Assembly: GCF_947493875.1 (NCBI RefSeq)
Contig: NZ_CANLSU010000006.1
Span: forward strand, 62,001-126,000
From: an uncultured Marinococcus sp.
GTDB taxonomy: Bacteria; Bacillota; Bacilli; Bacillales; Marinococcaceae
Reading direction: 5' to 3'
Length of the DNA stretch: 64,000 nt
Shown here piece by piece: positions 1 through 64,000 of the stretch. The notes beneath the pieces are model-generated. The model was given only the letters and a program-made list of their open reading frames with translations. It made no database searches and was not told the origin of the DNA. A program made the position numbers and the translations under genes. Within the stretch, counting starts at the first letter, position 1. Each line of letters begins with the position of its first letter.

Positions 1-53
1 CGCCTGCTGTGTTATAATTTGAGCATTAGTTTCCATTGAAAGCGGGGGTTAAA

Positions 54-134
54 ATGCAGAAAGTCATTATTTACATTATGATCTTTGCGCTTGTCGGCAG
101 CAGCCTGTTAATGGGCGGAGCGGTGATGTTTTAA
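54..134 (+). CDS. prli42: Stressosome-associated membrane miniprotein Prli42-like
   Basis: A 26-residue ORF, MQKVIIYIMIFALVGSSLLM followed by GGAVMF, with a GGGGG ribosome binding site 7-8 nt ahead of the ATG. It is almost entirely one transmembrane helix, starting with a short basic N-terminus and ending in a Gly-rich LLMGG segment. This matches the Prli42 family, single-span peptides that in Listeria tether the stressosome to the membrane. Its position next to the YqjA-type gene agrees with other Bacillaceae as I recall them. A TATAAT-like -10 lies at about 12-17. The assignment rests on size, helix pattern and context, not on an alignment. Confidence 0.75.
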   Translation: MQKVIIYIMIFALVGSSLLMGGAVMF

Positions 135-163
135 ACGAACGCCAATTTTTGTATGTATTTGAT

Positions 164-211
164 AAAGCAGAACTTACGGGTGTACATGCCCGCTCGTTCT
201 GCTTTTTATTT
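164..211. terminator. Bidirectional terminator between prli42 and the yqjA-like gene
   Basis: A perfect 10-bp inverted repeat (164-173 with 196-205, AAAGCAGAAC/GTTCTGCTTT) is followed by a T-rich tract on the + strand and flanked by As on the other side. It lies between two convergent genes, so it could stop transcription from both. Confidence 0.7.
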
Positions 212-1222
212 ATTTCTGCGTGCCATCTGCCTGTGTAGTCTTTTGCCCGATATTGTATGGGTCCGCTTCGGATCGGGCTTAAACATTTTTTTAATGAGCA
301 GGTATTCTTCAATTTCATACAAAATATAAAAGAGGGATGAGCGTATTTCGAATTCATGTCTTGTTTTTGGCAGCTCCATCTGCTGAATTTCATACTTCAT
401 TTCGTCAAGACGGTATAAAAAATAGCCGGCAGTATTGCCCGGGGAGACGGCGTCGCTTAGTTCATCCATATAATCAGCCATTTTGTGGCCCTGGGGCACG
501 GACTGGTCAATCGAAGAAATAAACGGCAGAATACTTTCGAGTACCGAAAACTGCTTTTCTCTCATACGAAAATAGTGGTAAAAGTAGTCATCATCCCGCA
601 GAAAATGGTTGTCTATATCCCTTAGGGCCTTCCCTTTAGCTTCATCAATGATCTTCGCTGCATCCGAAAATTCTGCCCCGTCCCAGATGTTATCGCCAAA
701 ACGAAGGTAGTTTGCGTACTCCTCCCATATTTTACGAAAAGCGTCTTCGAGGCTTAACTGGTCCTGGGCCAGGCTTTTTTCACTGCTCGGCATATAAAGA
801 TTCATGATTAATGCTACCCCAATACCGACGAAAATAATCGCGAGCTCGTTCATCCAGATGCCTGCACTCACCTGTTCTTCTGTGTAAAGGTGCAGCACGA
901 TAACGCTGCTTGTGACGATACCACGGGCAGCATTTGCTGCTACGCTTAGTGGAATGCTGATCAGAAAGAGTGCAGCTATAGCCACTGGATTATATCCTAT
1001 CAGTTCAAAGAATACACTCGCGACCCCGAGCCCAATCACGCAGGAAACGAGTCGTTCGATGCTGACAGTCAGGGAGCCCCTCTTAGTCGTTGTAATACAA
1101 AGAATGGTAATGACGCCTGCTGATATATAGTAATCCAGCTGCAGCAGCTGGGCAATGTATACGGATATAGCTGTGCCTACTGCTGTTTTCAGCGTCCGAT
1201 ATCCAATTCGGAATCTCCCCAT
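206..1222 (-). CDS. yqjA: Aromatic acid exporter family membrane protein (YqjA-like, DUF939)
   Basis: A 338-residue membrane protein. The first ~140 residues hold several hydrophobic segments, beginning with GYRTLKTAVGTAISVYIAQL, as in the FUSC/aromatic acid exporter superfamily. The remaining ~190 residues are charged and mainly helical, like the DUF939 C-terminal cytoplasmic domain, and end in a very basic tail. The start is an ATG with GAGAGG upstream. It lies beside prli42 and near brxB, as in related bacilli. The substrate is unknown; export of aromatic carboxylates is a family label, not shown here. Confidence 0.8.
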   Translation of the reverse strand: MGRFRIGYRTLKTAVGTAISVYIAQLLQLDYYISAGVITILCITTTKRGSLTVSIERLVSCVIGLGVASVFFELIGYNPVAIAALFLISIPLSVAANAARGIVTSSVIVLHLYTEEQVSAGIWMNELAIIFVGIGVALIMNLYMPSSEKSLAQDQLSLEDAFRKIWEEYANYLRFGDNIWDGAEFSDAAKIIDEAKGKALRDIDNHFLRDDDYFYHYFRMREKQFSVLESILPFISSIDQSVPQGHKMADYMDELSDAVSPGNTAGYFLYRLDEMKYEIQQMELPKTRHEFEIRSSLFYILYEIEEYLLIKKMFKPDPKRTHTISGKRLHRQMARRNK

Positions 1223-1348
1223 CTAAAAAAACCTCTCTGTTTGTTCATTCGTACTTATATTATATCGTAAACACCGGCAGAGGGAAACTGACTGGCGCTT
1301 TTCGGCCCTGGCACCTCTTCTGTGCTGATTTTAGCCCAAAAACCAAAT

Positions 1349-1376
1349 AAAAAAGCAAAGGAGACAGCTCCTTTGC
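1349..1376 (-). terminator. Intrinsic terminator after tRNA-Arg
   Basis: Stem GCAAAGGAG/CTCCTTTGC (1355-1363 with 1368-1376) followed on the minus strand by a run of Ts (1349-1354). It lies just downstream of the tRNA-Arg gene. Confidence 0.8.
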
Positions 1377-1392
1377 TTACACATTTATTCAT

Positions 1393-1467
1393 TGGTGCGC
1401 CTACCAGGACTCGAACCTGGAATGCGAGAACCGGAATCTCGAGTGATATCCCTTTCACCATAGGCGC
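1393..1467 (-). tRNA. tRNA-Arg (anticodon CCG)
   Basis: On the minus strand the sequence folds as a full cloverleaf: acceptor GCGCCTA paired with TAGGCGC, D-stem GTGA/TCAC, anticodon stem CGAGA/TCTCG around loop TTCCGGT (anticodon CCG, codon CGG), T-arm CAGGTTCGAGTCCTG, discriminator A and an encoded CCA. It is a single tRNA gene with its own terminator downstream. Confidence 0.95.
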
Positions 1468-1540
1468 TTTTGTCATATGTTTTAACAAGACAATGAATAC
1501 TATACCAATGAACGAATATGAAAGTCAACCCATTTTTTAA

Positions 1541-1903
1541 TTACGCTTCCCCGGAAGATCCTTCGAGCATTTTTTCAAACTGTTCGTTGATATCCTCTTC
1601 ACTGTATCCTGCTTCCTTCAGGCGTTTGGTGAAATGCTGGGAATACACTTTGGAGCGTTCCTGCATTTTGCCGAATTTCTTTGACTCCTGCTTTTTTTTC
1701 GTCCGTTTCTCCCGGTCTTCCGCGTTGGACATGATGCTTTCGGTAATAAATAAGGCTTTCCACACCTGCTCTTCTCCGTAGCCGGAGGCGTTTGCGTCAA
1801 GTTCATCGATGACGTTTTGGTAGTAATCGCGGAACTCGTCGTACGAAATTTCTTCGTCCATGTTTAAGTATTCCTGTATTTTTTCATAGTACGTCTGAAT
1901 CAT
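1541..1903 (-). CDS. Conserved-looking small acidic/charged protein, function unknown
   Basis: A 120-residue soluble protein with no signal peptide or membrane segment. The N-terminal half is acidic and aromatic (EISYDEFRDYYQNVIDELDA). The middle is strongly basic (residues ~64-80, rich in K/R/Q), and the C-terminal end (YSEEDINEQFEKMLEG) looks helical. The start ATG follows a GGGCGGAG site. It sits alone between tRNA-Arg and a small + strand gene. I do not recognise a family. The alternation of acidic and basic helical segments might suggest nucleic acid or protein binding, but nothing more can be claimed. Confidence 0.6.
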   Translation of the reverse strand: MIQTYYEKIQEYLNMDEEISYDEFRDYYQNVIDELDANASGYGEEQVWKALFITESIMSNAEDREKRTKKKQESKKFGKMQERSKVYSQHFTKRLKEAGYSEEDINEQFEKMLEGSSGEA

Positions 1904-2072
1904 TTGTCTCCGCCCTTTTCATTTATGTATTCCGAAACAGTATACCATGAATATAAAGCGGAGCGTCAAGGTACTTCCCTGTCTTTTCTTATTTTTGCAA
2001 TTGACGTTTAAATCAAAAGCGGTGGGGGGAACAAAACTTAATAGATCATACACGAAGAAAGAGGGATAGCAT

Positions 2073-2309
2073 ATGGCAGAAGTAACTTTTAAAGCTAATG
2101 TAGGAGAACCACAGACAACGATCGCTTCCAACGGCAAAACACTCTGGTACAGTGTGACAAAGGAAGAAGGCCCTTCAACAAAAAGTAATGACTTCCGGGT
2201 CGGGTTTGAAACTTCCCAGGAATTTGAGCCGAAAACGAGCGAAATTGTATTTCCGGATGTTGATACTACTGTAGAGCAGGACGGCAACATTTATCATTTG
2301 GAAAAATAA
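2073..2309 (+). CDS. Small protein of unknown function (78 aa)
   Basis: A 78-residue ORF starting with ATG after a GAAAGAGGG site and ending just before a strong intrinsic terminator. These signals support a real monocistronic gene. The protein is soluble, acidic, lacks Cys, and looks beta-rich (AEVTFKANVG, FRVGFETSQEFEPK, EIVFPDVDTTVEQDGNIYHL). I do not recognise the family. Confidence 0.6.
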   Translation: MAEVTFKANVGEPQTTIASNGKTLWYSVTKEEGPSTKSNDFRVGFETSQEFEPKTSEIVFPDVDTTVEQDGNIYHLEK

Positions 2310-2318
2310 ATCCAATGG

Positions 2319-2347
2319 GCTCCTCCTTTAGGGAGGAGCTCTTTTTT
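2319..2347 (+). terminator. Intrinsic terminator of the 78-aa gene
   Basis: An 8-bp perfect stem GCTCCTCC/GGAGGAGC (2319-2326 with 2332-2339) followed by CTTTTTT on the + strand. Confidence 0.85.
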
Positions 2348-2352
2348 ACAAA

Positions 2353-2380
2353 ATAAAAAGCGCCCCGGAGGGCACTTTTT
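2353..2380 (-). terminator. Terminator of brxB
   Basis: On the minus strand AAAAAGTGCCC-TCCG-GGGCGCTTTTT forms a stem followed by Ts. It overlaps the last bases of brxB. Confidence 0.6.
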
Positions 2381-2807
2381 ATTTTGTGCAGTACTGATCG
2401 AACGCTTCCTCAAGTTGTTGAACAACCTGAATCGGCTCATGGCCTTCAATTTCATGACGTTCAACCATGCGTACCAGCTCTCCGTCTTTTAGGAGACCAA
2501 ATGATGGAGACGATGGCGGAAATCCTGTGAAATAAGAACGGGCCTGCTCGGTCGCTTCTTTATCCTGACCTGCAAATACGGTCACAAGACGGTCCGGCTT
2601 CGTATCATAATTCGTCATGTACGCTGCCGCCGGACGGGCAATGCCTCCGGCACAGCCGCATACAGAGTTTACCATAACGAGTGTTGTGCCTTCCTTGTTC
2701 AATACTTCATCGACTTCTTCCGGAGTACGAAGAGACTGGTAGCCCGCTTCTTCGATTTCATCCCGGGAAGCTTGTACTATATCATTAACGTAAAAATCAA
2801 AATTCAT
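2379..2807 (-). CDS. brxB: Bacilliredoxin BrxB (YphP/YqiW family)
   Basis: A 142-residue thioredoxin-fold protein with the family's active-site motif [15 protein letters not shown] at about residues 47-61. Bacilliredoxins remove bacillithiol from S-bacillithiolated proteins during oxidative stress. The sequence resembles the YqiW (BrxB) paralogue more than YphP (BrxA), for example in [20 protein letters not shown] and the RHEIEGHEP motif. The start ATG has a GGAAGG site. It is likely monocistronic, with a terminator overlapping its 3' end. Confidence 0.93.
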
Positions 2808-2887
2808 TAAAATCCTTCCTTTCCTTCATCGGATACCTATATTGTAGCGGATAAGAACAGGGAATCACAAGTGAGAAGCTTGAAAAG

Positions 2888-3874
2888 TTATTCGTTCAAT
2901 GCTTTTTCAAGGTTATCGATATTCTGATTCATCAATGAGATGTAGCCCGCGCCATCAGCAATCTCTTCTTCGCTGGCTGATTCGAGGTTATTTAGCGTAT
3001 AAACCTCCGCCCCGATTTCTTCCTGAAGAACGTCTGTGGTGTCAGACGGAATATTTTCCTCCACCATAATGGCATTCAGATCGTTTTTTTCTGCTGTATC
3101 GATAATTTCATTGATTTCCTGCGTGGAAGGTTCATTCTGGGCGTTCACGCCGTTAACAGCGATTTCCTCCAGGCCGTATCGTTCTTCCCAGTATCCGTAT
3201 GCTGCATGGGAAACAATAAATTGATTTTTACTGCTTTCATCCACAAGGGTCTCAAAACGCTCATCCAGTTCATCGAGCTCCGCTGCCAATTCTTCATAAT
3301 TATTTTCGTAGGCGTTCTCATTATCCGGGTCCGCCTCAATCAGCTCGTCCCTAATCACTCCGGCTGCTTCCTTCGCCTGAACCGGATCAATCCAAATATG
3401 GGGGTCTGCGCCGCCGTGGTCGTGCTCTTCCCCGCTGTGGCTTTCTTCAGCATGATCCGCATGCTCCTCTTCAGATTCTCCTTCTTCATGTTCGTGGGCT
3501 TCTTCCCCGCCCGCAGCTTCTGCCACCCTGGCAATCTGCACGTCCTGATTGCCGATCGTGCTCTCCACTTCGTCGGCAAACCCTTCCATTCCGTTTCCGG
3601 TCATCACAAACATATCGCCCTCCGCAATGTCTGTGAGTGTCTGCGGCGTCGGGTCATATGTATGCGCATCCGACCCGGCCGGTACGACGTTTTCTACATT
3701 TACATGGTCGCCGCCGATCTGTTTTGTAAAGTCCTCCCAGGCAAAAAGCGTGGTGTACACTTCAAGCTTTTCCTCGCCTTCGCTCCCCTGTTCTTCCTGG
3801 TTATCCTCCGAACCGCAGGCGCTTAAAGAAGCGAATGCTGCTCCAGCTGCTCCTAAAATAAATAGTTTATTCAT
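2888..3874 (-). CDS. znuA: Zinc ABC transporter substrate-binding lipoprotein (ZnuA/AdcA-like)
   Basis: A 328-residue cluster A-I binding protein. It starts with a lipoprotein signal peptide (ASLSAC, lipid-attached Cys20). A charged His/Glu-rich loop at about residues 125-155 (HEHEEGESEEEHADHAEE, EEHDHGGADPH) is typical of zinc-binding members, followed by PHIWIDPVQAKEAAG. A further ligand His lies in IVSHAAYGYW, and the C-terminal lobe carries the VNAQNEPSTQEI and VEENIPSD segments. It stands alone: no ATPase or permease gene is adjacent. A Zur-type operator lies between its promoter and start codon, so zinc repression is very likely. Confidence 0.92.
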   Translation of the reverse strand: MNKLFILGAAGAAFASLSACGSEDNQEEQGSEGEEKLEVYTTLFAWEDFTKQIGGDHVNVENVVPAGSDAHTYDPTPQTLTDIAEGDMFVMTGNGMEGFADEVESTIGNQDVQIARVAEAAGGEEAHEHEEGESEEEHADHAEESHSGEEHDHGGADPHIWIDPVQAKEAAGVIRDELIEADPDNENAYENNYEELAAELDELDERFETLVDESSKNQFIVSHAAYGYWEERYGLEEIAVNGVNAQNEPSTQEINEIIDTAEKNDLNAIMVEENIPSDTTDVLQEEIGAEVYTLNNLESASEEEIADGAGYISLMNQNIDNLEKALNE

Positions 3875-3886
3875 CGTTGCACCTCT

Positions 3887-3948
3887 TTATCGTAATGATT
3901 ACGTTTTGTATGTACATTGATTTTAGCGCAAGGTAATCCATTTGTAAA
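3887..3948 (-). promoter_or_regulatory. znuA promoter with Zur box
   Basis: The minus strand shows -35 TTTACA (3943-3948), a 17-nt spacer and -10 TAAAAT (3920-3925). Downstream, at 3890-3903, is CGTAATCATTACGA on the minus strand (TCGTAATGATTACG on +), a near-perfect palindrome matching the core of the B. subtilis Zur box. Its position near the transcription start fits repression by zinc-loaded Zur. Confidence 0.85.
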
Positions 3949-3976
3949 TAAGAATGATTCTTTTTTGTGATTAAAA

Positions 3977-4004
3977 AAGAGAGCTTCCCAAGGAAGACTC
4001 TCTT
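3977..4004 (-). terminator. Terminator of the bkd operon
   Basis: Inverted repeat AAGAGAGT-CTTCC/GGAAG-CTCTCTT with one bulge, followed on the minus strand by a run of Ts. It ends the bkdB transcript. Confidence 0.7.
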
Positions 4005-5250
4005 AAATGTTTTCCGTGCCTTTATAATTTTCAAGCCGCTGCTTTAGGTCAGCTAGAAACCGTCCGCACAGCAGACCGTCTAAAATCCGGTGATCCAGGG
4101 AGAGACATAGGTTAACCATATAGCGTATTGCTATCATATCCCCCTGCATGACTACCGGTCGTTTCACGATCGATTCCACAGAAAGAATGGCCGCCTGCGG
4201 GTGATTAATAATCGGCATGGACTGTACAGAACCAAAGGACCCGGTGTTATTCACCGTGAACGTCCCGCTTCTCATTTCTTCAGCCTTAATGGTGCCCTGA
4301 CGTACTTTGGTGGCAAGAGACTGCATATCCCGGGCGAGGCCGCGAATGTTTTTTTCGTCTGCCTGCTTAATGACCGGCACGTACAAAGCTTCCTCGCTGG
4401 CTACAGCCATCGACAGGTTCACTTCCTTGCGCTGAATAATCCGATCGCCGTCCCAGGTGGAATTAAGGCTTGGAAACAGCTGCAGAGATTCAGAAACAGC
4501 TTTCATGAAAAATGGCAGATACGTAAGCGAAAAGCCTTCTTTTTGTTTAAACTCATCCTTCACGCTGTTCCGGTACGCTACCAGATCTGTCACGTCCACC
4601 TCTATCATCGTCCAGGCGTGGGGAATTTCCTGCTTGCTTTTCACCATATTGTCTGCAATTGCTTTTCTTGCTCCGGTTACCGGAATAATCGTGTCGCCTT
4701 CACGCTCCTCCTGATTTTCAGAAGGCTTTGTTGAATAGATAGGAAATGGCGAAGGTGCAGCTTCCTCCTGCTTGATTTTTTCTGCGCCTTCCCGGATCGC
4801 TTTTTCAACATCCTTTTTTGTAATGCGCCCCTGTCTGCCGGATCCTTCGATATCGTCAAGGTTCAGGCCGTTTTCCTGGGCGAGTCGCCATACAACCGGC
4901 GAATACCTTTTTTTCATCGACTTCTCTTCTTCTCCATCTGTTTGTGCCGAGGCCGTTTGCTCCGTTTCTGCAGAAGGCTTTTCAGCCTTTTTTACCTCGG
5001 CCGGCTCCGCTTCTTCTGTTTCCATATAGCAGATGAGCGTGCCTACAGCCACTGTTTCGTTTTCTTCAGCAACGAGCTCGCTGATTTCACCTGTATACGA
5101 GCTGGGAATTTCTGCACTCACTTTATCTGACAGCACTTCTGCGATCGGATCATATTTTTTTACTTTATCGCCCGGTTTTACAAGCCACTGGGACAGCGTG
5201 CCTTCGGTGACACTCTCCCCAAGCTGCGGCATTGTTACTTCTTTGCGCAT
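4003..5250 (-). CDS. bkdB: Branched-chain 2-oxo acid dehydrogenase E2, dihydrolipoyl acyltransferase
   Basis: A 415-residue E2 with the usual three parts. The N-terminal lipoyl domain carries the lipoylated lysine in EVLSDKVSAEIPS (Lys43). An Ala/Glu-rich linker follows, then a peripheral subunit-binding domain (YSPVVWRLAQENGLNLDDIE, about 115-152). The catalytic acyltransferase domain ends with the active-site motif SLDHRILDGLLCGRF. It transfers branched acyl groups from E1 to CoA, feeding branched-chain fatty acid synthesis. It is the last gene of the lpdV-bkdAA-bkdAB-bkdB cluster, 13 nt after bkdAB. Confidence 0.94.
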   Translation of the reverse strand: MRKEVTMPQLGESVTEGTLSQWLVKPGDKVKKYDPIAEVLSDKVSAEIPSSYTGEISELVAEENETVAVGTLICYMETEEAEPAEVKKAEKPSAETEQTASAQTDGEEEKSMKKRYSPVVWRLAQENGLNLDDIEGSGRQGRITKKDVEKAIREGAEKIKQEEAAPSPFPIYSTKPSENQEEREGDTIIPVTGARKAIADNMVKSKQEIPHAWTMIEVDVTDLVAYRNSVKDEFKQKEGFSLTYLPFFMKAVSESLQLFPSLNSTWDGDRIIQRKEVNLSMAVASEEALYVPVIKQADEKNIRGLARDMQSLATKVRQGTIKAEEMRSGTFTVNNTGSFGSVQSMPIINHPQAAILSVESIVKRPVVMQGDMIAIRYMVNLCLSLDHRILDGLLCGRFLADLKQRLENYKGTENI

Positions 5251-5263
5251 CCTTGATACCCTC

Positions 5264-6247
5264 CTAAAATTCCGCCAAATCTCGTATCGCTTTCGTGATT
5301 TTATCCGTATTCATTAAAAATTCTTTTTCCAGTGTCGGAGCGTAAGGCATGGCCGGCACATCGGGAGCTGCAAGTCTCCGGACCGGCGCATCAAGGTCAA
5401 ATAAATTGTGTTCGGAAATGATGGCCGACACTTCACTCATGATGCTTCCTTCGAGGTTATCCTCGGTGACAAGGAGCACCTTTCCGGTTTTCGCCGCGGC
5501 TTCTTTGACTGCTTCCTTGTCGACTGGATAGACGGTTCTCAGATCCACCAGATGCACATCGATGCCTTCTGCGGCAAGTGTATCAGCGGCCTGGTTGGCC
5601 AGATGCACACACAATCCGTATGTAATCACGGTAACATCCGTCCCTTCCCGTTTGACTGCTGCCTTTCCGATTGGCACAGTGTAGTCCTCTTCCGGCACTT
5701 CGTCTTTAAGCATCCGGTACGCGCGCTTATGCTCAAAAAATAACACCGGGTCGTTATCCCGGATCGAAGCCTTCAGCAGTCCTTTCGCGTCGTAGGGGGT
5801 GGACGGAATGACCACTTTCAGCCCCGGCGTATTCGCAAACAGCGCCTCCACTGATTGTGAATGATACAGAGCACCGTGCACTCCGCCGCCAAAAGGCGCC
5901 CGGATCGTAATCGGACAGTACCAGTCATTGTTGGAGCGGTACCGGATTTTTGCTGCTTCAGAGACAATCTGGTTGACTGCCGGCATAATAAAGTCCGCAA
6001 ACTGCATTTCTGCTACCGGGCGGAGGCCGTACATCGCAGCCCCAATACCCACTCCGGCAATTGCTGATTCGGAGAGCGGAGTGTCGATGACACGCTCGTC
6101 GCCGTACGTGCTGTGCAGCTCTTCGGTCGCACGGAACACCCCGCCCTTCAGACCGACATCCTCGCCCAGAACGAACACGTTCTCATCACGTGCCATTTCT
6201 TCCTTCATCGCTGTATTGATTGCCTGAATATAAGACATGACTGCCAT
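5264..6247 (-). CDS. bkdAB: Branched-chain 2-oxo acid dehydrogenase E1 beta subunit
   Basis: A 327-residue transketolase-like pyrimidine-binding subunit starting MAVMSYIQAINTAMKEEM. I chose the ATG at 6247 because it gives the usual family length and follows a GAAGAAGGG site; the open frame upstream overlaps bkdAA in another frame and is not needed. Motifs include LGEDVGLKGGVF, IDTPLSESAIAGVGIG, the cofactor-side ADFIMPAVNQIVSEAAK and the C-terminal VTEDNLEGSIMSE. With E1 alpha it decarboxylates 2-oxo acids from Val, Leu and Ile. Its start lies 1 nt from the bkdAA stop, implying translational coupling. Confidence 0.94.
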   Translation of the reverse strand: MAVMSYIQAINTAMKEEMARDENVFVLGEDVGLKGGVFRATEELHSTYGDERVIDTPLSESAIAGVGIGAAMYGLRPVAEMQFADFIMPAVNQIVSEAAKIRYRSNNDWYCPITIRAPFGGGVHGALYHSQSVEALFANTPGLKVVIPSTPYDAKGLLKASIRDNDPVLFFEHKRAYRMLKDEVPEEDYTVPIGKAAVKREGTDVTVITYGLCVHLANQAADTLAAEGIDVHLVDLRTVYPVDKEAVKEAAAKTGKVLLVTEDNLEGSIMSEVSAIISEHNLFDLDAPVRRLAAPDVPAMPYAPTLEKEFLMNTDKITKAIRDLAEF

Positions 6248-6248
6248 A

Positions 6249-7256
6249 TTAATTCCCTTCTTCCTCGTAAACGTACTGCCCAAGCGTTTCCACAGCAGGG
6301 TATTCTGCTGCTTCAGCGGCATCCGTTGCGGCATCCACTTCCTCGCGGATCCGCTGCTCCATGGTCTGTTCTTTTTCTTCGGTAAGGATCCCCTCATTCC
6401 GCAGGTAATCCGCAAAAGCCACGACAGCGTCGGTCTGCTTTTCTTCATCCATTTCTTCGACGCTCCGGTACAGTTTATCGTTATCGTCACTTGAATGCGG
6501 CGTCAGCCTTGCTACTAGCGCTTCAACGAGGCTCGGGCCTTTACCGTCCCGCGCCCGGTCCACTGCTTCTTTCATAGCTTTATACACCTCAAACGGCCGT
6601 GTGCCCTCCACAGTGACCCCCGGCATACCATATCCCTTTGCGCGGTCAGCAACATGCTCGCAGGCGAGCTGTTTGCTGAGAGGTACGCTGATAGCGTATT
6701 TATTGTTTTCACAGAAAAACACGACTGGAAGATCGTGGACGCCGGCAAAGTTCATGCCTTCATGAAAGTCTCCCTGGTTGGAGGAACCCTCACCAAACGT
6801 AACCATCGTCACAAAATCCTTATTTTTCATTTTAGCTGCAAGTCCAAACCCGGCAGCATGGGGAATCTGTGTAGTTACCGGAGAGGACTGAGTCACAATA
6901 CGGTTTTTTCGCTGGCCGAAATGGCCCGGCATCTGTCTGGATTCAGAGTTGGGGTCCCCCTGCTTGGCAAAAGCCGCCAGCATCAAATCCTTCGCAGTCA
7001 TCCCAAATGCCATGACAAGACCAAAATCCCGGTAATACGGCAGCAGGTAGTCCTTATCGCGGTCAAGCGCCATAGCTGCAGCTGCCTGGGCCGCTTCCTG
7101 GCCCTGGCAGGAGACAACAAATGAAATTTTACCGGCACGGTTCAGCAGCCACATCCGTTCATCAAGACGTCTTGCCTGCAGCATGATTTCATACATTGTG
7201 AGCGCTTCTTCGTCGCTTAAGCCTACTTCCCGGTGGGTACTGTATTCCTGAATCAT
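6249..7256 (-). CDS. bkdAA: Branched-chain 2-oxo acid dehydrogenase E1 alpha subunit
   Basis: A 335-residue thiamine diphosphate-dependent subunit. The TPP-binding motif GEGSSNQGDFHEGMNFAG ending in the ENN segment is at about 155-185. The phosphorylation-loop region LTPHSSDDNDKLYR and the substrate-side YYRDFGLVMAFG are also present. It binds TPP and performs the oxidative decarboxylation with BkdAB. It follows lpdV by 20 nt with a GGAGG site, within one operon. Confidence 0.95.
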   Translation of the reverse strand: MIQEYSTHREVGLSDEEALTMYEIMLQARRLDERMWLLNRAGKISFVVSCQGQEAAQAAAAMALDRDKDYLLPYYRDFGLVMAFGMTAKDLMLAAFAKQGDPNSESRQMPGHFGQRKNRIVTQSSPVTTQIPHAAGFGLAAKMKNKDFVTMVTFGEGSSNQGDFHEGMNFAGVHDLPVVFFCENNKYAISVPLSKQLACEHVADRAKGYGMPGVTVEGTRPFEVYKAMKEAVDRARDGKGPSLVEALVARLTPHSSDDNDKLYRSVEEMDEEKQTDAVVAFADYLRNEGILTEEKEQTMEQRIREEVDAATDAAEAAEYPAVETLGQYVYEEEGN

Positions 7257-7276
7257 ATTCGTTCCTCCTTGTTATT

Positions 7277-8692
7277 TCATCCGTGGTGAATAGCTTTTCC
7301 GTCTACCGCCAGGGCACCTTCAGCATAAATTTCCGCCAGTGTCGGATGCGCGTGCACCGCTCCCTGTATTTCAAGATGCGAGGCATTCATATAGACAGCA
7401 AGTGCTCCTTCGTTAATCAATTCGGTCGCTTTTTTTCCGACAATATGAACGCCGAGCACGTCTTCTGTTTCTTTATCCACAATCATTTTCATAAATCCTT
7501 CCGGATCATTTTCCACCAGGGCCTTGCCTATTGCCTGAAAAGGAACATTGCTTGTTTTGATATTCAGGCCGGCGTCTGTGGCCTCATGCTCTGTCCAGCC
7601 TACCGAAGCCATTTCTGGATCCGAGTAGACGCAGGAAGGAACGTTTTTATAGTCAAGAGGCTCCGGGTGATTTCCAAGCATATGCTCTACAGCGATGATG
7701 CCTTCACGCGAAGCCACGTGGGCCAGCTGCATGCCGCCGATGACGTCGCCGATAGCATACATATGTGATTCCTTCGTCTGGTACATGCCCGACGTCTGGA
7801 TGAAGCTTTTCTGTACTTCGACTTCCGTATTGTGGAGTCCCAGATCCCCCGTATTGCCGGTCCTTCCTACAGCGACGAGCATTTTCCCGGCCGTCAGTAC
7901 CTCTTTGGACGTTGTATGGATCGTTATTTCCCCGTTTTTCGTGAGTGAAGAAGGATCGAGCTCTGTATTTGTAAAAATACGGACGCCTTTTCGTTTCAGG
8001 CGTTTTTCCGCCTCTTTCGACACAGCGTGGTCCATCATCGGAAGCACGCGGTCGCCGAGCTCCACCAACTGTACCTCCACGCCGAAATCCTGAAGCATTG
8101 AAGCCCATTCCACGCCGATAACTCCTCCCCCGACAATAACCATCGATGAAGGGAGCTTTTCTGCCTCGAGCAGTTCTTCGGAGGATAAAATGTATTCACC
8201 ATCAATTTCGAGCCCCGGGACAGTAGCCGGACGTGAACCGGTGGCGAGCATAATCTGCTTGGGCTGCAGCATAATATTTTCCCCTTCAGTTTCTGTTTCC
8301 ACTGAGATAGTGCTTGCTGTTGGAGAAAAGATGGAAGCTCCGAGGATGCGCCCGTGACCGTAATATACATCCACCTGGTGCTTGGACAGCAGCTGCTGAA
8401 CCCCTTTATGTAATTGTTGCACCGTCTGATTCTTTTTTTCGCGTACCTTTCCGAATTGCAGGCTCACATTGTCTGCTTCGACGCCGTAGCTCAGACTTTC
8501 CTGCACCATTTTGTATACCTCTGCGCTTTTTAAATACGATTTGCTTGGGATACATCCACGGTGCAGGCAGGTGCCGCCGATATCACGCGCTTCTACCACC
8601 GCCGTCGATAATCCTCTTTTTGCTGCATGCACAGCGGCCACATATCCGCCAGTACCAGCTCCTAATATGACCAGGTCATATTCTTTAGCCAT
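7277..8692 (-). CDS. lpdV: Dihydrolipoamide dehydrogenase, bkd operon E3
   Basis: A 471-residue flavoprotein. The N-terminal FAD site is ILGAGTGGYVAAVHAAKRG, the redox-active disulfide is in GGTCLHRGCIPSKS (about residues 40-53), the NAD site is IVGGGVIGVEWAS, and the C-terminal catalytic HAHPTLAEI closes the dimer active site. It reoxidises the lipoyl group of BkdB using NAD+. It is the first gene of this operon, with GGAGG 7 nt before ATG and a good sigma-A-type promoter upstream. Because the gene is next to bkdAA it is more likely the bkd E3 than a pyruvate dehydrogenase E3. Confidence 0.94.
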   Translation of the reverse strand: MAKEYDLVILGAGTGGYVAAVHAAKRGLSTAVVEARDIGGTCLHRGCIPSKSYLKSAEVYKMVQESLSYGVEADNVSLQFGKVREKKNQTVQQLHKGVQQLLSKHQVDVYYGHGRILGASIFSPTASTISVETETEGENIMLQPKQIMLATGSRPATVPGLEIDGEYILSSEELLEAEKLPSSMVIVGGGVIGVEWASMLQDFGVEVQLVELGDRVLPMMDHAVSKEAEKRLKRKGVRIFTNTELDPSSLTKNGEITIHTTSKEVLTAGKMLVAVGRTGNTGDLGLHNTEVEVQKSFIQTSGMYQTKESHMYAIGDVIGGMQLAHVASREGIIAVEHMLGNHPEPLDYKNVPSCVYSDPEMASVGWTEHEATDAGLNIKTSNVPFQAIGKALVENDPEGFMKMIVDKETEDVLGVHIVGKKATELINEGALAVYMNASHLEIQGAVHAHPTLAEIYAEGALAVDGKAIHHG

Positions 8693-8769
8693 AAAAATTC
8701 CTCCTGCGGGCTTTCACCCAGGATTTTATTCGTTTATCTCTACTTTATTTTAATGGATTTTTCCGTTTC

Positions 8770-8797
8770 ATCATAGCACGAAAATAGATCTGGTAAA
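8770..8797 (-). promoter_or_regulatory. Putative sigma-A promoter of the lpdV-bkd operon
   Basis: On the minus strand TTTACC (8792-8797), a 16-nt spacer and TATGAT (8770-8775) lie ~80 nt ahead of the lpdV start. A second TGC-TATAAT extended -10 lies further upstream near 8825-8832. I see no sigma-54 GG/GC pair such as the SigL promoter known for the B. subtilis bkd operon. Confidence 0.5.
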
Positions 8798-8875
8798 GAG
8801 AAGTTTTGACATTTGGAGATTATTATAGCACATCCTTTCGATATGCCGGAAAACAGACGCCGGTGCTAAAATAAA

Positions 8876-8897
8876 AAAGCAGCGCTCAGGCTGCTTT
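8876..8897 (-). terminator. Terminator of bcd
   Basis: Stem AAAGCAGC/GCTGCTTT (8876-8883 with 8890-8897) with T-rich sequence following on the minus strand. It separates leucine dehydrogenase from the bkd operon. Confidence 0.75.
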
Positions 8898-9996
8898 ACC
8901 GATTCGTTAAAATATGCCGCGAGTGGGGCAGAAACTGTTTTCTTGAACGTTTGATGGATTCAATGCGTTCTTCGGCCAGCCGGTTTGCGGCCTGGAACGA
9001 TGGAATACCGTCGCGTCTCGCGATTTCAAATACACGGACAATATTATCGTAGATACCGTCGACTTTCTTCAGGGCCCGCTCACGGTCGTAACCATAGAGC
9101 TCGTCGGCGATGTTAATGACGCCGCCTGCATTAATAATGTAATCTGGGGCGTAAACGATGCCCCGCTCCTCTAAACGGATGCCGTCCTCTTCTGTCTGCA
9201 GCTGATTATTGGCTGCTCCCGCCACTACCTTTGCCTGAAGACGGGGAATGGTTTGTTTGTTCAATCCCCCTCCAAGCGCACACGGGCTGAAAATATCGCA
9301 CGGAACATCGTAAATTTCTTCCGGTGCCACTGCTTTTGCCCCATAGGCATGAACGGCACGCTCCACCGAAGCCTCCCGGATATCGGTCACAATTAATGAT
9401 GCTCCTTCTTCATGAAGAAATCTGCACATTTCAAACGATACGTGCCCCACACCCTGAACTGCAATCGTTCTGCCGGCAAGATCATCGGTACCGAAGGCCT
9501 CCTTTGCCGCTGCCTTCATGCCCTGATACACGCCCCGGGCCGTGACCGGAGAAGGATTTCCACTCGATCCGGAAGCAGCCGACAGTGAAATACCAGTCAC
9601 AAAATTCGTTTCTTCGTGGATAATATCCATATCATGCTCTGTGGTGCCGACATCCTCTGCCGTAATATAGCGCCCGGCAAGGCCCTCAATGTAACGCCCG
9701 AATGCACGAAACATTTCTTCATTTTTATCTGTGCGCGCATCTCCTATAATCACAGCTTTGCCCCCGCCGAGGTTCAGGCCGGCTGCTGCATTCTTATAGG
9801 TCATTCCTTTGGCAAGGCGCAGCACATCTTCAAATGCTGCTTCTTCGTTCTCATACGTCCACATTCTTGTGCCCCCCAAAGCCGGGCCGAGTGTCGTATC
9901 ATGTATGGCAATAATTGCTTTTAATCCTGAGTTCCGGTCCTGGCAGACCACTACCTGTTCATAATCGTGCAGCTCCATACGCTCAAACAATTCCAT
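8896..9996 (-). CDS. bcd: Leucine dehydrogenase
   Basis: A 366-residue Glu/Leu/Phe/Val dehydrogenase. The catalytic lysine region is [16 protein letters not shown] (about 70-85), the substrate-side motif is [10 protein letters not shown], and the Rossmann NAD site is [18 protein letters not shown]. It interconverts branched-chain amino acids and their 2-oxo acids, supplying the BKD complex. In B. subtilis it lies between ptb and buk, but here both flanking genes are missing. It begins only 29 nt after the spo0A stop, so co-transcription with spo0A is possible. Confidence 0.94.
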
Positions 9997-10026
9997 TTTT
10001 CGTTCTCCTTTTGTATAAATTCATAT

Positions 10027-10797
10027 TTATATCTGCTCTGTACGCAGCCGGTCAGCTACTACCGCGACAAATTCACTGTTTGAAGGCTTATAGGGCAGAG
10101 CCCCGTCCTGACTCCAGCCGAACAGATCGGAAATCGCCTGCGTATGTCCGCGGTCCCATGCAACAACGATGGCATGTCTGAGCGCCCGTTCGACCCGGCT
10201 TGGCGTCGTCTGAAACTTTCTTGCAATCTCAGGGTACAGCTGCTTAGTGACTGCATTTATCATCTGCATATCCTCCATTACGAGCTTCACTGCTTCCTGC
10301 ATATATACATAGCCTTTAATATGGGAAGGAATGCCGACATATTGGATAATGTCTTTGATACGCTCTTCCATTGACTGGCGGCTGGCAGTTTTTTTCGGAG
10401 CCTCTTCCGTCAGCACCTGGGAATTTAGGCTTTCTCTGTGTACATCCCGGATATTTGCCATCAGCGCCTCCATATCAAATGGCTTTAAAACGTAATAAGC
10501 AGCCCCAAGATCCACTGCTTTTTTCGTTACATCCTCCTGGCCGAATGCAGTTAACATAATAACTTTCGTGTTAACAGTATGTTTATTTTTCAGTGCCGTT
10601 AATACAGAAAGCCCGTCCCGGTGCGGCATAATTATATCAAGGAGTAAGACCTCGGGCTGCTCCTGCTCCACCACCTCAAGTGCTTCTTCCCCGTTATGGG
10701 CTGTGCCTGCTATTTCCATGTCCTCCTGTTCTTCTATATGTTCGATTAATACTTCGACGAGTTCCTTGTTATCGTCGGCCACCACGACCCGTATCAT
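10027..10797 (-). CDS. spo0A: Response regulator Spo0A
   Basis: A 256-residue two-domain regulator. The receiver domain has the acidic pocket VADDN (8-9) and the phosphoacceptor Asp54 in LLLDIIMPH; Thr and Lys switch residues are in MLTAFG and YVLKPF. The C-terminal DNA-binding domain keeps the highly conserved helices, PSRVERALRHAIVVAWDRGH with SDLFGW and PSNSEFVAVVADRLR. All key residues look intact, so it should be functional. The partner genes for executing sporulation normally beside it are absent (no spoIVB between recN and spo0A). It may therefore control transition-state, stress or metabolic genes. Confidence 0.96.
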   Translation of the reverse strand: MIRVVVADDNKELVEVLIEHIEEQEDMEIAGTAHNGEEALEVVEQEQPEVLLLDIIMPHRDGLSVLTALKNKHTVNTKVIMLTAFGQEDVTKKAVDLGAAYYVLKPFDMEALMANIRDVHRESLNSQVLTEEAPKKTASRQSMEERIKDIIQYVGIPSHIKGYVYMQEAVKLVMEDMQMINAVTKQLYPEIARKFQTTPSRVERALRHAIVVAWDRGHTQAISDLFGWSQDGALPYKPSNSEFVAVVADRLRTEQI

Positions 10798-10854
10798 GTC
10801 TTCCCACTCCTTTTGCCGCAGGCTTTTGCTGCACTCCTTTTCCCTCTCAACATT

Positions 10855-10896
10855 ATTTTACCATAGCGTGTCGCATAGAAAAAGACAACTTCGACA
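10855..10896 (-). promoter_or_regulatory. Candidate spo0A promoter with a 0A box
   Basis: The minus strand has TGTCGAA, a perfect core 0A box, at 10890-10896. Just downstream are a poor -35 (TTTTTC, 10878-10883) and -10 TAAAAT (10855-10860) with 17-nt spacing. A 7-mer occurs often by chance and the -35 is weak, so this is a suggestion of Spo0A autoregulation only. Confidence 0.35.
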
Positions 10897-10907
10897 GTTG
10901 TCTTTTT
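10879..10907. terminator. Terminator downstream of recN
   Basis: A perfect 12-bp stem, AAAAAGACAACT/AGTTGTCTTTTT (10879-10890 with 10896-10907), with a 5-nt loop. The stem itself supplies a T run in either direction. It lies between recN and spo0A. Confidence 0.8.
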
Positions 10908-10930
10908 CAGGTGGACACATTCTATTGGGA

Positions 10931-12655
10931 CTACACATTGCTTTTAGCTTTCTCAGCCATTTCTAACAGCTCGGTCGCATTCTCTCTCGTTAGTGCCGTC
11001 ACTTCAACTCCGGAAATCATCCGGGCGATTTCATCAATCTTATAATCTGACGTTAACGGAGTGACAATCGTCTGTACTCTTTCTTCTTTTTCTTCTTTTT
11101 GAATATACAAATGACTGTCTGCCATCGCAGCAACCTGTGGCAGGTGGGTGATGCAAAGCACCTGGGAGCCTCTGGACACCAGATGGATTTTTTCCGCAAT
11201 CGCCTGGGCGACACGGCCGCTTACACCTGTATCAACCTCGTCAAAAATCAGGGAGGTAACGTGCTGGAAGCCGGAAAGAATCGTTTTCAATGCCAGCATG
11301 ATTCTGGAAATTTCCCCGCCGGACGCTACTTTTGCGAGCGGCTTTAAAGGCTCACCGGCATTGGCTGAAATAAGGAACTCGATCTTGTCCGCTCCCTTAT
11401 CATTAAATACCCACGTCTCCCCATCAGGTGTCTGATAGGTTTTCCCCCGGTTAAGAGGTGAGATCTGCACTTCCATCGTAGCCTTTTCCATGTACAGCGC
11501 CTGAAGCTCCTGCTGAACACTCCCGGCAAGCGAGTGGCCGGCCTGCCGACGCAAATCAGTTAATGTTTTAGCCTCAGCAATCAGCTCTTCCGCTGCCTGG
11601 GAGAGCGCCTGTTCATATTCGGCGATTCGCTCTTCTTTATTGGCGAGTGAATCGATTTCCTCTTCGATTTTGGAGGCATAAACTAAGATTTCTTCGACGG
11701 AATCTCCGTATTTTCTCTTCAGCTTATTCAGTTCATCGAGCCGGTTCTCCACTTCGTTTAATCTTTCAGGATCAAACGCCATGGAATCAGCTTTATCCCG
11801 GAGCGTAAACGTTGCCTCCTCCATCATGTAATAAGCTGAGCTGATTGACTCGGAAAGCTCTCCGAGATCTGTATCGATTTCTGCGGCTTCTTCTACGCTT
11901 GATACTGCCATTCCTGCCCAGTCAAGCGCCTTCCCTTCGCCGTACAGGTGGTCATAGGCCCCCCGGATTGCCTCGAACAGCTTTTCACTGTTAGCCAGAA
12001 TATGACGTTCCTTTTCCAGGTCTTCGTCCTCTCCCGGCTGCAGGCCGGCGGCTTCAATTTCCTGAAGCTGGTATTGAATAAAATCCAGCCGGTTTGCTGT
12101 TTCCTGATCACTTTCCTTCAGCTGCTTTAATTTTGACTGCAGCTGTCCAAAACGGTGGTAGCGCTTTTGATAATCTTCGAGTGCTTCTTCAAGCTCTGTT
12201 TTTCCGAACCGGTCGAGCATCTGCTGGTGACGCTCAGCATGCATCAGGTCCTGGTGCTCGTGCTGACCGTGGATATCTACGAGGCTGTGGCCGGTTTCTC
12301 TCAATACAGCAAGCGTTACTAATTTGCCGTTGATCCGGCAGATGCTTTTGCCCTGATGCGTAATGTCCCGGCGCAGAACGACCATGTCATCTTCAATATC
12401 AATGCCTGCGGCCTCTAATTTCTCAACTGCGGGGTGGTTATCCTCCAGGCGGAACAGCCCTTCCATTTCCGCCCGTTTTTCTCCGTGGCGCACATATTCA
12501 GCCGATCCCCTTCCACCGATAAGCAGGCCGATCGCATCAATGATGATGGATTTCCCGGCGCCCGTTTCACCGCTTAATACTGTTAAGCCATTTTCAAATG
12601 AAACGGTTAACTCCTCGATAATGGCAAAATTCTTGATGGAAATTTCTTCAAGCAT
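10931..12655 (-). CDS. recN: DNA repair protein RecN
   Basis: A 574-residue SMC-like ATPase. Walker A is GETGAGKSIIIDA near residue 30, followed by two long coiled-coil stretches around a central region. The C-terminal ABC signature region is KVASGGEISRIMLALK and Walker B is LIFDEVDTGVSGR, followed by the H-loop CITHLPQVAAMAD. It acts in early recombinational repair of double-strand breaks. It follows argR by 25 nt, the usual Firmicutes order. Confidence 0.96.
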   Translation of the reverse strand: MLEEISIKNFAIIEELTVSFENGLTVLSGETGAGKSIIIDAIGLLIGGRGSAEYVRHGEKRAEMEGLFRLEDNHPAVEKLEAAGIDIEDDMVVLRRDITHQGKSICRINGKLVTLAVLRETGHSLVDIHGQHEHQDLMHAERHQQMLDRFGKTELEEALEDYQKRYHRFGQLQSKLKQLKESDQETANRLDFIQYQLQEIEAAGLQPGEDEDLEKERHILANSEKLFEAIRGAYDHLYGEGKALDWAGMAVSSVEEAAEIDTDLGELSESISSAYYMMEEATFTLRDKADSMAFDPERLNEVENRLDELNKLKRKYGDSVEEILVYASKIEEEIDSLANKEERIAEYEQALSQAAEELIAEAKTLTDLRRQAGHSLAGSVQQELQALYMEKATMEVQISPLNRGKTYQTPDGETWVFNDKGADKIEFLISANAGEPLKPLAKVASGGEISRIMLALKTILSGFQHVTSLIFDEVDTGVSGRVAQAIAEKIHLVSRGSQVLCITHLPQVAAMADSHLYIQKEEKEERVQTIVTPLTSDYKIDEIARMISGVEVTALTRENATELLEMAEKAKSNV

Positions 12656-12680
12656 TTCTGTACCCCATTTCCAATTAGCA

Positions 12681-13130
12681 TTAAAGCATTTCTAAAAATC
12701 GGTTTACAATCTCCGGTGAATGTTCCTTCTGCTTACAGATAATGAGAATCGTATCATCGCCGCAAATGGTGCCCATAATGTTTTCCCAGTCCAGGTTATC
12801 AATCAGGGCCCCTACCGCATTGGCGTTTCCCGGCAGTGTTTTCATGACAATTAAATTCTCCGAATGATCAATGCCGACAAAGCTGTCCACAAGTGCCCGT
12901 TTTAGTTTCTGCATGGGGTTAAAGCGCTGATCGGCAGGCAGGCTGTACTTGTATCTGCCGTCAATCATCGGCACCTTTACAAGATGAAGCTCTTTAATAT
13001 CCCGCGACACCGTCGCCTGAGTTACGTTGTAGCCATCTCCCCGGAGTCTTGCTACTAAATCATCCTGCGTTTCTATGTCTGTATTTGAAATTAGTTCCCT
13101 GATTTTTATGTGTCTCTGTCCCTTATTCAT
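12681..13130 (-). CDS. argR: Arginine repressor ArgR/AhrC
   Basis: A 149-residue hexameric regulator. The N-terminal winged helix contains [20 protein letters not shown] and [12 protein letters not shown]. The C-terminal arginine-binding core includes [20 protein letters not shown] and [11 protein letters not shown]. It represses arginine synthesis and activates catabolism when arginine is present. A promoter lies directly upstream, so argR-recN are probably transcribed together. Confidence 0.95.
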
Positions 13131-13173
13131 CCCGAAACCTCCCGTGCAAAACTACTTTCATCATAACTATTTC

Positions 13174-13201
13174 ATTATAATTATACAAGTTTATGAGTAA
13201 A
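13174..13201 (-). promoter_or_regulatory. Promoter of argR-recN
   Basis: On the minus strand TTTACT (13196-13201), 16-nt spacer, TATAAT (13174-13179). The perfect -10 is about 45 nt before the argR start. Confidence 0.6.
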
Positions 13202-13245
13202 TAGCATGCGTTGATTTAAAAATTCTTTTGAAACCATAGTCCAAA

Positions 13246-13275
13246 TAAAAAAAACGCCGACGGGCATCGGCGTTT
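13246..13275 (-). terminator. Terminator of the dxs-tlyA transcript
   Basis: Stem AAACGCCGA/TCGGCGTTT (13252-13260 with 13267-13275) followed by a T run on the minus strand. It overlaps the tlyA stop. Confidence 0.85.
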
Positions 13276-14101
13276 ACGAAGGTTCCAGTTTTTTCTTGAA
13301 TGACTCGTGTGCTTCCCGGACGACCGCCTCTATTCGCTCCTCCCCGGGAGGAGACGGCTTATCGCTTAATACCGATCCGTACAGCAGATATTCAATATTG
13401 CCGTCTCCCCCGGTAATCGGGGAAAAATCGAGCGCTTCCGGTGCTAAACCAACGCTTTCGGCTGACTGTATTGTTTTTGCCAGTACTTCCCTGTGCACCG
13501 ATGGGTCCCTGACGATTCCTTTTCTGCCTACCTTCTCCCGTCCCGCTTCAAACTGTGGCTTGATGAGTACGCAAAAGCCGGCGCCTTCGTCCAGCACCTG
13601 CGGCATCACTGGGAAAAGCTTTTCCAGGGAAATAAAGGATACATCAGCGATCAGCATCCCGGGCAGCCCACGCGACAGCTGATTTTTATCGAGGTACCTG
13701 AAATTCACTCTTTCCATTACCTCTACCCGTGGATCCTGGCGCAGCTTCCAGGCGAGCTGATTGTAGCCGACATCCAAAGCATATACCATAGAAGCTCCGT
13801 TTTGCAGCGCACAATCCGTGAAGCCTCCGGTGGAGGCCCCGACATCGAGTACCACGGCGTTCTGCAGCTCCAGCTGAAACGACTGAATGGCTTTTTCCAG
13901 CTTTAAACCGCCGCGGCTGACGTATGGCATCTGTTTGCCCTTCAGGCGCAAAGCTGCCTCATCACTGATTTTTGTCCCGGGCTTGTCCACCACTTCATCA
14001 TCTGCCAGTACAAGACCTGCCATGATTGCCCGTTTGGCTTTTTCCCGGGAATCAAACAGTCCCTTCTGCACTACCAGCGTATCAATTCGTTCTTTATTCA
14101 T
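13274..14101 (-). CDS. tlyA: TlyA family rRNA methyltransferase/hemolysin-like (YqxC)
   Basis: A 275-residue protein with an N-terminal S4 RNA-binding domain ([20 protein letters not shown]) and an FtsJ-like SAM methyltransferase domain ([20 protein letters not shown] at ~85-105, then DVSFISLEK). TlyA proteins 2'-O-methylate rRNA. Its ATG overlaps the dxs TGA as ATGA, so the two are translationally coupled. The position between dxs and argR matches yqxC. Confidence 0.92.
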
Positions 14102-15996
14102 CCCCGGATATTTGTTCTTTCTTTACTGGTCATCGCCGTCACTTTTTCCACTACTTTCTCTGGAGTGAGACCCAGTTCCTCATAAAGCTCCGGCACGCTG
14201 CCGTGCTCGACGTAGTAGTCAGCAATGCCCATCCGGCGGACTGGAAGCGAGTCATGCTCATGGTCGGCCATGTATTCAAGCACTGCACTTCCAAAGCTTC
14301 CCTTTAGTGCTGCTTCTTCCACTGTCAGTACTGGTTTGCCTTCTTCAGCTAATTCTTCAAGCATTGCGTCGTCAAGCGGCTTGGCTGAACGGGCGTTAAC
14401 GATACGGACACTGGTTCCCTGTCCGCTTAACTCGGCAGCTGCCTCCTCTACGATCGGAAGCATTGTCCCAAACGAGAGGATCGTACAGTCTGTGCCTTCC
14501 CGGACGATTTCCCATTTGCCGTAAGGAATCATTTGAAACTCTTCGTCCATCTCCACCCCGAGCCCGTTACCGCGCGGATAGCGGACGGCTGTTGGGCCAT
14601 CGTCATTATGAAAAGCCGAATACAGCATGTGCTGCAGTTCATTTTCATCCTTTGGCATCAGTATTTTCATATTTGGGAGGTGCCGCAGGTATGCAATATC
14701 AAAAACGCCCTGGTGCGTCTCCCCGTCAGCACCGACGAGGCCTGCACGGTCGATCCCAAAGAGCACATTCAGATTCTGGCGGCAGACGTCATGCACCAGC
14801 TGGTCGTATCCCCGCTGCAAAAACGTGGAGTACACCCCGAATACCGGCTTCATTCCCTGCGTCGCAAGCGCACCTGACATTGTCGTGGCGTGCTGTTCAG
14901 CGATACCTACGTCAAACATGCGATCCGGAAATTTTTCCGCAAACGTGTCGAGCTTCGTGCCACCGGCCATAGCAGCGGTCACAGCCACAAGACGGGAATC
15001 CATTTCTGCTATTTTTTGCAGGGTATTGCTGAAGACAGCACTGTAGGCAGGCGCGGCTGCCGGTTTTTTAATCACTTCACCGGATTCGATCTTATATGGT
15101 CCAAGTCCGTGCCAGGTCCCTTTAGCATCGTTTTCCGCCGGTGTGTAGCCTTTGCCTTTTTTGGACAGCACATGCACAATCACCGGGCCGTTAGTGTCTC
15201 TGGCGTATTTAATATTGGCATGCAGATCATCAAGATCATGGCCATCGACCGGGCCGAGATACGTAAATCCAAGCTCTTCAAAAAACATGCCGGACAGAAC
15301 CATCTGCTTCATGCTGTCTTTCATCCGGTCGGCGTAGGAAGCAAGCTTCGAGCCGAACGCAGGAATTCTGCGCAGCATATGGTCGACGTCTTCTTTCGTT
15401 CTTCGGTAAGTACCGGCTGTGCGAATGCGGCCGAGCATACTGTGAAGCGCCCCTACGTTCGGAGAAATAGACATTTCATTGTCGTTTAGAATAATAGTGA
15501 CATCCGTCTGTTCATGACCGATATGGTTAAGTGCTTCGAGGGCCATGCCTCCGGTAAGAGCACCGTCACCAATGATAGCGGCAACTTTGGCGTCCTCGCC
15601 CTTCAGCTGATTTGCAAGCGCCATTCCTTCTGCTGCGGACAGTGACGTTGAGCTGTGGCCGGTCTCCCATACGTCATGTTCACTTTCTGAACGTTTAGGG
15701 AAGCCGCAAAGCCCCTGGTACTGGCGCAGTGAATCAAAGCGATCCGCACGTCCGGTTAAGATTTTATGCACGTATGACTGGTGCCCAACGTCCCAGATAA
15801 GTTTATCTTTTGGTGTATTGTACAGCTGGTGAAGGGTGAGCGTTAATTCCACTACTCCGAGATTGGGACCGAGATGACCACCGGTAACGGATAATTTTTC
15901 AATCAGGAACGCCCGTATATCTTCACCCAGCGCTTTTAGTTCTTTATCATTGTACTGCTTCATGAATCCAGGGTCTTGGATCGTTTCCAGGTTCAT
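14098..15996 (-). CDS. dxs: 1-Deoxy-D-xylulose-5-phosphate synthase
   Basis: A 632-residue TPP enzyme that condenses pyruvate and glyceraldehyde 3-phosphate in the first step of the MEP isoprenoid pathway. The N-terminal part has [17 protein letters not shown] and the TPP site [18 protein letters not shown] ending in NDNEMS. The central part has [13 protein letters not shown], and the transketolase C domain closes the protein. It starts 10 nt after oapA with a GGGGG site, so it shares a transcript with the OLE/oapA region. Confidence 0.97.
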
Positions 15997-16006
15997 TTGA
16001 ATCCCC

Positions 16007-16618
16007 CTACCTGCTATGTTTTTCTGTTGATGATTTCCATCTTCTTTTCTTTGGAATTAACTTAATTTTTAACTTATTCTCAATAAAATACAAGATTCTT
16101 CCTACCTGAAAAACAATATTGTTCGCGTACGTGATCGCAAATGTTTTCCCAAGTGCTTTTCCGCTGACTGTGAGCGCTGCCACGACAGCTGTGAATATAG
16201 TACTCAGAATCAGCTGGCCGTTGGAGCTGTTATTTGTCCCAATCGTCATACCAAGCTGCACGACAACGGCCGAGCTGGCCGTCCCACTCACAACCCCGCT
16301 GATATCACCGATCACGTCGGCACAAAAGTTCGCGACCCGGTCGGCATTCCTCTGAATAAATACACTGTGGGAAGCCCCCGGCACTTTTTTGGCAGCCATG
16401 GCATTGAACGGCCGTGGCTTTGCCGCGGTGGCAGCTACGCCGATCACGTCAAAGATTACACCGGTAAATACGATGATCAGTACGACGACCATGCCGATCG
16501 CCCAGCCAACTCCCGAAAGCACTGCTGTCGAGACTACTGAGAAGATTGCTGCAAGTATCAGGGTGACAAACCCAATTAACGTACTCCACTGGAGCGATTT
16601 TCTCCATAAATTATTCAT
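16007..16618 (-). CDS. oapA: OLE RNA-associated membrane protein OapA
   Basis: A ~203-residue integral membrane protein with about four hydrophobic segments: near the N-terminus [18 protein letters not shown], then [20 protein letters not shown], and two more in the second half including [18 protein letters not shown]. It ends with a very basic tail ([14 protein letters not shown]). Size, topology and position between the OLE RNA and dxs match OapA of Bacillus halodurans, which binds OLE RNA and carries it to the membrane. Similarity to CNNM/CorB-type transporter domains has been noted for this family, and a link to Mg2+ homeostasis is proposed. ATG at 16618 has a GGTGAT site; a GTG two codons earlier is an alternative. 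Confidence 0.9.
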
Positions 16619-16763
16619 GTTCACTTATCACCAAATTCTTTGTATTTATCATAACGTACATCTCATTCTTTTAATATCATTTTATGCCCTGGCCTGATTG
16701 TTTATACCCTAAATAACGTACATTCAAGCTTTTTTCCTTTCCTCACCGTTTAACACCCGCGTA

Positions 16764-16790
16764 AAAGAAAGAAGCGCCTCCCAGCGCTTC
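16764..16790 (-). terminator. Intrinsic terminator of OLE RNA
   Basis: Stem GAAGCGC/GCGCTTC (16771-16777 with 16784-16790) followed by TTTCTTTT on the minus strand, 20 nt past the OLE terminal helix. It separates OLE from oapA, so oapA would need read-through or its own promoter. Confidence 0.75.
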
Positions 16791-16810
16791 TTCAACTGCT
16801 TATGTATAAA

Positions 16811-17423
16811 GTTGAATGGTCGCCCGGAGCGTAAACCTTGTGGCTTAGGTCCAGTAGGATTTCCCACCAGGCAGCCAATTCGTCGCCGAATCGGTGGTTT
16901 CCCTTTAAGGCCTGGTGAACGCCGTCACCGGCAGTTCGACTGAATTACCACTCAGACCACACTGCAATCCACTCCGGACGTGCGTCAAACAGCCTAGGAG
17001 TTTTCCCCGGCAGTTCCGTGCCACTTTCTTATCCTCTTTTGCAGAACAGGTTTCAGTTGTTGGGTCCCATACCAGTTGGCCTACCGGTATGATACCAATT
17101 GAACAACCTCCCCGCTGTTCCACTCAAGGCAGGCTACGCTGTTGAAAGGCCTTCCCTTGGCCTTTGCAACAGGTCTTACCGCAGCATGCACCCGGGACGG
17201 TATCCGTCTTCCAGGATGACCCGGATGCATCACCGCAGCCTCCACGGCGAAAGGGTTCGCGCCCACATGCCATTGTGGATCGCCCTTACGCCTTAACTCC
17301 CAGCACCGACCCAGGGCTGGGCGCCGCAAGCCGATGCCAGGAACTTCATCGATGTGCCCTTCAGCGGATTTTTAGGCCCGCCTTCGAAAATGGAGAACCG
17401 ACTAGGATACTGCACCATTCAAC
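16811..17423 (-). ncRNA. ole: OLE RNA (ornate, large, extremophilic RNA)
   Basis: A 613-nt region without a credible ORF, between ispA and oapA. Its ends pair: GTTGAATGGT at the 5' end with ACCATTCAAC at the 3' end, on the minus strand. The 5' part contains the very conserved block GGGCCTAAAAATCCGCTGAA (about 17360-17379) and many GC-rich helices, for example GCCAAGGGAAGGC. The 3' part carries CCAGGCCTT and GCCTGGTGG segments. Length, locus (nusB-folD-xse-ispA upstream, oapA-dxs downstream) and these blocks match OLE RNA of extremophilic Firmicutes. In B. halodurans it forms a membrane ribonucleoprotein with OapA that protects against short-chain alcohols and cold and affects Mg2+ tolerance. 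The molecular activity is unknown. Confidence 0.93.
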
Positions 17424-17434
17424 TTTTCAAAATT

Positions 17435-17463
17435 ATTTTAGCATGGTTTGTCTGTTCTGAAAA
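17435..17463 (-). promoter_or_regulatory. OLE RNA promoter
   Basis: On the minus strand TTTTCA (17458-17463), a 17-nt spacer and TGC-TAAAAT (-10 at 17435-17440). The predicted start lies a few bases before the OLE terminal helix, supporting the RNA 5' end. Confidence 0.6.
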
Positions 17464-17478
17464 CTAATTCGTTCTGTT

Positions 17479-18366
17479 TTAGTGGTTACGCTGTCCAATA
17501 TATTGAAGAAACGCTGTTAAAAGAGACGTATCTACTGTCATGCGCTCCAGCACGTTTTCTGCCTGTTCAATATGGTGGGCAAGTTTCTCTTTTGCCCCTC
17601 CCAGTGTCAGCAGTTTTGGATAGGTGCTTTTTTCTTTCGTTTCATCGCTTCCAGAGGATTTCCCCATCTCCTCAAGAGATCCTTCGACATCCAGAATGTC
17701 ATCCTTGATTTGAAAAACGAGACCGAGCTCCCGGCCAAACGCCCGCCAGTTTTCCACATCTTCGTCTGCCGCTTCTGCTATTAACGCTCCGGAGACCACG
17801 GCAAAGGTCAAAAGATCTCCCGTTTTGTGATGATGAATGTATTCGAGCTCCTCCAGGTTAAGGCTCTGCTTCTCCCCTTCGAGGTCGGCCATCTGACCGC
17901 CGACCATGCCTTCGCTCCCGGAAGCAGCAGCCAGCTCCTGTACCAGCTGCAGTCTGGCAGCGGCAGAAGCAGGCCGTTTTGCTTCCACAATCAAGGAAAA
18001 GGCTGTCGTCTGCAGGGCGTCGCCGGCTAAGATGGCAGCGGCCTCCCCGAATTTTTTGTGATTCGTCGGCTGTCCCCGGCGCCAGTCATCATCGTCCATC
18101 GACGGCAGATCATCATGCACGAGTGAATACGTATGAATCAGCTCCACTGCAGAGGCAGCCGGAAGATCCTCTTCTTTCACCGGGCGGTAGCATTGAAGCA
18201 CGGCCAGTGAAAGCAGCGGCCTCACACGTTTTCCTCCCGCTTCAAGGGAGTAAAGCATTGCATCCTTCAGCGTCTCCGGCGTTTTCAATGCACCTACACG
18301 GTCAGTTAAAGCGCGGTCGACAGACGGCCGGTATGTATCGAAAAAATGTTGGAGCTCCCCACTCAT
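17479..18366 (-). CDS. ispA: Farnesyl diphosphate synthase (polyprenyl synthetase)
   Basis: A 295-residue prenyltransferase. The first aspartate-rich motif is in [15 protein letters not shown] (about 80-95) and the second is [23 protein letters not shown] marks the diphosphate-binding basic patch. It makes geranyl/farnesyl diphosphate from IPP and DMAPP. Its ATG overlaps the xseB stop (ATGA). The OLE RNA starts about 55 nt downstream. Confidence 0.95.
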
Positions 18367-18596
18367 TCGCCCGGTTCCTCGTTTTCAAGCGGTGTTACCT
18401 CTCCATTTTCGTCCACAATTTCGTCCATCTGTTTTTCAACCTTCTGCAGCTTTTCGTGACACGTGTTGGAAAGCGTCATACCCTCCTGATACATCGTGAT
18501 CGCTTTTTCTAAAGGCACTTCGCCTTCCTCAAGCCGTTCTACGATCTGCTCGAGCTTTTCCATTGCCTGTTCAAATGATTGTTCTTGTTCTGCCAA
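18363..18596 (-). CDS. xseB: Exodeoxyribonuclease VII small subunit
   Basis: A 77-residue helical protein with the family pattern [20 protein letters not shown] and [20 protein letters not shown]-like repeat helices. It partners XseA in single-strand DNA exonuclease VII. It starts 2 nt after the xseA stop. The C-terminus has an acidic extension. Confidence 0.93.
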
Positions 18597-18598
18597 GA

Positions 18599-19984
18599 TT
18601 ACCGCTCCTTTTCCGGACGGGAAAGTGCCTCAAAGCCGTCTTCCCCTTTTTCTTTAACTTCACATTGCAGGTATCCATCTGTCATATACATCCGCAGGCT
18701 GCTTCCTTCGTCTGCCTGGGCAATCGAAGTCAGCACCTTATCATTCTCATCGTAAGCAACATTGTACCCGCGCTGTAAAATGGCCAGCGGGTTCAGAAGT
18801 TCAAGCGCCTGCAGCGATTTTGCAAAGGTGGCTTTTTTCCGTTCCACCTGCTGATTCATCGCTTTTTGCAGCCGGGCCCGCTTTTCGTACATTCTTTGGC
18901 GTTCAAGTTCGATTAAGCGCTCGGGGTGCTGGCGCATAAGCCGCTTTTCTGTGTCTTCAAGCTTTTGTCTGCTTGTTTTCACTGTCTGCACCGCCTGCTT
19001 TTCGAGCCGTTCCATCATCCGGTCAAGGTCCTGTTCTTTTTGCTCGAACAGGCGGGCCGGGTATTTAAATGCATACGAACGGCGGAGCTTGGCAAGCCGG
19101 GTGCGCTGTTCCTGAACTTTATAATGCATCTGCCGGTGCAGGCGGTTCTGCAGCTGTCGGACTTTTTCTTCAAGCTCGCTGATCATCGGGACAGCTATCT
19201 CGGCAGCCGCTGTCGGCGTGGCTGCGCGCACATCCGCCGTAAAGTCGGCAATCGTAACATCTGTTTCATGCCCCACAGCGGAAATAACCGGTACGCTTAC
19301 GTTGCGAATAGCCCGTGCCACCACTTCTTCATTAAACGCCCACAGGTCTTCGATCGAGCCGCCTCCGCGACCAACGATGACCATATCCGCGCTGCTCATT
19401 TTTTCGACTCTCTCAAGAGCCCGTGTGATTGACCCCGGGGCCTGCTCTCCCTGCACCAGCACCGGGAACAGCGTGATTTTCACCGGCGGGAAACGCCGCT
19501 TCAGCGTGGAAACGATGTCACGTATGGCCGCCCCCGTCGGCGACGTAATGACGACAATATGTCTTGGGATTGGAGGGAGCGCGCGCTTGTGCTCCGCTGC
19601 AAACAGTCCCTCTGTCTCCAGCTGTTTTTTCAGCTGTTCAAAGCGTACGTACAGCTGGCCGATACCATCCGGCTCCATCGCGTTCACATACATCTGGTAC
19701 TGCCCGAAAGGCTCATACACAGAGACACTGCCTGTAACGAGCACCTTCATGCCATTTTCCGGCATAAAGGAAAGATTTTTGTTTTTTCCGGCAAACATCA
19801 CTGCCGATATTCTCGCCTGCTCGTCCTTCAGGGTGAAATACATATGTCCCCTGCTGTGCTTTTTAAAGTTCGAGATTTCTCCGCGGAGCCATACCTTCTG
19901 CAGCCCCGGGTTTTGTTCGATAGAGCGCTTGATCGCCCCCGTCAGCTGGGAAACGGAGAGCCATTTATCTGCAGGTGACTGCAT
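18599..19984 (-). CDS. xseA: Exodeoxyribonuclease VII large subunit
   Basis: A 461-residue protein. An N-terminal OB-fold ([20 protein letters not shown], then [10 protein letters not shown]) precedes the catalytic core with [37 protein letters not shown] and [15 protein letters not shown] long coiled-coil occupies the C-terminal third before [14 protein letters not shown]. It degrades single-stranded DNA to oligonucleotides with XseB. It follows folD by 4 nt. Confidence 0.95.
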
Positions 19985-19988
19985 GACG

Positions 19989-20849
19989 TCATGCCTCCTG
20001 CCGCTGAAAGCGTTTAGCTGACTGCAGCGTGTTGTAGAGGAGCATCGTGATCGTCATCGGACCTACGCCTCCCGGTACCGGTGTGAGATACGAGGCTTTT
20101 TCGCTCACTTCCTCAAAATCAACATCTCCGCACAGCTTGCCGTCATCCTTGCGATTCATCCCAACGTCTATCACGACAGCTCCCGGTTTAATATCCTTTC
20201 CTTTTACAAATTCCTGCCGGCCAATGGCCGCGATCAAAATATCTGCCGACTGCATATATGACTCCAGATCTTTTGTGCGCGAATGGCAGTGGGTAACCGT
20301 GGCATTTTTATTTAAAAGCAGCTGCCCCATCGGTTTACCAACAATGTTGCTTCGTCCAAGAACAACAGCATGTTTGCCTTCAATTGAAACGCCGACGTAT
20401 TCAAGCATTTTAATAATGCCGTACGGCGTACAAGGGAGGAATGCTTCCTGGCCAGTCATCATCCGGCCGATATTAATAGGGTGGAAGCCATCAACATCTT
20501 TATCCGGCGAAATAGTTTCAATTACTTTTTTATCCGAAATATGATCCGGCAGCGGCAGCTGCACAAGAATTCCGTGGATATCCGCATTGTCGTTATAATC
20601 CTTTACAATCTGCAGAAGTTCTTCTTCAGTCACCGACTCAGGCAGTTCTTTTAATTCTGAATGGATTCCGACTTCTTTAGACGCCTTCTGTTTTCCTTTA
20701 ACATACGACCTCGAAGCCGGATTGTCTCCTACTAAAACTACGGCAAGTCCCGGTATTTGCTCTCCATTATTCCAGGAGGCGACCTCCTGCTTAATTTCTT
20801 CACGCAAAGAAGCTGCTACTTCTTTGCCGCTGATCAGCTGGGCGCTCAT
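19989..20849 (-). CDS. folD: Methylenetetrahydrofolate dehydrogenase/cyclohydrolase
   Basis: A 286-residue bifunctional enzyme. The catalytic Lys is in [15 protein letters not shown], the PLPDHI motif is in [13 protein letters not shown], and the NADP fold has [14 protein letters not shown]. The C-terminus has the PGGVGPMT signature. It interconverts 5,10-methylene-, methenyl- and 10-formyl-THF. It overlaps nusB by ATGA. Confidence 0.96.
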
Positions 20850-21259
20850 TCGCTTTCTCTCCCTTCCCGTTCACAGTCACTTAAAATATTCGACAATACG
20901 CCGTTGACAAATTTCCCTGCCTCTACACCACCGAATGCTTTGGCCAGTTCAATAGCTTCATTGACGCTGACGTGAAGCGGAATATCAGGCACATATAACA
21001 TTTCATGGACGCATTCTCTTAAAATAGCCCGGTCCACGTTACCAACCCGTTCCAGTGTCCAGTGTTCAAGCTGGTCTACGAGCCGTTCATCAATTTCTAC
21101 AAGGTGTTCCCATACGCCATGCACCGCAGAAATCAGAAATTCATCTGCTTCTTCATCCTCTAGCATGGAATTTTTTATTGCCTGGTCTGCATCAACATCT
21201 GTAATATCCATCTGGTACAGTGCCTGTACGGACCGAAGCCTGGCTAAACGTCGGTTCAT
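20846..21259 (-). CDS. nusB: Transcription antitermination factor NusB
   Basis: A 137-residue all-helical protein. [17 protein letters not shown] at the N-terminus binds boxA RNA/NusE, and the C-terminal helices include [20 protein letters not shown] and FVNGVLSNI. It supports rRNA transcription antitermination. It begins the nusB-folD-xseA-xseB-ispA coupled series. Confidence 0.95.
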
Positions 21260-21356
21260 TTCGTGTTCTCCTTTTCTCCTATGTACCCGGAGCCGTATTC
21301 GTAAATGAAAGAAGGACGGCTCCCCCGAAAAGCGGTTGCGGGGCAGCCCTCCCTGG

Positions 21357-21761
21357 TCATTTTTCCTGTTCCTGTAACGACTGCTCTTCTTCAGGGAACT
21401 GCAGGCCGATAATGTGTACGTTCACCGCATCGATGTGAATATCTGTCATTCCCCGTACGGTCTGCTGAATGTTTTCCTGGACCTGCTTAGCCGTGACGGG
21501 CGCAGAGCTTCCGTAGTGAATCAGCATGCTGATTGTCACCACCGCACCGCTATCGCTCAGGTCCACCTTCACGCCTTTTCCGTATGATTTCCGGCCGAAA
21601 CGCTCTGCAACATCATCTGCGATGCTGCCCTGCAGGTCGTATACCCCTTCGACTTCGAGCGCGGCAATGCTTGCCACTACTTCAATCACGTCCCGGGCGA
21701 TCTCAATATTTCCCAGGCTTTCTTTTTCTTCACCTATCGTAAGCAGCGTGTATTCGCTCAC
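21357..21761 (-). CDS. yqhY: Asp23/Gls24 family envelope stress protein (YqhY)
   Basis: A 134-residue Asp23-family protein with a GTG start after GGGAG. The core reads EIARDVIEVVASIAALEVEG, VYDLQG and GVKVDLSDSGAVVTISML, then VHIIGLQFP. In B. subtilis YqhY is encoded with accB-accC and tunes acetyl-CoA carboxylase activity. Here accBC are missing and a small unknown gene takes their place. Confidence 0.93.
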   Translation of the reverse strand: MSEYTLLTIGEEKESLGNIEIARDVIEVVASIAALEVEGVYDLQGSIADDVAERFGRKSYGKGVKVDLSDSGAVVTISMLIHYGSSAPVTAKQVQENIQQTVRGMTDIHIDAVNVHIIGLQFPEEEQSLQEQEK

Positions 21762-21791
21762 AGCGCTCCCCGCTTTCTATGCAGCATGATT

Positions 21792-22175
21792 TTATTCTTC
21801 CTGCTCCGCCTCTGCCTCTGCTCTTTCTTTTTCTTCCGCTTCTTTCTGTTTTTGTACATACTCATACTTATACTGGCGGAAGACGGGATATTCGGAAAGA
21901 TTATCAGGAATTTTTCCTTTTTCAAGCAGAATCAATTTGACAATATCCTTGTTCCGGGCCATATGATACTTTTCCCCGTACTCGTTTTCTTCAGCAAATT
22001 GTTTAATGCTCTGGTAATCCTCTTCCTGAATGGACACCGTATATTCATGGCCGGGTTCCCCGTACTGGTGCTCAAACCCTATTTCAAATTCCACGATCTG
22101 AATCTGGTCGCTTTTCATATTGCGGGTCTGTTCGAGTACCGCTTTTGCGCCTTCCGTTAAATCATTCCATTCCAT
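21792..22175 (-). CDS. Unknown acidic protein between efp and yqhY
   Basis: A 127-residue soluble protein. The first ~100 residues look like a folded domain (FEIGFEHQYGEPGHEYTVSI, EYPVFRQYKYEYV), and residues ~108-127 are an almost pure E/A/K helix (QKEAEEKERAEAEAEQEE). The ATG follows AGAGG. It occupies the interval that holds spoIIIAA-AH and accBC in B. subtilis. I do not recognise the family. Its location suggests co-transcription with yqhY, 30 nt downstream. Confidence 0.65.
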   Translation of the reverse strand: MEWNDLTEGAKAVLEQTRNMKSDQIQIVEFEIGFEHQYGEPGHEYTVSIQEEDYQSIKQFAEENEYGEKYHMARNKDIVKLILLEKGKIPDNLSEYPVFRQYKYEYVQKQKEAEEKERAEAEAEQEE

Positions 22176-22278
22176 ATAATAGCCTCTCTTTCCGTATTAC
22201 CGCTCAAAATTCCATTTCATTATATCACGGTGATTCTGCAATTTCATCGGTCCACAGCCGCCTGTGTGTATTGTTCAA

Positions 22279-22316
22279 GAAAAAACGGCCTCCCCAATGG
22301 CAGGCCGTTAGTTTTT
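22279..22316 (-). terminator. Terminator of efp
   Basis: Stem AACGGCCT/AGGCCGTT (22284-22291 with 22302-22309) followed by a T run on the minus strand. Confidence 0.8.
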
Positions 22317-22872
22317 AAGCACGGGAGGCGTATGCCCCAGTCCTTGTATCGACGACGATCCGCTCGCCTTCTTCAATAAAAATAGGAACCTGCAGACGGT
22401 AGCCGGTCTCCACCACTGCCGGCTTGGATCCTCCGGACTGGGTGTTTCCTTTAATGCTCGGATCTGTTTCTTTAACTTCGAGCTCTACCATGTTAGGTAC
22501 TTCAACACCAAGCGTTTCTGTACCATAACTGGTAATGGATACTTCCATGTTTTCTTTTAGAAAGTTTAATTCATATTTCAGCTGCTCGCTCGTCAGCTCC
22601 ATTTGATCAAACGTTTCCATGTCCATAAATGTATGCACATCACCGCTTGCATAAAGGTACTGCATTTTCCGGCGTTCAATATGTGCATTATTTACTTTTT
22701 CACCAGCACGAAAAGTTTTTTCCTGGATGTTACCCGTACGCAGACTGCGAAGCTTCGAGCGGACAAATGCTGCCCCTTTTCCAGGCTTTACGTGCTGGAA
22801 TTCGACAACTGTCCAGATATCGCCGTCTGTTTCAATGGTGAGTCCTGTTTTAAAATCGTTAACTGAAACCAT
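22315..22872 (-). CDS. efp: Translation elongation factor P
   Basis: A 185-residue, three-domain protein that relieves ribosome stalling at polyproline. I chose the ATG at 22872 ([18 protein letters not shown]) because GGAGG lies 7 nt upstream and the family length fits. The tip loop [16 protein letters not shown] carries Lys32, the residue modified in Bacillus EF-P. The C-terminal domain ends with [20 protein letters not shown], as usual. It is 74 nt after pepQ. Confidence 0.96.
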
Positions 22873-22946
22873 AAACGTTCCTCCACTCTTCAATTGATCG
22901 ATTATTACTATATCACAGCTGTCCGGTTTTTTATACGCACTCCCGG

Positions 22947-24017
22947 TTAATTGCCAACAATCGTCAGCTCTTTTGCAGAGTAACTGAGCTTCCGGCTGCC
23001 CGTTTCGGTAATAAGAACGTCGTCTTCTATTCGAACGCCGCCAAGCTCCGGAACATAAATCCCCGGTTCAATGGTAATTACCATGCCCGGCTCGAGCTCG
23101 ACATCGCTTTTCGGGGAAACACCGGGCTGTTCATGCACTTCCATGCCAAGACCGTGGCCGAGGCTGTGTCCGAAGCGGTCGCCGAACCCTTCTTTATTAA
23201 TATGCTCCCGCGCGATTGCGTCTGCTTCTTTCCCGGTCATTCCCGGCCCAACCTGCTCCACGGCTTTCATCTGGGCTTCATATACGGTTTGATATATTTT
23301 TTTCATGTCATCAATTGGTTCGCCGACAGCGAGCGTTCTTGTAATGTCCGAGCAGTAGCCGTCCACATAGGCCCCGAAGTCAAGCGTCACCAGCTCCCCG
23401 TCTTCTATTACTTTATCGGAAGCGATACCGTGAGGAAGAGCACCTCTCCATCCCGAAGCAACGATAATATCAAACGAAGATCCTGCTGCTCCGTTTTTTC
23501 TCATATAAAACTCCAGTTCATTGCTGACATCGAGCTCGGTCATGTTTGGAGCAATGATCGATTTAATGTGTTCAAACGCATCTTCAGCGATATTGACCGC
23601 TGTCTGCAGCTTTTCCACTTCTTCTTTTGATTTATAAACCCGAAGCTTCTCCACGATGCCTGATACCGGAGAAAGGGATCCGCTCAATTTTTCTCTCATA
23701 TCTTCAAACTGCGCGTAGGTTACATGCTGCTTTTCAAATCCAATAGAACTCACTTCTTCTTCTTGGGCAATCTCTTCGACCATATCCCATGCCGAACCCT
23801 TCTGCTCGATCACGTCGAAATCAAGGGCTTCGTCATTAGCCTGTTCGACATAACGAAAATCTGTAATCAGCCGTGCCGATTTTTTTGTGATAATCAGCGT
23901 ACCTGCCGAACCGGTAAAACCGCTTACGTAACGGCGGTTGTAGGGACTTTGTATGACAAGTGCATCAAGCTTTTTATGCTCAAGGTCTTCCCGAATACGT
24001 GCTGTGATCTCATGCAT
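22947..24017 (-). CDS. pepQ: Xaa-Pro dipeptidase/aminopeptidase P family (YqhT)
   Basis: A 356-residue M24 metallopeptidase. The N-terminal creatinase-like domain (about 1-125) precedes the pita-bread catalytic domain. Metal ligands are visible in [19 protein letters not shown] (two Asp), [16 protein letters not shown] (His), [11 protein letters not shown] (Glu) and [12 protein letters not shown] (Glu). It cleaves X-Pro peptides. It lies directly before efp, as in B. subtilis yqhT-efp. Confidence 0.93.
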
Positions 24018-24481
24018 TTACCGACACCTCTTTTTGGATTAACTTTGCTTCCTTGTTAATCGTAACACAACGCGCGGAAGGGAAACAGGCATCAGCAGCG
24101 AGAAGGGAGCTCTTTTATATATTACGTGTAGTTTCATTAAAATATGGGAATAATATGATTACCGTAAAGGAATAGTTAAAAGTAGCGCATTTTAAATCTT
24201 TATTGTAAAATTTAAGTACTATTTCGATTAATGCTCTATGCATCCCCTCACGCTTTATGCCTCTGCGAACTGCTGTTATTTTCCGCCTATAGTTTTACCG
24301 CAGCACACAGCGGGTATTGAAGTAAATCTTCTTAATAAAACTGTTCCGTACGGGAAAAAGAGAGCCAGGGCATTTCTGATTTTCACTATTTAATGCACTA
24401 TACTAATTGCTTAATTTCGATACAGTTCACCATGCCCCCTGATAACGGATGAAAATTTTAATGAAACGAGAGGTGTGTTCC
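24018..24481. other. 464-nt intergenic region, divergent pepQ/yqhP
   Basis: Divergently flanked and AT-rich. I see no ORF with a ribosome binding site and no convincing hairpin. A TATACT hexamer near 24399-24404 with a weak TGATTT 16 nt upstream could be the yqhP promoter. In B. subtilis the interval holds other genes (yqhQ, yqhR, aroQ) that are missing here. Confidence 0.4.
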
Positions 24482-24853
24482 ATGCAGCAAGCGCTGAAGA
24501 ATCCCATTGCCACTGTTGTGCTGGGACTTGCCATTTTAGGGGTGGGTTACCGGCTCGTAACAGATCCGCTCGGTCTGCTTCTCTACCTTGTTATTGGTGC
24601 AGCCATCGCGGTTGGATTATATTTTCTTTTCACAAGAGTTATCATGAAGCGAGCGATGATGAACCAATACCAAGCCGGCTCCAATGCCGCATCCGGACGA
24701 TCCGGGGCAGCGAAGGGCACTCAGGCGAAAAATTTTAAACAGGCCCAGAAGCAGCAGAAGAAAAAATCCGCTAAAAACTCCAGCAGACGGCGGAATGATG
24801 CAAACCTGAAAGTAATTCAGGGAAATAAAAACCGAAAAAAAGATCGGGCGTAA
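24482..24853 (+). CDS. yqhP: SA1362/YqhP family membrane protein
   Basis: A 123-residue protein with two hydrophobic segments at the N-terminus (ATVVLGLAILGVGYRLV and LLLYLVIGAAIAVGLYFLF). A very basic, Q/K/S-rich, probably disordered tail follows (AKNFKQAQKQQKKKSAKN...). I start at MQQALKNPIA, since GAGAGGTG precedes it; an upstream in-frame ATG at 24449 lacks a site. YqhP-type proteins have no known function. Confidence 0.8.
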   Translation: MQQALKNPIATVVLGLAILGVGYRLVTDPLGLLLYLVIGAAIAVGLYFLFTRVIMKRAMMNQYQAGSNAASGRSGAAKGTQAKNFKQAQKQQKKKSAKNSSRRRNDANLKVIQGNKNRKKDRA

Positions 24854-24873
24854 AACAAACGCCTGATCTTTTT
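24842..24873. terminator. Terminator shared by yqhP and mntR
   Basis: Stem GATCGGGCG/CGCCTGATC (with one wobble) between convergent genes, followed by TTTTT on the + strand. On the minus side A-rich sequence gives Ts as well. Confidence 0.65.
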
Positions 24874-25288
24874 ATTCGTACGAACGCTGAATATCGCGCA
24901 GCGACTGCACACGTTCGTCATCCTCTTCAAAATACTGAAGAACGTCCCCGATGCGGTCGATCGCATCCCAGCTGAGATGATGTTCAATTCCTTCCACATC
25001 GGCATATATTTTATCTTCCTCCACCCCGATAATATGTAAAAACTTCTCAAGCAGCTCGTGTCTGTAAACCAGGCGCTTGCCTATTTTATTTCCTTTTGAA
25101 GTCAGTACAAGTCCCCGATACCGTTCATAAATCAGATATTCCATTTTATCGAGTTTTTGAACCATTTTTGTTACCGAAGAAGGATGTACCTCGAGCGTTT
25201 CTGCAATATCTGAGACCCGCGCATACCCTTTCGATTCAATCAGTTGATAAATCCGCTCTAAATAATCTTCCATACTAGGAGTCGGCAT
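24872..25288 (-). CDS. mntR: Manganese transport regulator MntR
   Basis: A 138-residue DtxR-family repressor starting [17 protein letters not shown], with GGAGGG just upstream. The winged helix is [20 protein letters not shown]. Mn ligands are visible: Asp8 (SMEDY), Glu11, His77 (YRHELLEKF), Glu99 and Glu102/His103 ([11 protein letters not shown]). It represses Mn2+ uptake when manganese is sufficient. Likely monocistronic. The longer open frame upstream (to 25327) has no start signal. Confidence 0.96.
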
Positions 25289-25523
25289 CGAGACCCTCCA
25301 ATAAATATGATAAAAACCGTCACACAAAAAAATTGGCTTTCTTCATTTTAACGAAACTATTTCTAAAAAACAAACCTTCTTTCTCTTATAATTAACCCTT
25401 ATTTCAAAATTGCCCCTAAGAAACTTTTTTGTTTTCTGAATAATTCTTTCCCTTTTGAAGAGCTTTTCTTTTTTTCGTCCGTGCAATCTTGTACAATATA
25501 AAGTATTGAAGGAGGCAGCATTC

Positions 25524-26399
25524 ATGAGCTATGTGATGTATAACGAATCCATCATTCCAAAAGAGGAAGCCGCTATTTCATTCGAAGACCGCGGGTATTA
25601 TTTTGGCGACGGCATTTATGAAGTGATCCGGGTGTACAACGGGAAACTGTTCCTCCAGGAGGGTCATCTTGAGCGTTTCCAGAACAGCGCTTCTAAACTC
25701 GACCTGGTGGTTCCCTATTCCCCCGATACCATGAAATCGCTTCTCCGCCGGCTGATCGATAAAAACGAGCTTACCACGGGCTATATTTACTTTCAGCTGA
25801 CCAGAGGGGTCCAGGCCCGGGATCATCTGTATGAACGCGGTACCGCCCCTGTGTTAACCGGCTTTACAAAGACGGCTGGGGTGCCGTTTGCTAAACAGAC
25901 CGACGGTATTGATGTGTACGCCACTGATGACATCCGCTGGCTTCGCTGTGACATAAAAACCATTAATCTGCTCGGAAACGTGCTCGCTAAACGGGCTGCA
26001 GAAGACCACCACTGCGCCGAGGCGCTCCAGCACCGCGGGGACGTTATTACGGAGGGTTCTTCCACTAACGCCTTTATTGTTAAAAATGAAACGATTATTA
26101 CCCACCCACAGAGCAACTATATTCTTGAAGGCATTACTAAGCGCTATGTGCTTCAGCTTGCAAAGCAGCTGAATATTCCCGTTGAACAACGTCCATTTAC
26201 CATTAAGGAGGCCCAGGAGGCTGACGAAATGTTTATGACGAGCACTTCAATTGAAATCGTGCCTGTGCGATCCGTTCAGGGCTCCTTTGAAGCCGAGTAC
26301 GGGAATTCTCCGGTGACGAGAGAACTTCTTGGAGAATTCCGCCGGGAGGTCGAACTATTCGAAGCAGGCGACACCCAGCCGCTTGTGACCTATAACTGA
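25524..26399 (+). CDS. dat: D-amino acid aminotransferase
   Basis: A 291-residue class IV PLP aminotransferase starting MSYVMYNESIIPKEEA after GGAGG. The PLP lysine is in CDIKTINLLGNVLAKRAAED (Lys in DIKT), and other family motifs are FEDRGYYFGDGIYEV, EGSSTNAFIV and GITKRYVLQLA. It makes D-Glu and D-Ala for peptidoglycan. It is monocistronic with a strong terminator. In B. subtilis the gene is elsewhere, so this is a lineage-specific position. Confidence 0.94.
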   Translation: MSYVMYNESIIPKEEAAISFEDRGYYFGDGIYEVIRVYNGKLFLQEGHLERFQNSASKLDLVVPYSPDTMKSLLRRLIDKNELTTGYIYFQLTRGVQARDHLYERGTAPVLTGFTKTAGVPFAKQTDGIDVYATDDIRWLRCDIKTINLLGNVLAKRAAEDHHCAEALQHRGDVITEGSSTNAFIVKNETIITHPQSNYILEGITKRYVLQLAKQLNIPVEQRPFTIKEAQEADEMFMTSTSIEIVPVRSVQGSFEAEYGNSPVTRELLGEFRREVELFEAGDTQPLVTYN

Positions 26400-26420
26400 G
26401 TATTGCTATGTATAATCAGC

Positions 26421-26450
26421 AAAAGACCGCTGCGGAGCGGTCTTTTGTAT
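26421..26450 (+). terminator. Terminator of dat
   Basis: Perfect 11-bp stem AAAAGACCGCT/AGCGGTCTTTT (26421-26431 with 26436-26446), then a T-rich tail. Confidence 0.85.
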
Positions 26451-26476
26451 TTTAATTCCGTTATTTTATGCCCGTA

Positions 26477-27313
26477 TCAGCGCCTGAAATTCCATTCCTC
26501 TGCCTGATAGCGCTCAGCAGCCAGCTCCTGCACCTCTTGTTCCTGGGCAGTGGTCAGCTGATATTCTTCCAGGCCGGCATTCAGACCGTCGGCAAATCCT
26601 TCCTTAAATGCTGCGCGCAGATCGGCCAGTGTAAACGGGGTGTCTGTCAGCTCATTAATGGCTACAGCTTTGTTTTTAAATGATTTCTGCATCCTCTCCC
26701 GCACTCGCTCGCTCGGGTATTTAAACAAATCGAACAATTTATCCTCATCAAGATCCAGAATAATCGAGCCATGCTGAAGAATGACGCCGCGCTGTCTTGT
26801 CTGGGCGCTTCCTGCAATTTTCCGGTCCTCTACGACCAGCTCATACCAGGATGAGGCGTCAAAACAGTTAGCCGAACGGGGATTTTTCAATGAATCCTCT
26901 TCCTCCTTCGTTTTCGGAACGGAAAAATAAGCATCCAGACCAAGCTTTAAAAATCCCTGCAGAATCCCTTCCGAAAGCACGCGGTAGGCTTCAGTCACCG
27001 TTTCCGGCATTTCCGGATGATCTTCTGACACAATAATGCTGTAGGTCAGCTCCTGATCATGCAGAACAGCCCGGCCTCCCGTCGGCCGGCGCACAAAGCC
27101 TACACCGTGCTTTTCCACCGCGTCCATATCAATGTCTTTTTTCGCCTTTTGGAAATAGCCGACCGACAGTGTCGGCGGATTCCATCCGTAAAACCTTATC
27201 ACCGGCGGAATCTGCCCTTCGCTGTGCCACTGCAGGAGCTTTTCATCAAGTGCCATGTTGTAGGCCGGTGACTGATTACCCGAATCTATAAAAAGCCAAG
27301 TATCTTTTGCCAT
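26477..27313 (-). CDS. lipM: Octanoyltransferase LipM (YqhM)
   Basis: A 278-residue biotin/lipoate protein ligase-fold enzyme. It has [36 protein letters not shown], catalytic Cys in [15 protein letters not shown] (about residue 150) and the lysine-containing KIAGSAQTR. It transfers octanoate from acyl-ACP to GcvH, the first step in lipoyl assembly. The context fits, since the bkd and glycine cleavage systems in this window both need lipoylated proteins. Confidence 0.95.
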
Positions 27314-27477
27314 TAATGTTCATCTCTCTTTCTCGATTTTTCCATTTCCATTGTAGCAGAGATCACTGCTTTCCATATATAAAAATGACCGCCCGTTAAT
27401 TAGAAATCTAGCAAAACAACAGGGTTATGCGTTATAATTAATTTGCAATCGACCTGGAAAGAGGTGAAATAATATAT

Positions 27478-27870
27478 ATGATATTTGAATGGTTATGGGT
27501 AGTGCTTATTGCGGTATTAGTTTTTCTTATTGTGCGCCGGTTTGTCGGTCCGAAGGACTTAACTGCATTACCACAGGAAGATTTTATAAAAGGCTATCGT
27601 AAAGCCCAGCTTATCGATGTGCGGGAGCCGAAGGAATATGACGGCGGCCACATCCTCGGGGCCCGGAATATTCCTGTTTCCCAGATGAAGCAGCGGATGG
27701 TGGAAATCCGGGAAGACCAGCCTGTTTATTTATACTGTCAGTCAGGTATGCGTTCAAAGCAAGCGGCAAAATTGATCAAAAAGCATAAAGGGAACCGGGA
27801 CATCTATCACCTGAAAGGCGGCTTCAAGCGCTGGACAGGAAAAATCAGCAAAAAGAAAAAAAGCGCATAG
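27478..27870 (+). CDS. yqhL: Rhodanese-like membrane-anchored protein (YqhL)
   Basis: A 130-residue protein. Residues 1-20 form a membrane anchor (WLWVVLIAVLVFLIVRR). The rhodanese domain follows: LIDVREPKEYDGGHILGARN, then active-site loop YCQSGMRSKQAAK with Cys near residue 88, and GGFKRWTG at the end. It probably handles sulfane sulfur. It is divergent from lipM, as in B. subtilis. Confidence 0.94.
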   Translation: MIFEWLWVVLIAVLVFLIVRRFVGPKDLTALPQEDFIKGYRKAQLIDVREPKEYDGGHILGARNIPVSQMKQRMVEIREDQPVYLYCQSGMRSKQAAKLIKKHKGNRDIYHLKGGFKRWTGKISKKKKSA

Positions 27871-27872
27871 TT

Positions 27873-27906
27873 AAAAGGAAGAGCGGGAGATGCTCTTCCT
27901 TTTTTA
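27873..27906 (+). terminator. Terminator of yqhL
   Basis: Stem AAAAGGAAGAGC/GCTCTTCCTTTT followed by Ts. A second hairpin at about 27915-27938 can serve gcvPB on the minus strand. Confidence 0.8.
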
Positions 27907-27940
27907 TATTTTTGAAGACAGGGGGCCACCCCGTCTTATT

Positions 27941-29422
27941 TTATTTCATAGACTTGAGCGACGTTTCGGTATTGTATGTCAGCACTGGTTTACGTGCTGC
28001 GAGCGTTTCGTCCAGCCTGCCGACTACAGTAGTGTGAGGTGCTTCCTGCACCATTTCCGGGTCTTCCTCTGCTTCTTTGGCAATCCCGATCATGGCCTCT
28101 GCGAATGCATCCAGCGTTTCTTTCGCTTCGGTTTCTGTCGGTTCGATCATCATGCACTCTTCGACGTTGATCGGAAAATAAATGGTCGGCGGATGGTAGC
28201 CATAATCAAGCAGGCGTTTAGCCATATCGAGCGTACGTACGCCGAGCTTCTTCTGGCGGCTGCCCGAAATCACAAATTCGTGCTTGCAGTGGCGGCCATA
28301 CGGCAGGTCAAAATACGGCTCGAGCCGTCTCATTAAATAATTGGCATTTAATACAGCATACTCCGAAACTTTTTTGAGTCCCTCTGCGCCCATCGTACGG
28401 ATGTACGTGTAGGCACGCACGTTAATACCGAAGTTGCCGTAATACGGCTTCACGCGGCCGATGGAATACGGACGGTCTTTGTCCCAGTAGTACTTACCGC
28501 TGTCTTCCATAAGCACCGGTCCGGGCAGATAAGGGATCAGCTCTTTTTTTACGCCAACCGGCCCGCTGCCGGGGCCCCCGCCTCCGTGAGGGCCGGTGAA
28601 TGTTTTATGCAGATTCAGGTGAACAACATCAAATCCCATGTCCCCGGGTCTTGTGATACCCATGATGGCATTGGAGTTGGCTCCGTCATAATAGAGTCGG
28701 CCGCCGGCCTGATGAATCGTATCTGCCATTTCCATAATATCTTCCTCAAACAAACCGAGTGTGTTCGGATTCGTAAGCATGAGAGCAGCTGTTTTTTCAC
28801 TCGTTACTTCTTTTAAATGCTCAAGGTCCACCAGTCCGCGTGCATCGGTCCGGACCGTTACGTGATCGAATCCTGCCACCGTTGCTGAAGCAGGGTTCGT
28901 TCCGTGCGCAGAATCGGGAACGATCACTTCTGTGCGTTCTGTTTCCCCGTTAGCCTCGTGAAGCGCCCGGATCAGCATCAGGCCGGTCCACTCTCCCTGG
29001 GCGCCGGCCGCCGGCTGCAGCGTCACTTCATCCATGCCGGTTATTTCGGCAAGTGCCTGCTGCAGGTCGTACATCATTTCGAGATTTCCCTGCACCTGCG
29101 CCTCCGGCTGATACGGGTGCGCAGCGGCAAAACCGGCCATACGGGCCGTTTCTTCATTAATTTTCGGATTGTATTTCATCGTGCAGGACCCGAGGGGGTA
29201 AAAGCCCGAATCTACTCCGTAATTTCGATTCGAAAGCGCCGTATAATGACGCATTAACTGCAGCTCGGACACCTCCGGCAGAGACGGCTCTTCCTCCCGG
29301 ATGCTCGCCTCCGGCAAAATATCACTTAGGCTTTGCTCAGGTATATTCGTTTCCGGGAGGGAATACGCTACCCTGCCTGGTTTGCTTTGTTCGAAAATTA
29401 ACGGCTGGCTAGACTGTTTCAT
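27941..29422 (-). CDS. gcvPB: Glycine dehydrogenase (decarboxylating) subunit 2
   Basis: A 493-residue PLP enzyme subunit. The PLP lysine motif is [19 protein letters not shown]. Other conserved parts are [15 protein letters not shown] and [18 protein letters not shown] start at ATG 29422 ([12 protein letters not shown]), since GGAGG lies upstream; the gene overlaps gcvPA by 14 nt. With GcvPA it forms the P-protein that decarboxylates glycine onto lipoylated GcvH. Confidence 0.95.
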
Positions 29423-30770
29423 GTATAAGCACCTCCAAATGATTGGCAAGGGTTTCAAGCTGTTCCTTTGTCCGAAGCTCAGTCACACATATAAGCATTT
29501 GTCCGTTTTTATCTTTAGAGACCTCCCCTAAATCATAACCGCCAATGATTCCATGCTGGAATAGTTGTTCATTTACCTCCGCTGCCGGGCGGCCGAGATT
29601 GATGACAAATTCATTAAACGACGGTGACTCATGGATAATCTGTATCCCTTTTTGCTTGAGCAGCTGCTTTAAAAAGTGAGCGCCTTTAATATTTCGTTCG
29701 GCCGTTTCCCGCAGGCCTTTTTTTCCTAGTGCCGTCATCGCCACAGAAGCCGCCAGCGCGTTTAAAGCCTGGTTCGAGCAAATGTTGGAGGTCGCTTTAT
29801 CCCGGCGGATGTGCTGCTCTCTTGCCTGCAGCGTCAGTACGTAGCCGCGGCTTCCGTCTTCATCCTCCGTTTGTCCGACGAGACGCCCGGGCACCTTCCG
29901 GATATGCTTTTTAGTCGTGGCAAAAAATCCGCAGTGCGGGCCGCCAAACTGCATTGGAATACCAAGCGGCTGGGCGTCTCCTGCCACAATATCCGCCCCG
30001 AAACGTCCTGGCGGTGTCAGGGCACCGAGCGCCAGGGGATTTGCCGAAACAATCATCAGTGAGTTTTCTTTATCAGCTGCCTGCCTTACAGCAGCTAAAT
30101 CTTCAATAGTACCGTAAAAGTTCGGGTACTGTACGATCACTCCTGCCGTATCAGCATCAATCATGTCTTCAAGCTTATCCAGGTCCGTGTGCCCTTCCTT
30201 TTCGGGAACAATTTTCACGGTAAGTCCAGGGCCTGCAGCATATGTTTTCAATACATCTAGTGCTTCGGGGTGAACCGTTTCCGAGACGACGATGGTGCGT
30301 CGTTTTCCCCTGTTTTCACTTGCGGCCATCAGTGCTGCTTCCGCAAGCGCCGTTGGCCCGTCATACATAGACGAATTGGCGATATCCATCCCTGTAAGTT
30401 CGCTGATCATCGTTTGAAATTCAAAGATTGCCTGCAGCTCGCCCTGTGAAATTTCCGGCTGGTACGGAGTATACGCGGTGTAGAATTCCGATCGCCGGAG
30501 CACGTGATCAACGACCGTTGGTATATAATGCTCGTACACTCCCGCCCCGAGGTAGGAGATGCAGTCCTGCACGTTAGTATTTCTGTCGCTCAGGCGTTTC
30601 ATTTCCTTTAGAAGGTCCGTTTCTCCAAGAGCCTTCGGCAGATTCATCTCCCCGGAAAAACGAATATTTTCCGGCACGTCCTCAAACAATTCACCGATCG
30701 AATCCACACCGATTGTTTTAAGCATTTCTTCCTTATCCTCGCCGGTTACCGGCAGGTAGCGATAATCCAT
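29409..30770 (-). CDS. gcvPA: Glycine dehydrogenase (decarboxylating) subunit 1
   Basis: A 453-residue fold-type I PLP-family subunit without the PLP lysine, pairing with GcvPB. It starts [20 protein letters not shown], then has FLGAG-like [38 protein letters not shown] and [19 protein letters not shown] precedes the ATG. It follows gcvT by 17 nt. Confidence 0.95.
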
Positions 30771-30787
30771 TCTGATGCCTCCTCTGT

Positions 30788-31894
30788 TTATTTTTCCCGT
30801 TTATAAAAAGGCACAGCTGCCACTTTCGCCCGTTTAGCTTTGCCCCGTACATCCACTTCGACAGCCTGATCCAGATTTATCCATTCGATATTCAGAAGTG
30901 CAAGTCCCACGTTTGTTTTCAGCGTAGGCGACTGGGTGCCGGTAGTGACCCATCCGATTTCCACTCCCTCGTCGCTATGTACCTTGTAACCCGGACGCGG
31001 GATTGCTTTATCAACCATTTCGATGCCGACGAGTTTTCGTTTTAAGCCCGCTTCTTTTTGTTTTTTTAAAGCTTCTTTACCAATAAAATCATCTTCCTGC
31101 TTCAGCTTGACGCAAAAGCCAATGCCTGCTTCAAGCGGCGAAATATCTGCGCTCAGCTCCTGACCGTACAGCGGGAGTTTTGCTTCAAACCTTAAGGTGT
31201 CCCGCGCGCCAAGACCGCATGGAATGATCCCTTCAGGTTCTCCTGCTTTTATGATTGTCTCCCAGCAGCGGACCGCATCCGCGGCCGGACAGTATAATTC
31301 AAAGCCGTCTTCCCCGGTATAGCCGGTTCTTGACATGATGACATTTCCCGTTTCCCCTACCGAAGCTCCGGCAGCGAAACGAAAAGGCAGTACCTCTGCA
31401 AGAGAAGCATCGGTTACTTTCTGCAGCACCGCTTCTGCCATCGGGCCCTGCACAGCAAGTAATGCTGTATCCTCTGATATATCGGTAATAGTTACGCTTT
31501 TCGTCACATGGTCGCGCAGCCACTCCAGATCCTTTTCAATATTGGCTGCGTTTAACACAAGCATGTATTTTTCTTTTTCAAGCTGATACACAAGCAGATC
31601 GTCAACCGTGCCTCCATCTTCATAGCACATGGCAGTATACAGTGCTTTTCCGGGCTCTGCATTTTTTATGTTGTTTGTGAGCATATACTGCAGAAACTCA
31701 GCGGCCCCATCCCCTTCTACAATCGCCTCGCCCATATGGGAAACGTCGAAAAGACCGGCCTTTGTGCGCACTGCCTCATGTTCGTTCTTGATGCCGGAAA
31801 ACTGAACAGCCATTTCCCATCCGCCAAAATCGACCGTTTTTGCTCCGTATTTCTCATACACAGGATACAAAGGAGTTCGTTTTAATTCCGCCAA
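30788..31894 (-). CDS. gcvT: Glycine cleavage system aminomethyltransferase (T-protein)
   Basis: A 368-residue THF-dependent enzyme that releases ammonia and methylene-THF from aminomethyl-GcvH. It starts with TTG (LAELKRTPLYPVYEKYGAK) behind ATGAGGTG 6 nt away; the extended frame upstream has no good site and would exceed the usual length. Conserved parts: VDFGGWEMAVQFSGI, GLFDVSHMGE, SRTGYTGEDGFEL and the RDTLRFEAKLPLYGQEL region. First gene of gcvT-gcvPA-gcvPB behind a glycine riboswitch. Confidence 0.95.
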   Translation of the reverse strand: MAELKRTPLYPVYEKYGAKTVDFGGWEMAVQFSGIKNEHEAVRTKAGLFDVSHMGEAIVEGDGAAEFLQYMLTNNIKNAEPGKALYTAMCYEDGGTVDDLLVYQLEKEKYMLVLNAANIEKDLEWLRDHVTKSVTITDISEDTALLAVQGPMAEAVLQKVTDASLAEVLPFRFAAGASVGETGNVIMSRTGYTGEDGFELYCPAADAVRCWETIIKAGEPEGIIPCGLGARDTLRFEAKLPLYGQELSADISPLEAGIGFCVKLKQEDDFIGKEALKKQKEAGLKRKLVGIEMVDKAIPRPGYKVHSDEGVEIGWVTTGTQSPTLKTNVGLALLNIEWINLDQAVEVDVRGKAKRAKVAAVPFYKREK

Positions 31895-31944
31895 GAAAAT
31901 CACCTCATTCATTATTTTCTGAAAAATCAAAACAGTAAAAAGCA

Positions 31945-32150
31945 TAAAAAAGACAGAACTCCATAAACTATGGAAGCTCTGTCCTATAACCAGAAAGTTT
32001 CTCCTTTCCGTCGTACGGAAAGAGTGTCTTCGTGGGTGGCTTCTAAAAGAAGCGCTCTCCAGAGGAGCGTCCAGTAAGAGTCTGTTTGCCTGAGAGATTC
32101 ACCTGTTACGGCTTGCTCCTTCGGCGCTGCCTGGCAGTCTCTCCCCTTAC
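31945..32150 (-). promoter_or_regulatory. Tandem glycine riboswitch with terminator, gcvT leader
   Basis: The minus strand carries GGGGAGAGACTGCC, GCGCCGAAGGAGCAA and AATCTCTCAGGCAAA, the hallmarks of the first aptamer. A second unit follows (CTCTGGAGAGCGCTTC ... CCACCCACGAAGAC ... AAACTTTCTGG). Then comes a long stem, GGACAGAGCTTCCATAG paired with TATGGAGTTCTGTC, and Ts. This is the B. subtilis gcvT architecture, so glycine should switch on the downstream genes. The second aptamer's CACC-AAAGG-type core differs from the usual form. A TATAAT -10 lies at 32163-32168. Confidence 0.93.
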
Positions 32151-32349
32151 CATCATCCGCGCATTATATGTACTTCTTTATTTGCTCATATTCTATCACT
32201 AATTCAGATAAAAACCAATGCTGAAAAAAATTAAACCGAACATTCCCGATAAATTTGTTTTTATTATTCGTCCCTCACTTTGGATCGGCCATTTCTTCCC
32301 GATGAAATATTGTTTATACTAAAATCAGCATAAAAATTGGAGGGAAACT

Positions 32350-32991
32350 ATGAACTGGAAACAGCTTCCGCTAGGACCACTGCAGACTAACTGCTATGTT
32401 CTTTATGATAATGATAAAAATGTTGTGATTATTGATCCGGCCGGAGATGCCGATAAACTCCTCGCCTATCTTCAGGAAAACGACCTGCACCCTGTCGTCA
32501 TTCTGTTAACCCATGCCCACTTTGACCATATCGGAGCGCTTGATGCCGTGCGGGACGCCTACAATATTCCTGTTTACCTTCATGAACAGGAAAGCGACTG
32601 GCTCGGAGATCCACAGAAAAACGGCTCCGGACGTATGATGCCGGAGGCTGCATTCACTACAAAACCCGCTGATCACCTGCTTCAGGCTGAAGGAACGCTT
32701 CAATTCGGCAGCTTTGAATTCCAATGGCTTCATACGCCGGGTCATTCGCCGGGCAGTGTGTCTTACTGGCACAAAGAAACAAACACGGTGTTCTCCGGCG
32801 ACGTATTATTTTCAGGCGGCGTCGGCCGGACCGATCTCTACGGAGGCGATATGGATACACTGTTAGCCTCTATTCACGAGCAGCTGCTTGAGCTCCCGGA
32901 TAATACGGTAGTAGCCTGCGGCCATGGGCCCTTTACCGATATCGAAACCGAAATGGACTCCAATCCGTTCATTAATGGGTTTGGTGCATAA
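32350..32991 (+). CDS. yqgX: MBL-fold metallohydrolase (YqgX, glyoxalase II family)
   Basis: A 213-residue metallo-beta-lactamase-fold protein. The metal motif is LTHAHFDHIGALD, later ligands are in LHTPGHSPGSVSYWH and FSGDVLFSGGVGRTD, and a final His in VACGHGPFTDI. It follows TTGGAGGG. The family includes persulfide dioxygenase- and glyoxalase II-like thioester hydrolases; the substrate cannot be told from sequence. Confidence 0.92.
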   Translation: MNWKQLPLGPLQTNCYVLYDNDKNVVIIDPAGDADKLLAYLQENDLHPVVILLTHAHFDHIGALDAVRDAYNIPVYLHEQESDWLGDPQKNGSGRMMPEAAFTTKPADHLLQAEGTLQFGSFEFQWLHTPGHSPGSVSYWHKETNTVFSGDVLFSGGVGRTDLYGGDMDTLLASIHEQLLELPDNTVVACGHGPFTDIETEMDSNPFINGFGA

Positions 32992-32996
32992 TCAGT

Positions 32997-33030
32997 AAAG
33001 AACCTCTGATTTTAAACAGAGGTTCTTTAC
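32997..33030 (+). terminator. Terminator of yqgX
   Basis: Stem AAAGAACCTCTG/CAGAGGTTCTTT (32997-33008 with 33017-33028). Confidence 0.8.
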
Positions 33031-33106
33031 TATTTCAATACAGTAATTGAAATTATGTAAGCTCTCCACCTGTCTACAGGCGGATATTACCTTACTTCTG
33101 TATACA

Positions 33107-34240
33107 TTATTCCTGATCCTCGATCCACTGATACACGTGCTCATGCAGTTCTTCTTCTGTTTCGCCGCCATTCGCCGGATGATCTGCTTCGGCCATCGGC
33201 TTTACGGTGTACTGGTCTTCAGGTCCCGGCACGACCTGGGTAAAATCAACATTAGGCTCCGTGATTTTCACCTCGTCACCGTCTTTTTCCACCTCGAATG
33301 TGGCAATGCCGCCTGTATCGGTATAATCGTGGTCCTGACCGGAATAAAAATTACCTAGAGAATAATAAACAAGCGTTTCGTTGCCTTCTTCACCCTCCAC
33401 CCATTCCATTGGCTGAAGCACGTGAGGGTGATGACCGATAACTACGTCCACTTCCTGGTCTGCAAGAAATTGGGCCAGCTCTTTCTGCTCTTCATTCGGA
33501 AGCCGCTCATATTCATTTCCCCAGTGCATATTGACGACTACAATGTCGGACTTATCTCTTATTGCTTCAATGTCTTCCTGTATTTGCTGCTTATCAATTT
33601 CCTGAACGACATATTCGTCTCCCTCCGGCACCTCGATGCCGTTCAGCCCGTATGTATAGGAAAGCACACCCATATCTATATTCTTTACGTCTATGATACG
33701 CTGCCTCGCTGCATCTTCTTCATCCTTATATACTCCTACATAATCCATTCCTGTCTGCTCATAATGATTAATCGCATTGTTTACAGCTTCCATGCCACGG
33801 TCAAGCGTATGGTTATTGGCTCCGGAGAGCATGTCCACTCCGGCATCCTGAAGGTCATCCACGATCGCGTATGGACTGTTAAAGGAAGGATAAGCTGATA
33901 AGCCAAGCTCTTCGCCCCCGGGGATTGATTCCTGATTCACAATTGTGTAATCCGGTTCTTCAAGCATCGGAGTAACAGCCTCAAGTGCCGGGGTGAAGTC
34001 ATACTCTCCGTCCTCTTCCATTCTTTTATAGACACGTCCGTGCAGCAAAACGTCTCCTGCCGCGCCAATCGTAACATTTTCGTCCTTCTGCTCCTGTTTT
34101 CCGGACTCTTCTTCTGTCTGTGACTCTGACTTTTCATTCTGCGCCTCTGAATTACCATTTTCTTCGGTAGTTTCCTGAGCACTGCTGCAGCCACTCAAAA
34201 GGAAAATCCCGCACGCTAATCCATAATAAAGTTTTCGCAT
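33107..34240 (-). CDS. CapA family lipoprotein (PGA_cap metallophosphatase-like)
   Basis: A 377-residue protein with a lipoprotein signal (IFLLSGCSS, Cys18), a Glu/Gln/Ser-rich spacer of ~40 residues, then the CapA fold. Motifs are IGAAGDVLLHGRVYK, VNQESIPGG, LSGANNHTLDRG, VVNMHWGNEY, DVVIGHHPHVLQPMEW and YYSLGNF. CapA proteins help attach or release poly-gamma-glutamate. No capBCE genes are adjacent, so the role here is open. The protein is very acidic, as often seen in halophiles. Confidence 0.85.
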   Translation of the reverse strand: MRKLYYGLACGIFLLSGCSSAQETTEENGNSEAQNEKSESQTEEESGKQEQKDENVTIGAAGDVLLHGRVYKRMEEDGEYDFTPALEAVTPMLEEPDYTIVNQESIPGGEELGLSAYPSFNSPYAIVDDLQDAGVDMLSGANNHTLDRGMEAVNNAINHYEQTGMDYVGVYKDEEDAARQRIIDVKNIDMGVLSYTYGLNGIEVPEGDEYVVQEIDKQQIQEDIEAIRDKSDIVVVNMHWGNEYERLPNEEQKELAQFLADQEVDVVIGHHPHVLQPMEWVEGEEGNETLVYYSLGNFYSGQDHDYTDTGGIATFEVEKDGDEVKITEPNVDFTQVVPGPEDQYTVKPMAEADHPANGGETEEELHEHVYQWIEDQE

Positions 34241-34334
34241 GACATCCTCTTTTCTACAAATAGAATTTCTAGTCTAAATATACTATAAGTTTACTAATAT
34301 ATTCATTGGAATTGAAGAGGTTTTCATGCATTTT

Positions 34335-34808
34335 TTATGCCTGCCTTGGCGGACCATTTTTCCTCCCACGCACAGCAAGCGTCCCCAGAACAGCCGCAAG
34401 CGGCACAATCACCCACCATTCCTGGTCAATCAGATGGTAGGAAAAATTCTTCGAGGTTACTGGGAATAAAAATTGAGTACCGTTTCCCAGAAAGTCAATC
34501 AGCATAGAACCAAGGGCCAGCGTGAAAAAAGCAGCTATCCAGGCTTTTAGGAATTCTCCCCCGAGCATGCGGCGGACAACCGGGGCAAATGCTGCTGCAA
34601 TAAACGGCAGCGTCAGCAGCGTATGAAAAATATAGTTGCCAAACAGCTTCGGAATATCCGGCACAAGCACCATCACACCAAACGCCATCACCCTTAAGCG
34701 CCGCGTAATAGTTAAATCCGTCGTTCCGTAAAATATATACATCACCACTGCACCGGTCAGCAGATGCAGCAGTGTACTCGGTACGTGCTCAATCAAAATT
34801 TCAATCAC
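34335..34808 (-). CDS. Small membrane protein, DUF457/YdjM-like
   Basis: A ~157-residue protein with about four hydrophobic segments. HLLTG, VLVPDIPKLFG and FHTLLTLPF recall the H-x-PD-H pattern of the YdjM/DUF457 membrane-bound metal-dependent hydrolase family, followed by LGSMLIDFLGNG. I prefer the GTG at 34808 (MIEILIEHVPS) because AAGGA precedes it by 7 nt; an upstream GTG at 34850 has no site. The family label is tentative. Confidence 0.6.
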   Translation of the reverse strand: MIEILIEHVPSTLLHLLTGAVVMYIFYGTTDLTITRRLRVMAFGVMVLVPDIPKLFGNYIFHTLLTLPFIAAAFAPVVRRMLGGEFLKAWIAAFFTLALGSMLIDFLGNGTQFLFPVTSKNFSYHLIDQEWWVIVPLAAVLGTLAVRGRKNGPPRQA

Positions 34809-34959
34809 AGGCCGTTCCTTCTTTCTGCGGGAGATGATTGTTTTATTCACGATTTTCTTTTTTCATAAACTCCCTCCATAATGTTTTACGGGATTGAATG
34901 ACAGAGCTGCCGGGGTATGGGAAGAAAACAGCTAAACTATTGTCAGGAGGAATATTACA

Positions 34960-35292
34960 ATGACCCCCGTGGAAAAACCATCTGCGCTCAACCGGGCGCG
35001 AAAGAAAAAAGCCGCTGCCATAAAGGCAGAAGGCGAGTTTGCCAGGCAGCTTAAAAGTATTCTTGTTTTTCAGGAAATCGATAAGCAGAGTGCTGATAAA
35101 ATGGACAACAGCTTTCGTCCGAAAAAAACGATTTACGCTCTCACTGGGGAAAGGCTGAAGATGAAGGATATTGCATTTGTAATCAAACTGAAAGGGTTCA
35201 CCGGACTTTACCGTTTATTTTCCGCTTACCATGCTGATTGTCATACAAATGAACGAGGCGAACCGGTCGTGGTCTTTCAGCGACGCTCTTAA
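34960..35292 (+). CDS. Unknown basic protein (110 aa)
   Basis: A 110-residue soluble, strongly basic protein (NRARKKKAAAIKAEGEFARQ at the N-terminus, FVIKLKGFTGLYRLFSAYHA in the middle). It has an AGGAGG site 8 nt before ATG, so the gene is likely real. I do not recognise the family. It has no clear operon partner; its stop precedes the YxjG-type gene by ~190 nt. Confidence 0.6.
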   Translation: MTPVEKPSALNRARKKKAAAIKAEGEFARQLKSILVFQEIDKQSADKMDNSFRPKKTIYALTGERLKMKDIAFVIKLKGFTGLYRLFSAYHADCHTNERGEPVVVFQRRS

Positions 35293-35479
35293 CAGAGACC
35301 GTATACGGACTGCTTTTCATTTTCCTGGAAGCATATCCTGCTTCTGATGGTTTCTGTAGACAAACCGTCGCCTGCTTCCATATACTATTAGTAGGCAAAT
35401 TATATACAGGAGAAGCTGAAAGTCCGGCTTTTCCCTGTCCTGGTTCTGAATCCATACATATTACAGAGGAGTGGATGGT

Positions 35480-36601
35480 TTGACAAATGCACCGTTTCGC
35501 GCAGAACACGTAGGAAGCTTTCTTCGTCCGGAGCGACTCAAAAAAGCACGGCAGCAGTACGCAGAGGGAGAGTTAAGCGCCGAAGCACTATGGAACATTG
35601 AAAACGAAGAAATTACTGCTCTTGTAAAAAAGCAAAAAGAAGCCGGCCTGCCGGTCGTTACAGATGGTGAGTTCCGCCGCGCCTGGTTTCATCTCGATTT
35701 TATGCAGGAGGTCGAGGGAGCAGAATTTATTAAATTGGACCAGGGGCTTGTATTCAGCGACAATACGGAAACAAAAGCCGAAGGGGTCAAGGTTGTTAAT
35801 AAGTTAGCCTTCCGCGATCACCCTGTGGTGCGCGAGTACGAATTTCTGCACAGTCTGAAAGGCGAGCATGCTGCCCGTGTGACAGTCCCAAGTCCAAGCA
35901 TGTTTATTTTCCGGACGGTAACTGAAGAAGAAAAAAATGTCTATCAGTCGGAAGCGGAGCTTTTTTCCGACCTCGTGCAGGTTTATAAGGATACGATACA
36001 GGCTCTGTACGAAGCCGGCTGCCGCCACCTTCAGTTTGATGATACGACCTGGTCTTTATTTCTCGGCGCTGAAAAGGACAGGGACCTCGTCCTTTCCGGC
36101 GGTCTGCTTGAAGCACGGGGCCTGGATCCGAAAGAAACGCTGGAGATGTTTGTAAACACCGTCAATGAAGCAATTGCTGATAAGCCTGAGGATATGCGGA
36201 TCTATATGCACGTCTGCCGCGGCAATTACAAGTCCACGTATGCCTCCAGCGGCAGCTACGATGCCGTTTCAGAATACATGTTCAGTAAATTAAACGTCGA
36301 TGCTCTTCTTTTGGAATTTGATGACGAACGCTCCGGGGGCTTTGAGCCATTAAAGTACGTAAACCGCAGTGATCTGCAGGTGGTGCTCGGTTTAATCACT
36401 TCAAAATTTCCTGAACTCGAAGATGCTGGTTTAATCAAATCCAGACTGCAGGAAGCTAAAAAACATGTACCGCTTAAACAGCTCGGTTTAAGCCCTCAAT
36501 GCGGCTTTGCTTCCACCGAAGAGGGTAATATTCTCACTGAAGAAGAGCAATGGGCAAAGGTGCGCCATGTCGTTTCACTTGCCGAAGACGTCTGGAAATA
36601 G
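35480..36601 (+). CDS. Cobalamin-independent methionine synthase II family protein (YxjG/YxjH-like)
   Basis: A 373-residue protein matching the C-terminal half of MetE. TTG at 35480 (LTNAPFRAEHVGSFLRPERL) is the likely start, 8 nt after GAGGAG; the GTG at 35471 is too close to the site. Zinc ligands appear as MHVCRGN (His and Cys), ELEFDDERSG-like LLEFDDERSGGFE, and SPQCGFAS. Such proteins transfer methyl groups to homocysteine from donors still uncertain. I see no S-box riboswitch upstream, unlike B. subtilis yxjG. Confidence 0.88.
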   Translation: MTNAPFRAEHVGSFLRPERLKKARQQYAEGELSAEALWNIENEEITALVKKQKEAGLPVVTDGEFRRAWFHLDFMQEVEGAEFIKLDQGLVFSDNTETKAEGVKVVNKLAFRDHPVVREYEFLHSLKGEHAARVTVPSPSMFIFRTVTEEEKNVYQSEAELFSDLVQVYKDTIQALYEAGCRHLQFDDTTWSLFLGAEKDRDLVLSGGLLEARGLDPKETLEMFVNTVNEAIADKPEDMRIYMHVCRGNYKSTYASSGSYDAVSEYMFSKLNVDALLLEFDDERSGGFEPLKYVNRSDLQVVLGLITSKFPELEDAGLIKSRLQEAKKHVPLKQLGLSPQCGFASTEEGNILTEEEQWAKVRHVVSLAEDVWK

Positions 36602-36611
36602 GTATCTTGAT

Positions 36612-36643
36612 AAAGAAGCCGGCGTTCCCCGGCTTCTTTTTAA
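36612..36643 (+). terminator. Terminator of the YxjG-like gene
   Basis: Stem AAAGAAGCCGG/CCGGCTTCTTT followed by Ts. Confidence 0.8.
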
Positions 36644-36758
36644 CAGGCGCGTACGATAATTCTCCCTGCCAAGGCACCCGGCTGCCTAAATCTTTTCTGG
36701 CATTTAGGCCAGTCCCGATATTATAATTTCAGTAAGTATAAAAAAGGTGGAAGATAAA

Positions 36759-37121
36759 ATGGTTATGGAAAGAGACATGGAATCAATCAGGAAGCTTTTG
36801 ATTGATTTGAAGGAGCAAAAACCCGGCTTCAGCCTGACATCTAAAAACGAAGAAACCGATTATTACATGTATCTGCTCACCGAAGGAGGCCTGATCGAGG
36901 CAACCCGGCACAAAACCTTGAGTAAACAGGTGACAAGCTACCATAATATTAAGATTACATTTGCCGGCCATGATTTCATTGATGTTGCTGAAGACGACAA
37001 TATTTGGAACAAAACACAGGAAAAAGCCATGGAAAAGGGATGGTCGATGTCCAACATCCCCCTGACCGTTTTGACAGATTTACTTAAAACCACACTTTAC
37101 CAGCATTTAAGCAGCGACTGA
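36759..37121 (+). CDS. DUF2513 domain protein
   Basis: A 120-residue protein starting MVMERDMESIRKLLIDL, with GGTGG 8 nt upstream. The family features are the N-terminal RDMESIRKLL helix, ITFAGHDFIDVAEDDNIWNK and the C-terminal SNIPLTVLTDLLKTTL. DUF2513 proteins are common in phages and accessory regions and have no known function. It is a single gene here with its own terminator. No phage genes are adjacent. Confidence 0.82.
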   Translation: MVMERDMESIRKLLIDLKEQKPGFSLTSKNEETDYYMYLLTEGGLIEATRHKTLSKQVTSYHNIKITFAGHDFIDVAEDDNIWNKTQEKAMEKGWSMSNIPLTVLTDLLKTTLYQHLSSD

Positions 37122-37171
37122 AGCACAACTAATTTCTCATGGTTTATGCTTTACCCACATAGCTTCCCGCG

Positions 37172-37199
37172 AACCTCCTGATACTTCAGGAGGTTTTTT
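37172..37199 (+). terminator. Terminator of the DUF2513 gene
   Basis: Perfect 10-bp stem AACCTCCTGA/TCAGGAGGTT (37172-37181 with 37186-37195) followed by TTTTTT. Confidence 0.85.
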
Positions 37200-37638
37200 G
37201 TTGTTCCGGCTGAATACTTTTCTTGTCCGGCATAAGCTCTTTTTCAGCAGCATTTTTAAGAGGTTTACTGATTTATATAAATTAGTTCATTCCTCATGAA
37301 ACACAAGAATCAGGTTATTTTTCTCACATTATTCATTTGTAACATTATGTTCGTTTCCTCACTGAAATTTTAAATTTAATCGCTTTAAAACCCTCGTTTT
37401 ATAAGGGTTTTGTAAATATTACACATAATTTCTCATATATTTCATAAAGCTTAATCTTGTTACGTTTGCATTACATTCGTCCTATTCGCTTGAAAGTTCT
37501 TCTTCTTCAAGTTAAATTTACAAACGTGCGATAGATTACTTTGACATACGCATCCAACTATTAATTTGTTTACGCTCATTCACCCTTAATGCTCATTAAA
37601 TAAAAATTTTATACCTTCCAAGGAGGAATTTTTCAACC
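37200..37638. other. 439-nt AT-rich region upstream of the 3D-domain gene
   Basis: No ORF. It holds a hairpin (AAAACCCT/AGGGTTTT, about 37386-37414). On the minus strand TGTAAT-GCAAA-CGTAAC (37459-37475) is one base from the WalR consensus TGTWAH-N5-TGTWAH. A TTGACA lies near 37541-37548, without a good -10. An unusually long leader for a wall protein seems likely. Confidence 0.4.
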
Positions 37639-38337
37639 ATGATGAAATCTACGAAAGCTTCACATTGGATCGGCGGCGCAATTCTTGGTACAGCTCTAGC
37701 TTTTGCAGCACCAGCGGTAAGTGATGCATCAGACAGCCTGCTGGTCCAGGGAGACTCCAGTGACTCTGTATCCCAAGCCCAATCGGTACTCGATGATAAA
37801 GGATATTATGATTATGAAGTAGACGGGATTTTTGGTTCGATCACAGCAGCAGCTGTCCGCGATTTTCAGGCTGCTGAAGGCCTTACGGTCGACGGTATCA
37901 TCGGTCCGAATACAAAAGCAGCGCTTTATGGGGAGAGCTCCAGTGACAATGATACTGAAGCAGACTCTGAAGCAGACGACAGCGATGATGAAGCGGTCGA
38001 ATCTGCTTCCACCTCCGAAAGCAGCAGCTCTGCAGACACCTCCGGCGGAGAATCCATGACAGTTGAAGCTACTGCTTATACAGCAGACTGCGCAGGCTGC
38101 AGCGGCATTACAGCTACCGGCGTGAATTTAAATACCAACCGCTATGCGAAAGTCATCGCTGTAGACCCTGATGTTATTCCACTCGGCTCTGAAGTGCAAA
38201 TTGAAGGTATGGGTACTTATACGGCAGCGGATACCGGCGGAGCGATAAATGGAAACCGCATTGACGTTCACGTTCCAAGTAAGTCCGAAGCTTATTCCTT
38301 CGGCCGCCGAAGCGTTGAAGTAACCGTAGTAGATTAA
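37639..38337 (+). CDS. Secreted peptidoglycan-binding 3D-domain protein
   Basis: A 232-residue secreted protein. A signal peptide (about 1-31, MMKSTKASHWIGGAILGTAL...) is followed by a PG_binding_1 domain (QAQSVLDDKGYYDYEVDG, DFQAAEGLTVDGIIGPNTKA), an acidic Ser/Asp/Glu linker, and a 3D domain with ATAYTADCAGCSG, AVDPDVIPLGSEV, TAADTGGAI and IDVHVPS. These are conserved Asp residues of the lytic-transglycosylase-like fold found in YocH and Rpf-like proteins. AGGAGG lies 12 nt upstream. It probably remodels the wall. Two Cys (CAGC) are in the domain. Confidence 0.9.
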   Translation: MMKSTKASHWIGGAILGTALAFAAPAVSDASDSLLVQGDSSDSVSQAQSVLDDKGYYDYEVDGIFGSITAAAVRDFQAAEGLTVDGIIGPNTKAALYGESSSDNDTEADSEADDSDDEAVESASTSESSSSADTSGGESMTVEATAYTADCAGCSGITATGVNLNTNRYAKVIAVDPDVIPLGSEVQIEGMGTYTAADTGGAINGNRIDVHVPSKSEAYSFGRRSVEVTVVD

Positions 38338-38362
38338 TCTACTTATAAGCTTTATCAATGAA

Positions 38363-38404
38363 GAGACGCCTTTCCTTCGAAATGGAAAGGCGTCTCTATT
38401 TTTT
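38363..38404. terminator. Terminator between the 3D-domain gene and cynS
   Basis: A 13-bp stem GAGACGCCTTTCC/GGAAAGGCGTCTC (38363-38375 with 38384-38396) followed by a T-rich tract. It can serve both convergent genes. Confidence 0.85.
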
Positions 38405-38410
38405 ATTCGT

Positions 38411-38857
38411 TTACCACTTTGTATATGGAAGAAATTTGCCGTTTAACGTGACGACGACCCGGTCTCCTTTTGGATCCTCTTCGCGTTCTACATCCATTTT
38501 AAAATCGATGGCGCTCATAATACCATCACCGAATTCTTCATGGATAATTTCCTTTAATGTCGTTCCATATACCTGAGTAATTTCATGAAACCGGTAAACA
38601 AGCGGATCTGTCGGAACATCCTCGTTTAGAGAACCTTTGTATGGAACAGCCATCAATTCATGCTTAATTTCTTCATAAGGAACTTCGAGGTAGTTAATGA
38701 GCGCGTCTGCTTCCTTTTCGTCCATTGATGCCTGACCCTGAATTACAGCAGCAACCCAGGTTTTGTTACGGCCCACGGCTTCCGCTAGATCCTGATAAGT
38801 AGCTCTTTTCCGGTTCTTTGCTTCTATCAGCTTGGCGGTGACTTCACTCATTTCCAT
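38411..38857 (-). CDS. cynS: Cyanate hydratase (cyanase)
   Basis: A 148-residue protein with the N-terminal five-helix domain and C-terminal catalytic dimerisation domain. The catalytic region VYRFHEITQVYGTTLKEIIH includes the Arg and Glu of the active site, the Ser is in MSAIDFKMDV, and DPKGDRVVVTLNGKFLPY ends the protein. It converts cyanate and bicarbonate to ammonia and CO2. The E. coli cynT/cynX partners are absent. Cyanase is uncommon in bacilli, so transfer is possible. Confidence 0.95.
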   Translation of the reverse strand: MEMSEVTAKLIEAKNRKRATYQDLAEAVGRNKTWVAAVIQGQASMDEKEADALINYLEVPYEEIKHELMAVPYKGSLNEDVPTDPLVYRFHEITQVYGTTLKEIIHEEFGDGIMSAIDFKMDVEREEDPKGDRVVVTLNGKFLPYTKW

Positions 38858-39242
38858 TATTTTCTCTCCTTCCTTATTCTATTCTACTTTACTTTAACAT
38901 GCAGGCATTACCACAATATATGATTTTTGCCATCTTCTTTTAGGCGGCTGGAATTCAAACTGCGCTAAGCTTAGTTCCAACAGCCTATTTTTTGTTAATT
39001 TACCGTAATTTTGTTTCAAAAAGATGCATTAAGGATATATGTATAGCTACCTGCATATTTTTATGCCGGTTTTTAAAAGTGAATATAACCAGCTTCAGCA
39101 GCAATGAGTTAGACCATTGGGAGCTAATCATAAGCTGAAAAGAAAAAGCCTGACAGCTGTTTCTTTTTAGTTCCAGGCATGCACCGGGTGCTTCTGTGAC
39201 TGAAACAGATTATTACTACTACCCCACGAAGGAGTGCTTGTT
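38858..39242. other. 385-nt intergenic region, divergent cynS/GT8 gene
   Basis: An imperfect hairpin (about 38942-38992: TAGGCGGCTGGAA with TTCCAACAGCCTA, 11 of 13 pairs, then TATTTTTTG) looks like a terminator but has no + strand gene before it. No ORF. The rest is AT-rich, with a GCCTG/CAGGC hairpin near 39149-39179. Confidence 0.35.
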
Positions 39243-40094
39243 ATGTCTTATTTTTCTCCCTATATTGTTACCACTGTAGCTGATGCTAATTATGCTGAGC
39301 ATACAGCTGTGTCCTTTACTTCTCTTCTCACGAACACTGCAAGGCCGGAGAGAATTGAATTCCACGTTATTGAAACCGGCTGGAGCAGCTATCAAAAACA
39401 AATGCTCGAGCAGCTCGGAGCTTACTTTAATTCCCGTGTCGTTTTTCATGCCATCGACACCGACAGATATAAAAATCTTTTTCAGGCAAATCACAAATAT
39501 TCCTATCATATTACCAATGCTGCCTATTACCGGTTATCCATTCCATACTTGTTTACGAATGTAGACAAGATATTGTATATCGACTGCGACACCATCGTCC
39601 AGGAAGACATTACTATTTTGTGGAAGATCCCTCTGCGGCGCCAGGTTATGGCCGCAGCAGAAAACTTCGGCGGATTCTACCGCAACGATGATTTGTTTAT
39701 GCCGCCGGAAGCTAAATATTTTAATTCCGGGGTTATGATGATTCACGTGCCAAATTGGAAAAAACACCAGGTGACCGACCAGGTCGTCCAGTTTATCCAA
39801 AAGCATGAGAGCCGGATGCTTTATCACGATCAGGACGGCTTAAACGCCGTGCTTTACAATCATTGGTTCGAGCTTCATCCTAAATGGAATACAATGACTG
39901 ATATGTTCCTGAAGGCTGTTCCTGACACCCGCCAGGGAAAAAAGGTGATGAGTGCTGTCGAAAAGCCGGCTGTCATTCATTTTACCGGGCCGGAAAAGCC
40001 ATGGCAGCCAGATACCAAGCACCCTTTAAAGCATTTGTATCATGAATATGCTGCCCAAAAAGACGAAATTGTCGTGAAGCCTACTTCCCTGTAA
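39243..40094 (+). CDS. Glycosyltransferase family 8 protein
   Basis: A 283-residue protein starting MSYFSPYIVTTVADANYAEH 8 nt after AAGGAG. The nucleotide-sugar DxD motif is ILYIDCDTIVQEDIT. Other GT8 features are YRLSIPYLF, KYFNSGVMMIHVPNWK, DQDGLNAVL and IHFTGPEKPW. It resembles LgtC-type glucosyl/galactosyltransferases. It is monocistronic with no other sugar genes around, so acceptor is unknown. Confidence 0.9.
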   Translation: MSYFSPYIVTTVADANYAEHTAVSFTSLLTNTARPERIEFHVIETGWSSYQKQMLEQLGAYFNSRVVFHAIDTDRYKNLFQANHKYSYHITNAAYYRLSIPYLFTNVDKILYIDCDTIVQEDITILWKIPLRRQVMAAAENFGGFYRNDDLFMPPEAKYFNSGVMMIHVPNWKKHQVTDQVVQFIQKHESRMLYHDQDGLNAVLYNHWFELHPKWNTMTDMFLKAVPDTRQGKKVMSAVEKPAVIHFTGPEKPWQPDTKHPLKHLYHEYAAQKDEIVVKPTSL

Positions 40095-40098
40095 TACC

Positions 40099-40135
40099 GG
40101 TGCCGCTCTTTTAATCAAAAGGAGCGGCATTATTT
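40099..40135. terminator. Terminator between GT8 and DUF2294 genes
   Basis: Stem TGCCGCTC/GAGCGGCA with an extended AT-rich inner pairing (CTTTT/AAAAG), between convergent genes. Confidence 0.65.
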
Positions 40136-40825
40136 TGCTTCGGGCTCCTTACTGCTGCAGACAAATATTAAATAATTGATGTCTTTATCCACGTCCCAGA
40201 TAATAAATGGATCGATCACTTCCCGCGGCATCCGTGCCAGTAAATCTGTTTCATCGATGATGCTTTTAACGAGTGTTGTTTTTGCTGCTTCAATTTCCTC
40301 TGCATGCCCTTCTTCAAGAAGCTGACGTTCTACCGGTGTCAATACATTCGTTCGTTCAATCAGCACTACGCGGTGATTTAAAGGTTTTGTGTTCACAAAC
40401 GCAGAGAGACCTTCTTTGTTTTCTCCCGCTTTTTTCACAACGCTGTTTAACTCTTCCTGCCACTTTTCTACAATTCCGGATTCCGCTGGCGCCTCCACAG
40501 TACCGAAAATCACCCCGGAAAGCTGGTCAAGGTTCCAGTCAGTGTAAATATCGAGTATTTCCTTTCCGGTCACTGCTTCGAGCTCTGATTTTATATCAGC
40601 ATAGAGAACGCTCATCAGCATCTCCCTCAACTCTTCAACTTTCCTGCCTTCATTTTTTTGAATTAAAATTTGTTCCATCGGTACCAAAAAATCACGAATG
40701 TGGACACAAAAATAAGGCGGGGCCCACGTAGTATGTACAGAGATAGGTCCTTTTCCAAAGCTTTCCCTCAAAACCTTTCCAATATATCCAGCTATCGCTG
40801 ATTGTACTTCCTTTACTTCTGACAT
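40130..40825 (-). CDS. DUF2294 (MpsC-like) domain protein
   Basis: A 231-residue soluble protein starting MSEVKEVQSAIAGYIGKVLR after GGGAG. It has two similar halves: residues ~1-115 (SFGKGPISVHTTWAPPYFCVHIR ... DWNLDQLSGVIFG) and ~117-231 (ending FIIWDVDKDINYLIFVC). This is the DUF2294 repeat; some members are called MpsC because they occur with sodium-translocating MpsAB systems. No mpsAB lies near. The function is not established. Confidence 0.8.
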   Translation of the reverse strand: MSEVKEVQSAIAGYIGKVLRESFGKGPISVHTTWAPPYFCVHIRDFLVPMEQILIQKNEGRKVEELREMLMSVLYADIKSELEAVTGKEILDIYTDWNLDQLSGVIFGTVEAPAESGIVEKWQEELNSVVKKAGENKEGLSAFVNTKPLNHRVVLIERTNVLTPVERQLLEEGHAEEIEAAKTTLVKSIIDETDLLARMPREVIDPFIIWDVDKDINYLIFVCSSKEPEAK

Positions 40826-41175
40826 CACATTTTCTCCCTTTCTTCCAAGCCTCATCTTGTTTTGCCCCCGCTCTTCCAGTCTTTCCGGACAAAACGAAAG
40901 CTTATAAAAGCATAAAAAAAGCCACAGAGGAAAAATATCCTTTGTAGCTTACCGTTTAGCTCAATTGTCTAACGATCCTGCATCATTTACTGATTATTAA
41001 ATTTTACATTGCCGCCTGGGACGACACCCGGGGCTTCATTTCCTGTGAGTGTAACGACTTATTTTCAGCCCTATTGTCCAAAAATTTCTATCGTCCTTAT
41101 AAAACATACATTATTTATTCATGTTTCACTTTACCTGTTTTGAACTGATTTTGCAATGTATTTGCTGCAGGAATG
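40826..41175. other. 350-nt region between DUF2294 and antiporter genes
   Basis: It holds a terminator-like hairpin on the minus strand (about 40910-40945: GCTACAAAGG/CCTCTGTGGC then TTTTTTT) located 230 nt past the antiporter stop. This distance implies a long 3' UTR or an unannotated transcript between 40945 and 41175. The only minus-strand ORF there is a 25-codon TTG frame, not convincing. Confidence 0.4.
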
Positions 41176-42483
41176 CTACAGCAGAAACGCTGCGGCCAGT
41201 CCGCAGATAAACAGCGGAATGTTGAAGTGCAGGAATGTCGGCACACATGTATCCCATATGTGATCATGGCGTCCATCGGCATTCAGGCCGGCTGTCGGTC
41301 CAAGCGTGCTGTCAGAGGCCGGTGAGCCTGCATCCCCAATCGCACCCGCTGTGCCGATTAAAGCTGCGGTGGCAAGCGGAGAGAAGCCGAGTGAGGCGCT
41401 AAGTGGCACAAACAAGGCTGCAAGGATTGGAATCGTCCCGAATGAAGAGCCTATCCCCATTGTAATCAATAGGCCTGTCAAAAGCATCACAACTGCTCCG
41501 AGAAGCTGGCTGCCTCCAAGAACGTCAGACGTCACTGCAACTAATTGCTCTACTGCTCCGGTGTCCTGCAGAACAGTCGCGTATCCGGAGGCAAGGAGCA
41601 TCACAAAGGCGATCATCCCCATCATTCGAACGCCGTCGTTCACCGTCTGGTCAGCTTCTTTCACCGGAACAACCCGGAAAATAAACATAGCTGCAATACC
41701 GGTCAATGCACCGATTACCAATGATTCGGTCCATACCTGTACTAAAAGAGCAGATACAATCGCTATCAGTGTTAACAAATGTGACCACTGAAATTTATTA
41801 GTGTTCTTCAGGGAAGCCCCTGCTTCTGTAACGTCTACGTTTCCCGCTTCCATTTCTTTATCTTTACGGTACGTAACGAAAATAGCTATCAGCAGGCCGA
41901 TCACCATGCCGCCGACTGGAATAATCATCGCCTGCCAAATCTGCCCGAACGCAATATTCATGCCGTTGTCGTTCATGCTCTCCTGAATAATCTCCTGAAA
42001 AATCAGTCCATAGCCGACAGGGATCAGCATATACGGCGCCTTTAAGCCAAAGGTCAAGCTTACAGCTACCGCCCGGCGGTTAATTTTCATATGATCAAAT
42101 AAATGCAGAAGCGGCGGTATAAGTATCGGGATAAATGCAATATGTACCGGCACAAGATTCTGCGATAAACAGGCCACTCCTGCAATGGTCAAAAGCAAAG
42201 CTGCCCGTTTATTTTTTAACAGCTTTACCAGATTTGTCACTAAAAACCCTGTAATCCCCGAATAGCCAATCATAACTGCAAAAACACCGAGAAGAATGTA
42301 GCTGAGGGCGGTGTCAGCCCTCCCGCCCATACCGGATACGAGCATTTCAATGGAATCGGTAAATGATAGACCGGCCAGCAGCCCTGCCGTCACTGCTGCA
42401 CCCATCAGTGCAAGAATAACATTCAGCCGGAACAGACTGAGCACAATCAGCACCAGGACTGAAACTATAACTGCGTACTCCAC
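41176..42483 (-). CDS. Na+/H+ antiporter family protein (YuiF/NhaC-type)
   Basis: A 435-residue integral membrane protein with about 11-12 hydrophobic segments and a short charged loop (YRKDKEMEAGNVDVTEAG). It starts with GTG after GAGGG. Motifs such as NLVPVHIAFIPILIPPLL, GIGSSFGTIPILAAL and LIGTAGAIGDAGSPASDSTL are typical of the Na_H_antiporter superfamily. Members exchange Na+ for H+ or carry amino acids, so the substrate is open. Sodium export would fit a salty, alkaline habitat. Confidence 0.85.
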   Translation of the reverse strand: MEYAVIVSVLVLIVLSLFRLNVILALMGAAVTAGLLAGLSFTDSIEMLVSGMGGRADTALSYILLGVFAVMIGYSGITGFLVTNLVKLLKNKRAALLLTIAGVACLSQNLVPVHIAFIPILIPPLLHLFDHMKINRRAVAVSLTFGLKAPYMLIPVGYGLIFQEIIQESMNDNGMNIAFGQIWQAMIIPVGGMVIGLLIAIFVTYRKDKEMEAGNVDVTEAGASLKNTNKFQWSHLLTLIAIVSALLVQVWTESLVIGALTGIAAMFIFRVVPVKEADQTVNDGVRMMGMIAFVMLLASGYATVLQDTGAVEQLVAVTSDVLGGSQLLGAVVMLLTGLLITMGIGSSFGTIPILAALFVPLSASLGFSPLATAALIGTAGAIGDAGSPASDSTLGPTAGLNADGRHDHIWDTCVPTFLHFNIPLFICGLAAAFLL

Positions 42484-42610
42484 TTTGTTTCCCTCGTTTC
42501 TCTTCTTTTATCGTTTATGTACATGGATACAGATTAAACGCACAAAGAAGATTTTAGCATAGATCCTTTAGTCTGCTCAAACTTTATCAGAGTAAAATGT
42601 TCTGCTTTAT

Positions 42611-43063
42611 TTAAAATTCCCACTCGTAGTGCGTCCATGCGCTCTTAGCCCCGCCAAGCGATTCGTAAAGTCTGCGTGCTTTTTTATTGCTGCGGTCTGT
42701 TTCAAGCACCATACCGGCATAATCCTCTGACTGCACGTAAGAAAGGACGAACTCAAGAAGCTCTTTTCCGTAATGCTGACCCTGGAATTCTGGATAGATA
42801 TACAGGTCGTTTAAAATGGCTGTTTTTTTAACCTGTAAGGTGCTGAACGTCTGATACAGGGTAGCAAAACCGATCAAGTCGCCGTAATGCTCCACGATAA
42901 ACTGGATGCCGATTTCCGGCTGGGCCAGAAGCTTTTTAATCAGTGTCTTTAATTTGCCGATGCCCGGATCGGGATGCTCGTAATGGTCCACAATATACGC
43001 CTGCATGGCTTCTGCGAGACTGGGGATATCTTCTGTTTCTACGGTTCGTATTCTTATACTCAT
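42611..43063 (-). CDS. GNAT family N-acetyltransferase
   Basis: A 150-residue acetyltransferase starting MSIRIRTVETEDIPSLAEAM, with AGGAGG 5 nt upstream. The acetyl-CoA region is LNDLYIYPEFQGQHYGKELL and the end is ETDRSNKKARRLYESLGG. It resembles small YjcF/PaiA-like GNATs; substrate unknown. Confidence 0.85.
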   Translation of the reverse strand: MSIRIRTVETEDIPSLAEAMQAYIVDHYEHPDPGIGKLKTLIKKLLAQPEIGIQFIVEHYGDLIGFATLYQTFSTLQVKKTAILNDLYIYPEFQGQHYGKELLEFVLSYVQSEDYAGMVLETDRSNKKARRLYESLGGAKSAWTHYEWEF

Positions 43064-43198
43064 GACGGCCTCCTGCATAGTTCTATTACCTTGCGTTTAA
43101 TTGTTTTATCGCACTATATTTCATCTTATGGCACACAGAAACATGATACAACCCCGAAAGCAAAAGGGCGGAGGAAAAATATCCCTTTTACATTCATA

Positions 43199-43237
43199 TA
43201 AAAACGGGAGCCGCTTTTGCGCGCCCCCGTTTTTATC
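43199..43237 (-). terminator. Terminator of cysJI
   Basis: Stem AAAAACGGG/CCCGTTTTT around a GC-rich loop, just past the cysI stop. Confidence 0.7.
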
Positions 43238-44954
43238 AGTCATGAAAATTTGTTCCGTCTGTAGTGGCTTTAACATAATCTGCACGGATGACAAAATCCC
43301 CAAAATGCTCTCCGTCGTAACGTTCCTTCGCAAAACGGGCAATCATCGGTTCGAGTTCACTTAAAATTTCCTCTTCCCCAATATTTTCCCGGTAAAGCTT
43401 GCTCAGGCGGTCACCGGTAAAGCTTGCGCCTAAATACATATTGTATTTCCCGGGTGCTTTTCCGATAAAGCCAATCTCTCCGAGCGCCGAACGGGCACAG
43501 CCATTTGGACAGCCCGTCATTCGGATAATAATATCTTCATCCCGCAGGCCCTGTTCCTCAAGCGTAACCTCGAGTTTATCGACCAGCGAAGGAAGATAAC
43601 GCTCTGCTTCCGCCATGGCAAGTCCACAGGTCGGGAAGGAAACACAGGCCATCGAGTTGCGGCGGAGAGCGGAATAGTGCTTTCCGTCAGTCAGACCGTA
43701 ATCCTCAATCAATTTGCTGATCTGCCTTTTTTTATAGTCTGTTATATCGGATATGACAACGTTTTGATTCGGCGTCATTCGGAAATCGCCGGTGTGGATT
43801 TTGGCTATTTCCCGAAGCCCGGTCATTAATTGATAGTTTTCCTCGTCCTTGATCCGCCCATTTTCGATAAACAGAGTGAAGTGCCACTTACCATCGTTGC
43901 CTTTAATCCATCCGTACTCGTCTCCGTTGCTTTCAAATTCATAGGAACGGGCCGCCTCTATTTCATAGCCAAGCCGTTCATTCAATTCGCTTTTCAGCCA
44001 TTCGACCCCGTAGCGGTCAATTGTATATTTGAAACGGGCATTTTTCCGGTTGGAACGATTGCCGTAATCGCGCTGAATTGTCAGAAGCTTCTCTGAAGCA
44101 TTCACCACTTCTTCCTTCGGTACATAGCCGATCACACGTCCAAGCTGCGGATACGTATCCGGTTCGCCGTGCGTCATTCCCATACCGCCGCCGACTGACA
44201 CGTTAAATCCCTTCAGCTCGCCGTCTTCCACAATAGCAATGTAGCCGATGTCCTGGGAGAAAACGTCAATGTCGTTGGACGGCGGAACTGCCACACCGAT
44301 CTTGAATTTTCTTGGGAGGTACGTTTCGCCGTAAACCGGCTCCACTTCTTCCTTGCTGTCCGCCACCTTTTCTTCGTCAAGCCATATTTCATGGTAGGCC
44401 GTCGTGCGCGGCAGCAGATGGTCGCTGATCTGTTTGGAATACTCATACACTTCCCCGTGCACATCGGATTGATTCGGGTTCACATTGCACATAACGTTTC
44501 TGTTAACGTCCCCACATGCGGCAATCGAATCCATCATAGCTGCGTTAATTTCCTGGAGATTCTTTTTCATATTCCATTTGAGAATCCCGTGCATTTGAAA
44601 CGTCTGCCGGGTAGTAAGCCGGAGAGTGCCGTTGCCGTATTTATGCGACACTTCATCCATTGTGAGCCACTGTTCCGGTGTAATGACGCCTGCCGGCAGA
44701 CGGACACGGAGCATAAACTGATATGCCGGTTCAAGCTTTTGCTGGCGGCGCTCGTTGCGCAGGTCCCGGTCGTCCTGCATGTAGCTGCCGTGAAACTTCA
44801 TCAGCTTTCCATCTGCTTCAGGAATGCTCGCAGTGATAGGATTTGCCATCGTTTTAACAAGCGTACCGCGTAAGAAGTTACTGTCTTTTTTCAAGTGCTC
44901 CATGCCATCTAACGGGGCATCCTGAATGTTTTTTAAGCTGCTGTATTCTGACAT
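43236..44954 (-). CDS. cysI: Sulfite reductase (NADPH) hemoprotein beta subunit
   Basis: A 572-residue siroheme protein. Two ferredoxin-like repeats precede the cluster-binding cysteines in [20 protein letters not shown] and [19 protein letters not shown] (four Cys for the 4Fe4S-siroheme unit). Siroheme contact [12 protein letters not shown] is near the N-terminus. It reduces sulfite to sulfide for cysteine synthesis. It follows cysJ by 27 nt with GGGAGG. Confidence 0.96.
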
Positions 44955-44981
44955 ATGCGTTTGGTTCCTCCCCGGTAGTTA

Positions 44982-46832
44982 TTAATATACGTCACGCTGA
45001 TAGCGTTTTTGCTGCTGCAGGTCGAGCATGTATGCTTCAGCTTCTTCATGGGTCATATTTCCTTCTTTTTCAAGCACTGACACCAGGGCTTCATGCACGT
45101 CATGGGCCATCCGCTTTTCATCTCCACAGATGTATAAAAACGCCCCGTCCTGCAGCCACTGATAAACTTCTTCACTGTTTTCAAGAATCCGGTGCTGAAC
45201 GTATACCTTTTCTTCGTTATCACGCGAAAAGGCTACATCCATTTTTGACAACGAGCCTTCCTCAAGCCACTGCTGCCATTCTGTCTGATACAGAAAGTCC
45301 GTCCGGAAATGCTGGTCCCCGAAGAACAGCCATGATTTGCCGTCCGCTTCCACTTCTTCGCGTTCTTCAACAAATGAGCGGAACGGAGCAATTCCAGTTC
45401 CCGGTCCTACCATAATAACAGGGGCAGACGGGTTATCCGGAAGTTTGAAATTTGGGTTGTGCTGAATATAAATAGGCAGGGTATCCCCCGGCTCCGTGCG
45501 TTCTGCGCACTGACCGGAGCAGACACCTGTCCGTGGTCTTCCATGAGCATCGTAGCGAACGGCCCCCACTGTTAAATGCACTTCATCAGGGTTTGCGGAT
45601 GGGCTGCTTGCTATTGAGTACAGGCGCGGCGGTATTTTCCGTAAATTACCCACCACGTCTGCAGCTCCGCCCTGCCACGGCCCGTAATCCTTTAATAGAT
45701 CCAATAGGTCGCGTCCTTCCAGGTAGGAGCGCAGGTCATCCGCATGTTCTGTATCGAGCAGTTCCTGAATTTTTTCGTTGTTTGTCAGCTTGCTCATTTT
45801 TTCAAGCAGTGGTTTAGTCAAAACCGTGATTTCAAAATGAGAGAGGAGTGCTTCACGAAGCGAGCGAATATCGCCCTGTTTATTCAATACTACGGTTTCT
45901 TCCGGATTCCAGTCCATTTCACGAATCAGCTGGTCCACCAGAAGCGGGTCATTTTCCGGAAACATCCCGAGGCTGTCCCCAGATTCAAAGGTCAGTCCCG
46001 ACCCTTCAAGCGAAAGCTCTACGTGACGGGTTTCTTTTGCCGATCCCCGGCCGTTTAAATTAATGTTATCCAATATTTCCGCCCGGAACGGGTTAGTTCT
46101 TGAGTACGCCGGCTGTTCTGTGGCAGGAGCAGCTGAAGCAGCCGCTCCGGCAGGGGCTGCTGCCGCCTGCGCCGTTTCCTCCTGAAGCTCATTCAGGCTT
46201 GAAAGGACGCCCTGGATCCATTCTTCGGCATCGTCGTCAAAATCAACATCACAGTCTACTCTTGGATACAGACGGGTGCCTCCAAGATCTTCAAGCCGCT
46301 GATCAAAATCTTTACCTGTCTGGCAGAAATATTCGTAGGAGGTGTCCCCAAGCGCGAGAACGGAAAAGCGTGCATCTTCAAGTTTCGGGGCTTTACGCCC
46401 GTTCAGAAACTCATGGAAGGAAATAGCGTTGTCCGGAGGATCGCCTTCTCCGTGTGTACTCACGATAACTAATAGGTTTTCCACCTTTTTCATATTTTTT
46501 GTCTTAAAATCATCCATCGAGCTCACAGTTACATTGTAGCCCTGATCTTTCAGCCTTCTTGAGCTGTCTTCTGCAATCATCTGACCGTTACCGGTCTGGG
46601 AGCCAAATAAAATGGTTACCTCCTTGGAAGCCGCCTCCGCCTGGGATGCCTGGGGTGCAGCCGATTCCTGGACAGCCGGCCCTTCAGCTGCTGGTGCAGC
46701 GCCTGAAGTCGCCTGAGAAGCCAAATACCCGCTTAACCAAATTTTCTGATTTTCTGTTAATGTCGGCAGGAGCTGGTTCAGTAAATCTACCTGCTCCTGG
46801 CTAAAAGGACTATTCGTAACCTGCAATTGCAC
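44982..46832 (-). CDS. cysJ: Sulfite reductase (NADPH) flavoprotein alpha subunit
   Basis: A 616-residue diflavin reductase. I start at the GTG at 46832 (VQLQVTNSPFSQEQVDLL) because GAGGTG lies 6 nt upstream and the N-terminus then fits YvgR; the longer GTG at 46841 is too close to the site. The flavodoxin domain has ILFGSQTGNGQMIAEDSSRR. An Ala/Pro linker follows, then the FAD domain (RLYSIASSPSANPDEVHLTV) and the NADPH domain (MVGPGTGIAPFRSFVEER). It passes electrons to CysI. Confidence 0.96.
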   Translation of the reverse strand: MQLQVTNSPFSQEQVDLLNQLLPTLTENQKIWLSGYLASQATSGAAPAAEGPAVQESAAPQASQAEAASKEVTILFGSQTGNGQMIAEDSSRRLKDQGYNVTVSSMDDFKTKNMKKVENLLVIVSTHGEGDPPDNAISFHEFLNGRKAPKLEDARFSVLALGDTSYEYFCQTGKDFDQRLEDLGGTRLYPRVDCDVDFDDDAEEWIQGVLSSLNELQEETAQAAAAPAGAAASAAPATEQPAYSRTNPFRAEILDNINLNGRGSAKETRHVELSLEGSGLTFESGDSLGMFPENDPLLVDQLIREMDWNPEETVVLNKQGDIRSLREALLSHFEITVLTKPLLEKMSKLTNNEKIQELLDTEHADDLRSYLEGRDLLDLLKDYGPWQGGAADVVGNLRKIPPRLYSIASSPSANPDEVHLTVGAVRYDAHGRPRTGVCSGQCAERTEPGDTLPIYIQHNPNFKLPDNPSAPVIMVGPGTGIAPFRSFVEEREEVEADGKSWLFFGDQHFRTDFLYQTEWQQWLEEGSLSKMDVAFSRDNEEKVYVQHRILENSEEVYQWLQDGAFLYICGDEKRMAHDVHEALVSVLEKEGNMTHEEAEAYMLDLQQQKRYQRDVY

Positions 46833-47139
46833 TCTCTCCACCTCACAAATAAATTTAACTGCAATCCTGTCGTTCTAAGGACAAAATAATTTTCTCTTTA
46901 GCTTTATCTTATCCATGTGTATAAACTGGTCATTTTATTATGGTCAATTTTATCCGTATAATTCTTATGTGTCAAGTTGGTTTTAAATTCCTAACAGAAT
47001 ATTGGGCAATCATTTATATTTTATCACATCCCTGCTTCCGTTACGCTTTCTTCAAAAGATTAATGCATTGAAAAAAATGGTAGATTATTCCTTTGTTTTG
47101 CCATATAATAAAATTACTTTTCAGAAAGAAGGTGAGGCC
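46833..47139. other. 307-nt divergent control region, cysJ/comGA
   Basis: AT-rich. For comGA, a TATAAT -10 lies at 47104-47109, ~31 nt before the start codon, preceded by A- and T-rich blocks (47071-47100) that could be a degenerate ComK site; the AAAA-N5-TTTT pattern is not exact. For cysJ, the minus strand offers only weak hexamers (TATACA, TAAGAT). No ORF is supported. Confidence 0.4.
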
Positions 47140-48144
47140 TTGACCAACATCGAATCATTTACACGGCAGTTGATCCACCAGGCAGCAGCCGCCGGCGCAT
47201 CGGATATTCATCTACTGCCGGCTTATTCAGAAGCTTCTCTCTATTTTCGTATTCATGGACGCCTTGAGCTTTCAGATACGTATTCTGCGGCTTTTGCTCA
47301 CCGGCTTATAACGCACTTAAAGTTCAGAGCCGGCATGGACATCGGCGAACGAAGGCGTCCGCAGGACGGCTCGCTTACGTACCGCTCGCTTCATCCTCCT
47401 GTACATCTCCGTTTTTCCACCATGCCTTCCGATCGTATGGAAAGCTTTTCTATCCGACTGCTTCCGCAGACCTTTCAGTTTACCCTCCCGCAGCTGTTTT
47501 TAACTTCCACCGCTGCACGATCATTCGAAGACGTGCTTGCCTCCCGTAAAGGACTGGTTCTTTTGACCGGCGCCACCGGGTCTGGAAAATCCACTACCCT
47601 GTACGCTATGCTCGAGCATCTGCTTACCTCCCAATCGCAGCGTATCATTACAATCGAAGATCCTGTAGAGCTCCGGGTACCCGGCTGCATCCAAACCGAG
47701 GTCAACGAAAAAGCCGGGCTTACCTATGCCTCTCTCCTGAAGGCGTCCATGCGGCATGACCCCGACGTTATTATGATCGGGGAAATACGCGACACTGAAA
47801 CAGCACAGCTCGCACTCCGTGCTGCACTCACCGGCCACCTTGTGCTCACTACGCTTCATGCCGGCAGTACCTTTGGGGTTCTCCGCAGACTGCTCGACCT
47901 AGGTCTTTCAAAAACTGACCTCCTTGAAACAACCACCTTCATTGCCCACCAGCGGCTTATTCCCACAATTTCTCTTTCAACCCCCGGGCGCCTGGCGCTA
48001 TTTGATTTTTCCACCCGAAAGGATATCCATTCCATGCTTCATTCCAATAAACCACTCCATTCGTCCCGGATAAATGAGCAGCTGAGGCGGGGGTATGCAC
48101 TCGGCTTATTCGGCAGGGAAGCTTTTGCCGGGGTTCAGCCATGA
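47140..48144 (+). CDS. comGA: Competence pseudopilus ATPase ComGA
   Basis: A 334-residue secretion ATPase. TTG at 47140 (LTNIESFTRQLIHQAAAAGA) follows AAGGTGAGG; the open frame upstream has no site. The N-terminal domain has ASDIHLLP and MDIGERRRPQDGSL. Walker A is LLTGATGSGKSTTLYA and Walker B is PDVIMIGEIRDTETA. It energises assembly of the DNA-uptake pseudopilus. First gene of comGA-GG. Confidence 0.95.
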   Translation: MTNIESFTRQLIHQAAAAGASDIHLLPAYSEASLYFRIHGRLELSDTYSAAFAHRLITHLKFRAGMDIGERRRPQDGSLTYRSLHPPVHLRFSTMPSDRMESFSIRLLPQTFQFTLPQLFLTSTAARSFEDVLASRKGLVLLTGATGSGKSTTLYAMLEHLLTSQSQRIITIEDPVELRVPGCIQTEVNEKAGLTYASLLKASMRHDPDVIMIGEIRDTETAQLALRAALTGHLVLTTLHAGSTFGVLRRLLDLGLSKTDLLETTTFIAHQRLIPTISLSTPGRLALFDFSTRKDIHSMLHSNKPLHSSRINEQLRRGYALGLFGREAFAGVQP

Positions 48145-49181
48145 ACAAGCCATTAAAAAAAACCTGGAAGCCGGAGACTAAAGCATTATTTCTTCAACAG
48201 CTGGGTGAGCTGCTCGGCAGCGGGTATCATCTGGATCAATCCATCCAGATGCTTTCCTGGGAACAGCCAGCTTTCGTTACTGCTTCCCTGCGCAGCATAC
48301 GAAGACAACTTCGAAGCGGCCGGGAGCTGCATGAGCTTTTACTTGAACACCATTTCCCCTCTGATATTACTGCTTTCGTTTATTTCGCGGAGCAGTCCGG
48401 CCGGCTCTCTGAAGGATTAACTGCAGCGGGTGATCATTACATGAGCCGCCTGGAGGCCTGGAGCAGTTTCCGTAAAGTTCTGTATTACCCTTTGTTTCTC
48501 CTATGGCTTCTGATCATTCTCGCTTATGTATTTGTCCGCTATCTTTTTCCACAGTTTCTCGAATTGTTTGAACAGCTGAGCATGGACCTTCCTTTTTACA
48601 CCCGAATGGTGATGAACATGATTTCTGCAGCCCCTTTCGTCTTTGCCCTTGTTTTTGTTCTGCTGACAGGCCTTGGGGCATTTTATACTTTCGTTGTCCG
48701 TCCGAAGCCCGCCTCAGCACGAGCTCTTTTCTGGACCAGGCTGCCGTTTCTCCAGGCTTTTATTACTATGAGAACTACTGCCTCTTTTGCTGAACAATTC
48801 GGCTACCTGCTACTGAATGGATTATCTCTCTCCGAGAGCTGTACGGTGTTAAAAAACCAAAAGCATTCCCCTTTGATTCAGGAGGAAGGGGTGCGCTTAG
48901 AACAGATGCTCGCTGCCGGGACGCCTCTGCCGGAAACGTTCCGGCGGCCATGGTATCTTGAAAGTCTCGGACAGGCGGTACAATACGGCCAGTCCATCGG
49001 AGCGCTAGGCCAGGTGCTGGTGCAATACAGCAGCCATACACAGCACAAACTTGAAGCAGACATCCAACGGATGACCATGACCGCCCAGCCCATTCTTTTC
49101 TTTTCGGTTGGCATTCTGATTTTAAGTCTTTTTGCTGCTGTATTTTTACCTATGTATCACATGATTACTTCCATACAATAA
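48141..49181 (+). CDS. comGB: Competence pseudopilus inner-membrane platform ComGB
   Basis: A 346-residue polytopic protein of the GspF/PilC family. It has two repeats, each with an ALFLQQLGELLGSGYHLDQS-type T2SF motif (FAEQFGYLLLNGLSLSESCT in the second), and three membrane segments (LFLLWLLIILAYVFVRYLFP; FVFALVFVLLTGLGAFYTFV; ILFFSVGILILSLFAAVFLP). Its ATG overlaps the comGA stop. It anchors pseudopilus assembly. Confidence 0.95.
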   Translation: MNKPLKKTWKPETKALFLQQLGELLGSGYHLDQSIQMLSWEQPAFVTASLRSIRRQLRSGRELHELLLEHHFPSDITAFVYFAEQSGRLSEGLTAAGDHYMSRLEAWSSFRKVLYYPLFLLWLLIILAYVFVRYLFPQFLELFEQLSMDLPFYTRMVMNMISAAPFVFALVFVLLTGLGAFYTFVVRPKPASARALFWTRLPFLQAFITMRTTASFAEQFGYLLLNGLSLSESCTVLKNQKHSPLIQEEGVRLEQMLAAGTPLPETFRRPWYLESLGQAVQYGQSIGALGQVLVQYSSHTQHKLEADIQRMTMTAQPILFFSVGILILSLFAAVFLPMYHMITSIQ

Positions 49182-49196
49182 AAGGAGCGACCATTC

Positions 49197-49349
49197 ATGC
49201 ACACCCCTCACGATTATCTTTCTGAACAACTCCTGGCACTCGAAAAACGCTTGACGGAACTTGAAATGCATAAAGAAGAAGACATTGCTTCTTTATTGCA
49301 GCTGCTTCACCAATCCCGCCCTGCCAGAAAGGAAAAAACATATGCTTAA
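49197..49349 (+). CDS. Unannotated-type small ORF between comGB and comGC
   Basis: A 50-residue ORF starting MHTPHDYLSEQLLALEKRLT, with AAGGAG 9 nt before the ATG and 15 nt after the comGB stop. It overlaps the comGC start by 8 nt, the usual coupling pattern in this operon. The peptide is charged and helical with heptad-like Leu spacing (LLALEKRLTELEMHKEEDIA, then SLLQLLHQS) and has a basic end (RPARKEK). I recognise no family and recall no gene between comGB and comGC in B. subtilis. It could be an accessory or coupling peptide. Confidence 0.6.
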   Translation: MHTPHDYLSEQLLALEKRLTELEMHKEEDIASLLQLLHQSRPARKEKTYA

Positions 49350-49641
49350 AAACAATAAAGGTTTTACTATGGTGGAAATGCTGATTGTACTGCTCATCAT
49401 TACTGTGCTTCTTTTAATTGCTATCCCGAATATCGGTACAAATAACCAGGTTGCCCAGTCCAAAGGATGTGAAGCCACCATCCAGCTTTTAGAAACGCAG
49501 GCTGCTGCTTATGAGGTTGAATACGGCAGCGAACCGGCTTCCCTTCAGGACCTTGTTGAAGCTGACTATGTAGAAACGATCACCTGCCCGGACAATACTC
49601 CGCTTGTATATAACAACGGAGCCGTAAGTAAAGGATCCTGA
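49342..49641 (+). CDS. comGC: Major pseudopilin ComGC
   Basis: A 99-residue prepilin. It starts MLKNNKGFTMVEMLIVLLII with the class III signal cut after the Gly of NNKG/FTMVEM. A long hydrophobic stretch follows. Cys residues in SKGCEAT and ETITCPDN match the family disulfide. GGAAAA-type weak site; translation may depend on the overlapping small ORF. It is the main pilin of the competence pseudopilus. Confidence 0.94.
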   Translation: MLKNNKGFTMVEMLIVLLIITVLLLIAIPNIGTNNQVAQSKGCEATIQLLETQAAAYEVEYGSEPASLQDLVEADYVETITCPDNTPLVYNNGAVSKGS

Positions 49642-50093
49642 TGCCCATTTTCAGTTCAAAGGGGTATACGCTTCCGGAGACTATCATAGTACTGCTCCTA
49701 TTAAGTGTGCTGGCCGGCGTTCCATTTATTCATTTCTCTTCGGCCTACGAGAGCACCCGTGAAGACCATTTTGTTCAGCAGCTTCAGGCCGATCTCGTCT
49801 ACAGCCAGCACTATGCTTATACTCACAATACATCCACCCGTCTCGATTGGAAGGAGGAGGAGGGCTACTATGCCATTTCAGGCAACGACCGCAGTGAACC
49901 TTTAATCAGGCGAACTATCCCCGAAGGCTTTTTTTCTCCCACTGCATCTAAGCTGCAGTTTCATACATTGTCTTACACGGGGAAGGGAAATATTAAAAAA
50001 GCAGGCACCATATCCCTTCACGGCCCGTCCCGGTCGTACCGGTTTATATTTCAAATCGGAAGGGGGCGGCTCCGTGTTGAAACATCCCCGTAA
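49641..50093 (+). CDS. comGD: Minor pseudopilin ComGD
   Basis: A 150-residue prepilin-like protein with signal SSKGYTLPETIIVLLLLSVL (cleavage after KG). Its ATG overlaps the comGC TGA (TGATG). The rest is beta-rich with few recognisable motifs, as usual for ComGD. Confidence 0.88.
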   Translation: MPIFSSKGYTLPETIIVLLLLSVLAGVPFIHFSSAYESTREDHFVQQLQADLVYSQHYAYTHNTSTRLDWKEEEGYYAISGNDRSEPLIRRTIPEGFFSPTASKLQFHTLSYTGKGNIKKAGTISLHGPSRSYRFIFQIGRGRLRVETSP

Positions 50094-50403
50094 AGGATTC
50101 ACGCTGATTGAAGCTGTCAGCGCCCTATCGCTTCTGTTCGCAGTCACTCTATTTATGCTCCCTCTTCTTCATCAGACCTATCAGACCTGGAGCAGTCAGC
50201 AGCTGTATTACGAGCAGCTGTATGTGATGGAAAAGGAAGCAGGGCGCATTCACCAGTCTGCCTCTGCTGCAGTCACTGCTGCCGCTTATGCGAAAGGAAG
50301 GATTCATGTTCACATTAAAGAACACGAAGAAGGCTATAAAGTGTGTACCTCGATCGAAGGGAGCCGAAACAAACAGTGTGTTTACGTCCTTGCAAAACAA
50401 TAA
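50074..50403 (+). CDS. comGE: Minor pseudopilin ComGE
   Basis: A 109-residue protein with GTG start, prepilin signal HPRKGFTLIEAVSALSLLFA and one membrane helix. It overlaps comGD by 20 nt. Order and size identify it. Confidence 0.85.
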   Translation: MLKHPRKGFTLIEAVSALSLLFAVTLFMLPLLHQTYQTWSSQQLYYEQLYVMEKEAGRIHQSASAAVTAAAYAKGRIHVHIKEHEEGYKVCTSIEGSRNKQCVYVLAKQ

Positions 50404-50818
50404 GGGAGTCACACTTCCTGAAATGATTATTACTCTTTTGCTTTTCAGTCTGTGGGCGCTGGCCGCCGCTAAATTCAGCAGCCTGTTTTTAACTGAGGTT
50501 CCGGTCCCGGACACTGAAGCACGCTTATTTGTTCAGCAGATGGAGGAGGATATGCAGAACGCTCAATCATTAGCGTATGATAAGCAACGGTTTTATATTA
50601 AGTCCAGACAACATACGTATGAATATTTTATGTCTAACGGACGGGTCATACGCCGGGTGGACAACGAAGGATTTGAAATTATGCTTCAGGGAGCTTCTTC
50701 ATTTTTTGTGGAGACAGAAAAGTACGGGGCAGATGTGGAGGTGATTTTAAACGATGGGCAGTACATTCAATCGTTTCTTTCCTATCATGCAGCAACAAAG
50801 AAGCTTTTCCCTTCGTAA
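50378..50818 (+). CDS. comGF: Minor pseudopilin ComGF
   Basis: A ~146-residue protein with signal LQNNKGVTLPEMIITLLLFS and hydrophobic helix, then ARLFVQQMEEDMQNAQS and the family-like FYIKSRQHTYEYFMSNGRVI. I take the GTG at 50378; an upstream ATG at 50288 would place the pilin signal far from the N-terminus. It overlaps comGE by 26 nt. Confidence 0.82.
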   Translation: MFTSLQNNKGVTLPEMIITLLLFSLWALAAAKFSSLFLTEVPVPDTEARLFVQQMEEDMQNAQSLAYDKQRFYIKSRQHTYEYFMSNGRVIRRVDNEGFEIMLQGASSFFVETEKYGADVEVILNDGQYIQSFLSYHAATKKLFPS

Positions 50819-51161
50819 AGGCTTTATTCTCCCCTCCACCATTTTCTTTCTTTTATTCATTTTCTTATTTATGGTGCTGGCTGCCGGGCTTTTAAAGCTT
50901 CAGCTTCTGCAGCAGAACGAGGAGTTTGGTTCTCTGGACGTAAAATGGATGATCCGCAATGCTGAAAATATTTATATTGAAGCTCCATCTGAAACCGGAG
51001 CCGTTTCGATGCCGGATGGAACTGTGGAATGGGTGGAATCAGAGAACGGCGAAATCAAATTCACCGCCCGTCACCGTCTGGGATTTTCCAAACAGGTAAC
51101 TTATTCCGCAGACTGGAAAGCCTCTGTTTATGAAGCTCTTTCTTACCCGGAACATAAATAA
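50787..51161 (+). CDS. comGG: Competence protein ComGG
   Basis: A 124-residue protein with signal RKGFILPSTIFFLLFIFLFM and short extracytoplasmic part. It starts MQQQRSFSLR, overlapping comGF by 32 nt, and ends the operon before a strong terminator. Position and size identify it; ComGG is poorly conserved. Confidence 0.82.
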   Translation: MQQQRSFSLRKGFILPSTIFFLLFIFLFMVLAAGLLKLQLLQQNEEFGSLDVKWMIRNAENIYIEAPSETGAVSMPDGTVEWVESENGEIKFTARHRLGFSKQVTYSADWKASVYEALSYPEHK

Positions 51162-51193
51162 AGCCGGCAGATTCTATTCTGCCGGCTTTCGTA
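51160..51193 (+). terminator. Terminator of the comG operon
   Basis: Stem AAAGCCGGCAG/CTGCCGGCTTT (51160-51170 with 51179-51189). Confidence 0.85.
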
Positions 51194-51197
51194 TTGG

Positions 51198-51509
51198 TTA
51201 TTGCTTTCGTGCATTGCGTACTGATTCCATTTTCTTTTTCATCTGCCTGCCTTCTGCATCACGGCGGTCGTCAATACGAATATTTGTTGATACACGCTGA
51301 TAGCCTTCCTGAAAAGGAATCTCGTGTATTTCTCTGACGGCCTGAAGCAGATCATCAATATTTCCTTCGAGAAGCGTACTCATTGGCGTCATTTCAATAT
51401 CAATTTTATCATTATATTTTTCCAGCACGTCCTGAATTTTTGCTACTGTGTCCGACATCCCAGTCCCCTGCTTGTCTACAGGCGATACTGTCACATCAAC
51501 AATTGCCAT
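51198..51509 (-). CDS. yqgV: YqgV-like MTH1187-family thiamine-binding protein (internal start)
   Basis: Alternative product of 103 residues starting MAIVDVTVSPVDKQGTGMSD, behind AAAGGAG 9 nt upstream. It has the MTH1187/YkoF-like fold pattern: VAKIQDVLEKYNDKIDIEMTP, MSTLLEGNIDDLLQAVREIH and RVSTNIRIDDRRD. Such proteins are normally free-standing at this length and are thought to bind thiamine-like ligands. The internal start would make this the normal protein even though the frame is continuous with DUF1385. Confidence 0.65.
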   Translation of the reverse strand: MAIVDVTVSPVDKQGTGMSDTVAKIQDVLEKYNDKIDIEMTPMSTLLEGNIDDLLQAVREIHEIPFQEGYQRVSTNIRIDDRRDAEGRQMKKKMESVRNARKQ

Positions 51510-52220
51510 GGATATCTGCTCCTTTCGTTTTCTTCCAAGCCGGTGCGGGAATTCACGCTCAGCAAGCATCCGAAACGCTGCAATCGCAGTTTGAATGTGC
51601 ACCTTCTCCGGCACAGAACATGTAACATTTCGTTGAAGCCAGTACGAAGGCTTCAGCCATGTGTTTCTGCTCCCGGCAAAGTGCCGCTGAAGCACTTCTT
51701 CTGCCGCTAAAGCCATCGGCAGAGATATATAAGCACTGACAGCTATAAAAACATTTCCCGGGGAAGAAGCAATATAAACCGGAGACGCCATGACAAGAAA
51801 TAAAACGAAGTATATAAATACAATATTGGTGGAACAGTGACGGTTTGTAATCGCTGCCCTTCTCACTCTTCTCCACGAGCTTTTTCCAGGCACGCCCGTG
51901 AAGCTGAAGACTTTGTGCTCTGCCCCGTGGAACTTTTTGAGCTGCTGTGGAAAAATAAAATGAGTGCCCATGACAAACAGTAAAAACGAATATAAAGGCA
52001 GCAGCTGAAAAATGGCCGCTATGAGCCAGGCTGCGGCTGTGAGCTTGTACCAGGCAGGCATCGCACCTGTAACTACTGCTGCCACTCTTGAATAAGACCG
52101 CAGGGAAAGTGGAAGCAGTTCGGCATGTATCTTTCCTTCGCTGTCGACATAGGCTCTGCTGATAAAGGAAGCCCCAAAGAAAAATACGCCGCGCTGATAG
52201 GAAAGCCCGCGAATTTTCAT
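51198..52220 (-). CDS. DUF1385 (YqhQ-like) membrane protein fused in frame to YqgV
   Basis: One open frame of 340 codons. Residues ~1-236 resemble DUF1385/YqhQ: several membrane segments, FHGAEHKVFSFTG, and ITNRHCSTNIVFIYFVLF, close to the YqhQ HGAEHK and CGS motifs but shorter and divergent. Residues ~238-340 are a complete YqgV thiamine-binding-type domain. There is no stop between them. A ribosome binding site and ATG exist at the junction, so two products may arise. Fused gene versus two genes with lost stop cannot be settled here. The ATG at 52220 lies 8 nt after the aspA stop, suggesting an operon. Confidence 0.7.
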   Translation of the reverse strand: MKIRGLSYQRGVFFFGASFISRAYVDSEGKIHAELLPLSLRSYSRVAAVVTGAMPAWYKLTAAAWLIAAIFQLLPLYSFLLFVMGTHFIFPQQLKKFHGAEHKVFSFTGVPGKSSWRRVRRAAITNRHCSTNIVFIYFVLFLVMASPVYIASSPGNVFIAVSAYISLPMALAAEEVLQRHFAGSRNTWLKPSYWLQRNVTCSVPEKVHIQTAIAAFRMLAEREFPHRLGRKRKEQISMAIVDVTVSPVDKQGTGMSDTVAKIQDVLEKYNDKIDIEMTPMSTLLEGNIDDLLQAVREIHEIPFQEGYQRVSTNIRIDDRRDAEGRQMKKKMESVRNARKQ

Positions 52221-52228
52221 GCCGGCTG

Positions 52229-53647
52229 TTACTCGCCGTACATGAATCGCGAACCGGCAATTCCGGGTTTGGTCATTTCCTTGGCATCCAAAATTTCATC
52301 GAGCTCTTCTTCCGATAATATTCCCCGTTCGATGCAGATCGAACGTACACTCTGATCCGTTTCAATCGCTTCTCTTGCTATTCTCGCAGCTGTTTCATAC
52401 CCAACATGCGGATTGATGGCTGTAATAATACCTACGCTTCGTTCCACCATGTTCCGGCAGTGTTCAATATTGGCTGTAATTCCTTCAATAGTAAATTCGC
52501 GAAACACCTTTAAACCATTCTGGAGCACTGACAGGGACTGAAGCAGATTAAAGACGAGCACTGGCTCCATTACATTCAATTCGAGCTGACCGGCTTCCGA
52601 AGCATGGCTGATCGTATGGTCATTGCCGATAACCTGGAAAGAAATCTGATTGATTAATTCGCACATGACCGGATTTACTTTCCCCGGCATAATCGAGGAG
52701 CCCGGCTGACGGGAAGGAAGGTTAATTTCATTCAGGCCGGTTCTAGGCCCGGAGCTCATCAGCCGCAGGTCGTTCGCCATCTTGGAAAGGTTAATCGCAT
52801 GTACCTTGAGAGCCGCTGACAGTTCGGTGTAGGAATCCGTGTTCTGCGTCGCGTCCACAAGATCAGTGGCACTGTAAAACGGCATCCCGGTCTGCTCAGC
52901 AAGAATTTCTGCCACGCGGCCAATGTATTCAGGCATCGCGTTGAGTCCTGTGCCGACCGCTGTTGCCCCAAGGTTAATTTCATACAAATGATCTACTGAC
53001 CGTTTAATGCGACGCAGGTCTCTCGTCAGCACCCGGCGGTAGGCACCGAACTCCTGGCCGAGGCGGATCGGCACAGCATCCTGCAGATGCGTACGCCCCA
53101 TTTTAATGACATTGTCAAACTCTTCTTCTTTGTCCCCCATCGCTTCAATCAAATTATCGAGCGCAGTGACCAAGCCCTGTGAAAGGCGCAGCGCTGAAAT
53201 GTGAATCGCCGTCGGGAACGAGTCGTTGGTGGACTGGGCCATGTTCACATGAGTATTCGGGCTGACCCGCAGGTAATCCCCTTTTTCGCCGCCCAGTAAT
53301 TCAATGGCCCGGTTGGCAATAACTTCGTTTGCGTTCATATTAAAGGAAGTCCCTGCTCCGCCCTGAATGGAGTCCACGATAAATTGATCATCAAATTTGC
53401 CCTCGATCACTTCATCCGCTGCTTCTACAACTGCCTTGGCAATAGATTCATTCAGAAAGCCAACTTCCGCGTTGGCAGTGGCTGCTGCTTTTTTTACGTA
53501 ACCGAACCCTTTAATCAATTCCGTGTGCGGCGGATAGCCGGTTATTGGAAAATTTTCTTTTGCCCTCAACGTCTGAATTCCGTAATAAGCATCTTTAGGC
53601 ACTCTCTTTTCTCCTAAAAAGTCACGTTCCACACGGTAGTTTTCCAT
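52229..53647 (-). CDS. aspA: Aspartate ammonia-lyase
   Basis: A 472-residue member of the fumarase/aspartase superfamily. The signature GSSIMPGKVNPVMCE is present at ~315-330, with SPNTHVNMAQSTNDSFPTA and GRTHLQDAVPIRLGQEFGAY. It is closer to AnsB/AspA (FLGEKRVPKDAYYGIQTLRA, FPITGY) than to FumC. It reversibly makes fumarate and ammonia from aspartate. No asparaginase gene is adjacent. Confidence 0.92.
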   Translation of the reverse strand: MENYRVERDFLGEKRVPKDAYYGIQTLRAKENFPITGYPPHTELIKGFGYVKKAAATANAEVGFLNESIAKAVVEAADEVIEGKFDDQFIVDSIQGGAGTSFNMNANEVIANRAIELLGGEKGDYLRVSPNTHVNMAQSTNDSFPTAIHISALRLSQGLVTALDNLIEAMGDKEEEFDNVIKMGRTHLQDAVPIRLGQEFGAYRRVLTRDLRRIKRSVDHLYEINLGATAVGTGLNAMPEYIGRVAEILAEQTGMPFYSATDLVDATQNTDSYTELSAALKVHAINLSKMANDLRLMSSGPRTGLNEINLPSRQPGSSIMPGKVNPVMCELINQISFQVIGNDHTISHASEAGQLELNVMEPVLVFNLLQSLSVLQNGLKVFREFTIEGITANIEHCRNMVERSVGIITAINPHVGYETAARIAREAIETDQSVRSICIERGILSEEELDEILDAKEMTKPGIAGSRFMYGE

Positions 53648-53683
53648 GTTTTTAGCCCCTTTTTAACAATCATTTTTTCTATC

Positions 53684-54655
53684 TTATTTATTCATATAAT
53701 GATTTTTAGCCAGCCATGCGGCTCCCGCCACCCCGGCGTCGTTACCGAGATCGGCAATGACAAAATCCGTTCCTCTTTTTACTTTGTCGAGCGCGAACAT
53801 ATCAAAATGAGCGCGCAGTGTCTGCAGTAAATCGTCTCCGGCAGCGGCCACTCCGCCTCCGATCACGATTCTCTCCGGATTCAGGGTGTTGGCCAAATTG
53901 CCGACAGCAAGCCCCAAATAATACATGGCGTGGTCAATCACACCGGCACAATATGGATCAGCGGAGGTGGCATAGGCGAACAAATCCTTGGTCGTCATTT
54001 CTTCTCCGCGCTGGTGCACATCATAAATCGGAGAGCCTTCTGCTTCGTCTATATGTTCGAGGGCTCCGCGTACCATACCCGTTGCCGAAGAGATGGTTTC
54101 CAGGCAGCCGCGTTTACCGCAGTTGCAAAGCCGGCCGCCCTCCGGTTTTACGGTGACATGGCCAATTTCACCAGCCATATTATCTTTGCCGTTCACAATG
54201 TCCCCATTCAGCACAATGCCGGCTCCGACCCCCGTGCCAAGGGTGATAAAAATCATATCCTGGACGTCCGTGCCAGCCCCTTTCCAGTATTCACCCGCCG
54301 CTGCCAGGTTCGCATCGTTATCGAGCGCGACGGGAAAACCGAGCTTTTCTTCGAGAATACGTGCAACCGGGTAATCCTTCCATCCTATGTTTGTTGCGAA
54401 TTCAATAATGCCGTTTTCTATGTCGATAAAGCCGGGAAGCCCCGCGCCGGCGCCGGCGACTTCCGTAAGCGGAATATTTTTTCCATTCAGTTCATGCTCA
54501 ATCGATGCTGCAATTTCATCGAGAACGTATTTTCCGTTTTCTTCCTTGCTGGTGGTAATGCTCCATTTGTGCTGCATGCCGCCGTTCTGGTCAAACAGCG
54601 CCATTTTTACCGCGGTGCCTCCGATATCAATTCCGATCACGTATTTTCCAGCCAT
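53684..54655 (-). CDS. glcK: Glucokinase (ROK family)
   Basis: A 323-residue ROK kinase. ATP site IGIDIGGTAVKMALFD, catalytic region ALDNDANLAAAGEYWKGAG, zinc motif CNCGKRGCLETISS and the EIGHVTVKPEGG motif are all visible. It phosphorylates glucose to glucose 6-phosphate. It follows yqgQ by 4 nt, as in B. subtilis yqgQ-glcK. Confidence 0.95.
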   Translation of the reverse strand: MAGKYVIGIDIGGTAVKMALFDQNGGMQHKWSITTSKEENGKYVLDEIAASIEHELNGKNIPLTEVAGAGAGLPGFIDIENGIIEFATNIGWKDYPVARILEEKLGFPVALDNDANLAAAGEYWKGAGTDVQDMIFITLGTGVGAGIVLNGDIVNGKDNMAGEIGHVTVKPEGGRLCNCGKRGCLETISSATGMVRGALEHIDEAEGSPIYDVHQRGEEMTTKDLFAYATSADPYCAGVIDHAMYYLGLAVGNLANTLNPERIVIGGGVAAAGDDLLQTLRAHFDMFALDKVKRGTDFVIADLGNDAGVAGAAWLAKNHYMNK

Positions 54656-54659
54656 TTGT

Positions 54660-54860
54660 CTACCCCTTTTCCTGCTCGATTCGTCGTTCTCTTTTTATCG
54701 TTAACAAAGCAGTCTGATACATCCTGACATCCAAAAGTCCGTTTTTGTAGGCCTCTCTAATTTCTTCTTCCATTAAATCTAGATCCATTAAACGATTTTT
54801 CGTATAGATAAAAGCTCCGACTGTGCGCAGCCACATCCGGATTTCTGTCATGGATTCCAT
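54660..54860 (-). CDS. yqgQ: YqgQ family small protein (DUF910)
   Basis: A ~66-residue helical protein: TEIRMWLRTVGAFIYTKNRL, MDLDLMEEEIREAYKNGLLD, VRMYQTALLTIKRER. The ATG at 54860 has AGGA a few bases upstream; one at 54881 is an alternative. YqgQ is proposed to bind single-stranded nucleic acid. It is conserved before glcK. Confidence 0.9.
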   Translation of the reverse strand: MESMTEIRMWLRTVGAFIYTKNRLMDLDLMEEEIREAYKNGLLDVRMYQTALLTIKRERRIEQEKG

Positions 54861-54920
54861 AGTTATCCTGCTTCCTTTCATTATATCAAGCGAAAGGCGT
54901 TTTTCTACTACGTATTCTGA

Positions 54921-56102
54921 TTAATTCCACCGATACATACCGATCGCAAAAAAGACGGCAAAGGCAAGAACAAAAAACGCCAACGCCCCTACACGTACAA
55001 ACTGCCAGCGGTGTCCCGGCAGATGCACAAATACGGAGGCGATAAATCCGCCGACAAGGCCGCCAATATGGGCACCGTTATCCACTGCCTGCACGGTAAA
55101 TCCAAATACCAGATTAATCCCGAGAATAACAAGCACGTTCATGCCAAGCGTGCGGAAAAACAGCCGCTGGTGGGCAAGACCCAGGTATAAAAGGGCTCCA
55201 AAACAGCCGAAGATAGCACCACTGGCCCCGGCTGACACCTGTTCATTCATCGCAAAGCTGACTGTTGATGCAAATACACCTGCAGCAAAATAAATTATAA
55301 TAAAGCGTGCTGTTCCGTAAATACGTTCTGTGATGCCGCCAATAAAAAACAATGCCAGACTGTTCATAAACAAGTGCAGAAAACCAATATGCAGAAACAT
55401 AGCAGTAATTAGGCGCCACCATTCCCCGTCGACAATCCCCGGATTGTATTTCGCGCCAAGCTCGATGAGGGTGTTGAGGTTCATACTGCTTCCGGAGCGT
55501 TCCAGCACTAAAAAAATGACAGCAAGTAATGCCAGCACCGTATAGGTCACAATCGGCTTTCCGCTCGAGAAAAAGGACATGTCCTGCTCTTCAAGCTCCC
55601 GCTGCCTTTTTTCTGCCTGACGACGGTAAAAGGAGGCTCTTTGTTCGTGCTCTTCGGCTTCAAGCTCTTCTTCCAGTCCTCCCCATGTCCATTCACTGGT
55701 TTTTAGATACGTACTGACAGCCGGGGGCGCATCCGCCAGACCCCGCCCGTTGTCATTGGCGAATAAAAAGGAACGGGCATCCGAGTCCCCGCTCTCCAGC
55801 GGCTCTGCCATATCCGCCGGAGGATAGGAAGTAATATATACGTTTGCAAATTTTGCTTTTCTTAAGGCGAGCCGCCTCTTCCACCCGTGAAAGCTTTTCT
55901 CCGCTTCGTGCCTGTCGTCCTCCAGCCGCCCTAGACGTTCATATTCCACCCGAGCCACACGCACAATCCAAGGCTGTCCATCGACATCCCCCTGGAGCCA
56001 TATCCGCTTCCGGTCCGGGCCGACATCAATCAGGCGGAAGGATTCTTCCTCCATAAGCTGCTCTGTGAATTTCCAAAACTGATGAGCTTCCCGTTTAGAC
56101 AT
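54921..56102 (-). CDS. gluP: Rhomboid protease GluP (YqgP)
   Basis: A 393-residue intramembrane serine protease. An N-terminal soluble domain of ~170 residues ends in a Glu/Arg-rich helix. Then come about seven hydrophobic segments. The catalytic Ser is in VSAGASGAIFGCFGALLYLG and the His in VDNGAHIGGLVGGFIAS. MFLHIGFLHLFMNSLALF carries the His-Asn oxyanion region. In B. subtilis YqgP also helps degrade the Mg transporter MgtE. It overlaps the HAD gene stop by 8 nt. Confidence 0.94.
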   Translation of the reverse strand: MSKREAHQFWKFTEQLMEEESFRLIDVGPDRKRIWLQGDVDGQPWIVRVARVEYERLGRLEDDRHEAEKSFHGWKRRLALRKAKFANVYITSYPPADMAEPLESGDSDARSFLFANDNGRGLADAPPAVSTYLKTSEWTWGGLEEELEAEEHEQRASFYRRQAEKRQRELEEQDMSFFSSGKPIVTYTVLALLAVIFLVLERSGSSMNLNTLIELGAKYNPGIVDGEWWRLITAMFLHIGFLHLFMNSLALFFIGGITERIYGTARFIIIYFAAGVFASTVSFAMNEQVSAGASGAIFGCFGALLYLGLAHQRLFFRTLGMNVLVILGINLVFGFTVQAVDNGAHIGGLVGGFIASVFVHLPGHRWQFVRVGALAFFVLAFAVFFAIGMYRWN

Positions 56103-56850
56103 CTGAACGCCGTCCTTCTTCCACTATTTCTCTTAAATATGAGGCTGCCTGATTGAATTCACTAAACTCTTTTACTGTGTTCGATGAATGCCCCGCTTTC
56201 TCCCCGCGGGTGTTCACATAGATAGCTTCCCATCCTGCATTTTCCGCTCCCTGTATATCATGGGCCCACGAGTCGCCGATAAACAACGCCCGTTTTTTGC
56301 GGCTGCCCAAAAGCTGCAGCGCCTCGTCAAAAATGGCCGTTTTCGGCTTCGGGGCTTCAGCCGTTTCAGAAATAAAAAGATGGTGGTGGTCGATCCAGCG
56401 ATCAAGCTTCAGCTGATAAAACTTTTCCTTCTGCATCTCCTCTGAACCATTTGTGATAATGCCGAGGCGGATGCTGCTTTTTGTGAGCGATTCCAACAAA
56501 TCAGGTACACTCTCAAACAGTTCGCTGAATTCCGGCAGCCGCCGCTCGTACTCCTGATGAAAATCCAGAGCTTCCCGGTCAGATCCCGGGAGCCCGAACA
56601 CGCGCATCGTTTCTAGATACCGCTTGATACGGTACTGCTTTTGCGTAAGAATGCCTTCTTCATATTCCTGCCAAAACAAATCACAGTGATATTTAAACAC
56701 CTCGAACCACCTGTCTTCATGAACAAACGGAGCTTCTTTATTTAACTGCTGTCTGATGGAAACAAACACAGCTTTAGTTGTTTTCTGAAAAGCTTTTTCG
56801 TGATCATAAAGGGTATTGTCGAGGTCGAAACAAATCGTTGTCCAGCGCAT
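56095..56850 (-). CDS. HAD superfamily hydrolase (YjjG/YfnB-like)
   Basis: A 251-residue HAD phosphatase. Motif I is CFDLDNTLYDHEKAF, motif II is LGIITNGSEEMQ, the lysine is in APKPKTAIFDEAL, and motif IV is ALFIGDSWAHDIQGAENAG. It resembles pyrimidine 5'-nucleotidase YjjG. Substrate unknown. Confidence 0.88.
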   Translation of the reverse strand: MRWTTICFDLDNTLYDHEKAFQKTTKAVFVSIRQQLNKEAPFVHEDRWFEVFKYHCDLFWQEYEEGILTQKQYRIKRYLETMRVFGLPGSDREALDFHQEYERRLPEFSELFESVPDLLESLTKSSIRLGIITNGSEEMQKEKFYQLKLDRWIDHHHLFISETAEAPKPKTAIFDEALQLLGSRKKRALFIGDSWAHDIQGAENAGWEAIYVNTRGEKAGHSSNTVKEFSEFNQAASYLREIVEEGRRSDV

Positions 56851-56905
56851 GTACTTGTGCCACCTTTCTTCCTTCCATTATAGCAACCTCCCGCTAAAGG
56901 CGAAA

Positions 56906-57676
56906 TCAAAAGGAAAAGAAAGAAACAATATACAGTACTACAACCACCATACCGCCGCCAAAGGAACTTAACGCGTTCACAGCGTTGTTTGTCATCCATG
57001 AAACGCCCGAGACGTGCATGGTTTTCCTTTCATGGTGAACGTCGGCTTCCGTATAGGATCCACACACGATGCAACGATTCAGCCGCTCTGCGTAGGCTCC
57101 GAGAAATGTGTCGATAAAGCAGCCGCACACGCCAGCAATACCTACAGCGATAAACATAAAGACGGCCGGCTCTAAAGAGACGAAACAGACCACCCCTCCC
57201 ACGAGGAAAGCACCGCCGACAGCCCCCAGCGTTCCTGCTCCGGAGACCGCTCCGGAAAAGCCGTTATCTATCCGTTTTCGGCTGCGCACATGAAGCGGCC
57301 TGCCCCCGAACCGGCGGCCGATCTCTGATGCCCACGTATCCGCATTTGACGCCGCCGCTGCACCAGCAGCAGCGGCTACAAGCCCTTCCCACGAAGTGAC
57401 ACTGAACAAAGCAGCAAACATAAGCATGGGTCCTCCATTTGCCCATACCTGCCAGCTGTCCCGCTGCTCCTTTTCCTGTTTATTCAAACGGGACAGAGCT
57501 GTTGAACTCACAAAAAAAGTGAGCAGAGCTGCCGTCCCCGGCCACCCTGTCCACGTGTAAATAAGCGTGCCTAGCACCCCTGCTGACACGGTAGCGACAG
57601 GTGTTAATGCTCGTTTCCGCCAAATTATCAGCAAAAACAGCACAAATGCTGAACCAAGCGCTGCTTCAGTCCACAT
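56906..57676 (-). CDS. DUF92 membrane protein
   Basis: A 256-residue protein with about six hydrophobic segments. The family motif ASNADTWASEIGRRFGG and the acidic GCFIDTFLGAYAE are clear. It belongs to the DUF92 group, related to plant phytyl-phosphate kinase VTE6 and CTP-dependent kinases; a lipid-phosphate kinase role is possible. It overlaps yqgN by 11 nt. CxxC in NRCIVCGSY is of note. Confidence 0.85.
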   Translation of the reverse strand: MWTEAALGSAFVLFLLIIWRKRALTPVATVSAGVLGTLIYTWTGWPGTAALLTFFVSSTALSRLNKQEKEQRDSWQVWANGGPMLMFAALFSVTSWEGLVAAAAGAAAASNADTWASEIGRRFGGRPLHVRSRKRIDNGFSGAVSGAGTLGAVGGAFLVGGVVCFVSLEPAVFMFIAVGIAGVCGCFIDTFLGAYAERLNRCIVCGSYTEADVHHERKTMHVSGVSWMTNNAVNALSSFGGGMVVVVLYIVSFFSF

Positions 57677-58229
57677 GAATAAGCCCCTCGCTGCTGATCA
57701 GGGTTTGGACCGGCACATCGTGCGCTTCCACCGGAATACGGTCCTGAAGCTGAAATGGATGAATCAGGGCAGCCGTAGAAAAATCCCCCCTGTTTAAAAA
57801 GCGGTCATAGTAGCCGCCCCCGAACCCAATGCGGTATCCCTGTCTGTTAAACGCCAGACCAGGGACAAGAACAAGGTCAAGCTGCTCCGGAGGCACTAGG
57901 GGGCAGACGTTTTTTTTAGGCTCGTAAATCTGACCGATCGTACGCTCGAGCTCATCGAATTGCTGGATTTCATAAAAATCCATTCCGCGTTGTTCAGGCT
58001 CGATTTTAGGGACACACATCCGTTTTCCCTGCTGCCATCCGGCTTCAATAATAGGACCGGTATTTATTTCATTTTTGAGTGAAACAGTCACGGCTATTGT
58101 TTCCGCCTGCTTCCAGCCGTTCCATTGGAATAAATACTCGTAAATCTTCTTTTCTGCCTTTAGGCGCTCATTCGCGGAAAGAGTTTGATAGGTGTTATTT
58201 ACCTGCTGCCGGAGCATATGTTTATTCAA
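57666..58229 (-). CDS. yqgN: 5-Formyltetrahydrofolate cyclo-ligase (YqgN)
   Basis: A 187-residue enzyme starting with TTG after GGGAGGGG. The ATP-binding signature is GFGGGYYDRFLN and the folate-side part is LVLVPGLAFNRQGYRIG. It converts 5-formyl-THF to methenyl-THF, complementing FolD. It follows rpmG in the same order as B. subtilis. Confidence 0.93.
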   Translation of the reverse strand: MNKHMLRQQVNNTYQTLSANERLKAEKKIYEYLFQWNGWKQAETIAVTVSLKNEINTGPIIEAGWQQGKRMCVPKIEPEQRGMDFYEIQQFDELERTIGQIYEPKKNVCPLVPPEQLDLVLVPGLAFNRQGYRIGFGGGYYDRFLNRGDFSTAALIHPFQLQDRIPVEAHDVPVQTLISSEGLIHVD

Positions 58230-58282
58230 TTGTCTTCCCCTCCCGTGCCTTTTTCATTTTAGAATGCTTTAAAGACAAAAGA

Positions 58283-58318
58283 AAAAGCAGCTGGGAGATG
58301 TAATCTCCTGCTGCTTAT
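58283..58318 (-). terminator. Hairpin after rpmG
   Basis: On the minus strand AAGCAGCAGGAGA/TCTCCCAGCTGCTT pairs with small mismatches and is followed by TTTTCTTTT. It may be a partial terminator before yqgN. Confidence 0.6.
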
Positions 58319-58464
58319 TTCGTTTCGCGATGAAGAGTGTGCTTTCCTAAACGAGGAGAATATTTGTTCAACTCAATACGCTCAGGGTTTGTGCGTTTAT
58401 TTTTGCTGGTGATGTAATTACGGTCACCGGTCTCTGTGCAGGCAAGTGTTACTTGTACACGCAT
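58315..58464 (-). CDS. rpmG: 50S ribosomal protein L33, zinc-independent type
   Basis: A 49-residue protein too short for standard ORF cutoffs: [20 protein letters not shown] then [20 protein letters not shown] and KHTLHRETK. It has one Cys and lacks the CxxC pairs of the zinc form, so it is a C-minus L33. GGGAGGG precedes the ATG. It sits before yqgN, as in B. subtilis rpmGA. Confidence 0.93.
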
Positions 58465-58583
58465 GTGATTCCCTCCCTACTTTCGTACATTTTTCATACT
58501 TAGTAATACTATCAGATTCCTATTTGTGCTTCAAGTCTGTAGTGTTAGTTTTTCTAAGGAAAGTTAAGAAGATTTTTTATAAA

Positions 58584-58640
58584 AGCGGCAAATCAGTGAA
58601 AAATGTTAGCAGCACATCGATTTGCCGCAGTTTTTCATCC
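58584..58640 (-). terminator. Terminator of the PBP gene
   Basis: Stem GCGGCAAATC/GATTTGCCGC around a ~30-nt loop, followed by Ts on the minus strand. Confidence 0.6.
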
Positions 58641-58648
58641 CGGAGGAA

Positions 58649-60754
58649 TTACTGTTCTTCTTCGTCGCCCCCGGTTTCTTCCTCATCTTCGTCACTGTCT
58701 TCCGCGTTCCCGCCGTCTTCTTCATTCTCATCCTGGCCGCTTCCAGCGCCCGGACGTTCCTCTTTAAGATTCACATATGCCTGCATTGTATCAGCGGCAA
58801 TGCTGTTGGCAATACCTGAGCGCCCGCCATTATCACTTGAATAAGTGTTAGGGACAACTACCGCAATCGCAATCTCCGGATCTTCATACGGCCCGTAGGC
58901 GATAAAGGTCTGGTTGTTTACCTTTACTACTTCATCATCACTTTCCCTGCGGACACTTCGCTCAGCCGTACCGGTTTTACCGGCAATTTCCATATTTACA
59001 TCGGTGAAATAGCTGTCCGCGGTTCCAAGCTCGGTGTTTACCACGTCGTACATGCCCTCCTGGGCGATATCAAAGTATTCTTTGTCAATATTAACCCGGT
59101 TCAGCATGTTCGGTTCAAACTGGTGAAGCACCGCTCCCATTTCATCGGTATTGCGGTTAGGTTCACGGATTTCTTTCACCAGGTGCGGCTCCATCCGTTT
59201 GCCGTCCGAAGCAATAGTCGCGGAATACTGTGCCAGCTGCAGCGGCGTGTACGTATCCAGCTGGCCGAAGGAGAAGAACAACAAGCTGCCTGGCACATCT
59301 TTCCCAGCATTTAAACCGGTAGCTTCTGACGGCAGATCGACGCTGGTTTCCACCCCAAGCCCGAACTGATGGTAGTAGTCTCTCATCGTCACATATGCCT
59401 CGTCCACCTTTTGATCGTTGAAACCGTCGCCGCTCCCATATTCGTAACCCATCAGCCGCATCGCAATTTCGGACATAAAGACGTTGGAGGATTCCTGAAT
59501 GGCACCGACAACATCTATTGTCCCGATTTCGTGTGAAGAGCTGACTTTTCCCCCTGGACCAGGAAGGTCAATGGGACTGTCGTTGATTTTCGTATCTTCT
59601 GTAATGACTTCCTCCTGGAGACCAATCATGCCTGTCGCCGGCTTGATCGTCGAACCCATCTCATACGTATTGGTTATATTTCCCAGCTGGTTGTCATAGC
59701 CATTCATGGCAAGTATTTCCCCCGTGTTCGGGTCGATCGCAGTCACATATGCCTGCTGATCGTTTGGAAAGGAGCCTTCCGACTGTGCCATCTGATTATC
59801 AAGTATTGTCTGCACTTCCTGCTGCAGATCCATGTCAATCGACAGCACGAGGTCATTGCCACGGCTTCCGTTGTTCGTTTCCTCAGCGTCATCATCCTCC
59901 CCGTTGACGGTTCCTTTTTTGCCCCTCAGCGTGTCTTCATAGTATTGCTCGAGAAAGCTCTGGCCGACCTCATCGGAACGCTGATACCCTTTAGCAAGAA
60001 ACTCGGTTACCGTTTCTTCAGGAATTGATCCCACCTTCCCGTAAAGGCTCTGAAAGGCCTGCGTGTACTGGTAATCACGCCGGAAGTCCCTGGTTACATC
60101 CACGCCCTCCAGTTCATCGAGGCGTGCGCTGATGGCGGTGGCCTCTCCTTCTGTCAAATCCCGTTTGACGCGCTGCGGCGAATCGTAGTACCCGGAAATC
60201 ATTTCACTCCAGATTGCTACAACCTCCAGCTCTTCATCGCTGATGTCATTCAATTGCTCTTCTGTAATCCGGTCAAGCTGTACGTCATATGGATCTTTGC
60301 CGTTTTCCATCAGCCGTTGTTCTTCTTTGTCTGAGACTAGCTTCTCCGCTTCATTTTCGCGCGTTAAAAGCCAGTAGTCCTGCAGGTTTCTTTCCGGCAT
60401 GCTGTCACGATCTGTTTCCTCTTCATCAAATTCAATCAGTTCAGCCAGTTCTTCAGCCGTCTGGATGCGTTCTTCATCCTCATAGCTTCTCTGGTTTGTA
60501 TACGTTAACGTCAGAATAAGATTATTGTCCACCAGCTCCGTTCCATTGCGATCATACATAATCCCGCGCGGGGCATCGACACGGCTCGCTGAGGTGGAAG
60601 CCGTTTCATTCACGTCCTCTTCATACGTATCCCCTTCAACGATCTGAACGTATCCAAGCCGCAGAATTAATATTGAAAACAATATAAAGACAGCGAAAAA
60701 AAGAACGTTCAATCGAAAAGGAATGGAAGGTTTTTTATTTTTTCTGGAAGCCAC
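58649..60754 (-). CDS. pbpA: Class B penicillin-binding protein PBP2A (elongasome transpeptidase)
   Basis: A ~701-residue protein. A basic start (SRKNKKPSIP) is followed by one membrane helix (LNVLFFAVFILFSILILRLG) and a dimerisation domain with RGIMYDRNG. The transpeptidase has YEMGSTIKPATGM (SxxK Ser), ESSNVFMSE (SxN) and AGKTGTAERS (KTG). The tail is very acidic (about 35 residues of E/D/G). The GTG at 60754 has AGAGGG 5 nt upstream; a TTG at 60760 is too near. It crosslinks side-wall peptidoglycan with RodA. Confidence 0.92.
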   Translation of the reverse strand: MASRKNKKPSIPFRLNVLFFAVFILFSILILRLGYVQIVEGDTYEEDVNETASTSASRVDAPRGIMYDRNGTELVDNNLILTLTYTNQRSYEDEERIQTAEELAELIEFDEEETDRDSMPERNLQDYWLLTRENEAEKLVSDKEEQRLMENGKDPYDVQLDRITEEQLNDISDEELEVVAIWSEMISGYYDSPQRVKRDLTEGEATAISARLDELEGVDVTRDFRRDYQYTQAFQSLYGKVGSIPEETVTEFLAKGYQRSDEVGQSFLEQYYEDTLRGKKGTVNGEDDDAEETNNGSRGNDLVLSIDMDLQQEVQTILDNQMAQSEGSFPNDQQAYVTAIDPNTGEILAMNGYDNQLGNITNTYEMGSTIKPATGMIGLQEEVITEDTKINDSPIDLPGPGGKVSSSHEIGTIDVVGAIQESSNVFMSEIAMRLMGYEYGSGDGFNDQKVDEAYVTMRDYYHQFGLGVETSVDLPSEATGLNAGKDVPGSLLFFSFGQLDTYTPLQLAQYSATIASDGKRMEPHLVKEIREPNRNTDEMGAVLHQFEPNMLNRVNIDKEYFDIAQEGMYDVVNTELGTADSYFTDVNMEIAGKTGTAERSVRRESDDEVVKVNNQTFIAYGPYEDPEIAIAVVVPNTYSSDNGGRSGIANSIAADTMQAYVNLKEERPGAGSGQDENEEDGGNAEDSDEDEEETGGDEEEQ

Positions 60755-60851
60755 ACGCAATCCCTCTCTTAATATATGTAAGTTTGCTTGTTTCCATTTA
60801 AGTATAGCATAGAAAAAAGCCGATGCCGAACTTCAGCTCCATCCATAAACA

Positions 60852-60890
60852 GAAAAAAATCCGTTCCCGGCAATGGGGAACGGATTCTTA
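60852..60890 (-). terminator. Terminator of sodA
   Basis: Stem AATCCGTTCCC/GGGAACGGATT with a T run on the minus strand, about 10 nt past the stop. Confidence 0.85.
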
Positions 60891-60897
60891 AAATATA

Positions 60898-61509
60898 TTA
60901 TTTAGCTGCCTGATAGTTCTTTTCAACTTCGTCCCAGTTTACAACATTCCAGAATGCTGCTACATAATCCGGACGACGGTTTTGATACTTCAGGTAATAC
61001 GCGTGCTCCCAGACGTCGAGGCCGAGGAGAGGCGTTTTGCCTTCCATGATCGGGGAATCCTGGTTGAGCGTATCCATAAGCTCAAGCTCGCCGTTATTTA
61101 ATACGAGCCATGCCCAGCCGGAACCAAAACGTCCGGTAGCTGTCGCGCCGAATGCTTCTTTGAATTTGTCAAAGCTTCCCCATTTGCTCTTAATGGCATT
61201 TGCCACTTCGCCTTTTGGTTCGCCGCCGCCGTTAGGGCTGAGAAGCTTCCAGAAGATGGAGTGGTTGGAATGGCCGCCGCCGTTGTTTCTTACTGCGGTG
61301 CGGATATCCTCAGGAACAGCGTTCAAATCGCTGATCAGTTCATCAACGCTTTTGTTTTGAAGGTCGCTGTGATTTTCCAAGGCTGAATTTAATTTTGTTA
61401 CATACGTGTTATGGTGTTTATCATGGTGAATGTTCATTGTCTGCTCATCGATATGAGGCTCTAATGCGTTTGGTGCAAAAGGTAGATCTGGTAGTTGATG
61501 TGTACTCAT
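60898..61509 (-). CDS. sodA: Superoxide dismutase (Mn/Fe)
   Basis: A 203-residue enzyme starting [20 protein letters not shown] after AAGGAGGG. Metal ligands are in [13 protein letters not shown] (His), [13 protein letters not shown] (His) and [16 protein letters not shown] (Asp and His). The GGGEPKG and FGSGWAWLV segments support Mn type. Likely monocistronic. Confidence 0.96.
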
Positions 61510-61874
61510 ACAAAATGCCCTCCTTGAAAGTTCTGGTGGTTTGTTCAAAGTGACTCTGTAATAATTTAGTATACAAAATTACACTTAGTCTACTTTTACT
61601 TTACCAAAACAATTCTTATTTTTCAAATCAGCTTTCCGGTTTATTCAAACTAGAAAGCCTGCCACGGTTGATTATTCCCGTATGCTTCTTCTTTAAACAT
61701 AAAAATCGCACCAGCCTCCGCTGCATTTGGAAAAACCAAATAACAAATACCGGCTCTATCCCCGGCTGACGCCGTCCCGGTCAGGGCTTTTTTCAAAACA
61801 AAAAAACTTTCCCGTGCAGGACGGAAAAGCTTTCGGTGCCGCTATATAGAAATCGATGTTTAACATAATAATTA
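61510..61874. other. 365-nt region upstream of sodA, with tRNA terminator
   Basis: A TATACT -10-like hexamer at 61568-61573 on the minus strand could serve sodA. At 61798-61830 the stem CTTTTCCGT/ACGGGAAAG followed by a T run on the minus strand ends the tRNA cluster transcript. No ORF. Confidence 0.5.
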
Positions 61875-61967
61875 TGGCGGAGGAAGAGGGATTCGAACCC
61901 TCGCGAGCCGTAAAGCTCCTAACGGTTTTCGAGACCGTCCCCTTCAGCCGTACTTGGGTATTCCTCC
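61875..61967 (-). tRNA. tRNA-Ser (anticodon CGA)
   Basis: Acceptor GGAGGAA ends with TTCCTCC-G-CCA on the minus strand. The anticodon stem ACGGT/ACCGT surrounds loop CTCGAAA (anticodon CGA, codon UCG). A long variable arm (GGAGCTTTACGGCTC region) marks tRNA-Ser. CCA is encoded. Confidence 0.92.
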
Positions 61968-61997
61968 ATATACATATTTACCCACCGCTTCTTAAGG

Positions 61998-62074
61998 TGG
62001 TGGACCCTGTAGGACTCGAACCTACGACCGGACGGTTATGAGCCGTCTGCTCTAACCAACTGAGCTAAGGGTCC
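61998..62074 (-). tRNA. tRNA-Ile2 (anticodon CAT, lysidine type)
   Basis: Minus strand GGACCCTTAGCTCAGTTGG... with anticodon loop CTCATAA (CAT). The body closely matches the B. subtilis tRNA-Ile read after lysidine modification (TilS), not elongator Met. CCA is encoded. Confidence 0.9.
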
Positions 62075-62098
62075 TTAACAGTATTGCAGACAAAAAAA

Positions 62099-62175
62099 TG
62101 GGGCGGTTGATGGGAATTGAACCCACGAATGCCGGAACCACAATCCGGTGCGTTAACCACTTCGCCACAACCGCC
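62099..62175 (-). tRNA. tRNA-His (anticodon GTG)
   Basis: Anticodon stem CCGGA/TCCGG with loop TTGTGGT (GTG). The extra G at -1 facing C73 is present, as required for tRNA-His. CCA is encoded. Confidence 0.93.
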
Positions 62176-62195
62176 GTATGAGTATGTAAATATAT

Positions 62196-62272
62196 TGGTA
62201 GCGGCGGAGGGGATCGAACCCCCGACCTCACGGGTATGAACCGTACGCTCTAGCCAGCTGAGCTACGCCGCC
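62196..62272 (-). tRNA. tRNA-Met, elongator (anticodon CAT)
   Basis: Minus strand GGCGGCGTAGCTCAGCTGG with loop TTCATAC (CAT). It starts with G and has a normal GC stem, so it is elongator Met rather than initiator. It matches the B. subtilis elongator almost completely. CCA is encoded. Confidence 0.9.
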
Positions 62273-62273
62273 A

Positions 62274-62348
62274 TGGCTCCGCAGGCAGGATTCGAACCTG
62301 CGACCAATCGGTTAACAGCCGATTGCTCTACCACTGAGCTACTGCGGA
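62274..62348 (-). tRNA. tRNA-Asn (anticodon GTT)
   Basis: Minus strand TCCGCAGTAGCTCAGTGG with anticodon stem ATCGG/CCGAT and loop CTGTTAA (GTT). It is first in the minus-strand cluster Asn-Met-His-Ile-Ser. CCA is encoded. Confidence 0.93.
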
Positions 62349-62426
62349 ATGTGTTACTGCCGTTTTTACGACAGTAATTACTATATCATTTCCCTAAAAA
62401 CGCGTCAAACAGAATTTTGTATTTCT

Positions 62427-62909
62427 TTAAACAAGAATTATTATAATATAAATGGCGTTCACTAGCAATATACCGCCCTTTATAACAACGCTTGCGATAA
62501 ACCCGCCAACAGATCCCACTCCAATTTTACCAAGCTGTTTCCACGATTTCTGTCCACCAATTAACTCTCCAATAACGGCTCCGGCAAGCGCGCCGATCAG
62601 AATACCGGCGACCGGAATAATAAACGGGCCGACGACCAGTCCGATCAGACTCCCCCAAATGCCGTATTTGGTGCCACCGCTCCGCTGGATTCCATAATAG
62701 TTAGCCGCGTAATCAATTACAAACAGCAGCACAGCAATAACCGCCTGTATCATCCAGTATACAACACCGATATCCGTAAATCCGTAGCCCAGTGCAAACA
62801 AAAGCGCAGCTGCTGCGTGAAAAATCCCGCCCGGCAGAATCGGATAAACAACCGCGACAAGCGCCAGCGCGTAGCAGGCAATCCCCAGCAAATACCAGAT
62901 AAATTCCAT
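62427..62909 (-). CDS. yqgC: DUF456 membrane protein (YqgC)
   Basis: A 160-residue protein with about four hydrophobic segments. Family parts: PILPGGIFHAAAALLFALGY, DYAANYYGIQRSGGTKYGIW, GLVVGPFIIPVAGILIGALA and GAVIGELIGG. It lies upstream of sodA as in B. subtilis (yqgC-sodA), but here five tRNA genes separate them. No known function. Confidence 0.92.
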   Translation of the reverse strand: MEFIWYLLGIACYALALVAVVYPILPGGIFHAAAALLFALGYGFTDIGVVYWMIQAVIAVLLFVIDYAANYYGIQRSGGTKYGIWGSLIGLVVGPFIIPVAGILIGALAGAVIGELIGGQKSWKQLGKIGVGSVGGFIASVVIKGGILLVNAIYIIIILV

Positions 62910-62971
62910 ACGTTCCTCCTTTTGCAGCCATAATGGTATTCTATAGCCGCTTTTCTCTTTATATAATCAAT

Positions 62972-63003
62972 AAAAAAGAAGGAGGCGGTCCTCCTTCTTT
63001 TTT
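62972..63003 (-). terminator. Terminator of the Na/Pi cotransporter gene
   Basis: Stem AAAGAAGGAGG/CCTCCTTCTTT followed by T-rich sequence on the minus strand. Confidence 0.85.
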
Positions 63004-64000
63004 ATGACACTTCCCGGTCATCCAGTACCGTTTCAGCAATATTCACTGAATGGTCGCCGATCCGTTCAAGATTACTGATCATGTCCACAAACACAATACC
63101 TGCAGAGCCGGAGCATCGTCCTTCATTCAGGCGGAGTATGTGTTTTTTACGCAGTTTCCGCTCCATTTTATCGATGTCTTCTTCCTGCCTGGCAACCTGC
63201 TGGGCAATTTCATAATCATCTTTTTCAAGTGCTTCAACTGCACGGTTAAATGTGCTGATCGTCAGCGTGAACATTTCATTTAAATCCTTGTACGCTTCTT
63301 CTGAAAGCGTCACTTTGTTGGTCAGCTGATAGTCCACAAGCTCCATCACGTTTTCCATATGGTCGCCGACGCGTTCAATATCACGTACGGTGTCCATCAC
63401 TACGGAGTGCTTGCGTGAATTTTCTTTAGACAGGGAACGCGCGGAAATACCGATCAAATAATCCGTAATATCTTTATCCAGGTTGTTGATTGCTTCTTCA
63501 TACCGCACAATCTTTTCAGCATCTTTTTTATTTTTTGTTTCCAGATAGCTTTCACTTTTCCTTAAGCCTCTTCCCGCATAATCGGCCATCCGGAGTGTTT
63601 CGAGCTTCGCCTGGTCCAAAGCGATCGCCGGAGACTGGTAAATAAAGCTTGGATCCAGATGCTTCGGCTTATATTCAATCTCTTCGTCACTTCCAGGGAC
63701 GAGCTTGGTCACTATATACGCAAGAGCCCCTACAAACGGCAGCTGGATAATTACGTTTGAGATGTTAAATATACCGTGAGCAAACGCAATCGTCATCGGC
63801 TGGTTTAAATTGAGCGCATCCTGCAAAAAACTAATAAAAGCCGTATACGGAACAAGCAGAATGAGTACGATCGTCGCCCCGATCAGGTTAAAGATAACGT
63901 GCGTCAAGGCTGTACGCTTTGCTGCCACGGAAGCTCCAATAGCTGCAATAACCGCCGTTACAGTTGTACCTATATTATCCCCGAACAGGATTGGAAGTGC
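63002..64000 (-). CDS. Na/Pi cotransporter family protein (NptA/PhoU-domain), 5' truncated by window
   Basis: 332 codons are visible; the gene continues past the window edge. The first visible part ALPILFGDNIGTTVTAVIAA holds the conserved NIGTT motif of the second Na/Pi repeat. Two further membrane segments follow. The last ~200 residues are a helical PhoU-like domain with DIERVGDHMENVMELV and SNLERIGDHSVNIAE, typical metal-binding repeats. It likely takes up phosphate with Na+. The GTG at 63928 inside the frame is not the start. Confidence 0.9.
   Translation of the reverse strand, partial: ALPILFGDNIGTTVTAVIAAIGASVAAKRTALTHVIFNLIGATIVLILLVPYTAFISFLQDALNLNQPMTIAFAHGIFNISNVIIQLPFVGALAYIVTKLVPGSDEEIEYKPKHLDPSFIYQSPAIALDQAKLETLRMADYAGRGLRKSESYLETKNKKDAEKIVRYEEAINNLDKDITDYLIGISARSLSKENSRKHSVVMDTVRDIERVGDHMENVMELVDYQLTNKVTLSEEAYKDLNEMFTLTISTFNRAVEALEKDDYEIAQQVARQEEDIDKMERKLRKKHILRLNEGRCSGSAGIVFVDMISNLERIGDHSVNIAETVLDDREVS

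Follow-up and report, generated by a model that had tools for sequence, protein, structure and literature searches.

Between an ispA and an oapA gene in the window (as we call the whole 64,000-nt stretch of DNA from an uncultured Marinococcus sp. that was analyzed) lies a long non-coding RNA gene of the OLE family, and the question that it raises is whether this RNA can be made as a unit of its own and how its 3′ end would then be formed. A sequence-only reading of the locus had proposed OLE at 16811..17423. The interval is indeed OLE, although the match obtained with cmscan and the Rfam 15 model RF01071 is longer (17434-16800) and lies on the minus strand, which had been left unstated. Run in this way, the covariance-model check gave 502.4 bits (E value 2e-144), far over the gathering cut-off of 50, and covered positions 1-616 of the 616 in the model, with 20 positions flagged as non-standard pairs along the entire alignment. 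The OLE feature (16800..17434) is the single match in a search of the whole genome (G000; 3.27 Mb, 34 contigs), and the region folds with a z score of -6.4 relative to 20 shuffles. The neighborhood is also as had been described, since ORFs and comparisons with NCBIfam models and OapA sequences agree on a minus-strand order of ispA (farnesyl diphosphate synthase, 17479..18366; FPPsyn, 393 bits, cut-off 275), OLE, oapA (OLE-associated protein A, 203 aa, 16007..16618 with its ATG at 16618) and the isoprenoid gene dxs (14098..15996; TIGR00204, 889 bits, cut-off 466). The OLE family is known and the locus is at most another member of it. It is very probably a canonical full-length OLE RNA gene forming a separate unit in Marinococcus, for which we infer transcription, RNP assembly and a role in stress from sequence. 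The presence of OLE had further been said to fit a halophilic or alkaliphilic organism; it does, but as weak evidence, because OLE is present in 284 of the 398 genomes sampled from the phylum.

OapA of the window had no match to an NCBIfam model at an E value of 0.001 and is recognized by alignment and by its place in OLE-oapA loci, being 50-99% identical to 24 relatives in an alignment that drew on 25 of 31 loci; an OLE match was also present in every one of the 80 named loci retrieved with OapA as query, which represent the best 80 of 530 matches. Candidates for OapC, an 84 aa gene of the L7Ae family (L203), and for OapB, a 102 aa KOW gene (L207), were proposed from Pfam matches and gene neighbors. 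The neighbors of the OapC candidate are presumably rpoC-like and rpsL-like genes, and the gene after the OapB candidate is one that we take to be infA-like. Residues D101 and D105 of the window's OapA are invariant in the 25 aligned sequences and, by their spacing, are taken to be D100/D104, the residues changed in the PM1 mutant of Halalkalibacterium halodurans (PMC9723947). In that species OLE, a free RNA of ~630 nt, forms a membrane RNP with the membrane protein OapA, depends on OapB and OapC as well, and is required under ethanol, cold and Mg2+ stress (PMC9723947).

Comparison with relatives used top-scoring rather than random loci, taken from 30 of 42, 30 of 56 and 30 of 284 OLE-positive genomes together with the window's own locus, to which the loci from the best 80 of the 530 OapA matches were added. 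Another 30 loci, drawn from the phylum's other classes, were analyzed apart, and removal of seven loci with identical OLE left 134 distinct loci out of 141. One record in this set, titled Pseudomonas sp. ISL-84 (L090), has OLE-oapA flanks much like those of Bacillus sp. J33 (L088), and probably its label is wrong or the assembly is mixed.

A promoter with a 17-nt spacer had been claimed for the OLE gene, and such a sigma-A type promoter is present at 17463-17435 on the minus strand (TTTTCA-17-TGCTAAAAT), beginning 15 nt beyond position 17479, where the ispA stop codon ends. Its hexamers TTTTCA and TAAAAT match the consensus at 9 of 12 positions, and a TG one base ahead of the latter (TG-C-TAAAAT) makes it an extended -10. 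By scan alone it is unremarkable, five sites having been found in 3 kb against 2.8 expected, and it is the comparison across relatives that makes it convincing. Defined as TG, one base and a TATAAT allowed a single mismatch, an extended -10 occurs no more than 70 nt upstream of OLE in 131 of the 134 distinct loci, far above 100 shuffles (mean 9.8, maximum 17), and thus an OLE-specific promoter appears to be common to the sampled loci. When a -35 with at least four of six matches was required as well, 93 of 134 loci retained the signal (shuffled mean 0.98, maximum 5). From the end of the -10 to the GGT closing the terminal helix, the median distance is 18 nt in the 134 loci, and the promoter hexamers are identical in all four Marinococcus genomes. 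The exact TGNTATAAT occurs in 89 of 134 loci, and the window's TAAAAT, one base off, would make for a weaker promoter than most. The earlier view of OLE as an RNA that could be produced independently of the isoprenoid operon is supported by the conserved promoter; it is not a new claim, since an own promoter has already been published for OLE of H. halodurans (PMC9723947, citing a 2007 paper).

The two ends of the RNA had been noted to pair, and the ten end bases of 16811-17423, which spans GTTGAATGGT to ACCATTCAAC, are perfectly complementary. The full terminal helix has 13 pairs, formed by a 5′ arm at 17414..17426 (AAAGTTGAATGGT) and a 3′ arm at 16808..16820 (ACCATTCAACTTT), although these positions are unpaired in the structure line of RF01071. 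Across the 134 loci, covariation at positions 4-9, counted outward, and at positions 0 and 1 exceeded all 300 shuffles, position 9 by a small margin (68 vs 66), and the inner four positions are nearly unvarying. Because the 3′ register was picked for maximal pairing, the covariation count is biased towards pairing. The spread of compensating pair types nevertheless argues that the helix is real, position 7 occurring as G-C, T-A, C-G and A-T.

Downstream of the helix, the terminator that had been reported before oapA was recovered as a hairpin of 11 pairs (16793-16768 on the minus strand, -15.8 kcal/mol) followed by a T-rich tail that reaches 16762. This signal (16762..16793) was not listed by a consensus scan and is common to the four Marinococcus genomes. 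The predicted minimum-energy structure holds the terminal helix, an unpaired linker and the terminator together. Terminator-like hairpins 3′ of OLE were counted in 15 of 134 loci, a count made without shuffled control and including some weak tails, yet in all four Marinococcus genomes; such a hairpin precedes an adjoining oapA in 13 of 132 loci (L118 and L137, with no oapA downstream, excluded). Judging from these loci, OLE is seldom separated from oapA by a terminator outside Marinococcus. The gap between ole and oapA is 175-183 nt in Marinococcus and 21-100 nt in 117 of 132 loci.

What lies in the linker emerged from a listing of OLE 3′ flanks. The hexamer TACATA, at 16801..16806 on the minus strand, corresponds to UACAUA in the RNA, matches the hexamer at which B. 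subtilis EndoA/MazF cuts (PMC11780869) and is unpaired between helix and terminator in both the minimum-energy and the centroid fold; the predicted cut would fall between 16806 and 16805. TACATA is found within 45 nt past the terminal helix in 110 of the 134 loci (200 shuffles: mean 5.65, maximum 13), and the pentamer TACAT in 114 (mean 15.75, maximum 28). Where TACAT is present, it is followed by A in 111 of 114 loci, the bases on either side of the motif are near background, and in 92 of the 114 the motif begins 0-8 nt after the helix. Grouping OLE at 90% identity gave 99 clusters, of which 79 have TACATA in some member and 77 in every member. The H. halodurans RNA also carries UACAUA, as read from the reverse primer KH014 of the construct OLE1-637 (TCATACATACGCAGTCGGAACG in sense direction; PMC12054373).

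Controls were uniformly low. The reverse complement of TACATA occurs in the same flank in two of 134 loci, and TACATA itself in the 45 nt upstream of OLE in one of 134, in the first 48 nt of oapA in three of 132 and in the 48 nt past the oapA stop in one of 131; elsewhere in the loci there are 260 copies per 774,770 nt, or 0.016 per 48 nt. After RNase P RNA of relatives it was found in none of 30 loci, which came from 41 genomes with or without OLE and of which 29 had the exact conserved 3′ end and the remaining one a single changed base. Two other readings of the motif were rejected: as an antisense promoter, given unconserved preceding bases and the two flanks with the reverse complement, and as an element tied to the start of oapA, from which its distance varies between 3 and 218 nt.

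Among the 24 loci without TACATA, the variant TACTTA is present in the flank of four (mean 0.5 in 300 shuffles, all of them below four). It was looked for post hoc, prompted by a paper on MazF of Symbiobacterium thermophilum, an enzyme that cuts UACAUA, more weakly UACUUA and UACAUC, and slightly three others (PMC10893535). CACATA, a form not listed among the substrates cut in the portion of that paper drawn on here, is found in three of the 24 (shuffled mean 0.54). One-mismatch hexamers near the helix, taken together, are not clearly enriched in these loci (8 of 24, shuffled mean 4.6, reached by 17 of 300 shuffles). Nor is the OLE body clearly depleted of the hexamer (4 copies vs 8.4 expected, shuffles 3-17); TACAT is rarer there than expected (22 vs 38), but pentamers of the same composition are equally rare.

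Among enzymes of the MazF type, those from B. subtilis, B. anthracis, S. aureus and S. equorum are reported to cut UACAU (PMC5408214). The genome of the window encodes an EndoA orthologue: there is one match to the MazF family (G000:C3:339891-340211, PF02452, 127 bits), which matches EndoA of PDB 4mdx over residues 17-131 with 195 bits, and a MazE-like ORF adjoins the gene, its 20 bits being far under the curated cut-off of 108. The situation thus resembles that in B. subtilis in both the enzyme and the identical hexamer. A MazF match (E value of at most 0.001) was present in 48 of the 49 named-locus genomes searched, out of 80 named loci, the lone miss (L046, a MAG) having TACATA nonetheless, and in 60 of another 62 genomes (32 of 32 Bacilli, 28 of 30 non-Bacilli), the exceptions G517 and G602 being without TACATA as well. 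With EndoA-like genes so near to universal in the tested genomes, correlating their presence or absence with that of TACATA is uninformative. In one genome (G146), the EndoA-like gene is in two pieces around a TAG stop, though its locus (L131) keeps TACATA.

These features suggest the following route. RNA polymerase would start at the extended -10 promoter in the gap between ispA and oapA, near 17427, and produce a transcript whose ends close into the terminal helix. In Marinococcus, much of the transcription would stop at the terminator before oapA, making OLE a separate transcription unit, and the RNA would either end at the stop near 16762 (~666 nt) or be cut at U^ACAUA, giving a predicted OLE RNA of ~622 nt (16806..17427, minus strand, from the start region expected from the -10 position to the U before the cut). 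Under stress, free EndoA (MazF) would cut U^ACAUA just past the helix and trim OLE; in species without the terminator the same cut would also sever OLE from the oapA message. The RNA presumably acts in a membrane RNP with OapA, OapB and OapC, as in H. halodurans. With OLE of that species the locus shares the full-length family match, the order of ole and oapA, the own promoter, a length of ~620-630 nt and UACAUA near the 3′ end, and it differs in the terminator between ole and oapA.

The occurrence of TACATA in 110 of 134 loci against 0-3 in the control sets, the EndoA orthologue and the specificity of the enzyme for the hexamer favor the EndoA step. Against it stand the 24 loci that lack TACATA despite EndoA-like genes nearly everywhere; the other classes of the phylum, where 25 of 30 loci lack the hexamer although 28 of 30 genomes have a MazF match; the L046 genome, a MAG, which has TACATA but in which no MazF match was found; and the lack of clear depletion of the hexamer in the OLE body. 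Furthermore, U/ACAUA cleavage is absent in the wild-type B. subtilis data in the part of the report considered here (PMC11780869), and the full-length H. halodurans construct OLE1-637 runs 13 nt past the hexamer (PMC12054373). On balance, we see the two sides as evenly weighted on whether EndoA cuts OLE transcripts at UACAUA under stress. The broader proposal, that OLE may be a conserved dedicated EndoA (MazF) substrate in Bacilli that wires the toxin–antitoxin module to the OLE stress particle, has in our judgment about an even chance of being right. If it is, a non-coding RNA would have kept a MazF site at a constant position. The 3′ end of H. halodurans OLE is processed (PMC11332333), no nuclease established for this processing was found in the literature examined, and the conserved hexamer names a candidate that would link two stress systems. 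A limited literature search yielded no description of MazF or EndoA acting on OLE RNA and, as far as these searches show, the conserved EndoA hexamer at the OLE 3′ end had not been reported.

A possible but more doubtful explanation is that UACAUA is no nuclease site and belongs to mature OLE as a conserved, single-stranded tail that binds an RNP protein or is needed for folding. This would agree with the anchoring of the motif to the terminal helix rather than to oapA, with its inclusion in the full-length H. halodurans construct (PMC12054373), with its retention in L137, where no oapA follows and a terminator-like hairpin comes after it, and with the presence of TACATA in only 5 of the 30 loci from other classes despite MazF-like genes there. 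Against a tail stand the exact agreement with the EndoA hexamer, sixth base included, amid variable neighbors, and the TACTTA seen in four of the loci that lack TACATA, UACUUA being a weaker substrate of the Symbiobacterium enzyme (PMC10893535). It is unlikely that the 3′ end is made by termination (in Marinococcus), by general exonucleases or by RNase P and RNase PH alone, with UACAUA playing no role. The terminator at 16793-16762 and the discussion of RNase P cleavage and possible RNase PH processing of OLE (PMC11332333) speak for this, but it leaves unexplained a hexamer that all members of 77 of the 99 clusters share amid unconserved flanks. The published size of ~630 nt in H. halodurans does not separate a stop at the terminator from a cut at UACAUA. 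That OLE is chiefly a cis-acting leader of oapA rather than a free RNA is most improbable, because, although oapA lies within 226 nt downstream of ole in 132 of 134 loci, a terminator separates the two in Marinococcus, L118 and L137 have OLE without oapA in the locus, followed by a terminator-like hairpin, and an OapA-like gene elsewhere in the genome, and a free ~630-nt RNA in an RNP with OapA has been published for H. halodurans (PMC9723947).

Marinococcus thus offers what seems, from its sequence, to be a natural case of uncoupled ole and oapA transcription. A refolding switch in this interval, in which TTCAAC would pair with a downstream GTTGAA overlapping a terminator arm, was considered from a local fold and dropped because the full-length fold favors the terminal helix plus the terminator; both motifs are invariant in the four Marinococcus genomes and so show no covariation. 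Between the terminator and oapA, ATGTACGTTAT occurs twice (16723-16713 and 16661-16651), the copy closer to oapA being invariant in the four genomes and the other not.

Past dxs, the minus strand carries what we take to be tlyA-, argR-, recN- and spo0A-like genes. The recN-like gene is followed directly by the spo0A-like gene (window 10027-12655), without spoIVB between them; in B. subtilis spoIVB lies between recN and spo0A. A search of the genome for SpoIVB (PF05580) gave no match, though OLE is kept, and OLE has been reported to correlate with sporulation genes (PMC11332333). Five tRNA genes (Asn, Met, His, Met, Ser) are clustered on the minus strand at 62348-61875. Two glycine riboswitch aptamers lie side by side at 32156-31977, also on the minus strand, upstream of a gene (29458-27941) that presumably encodes a protein resembling a glycine dehydrogenase subunit.
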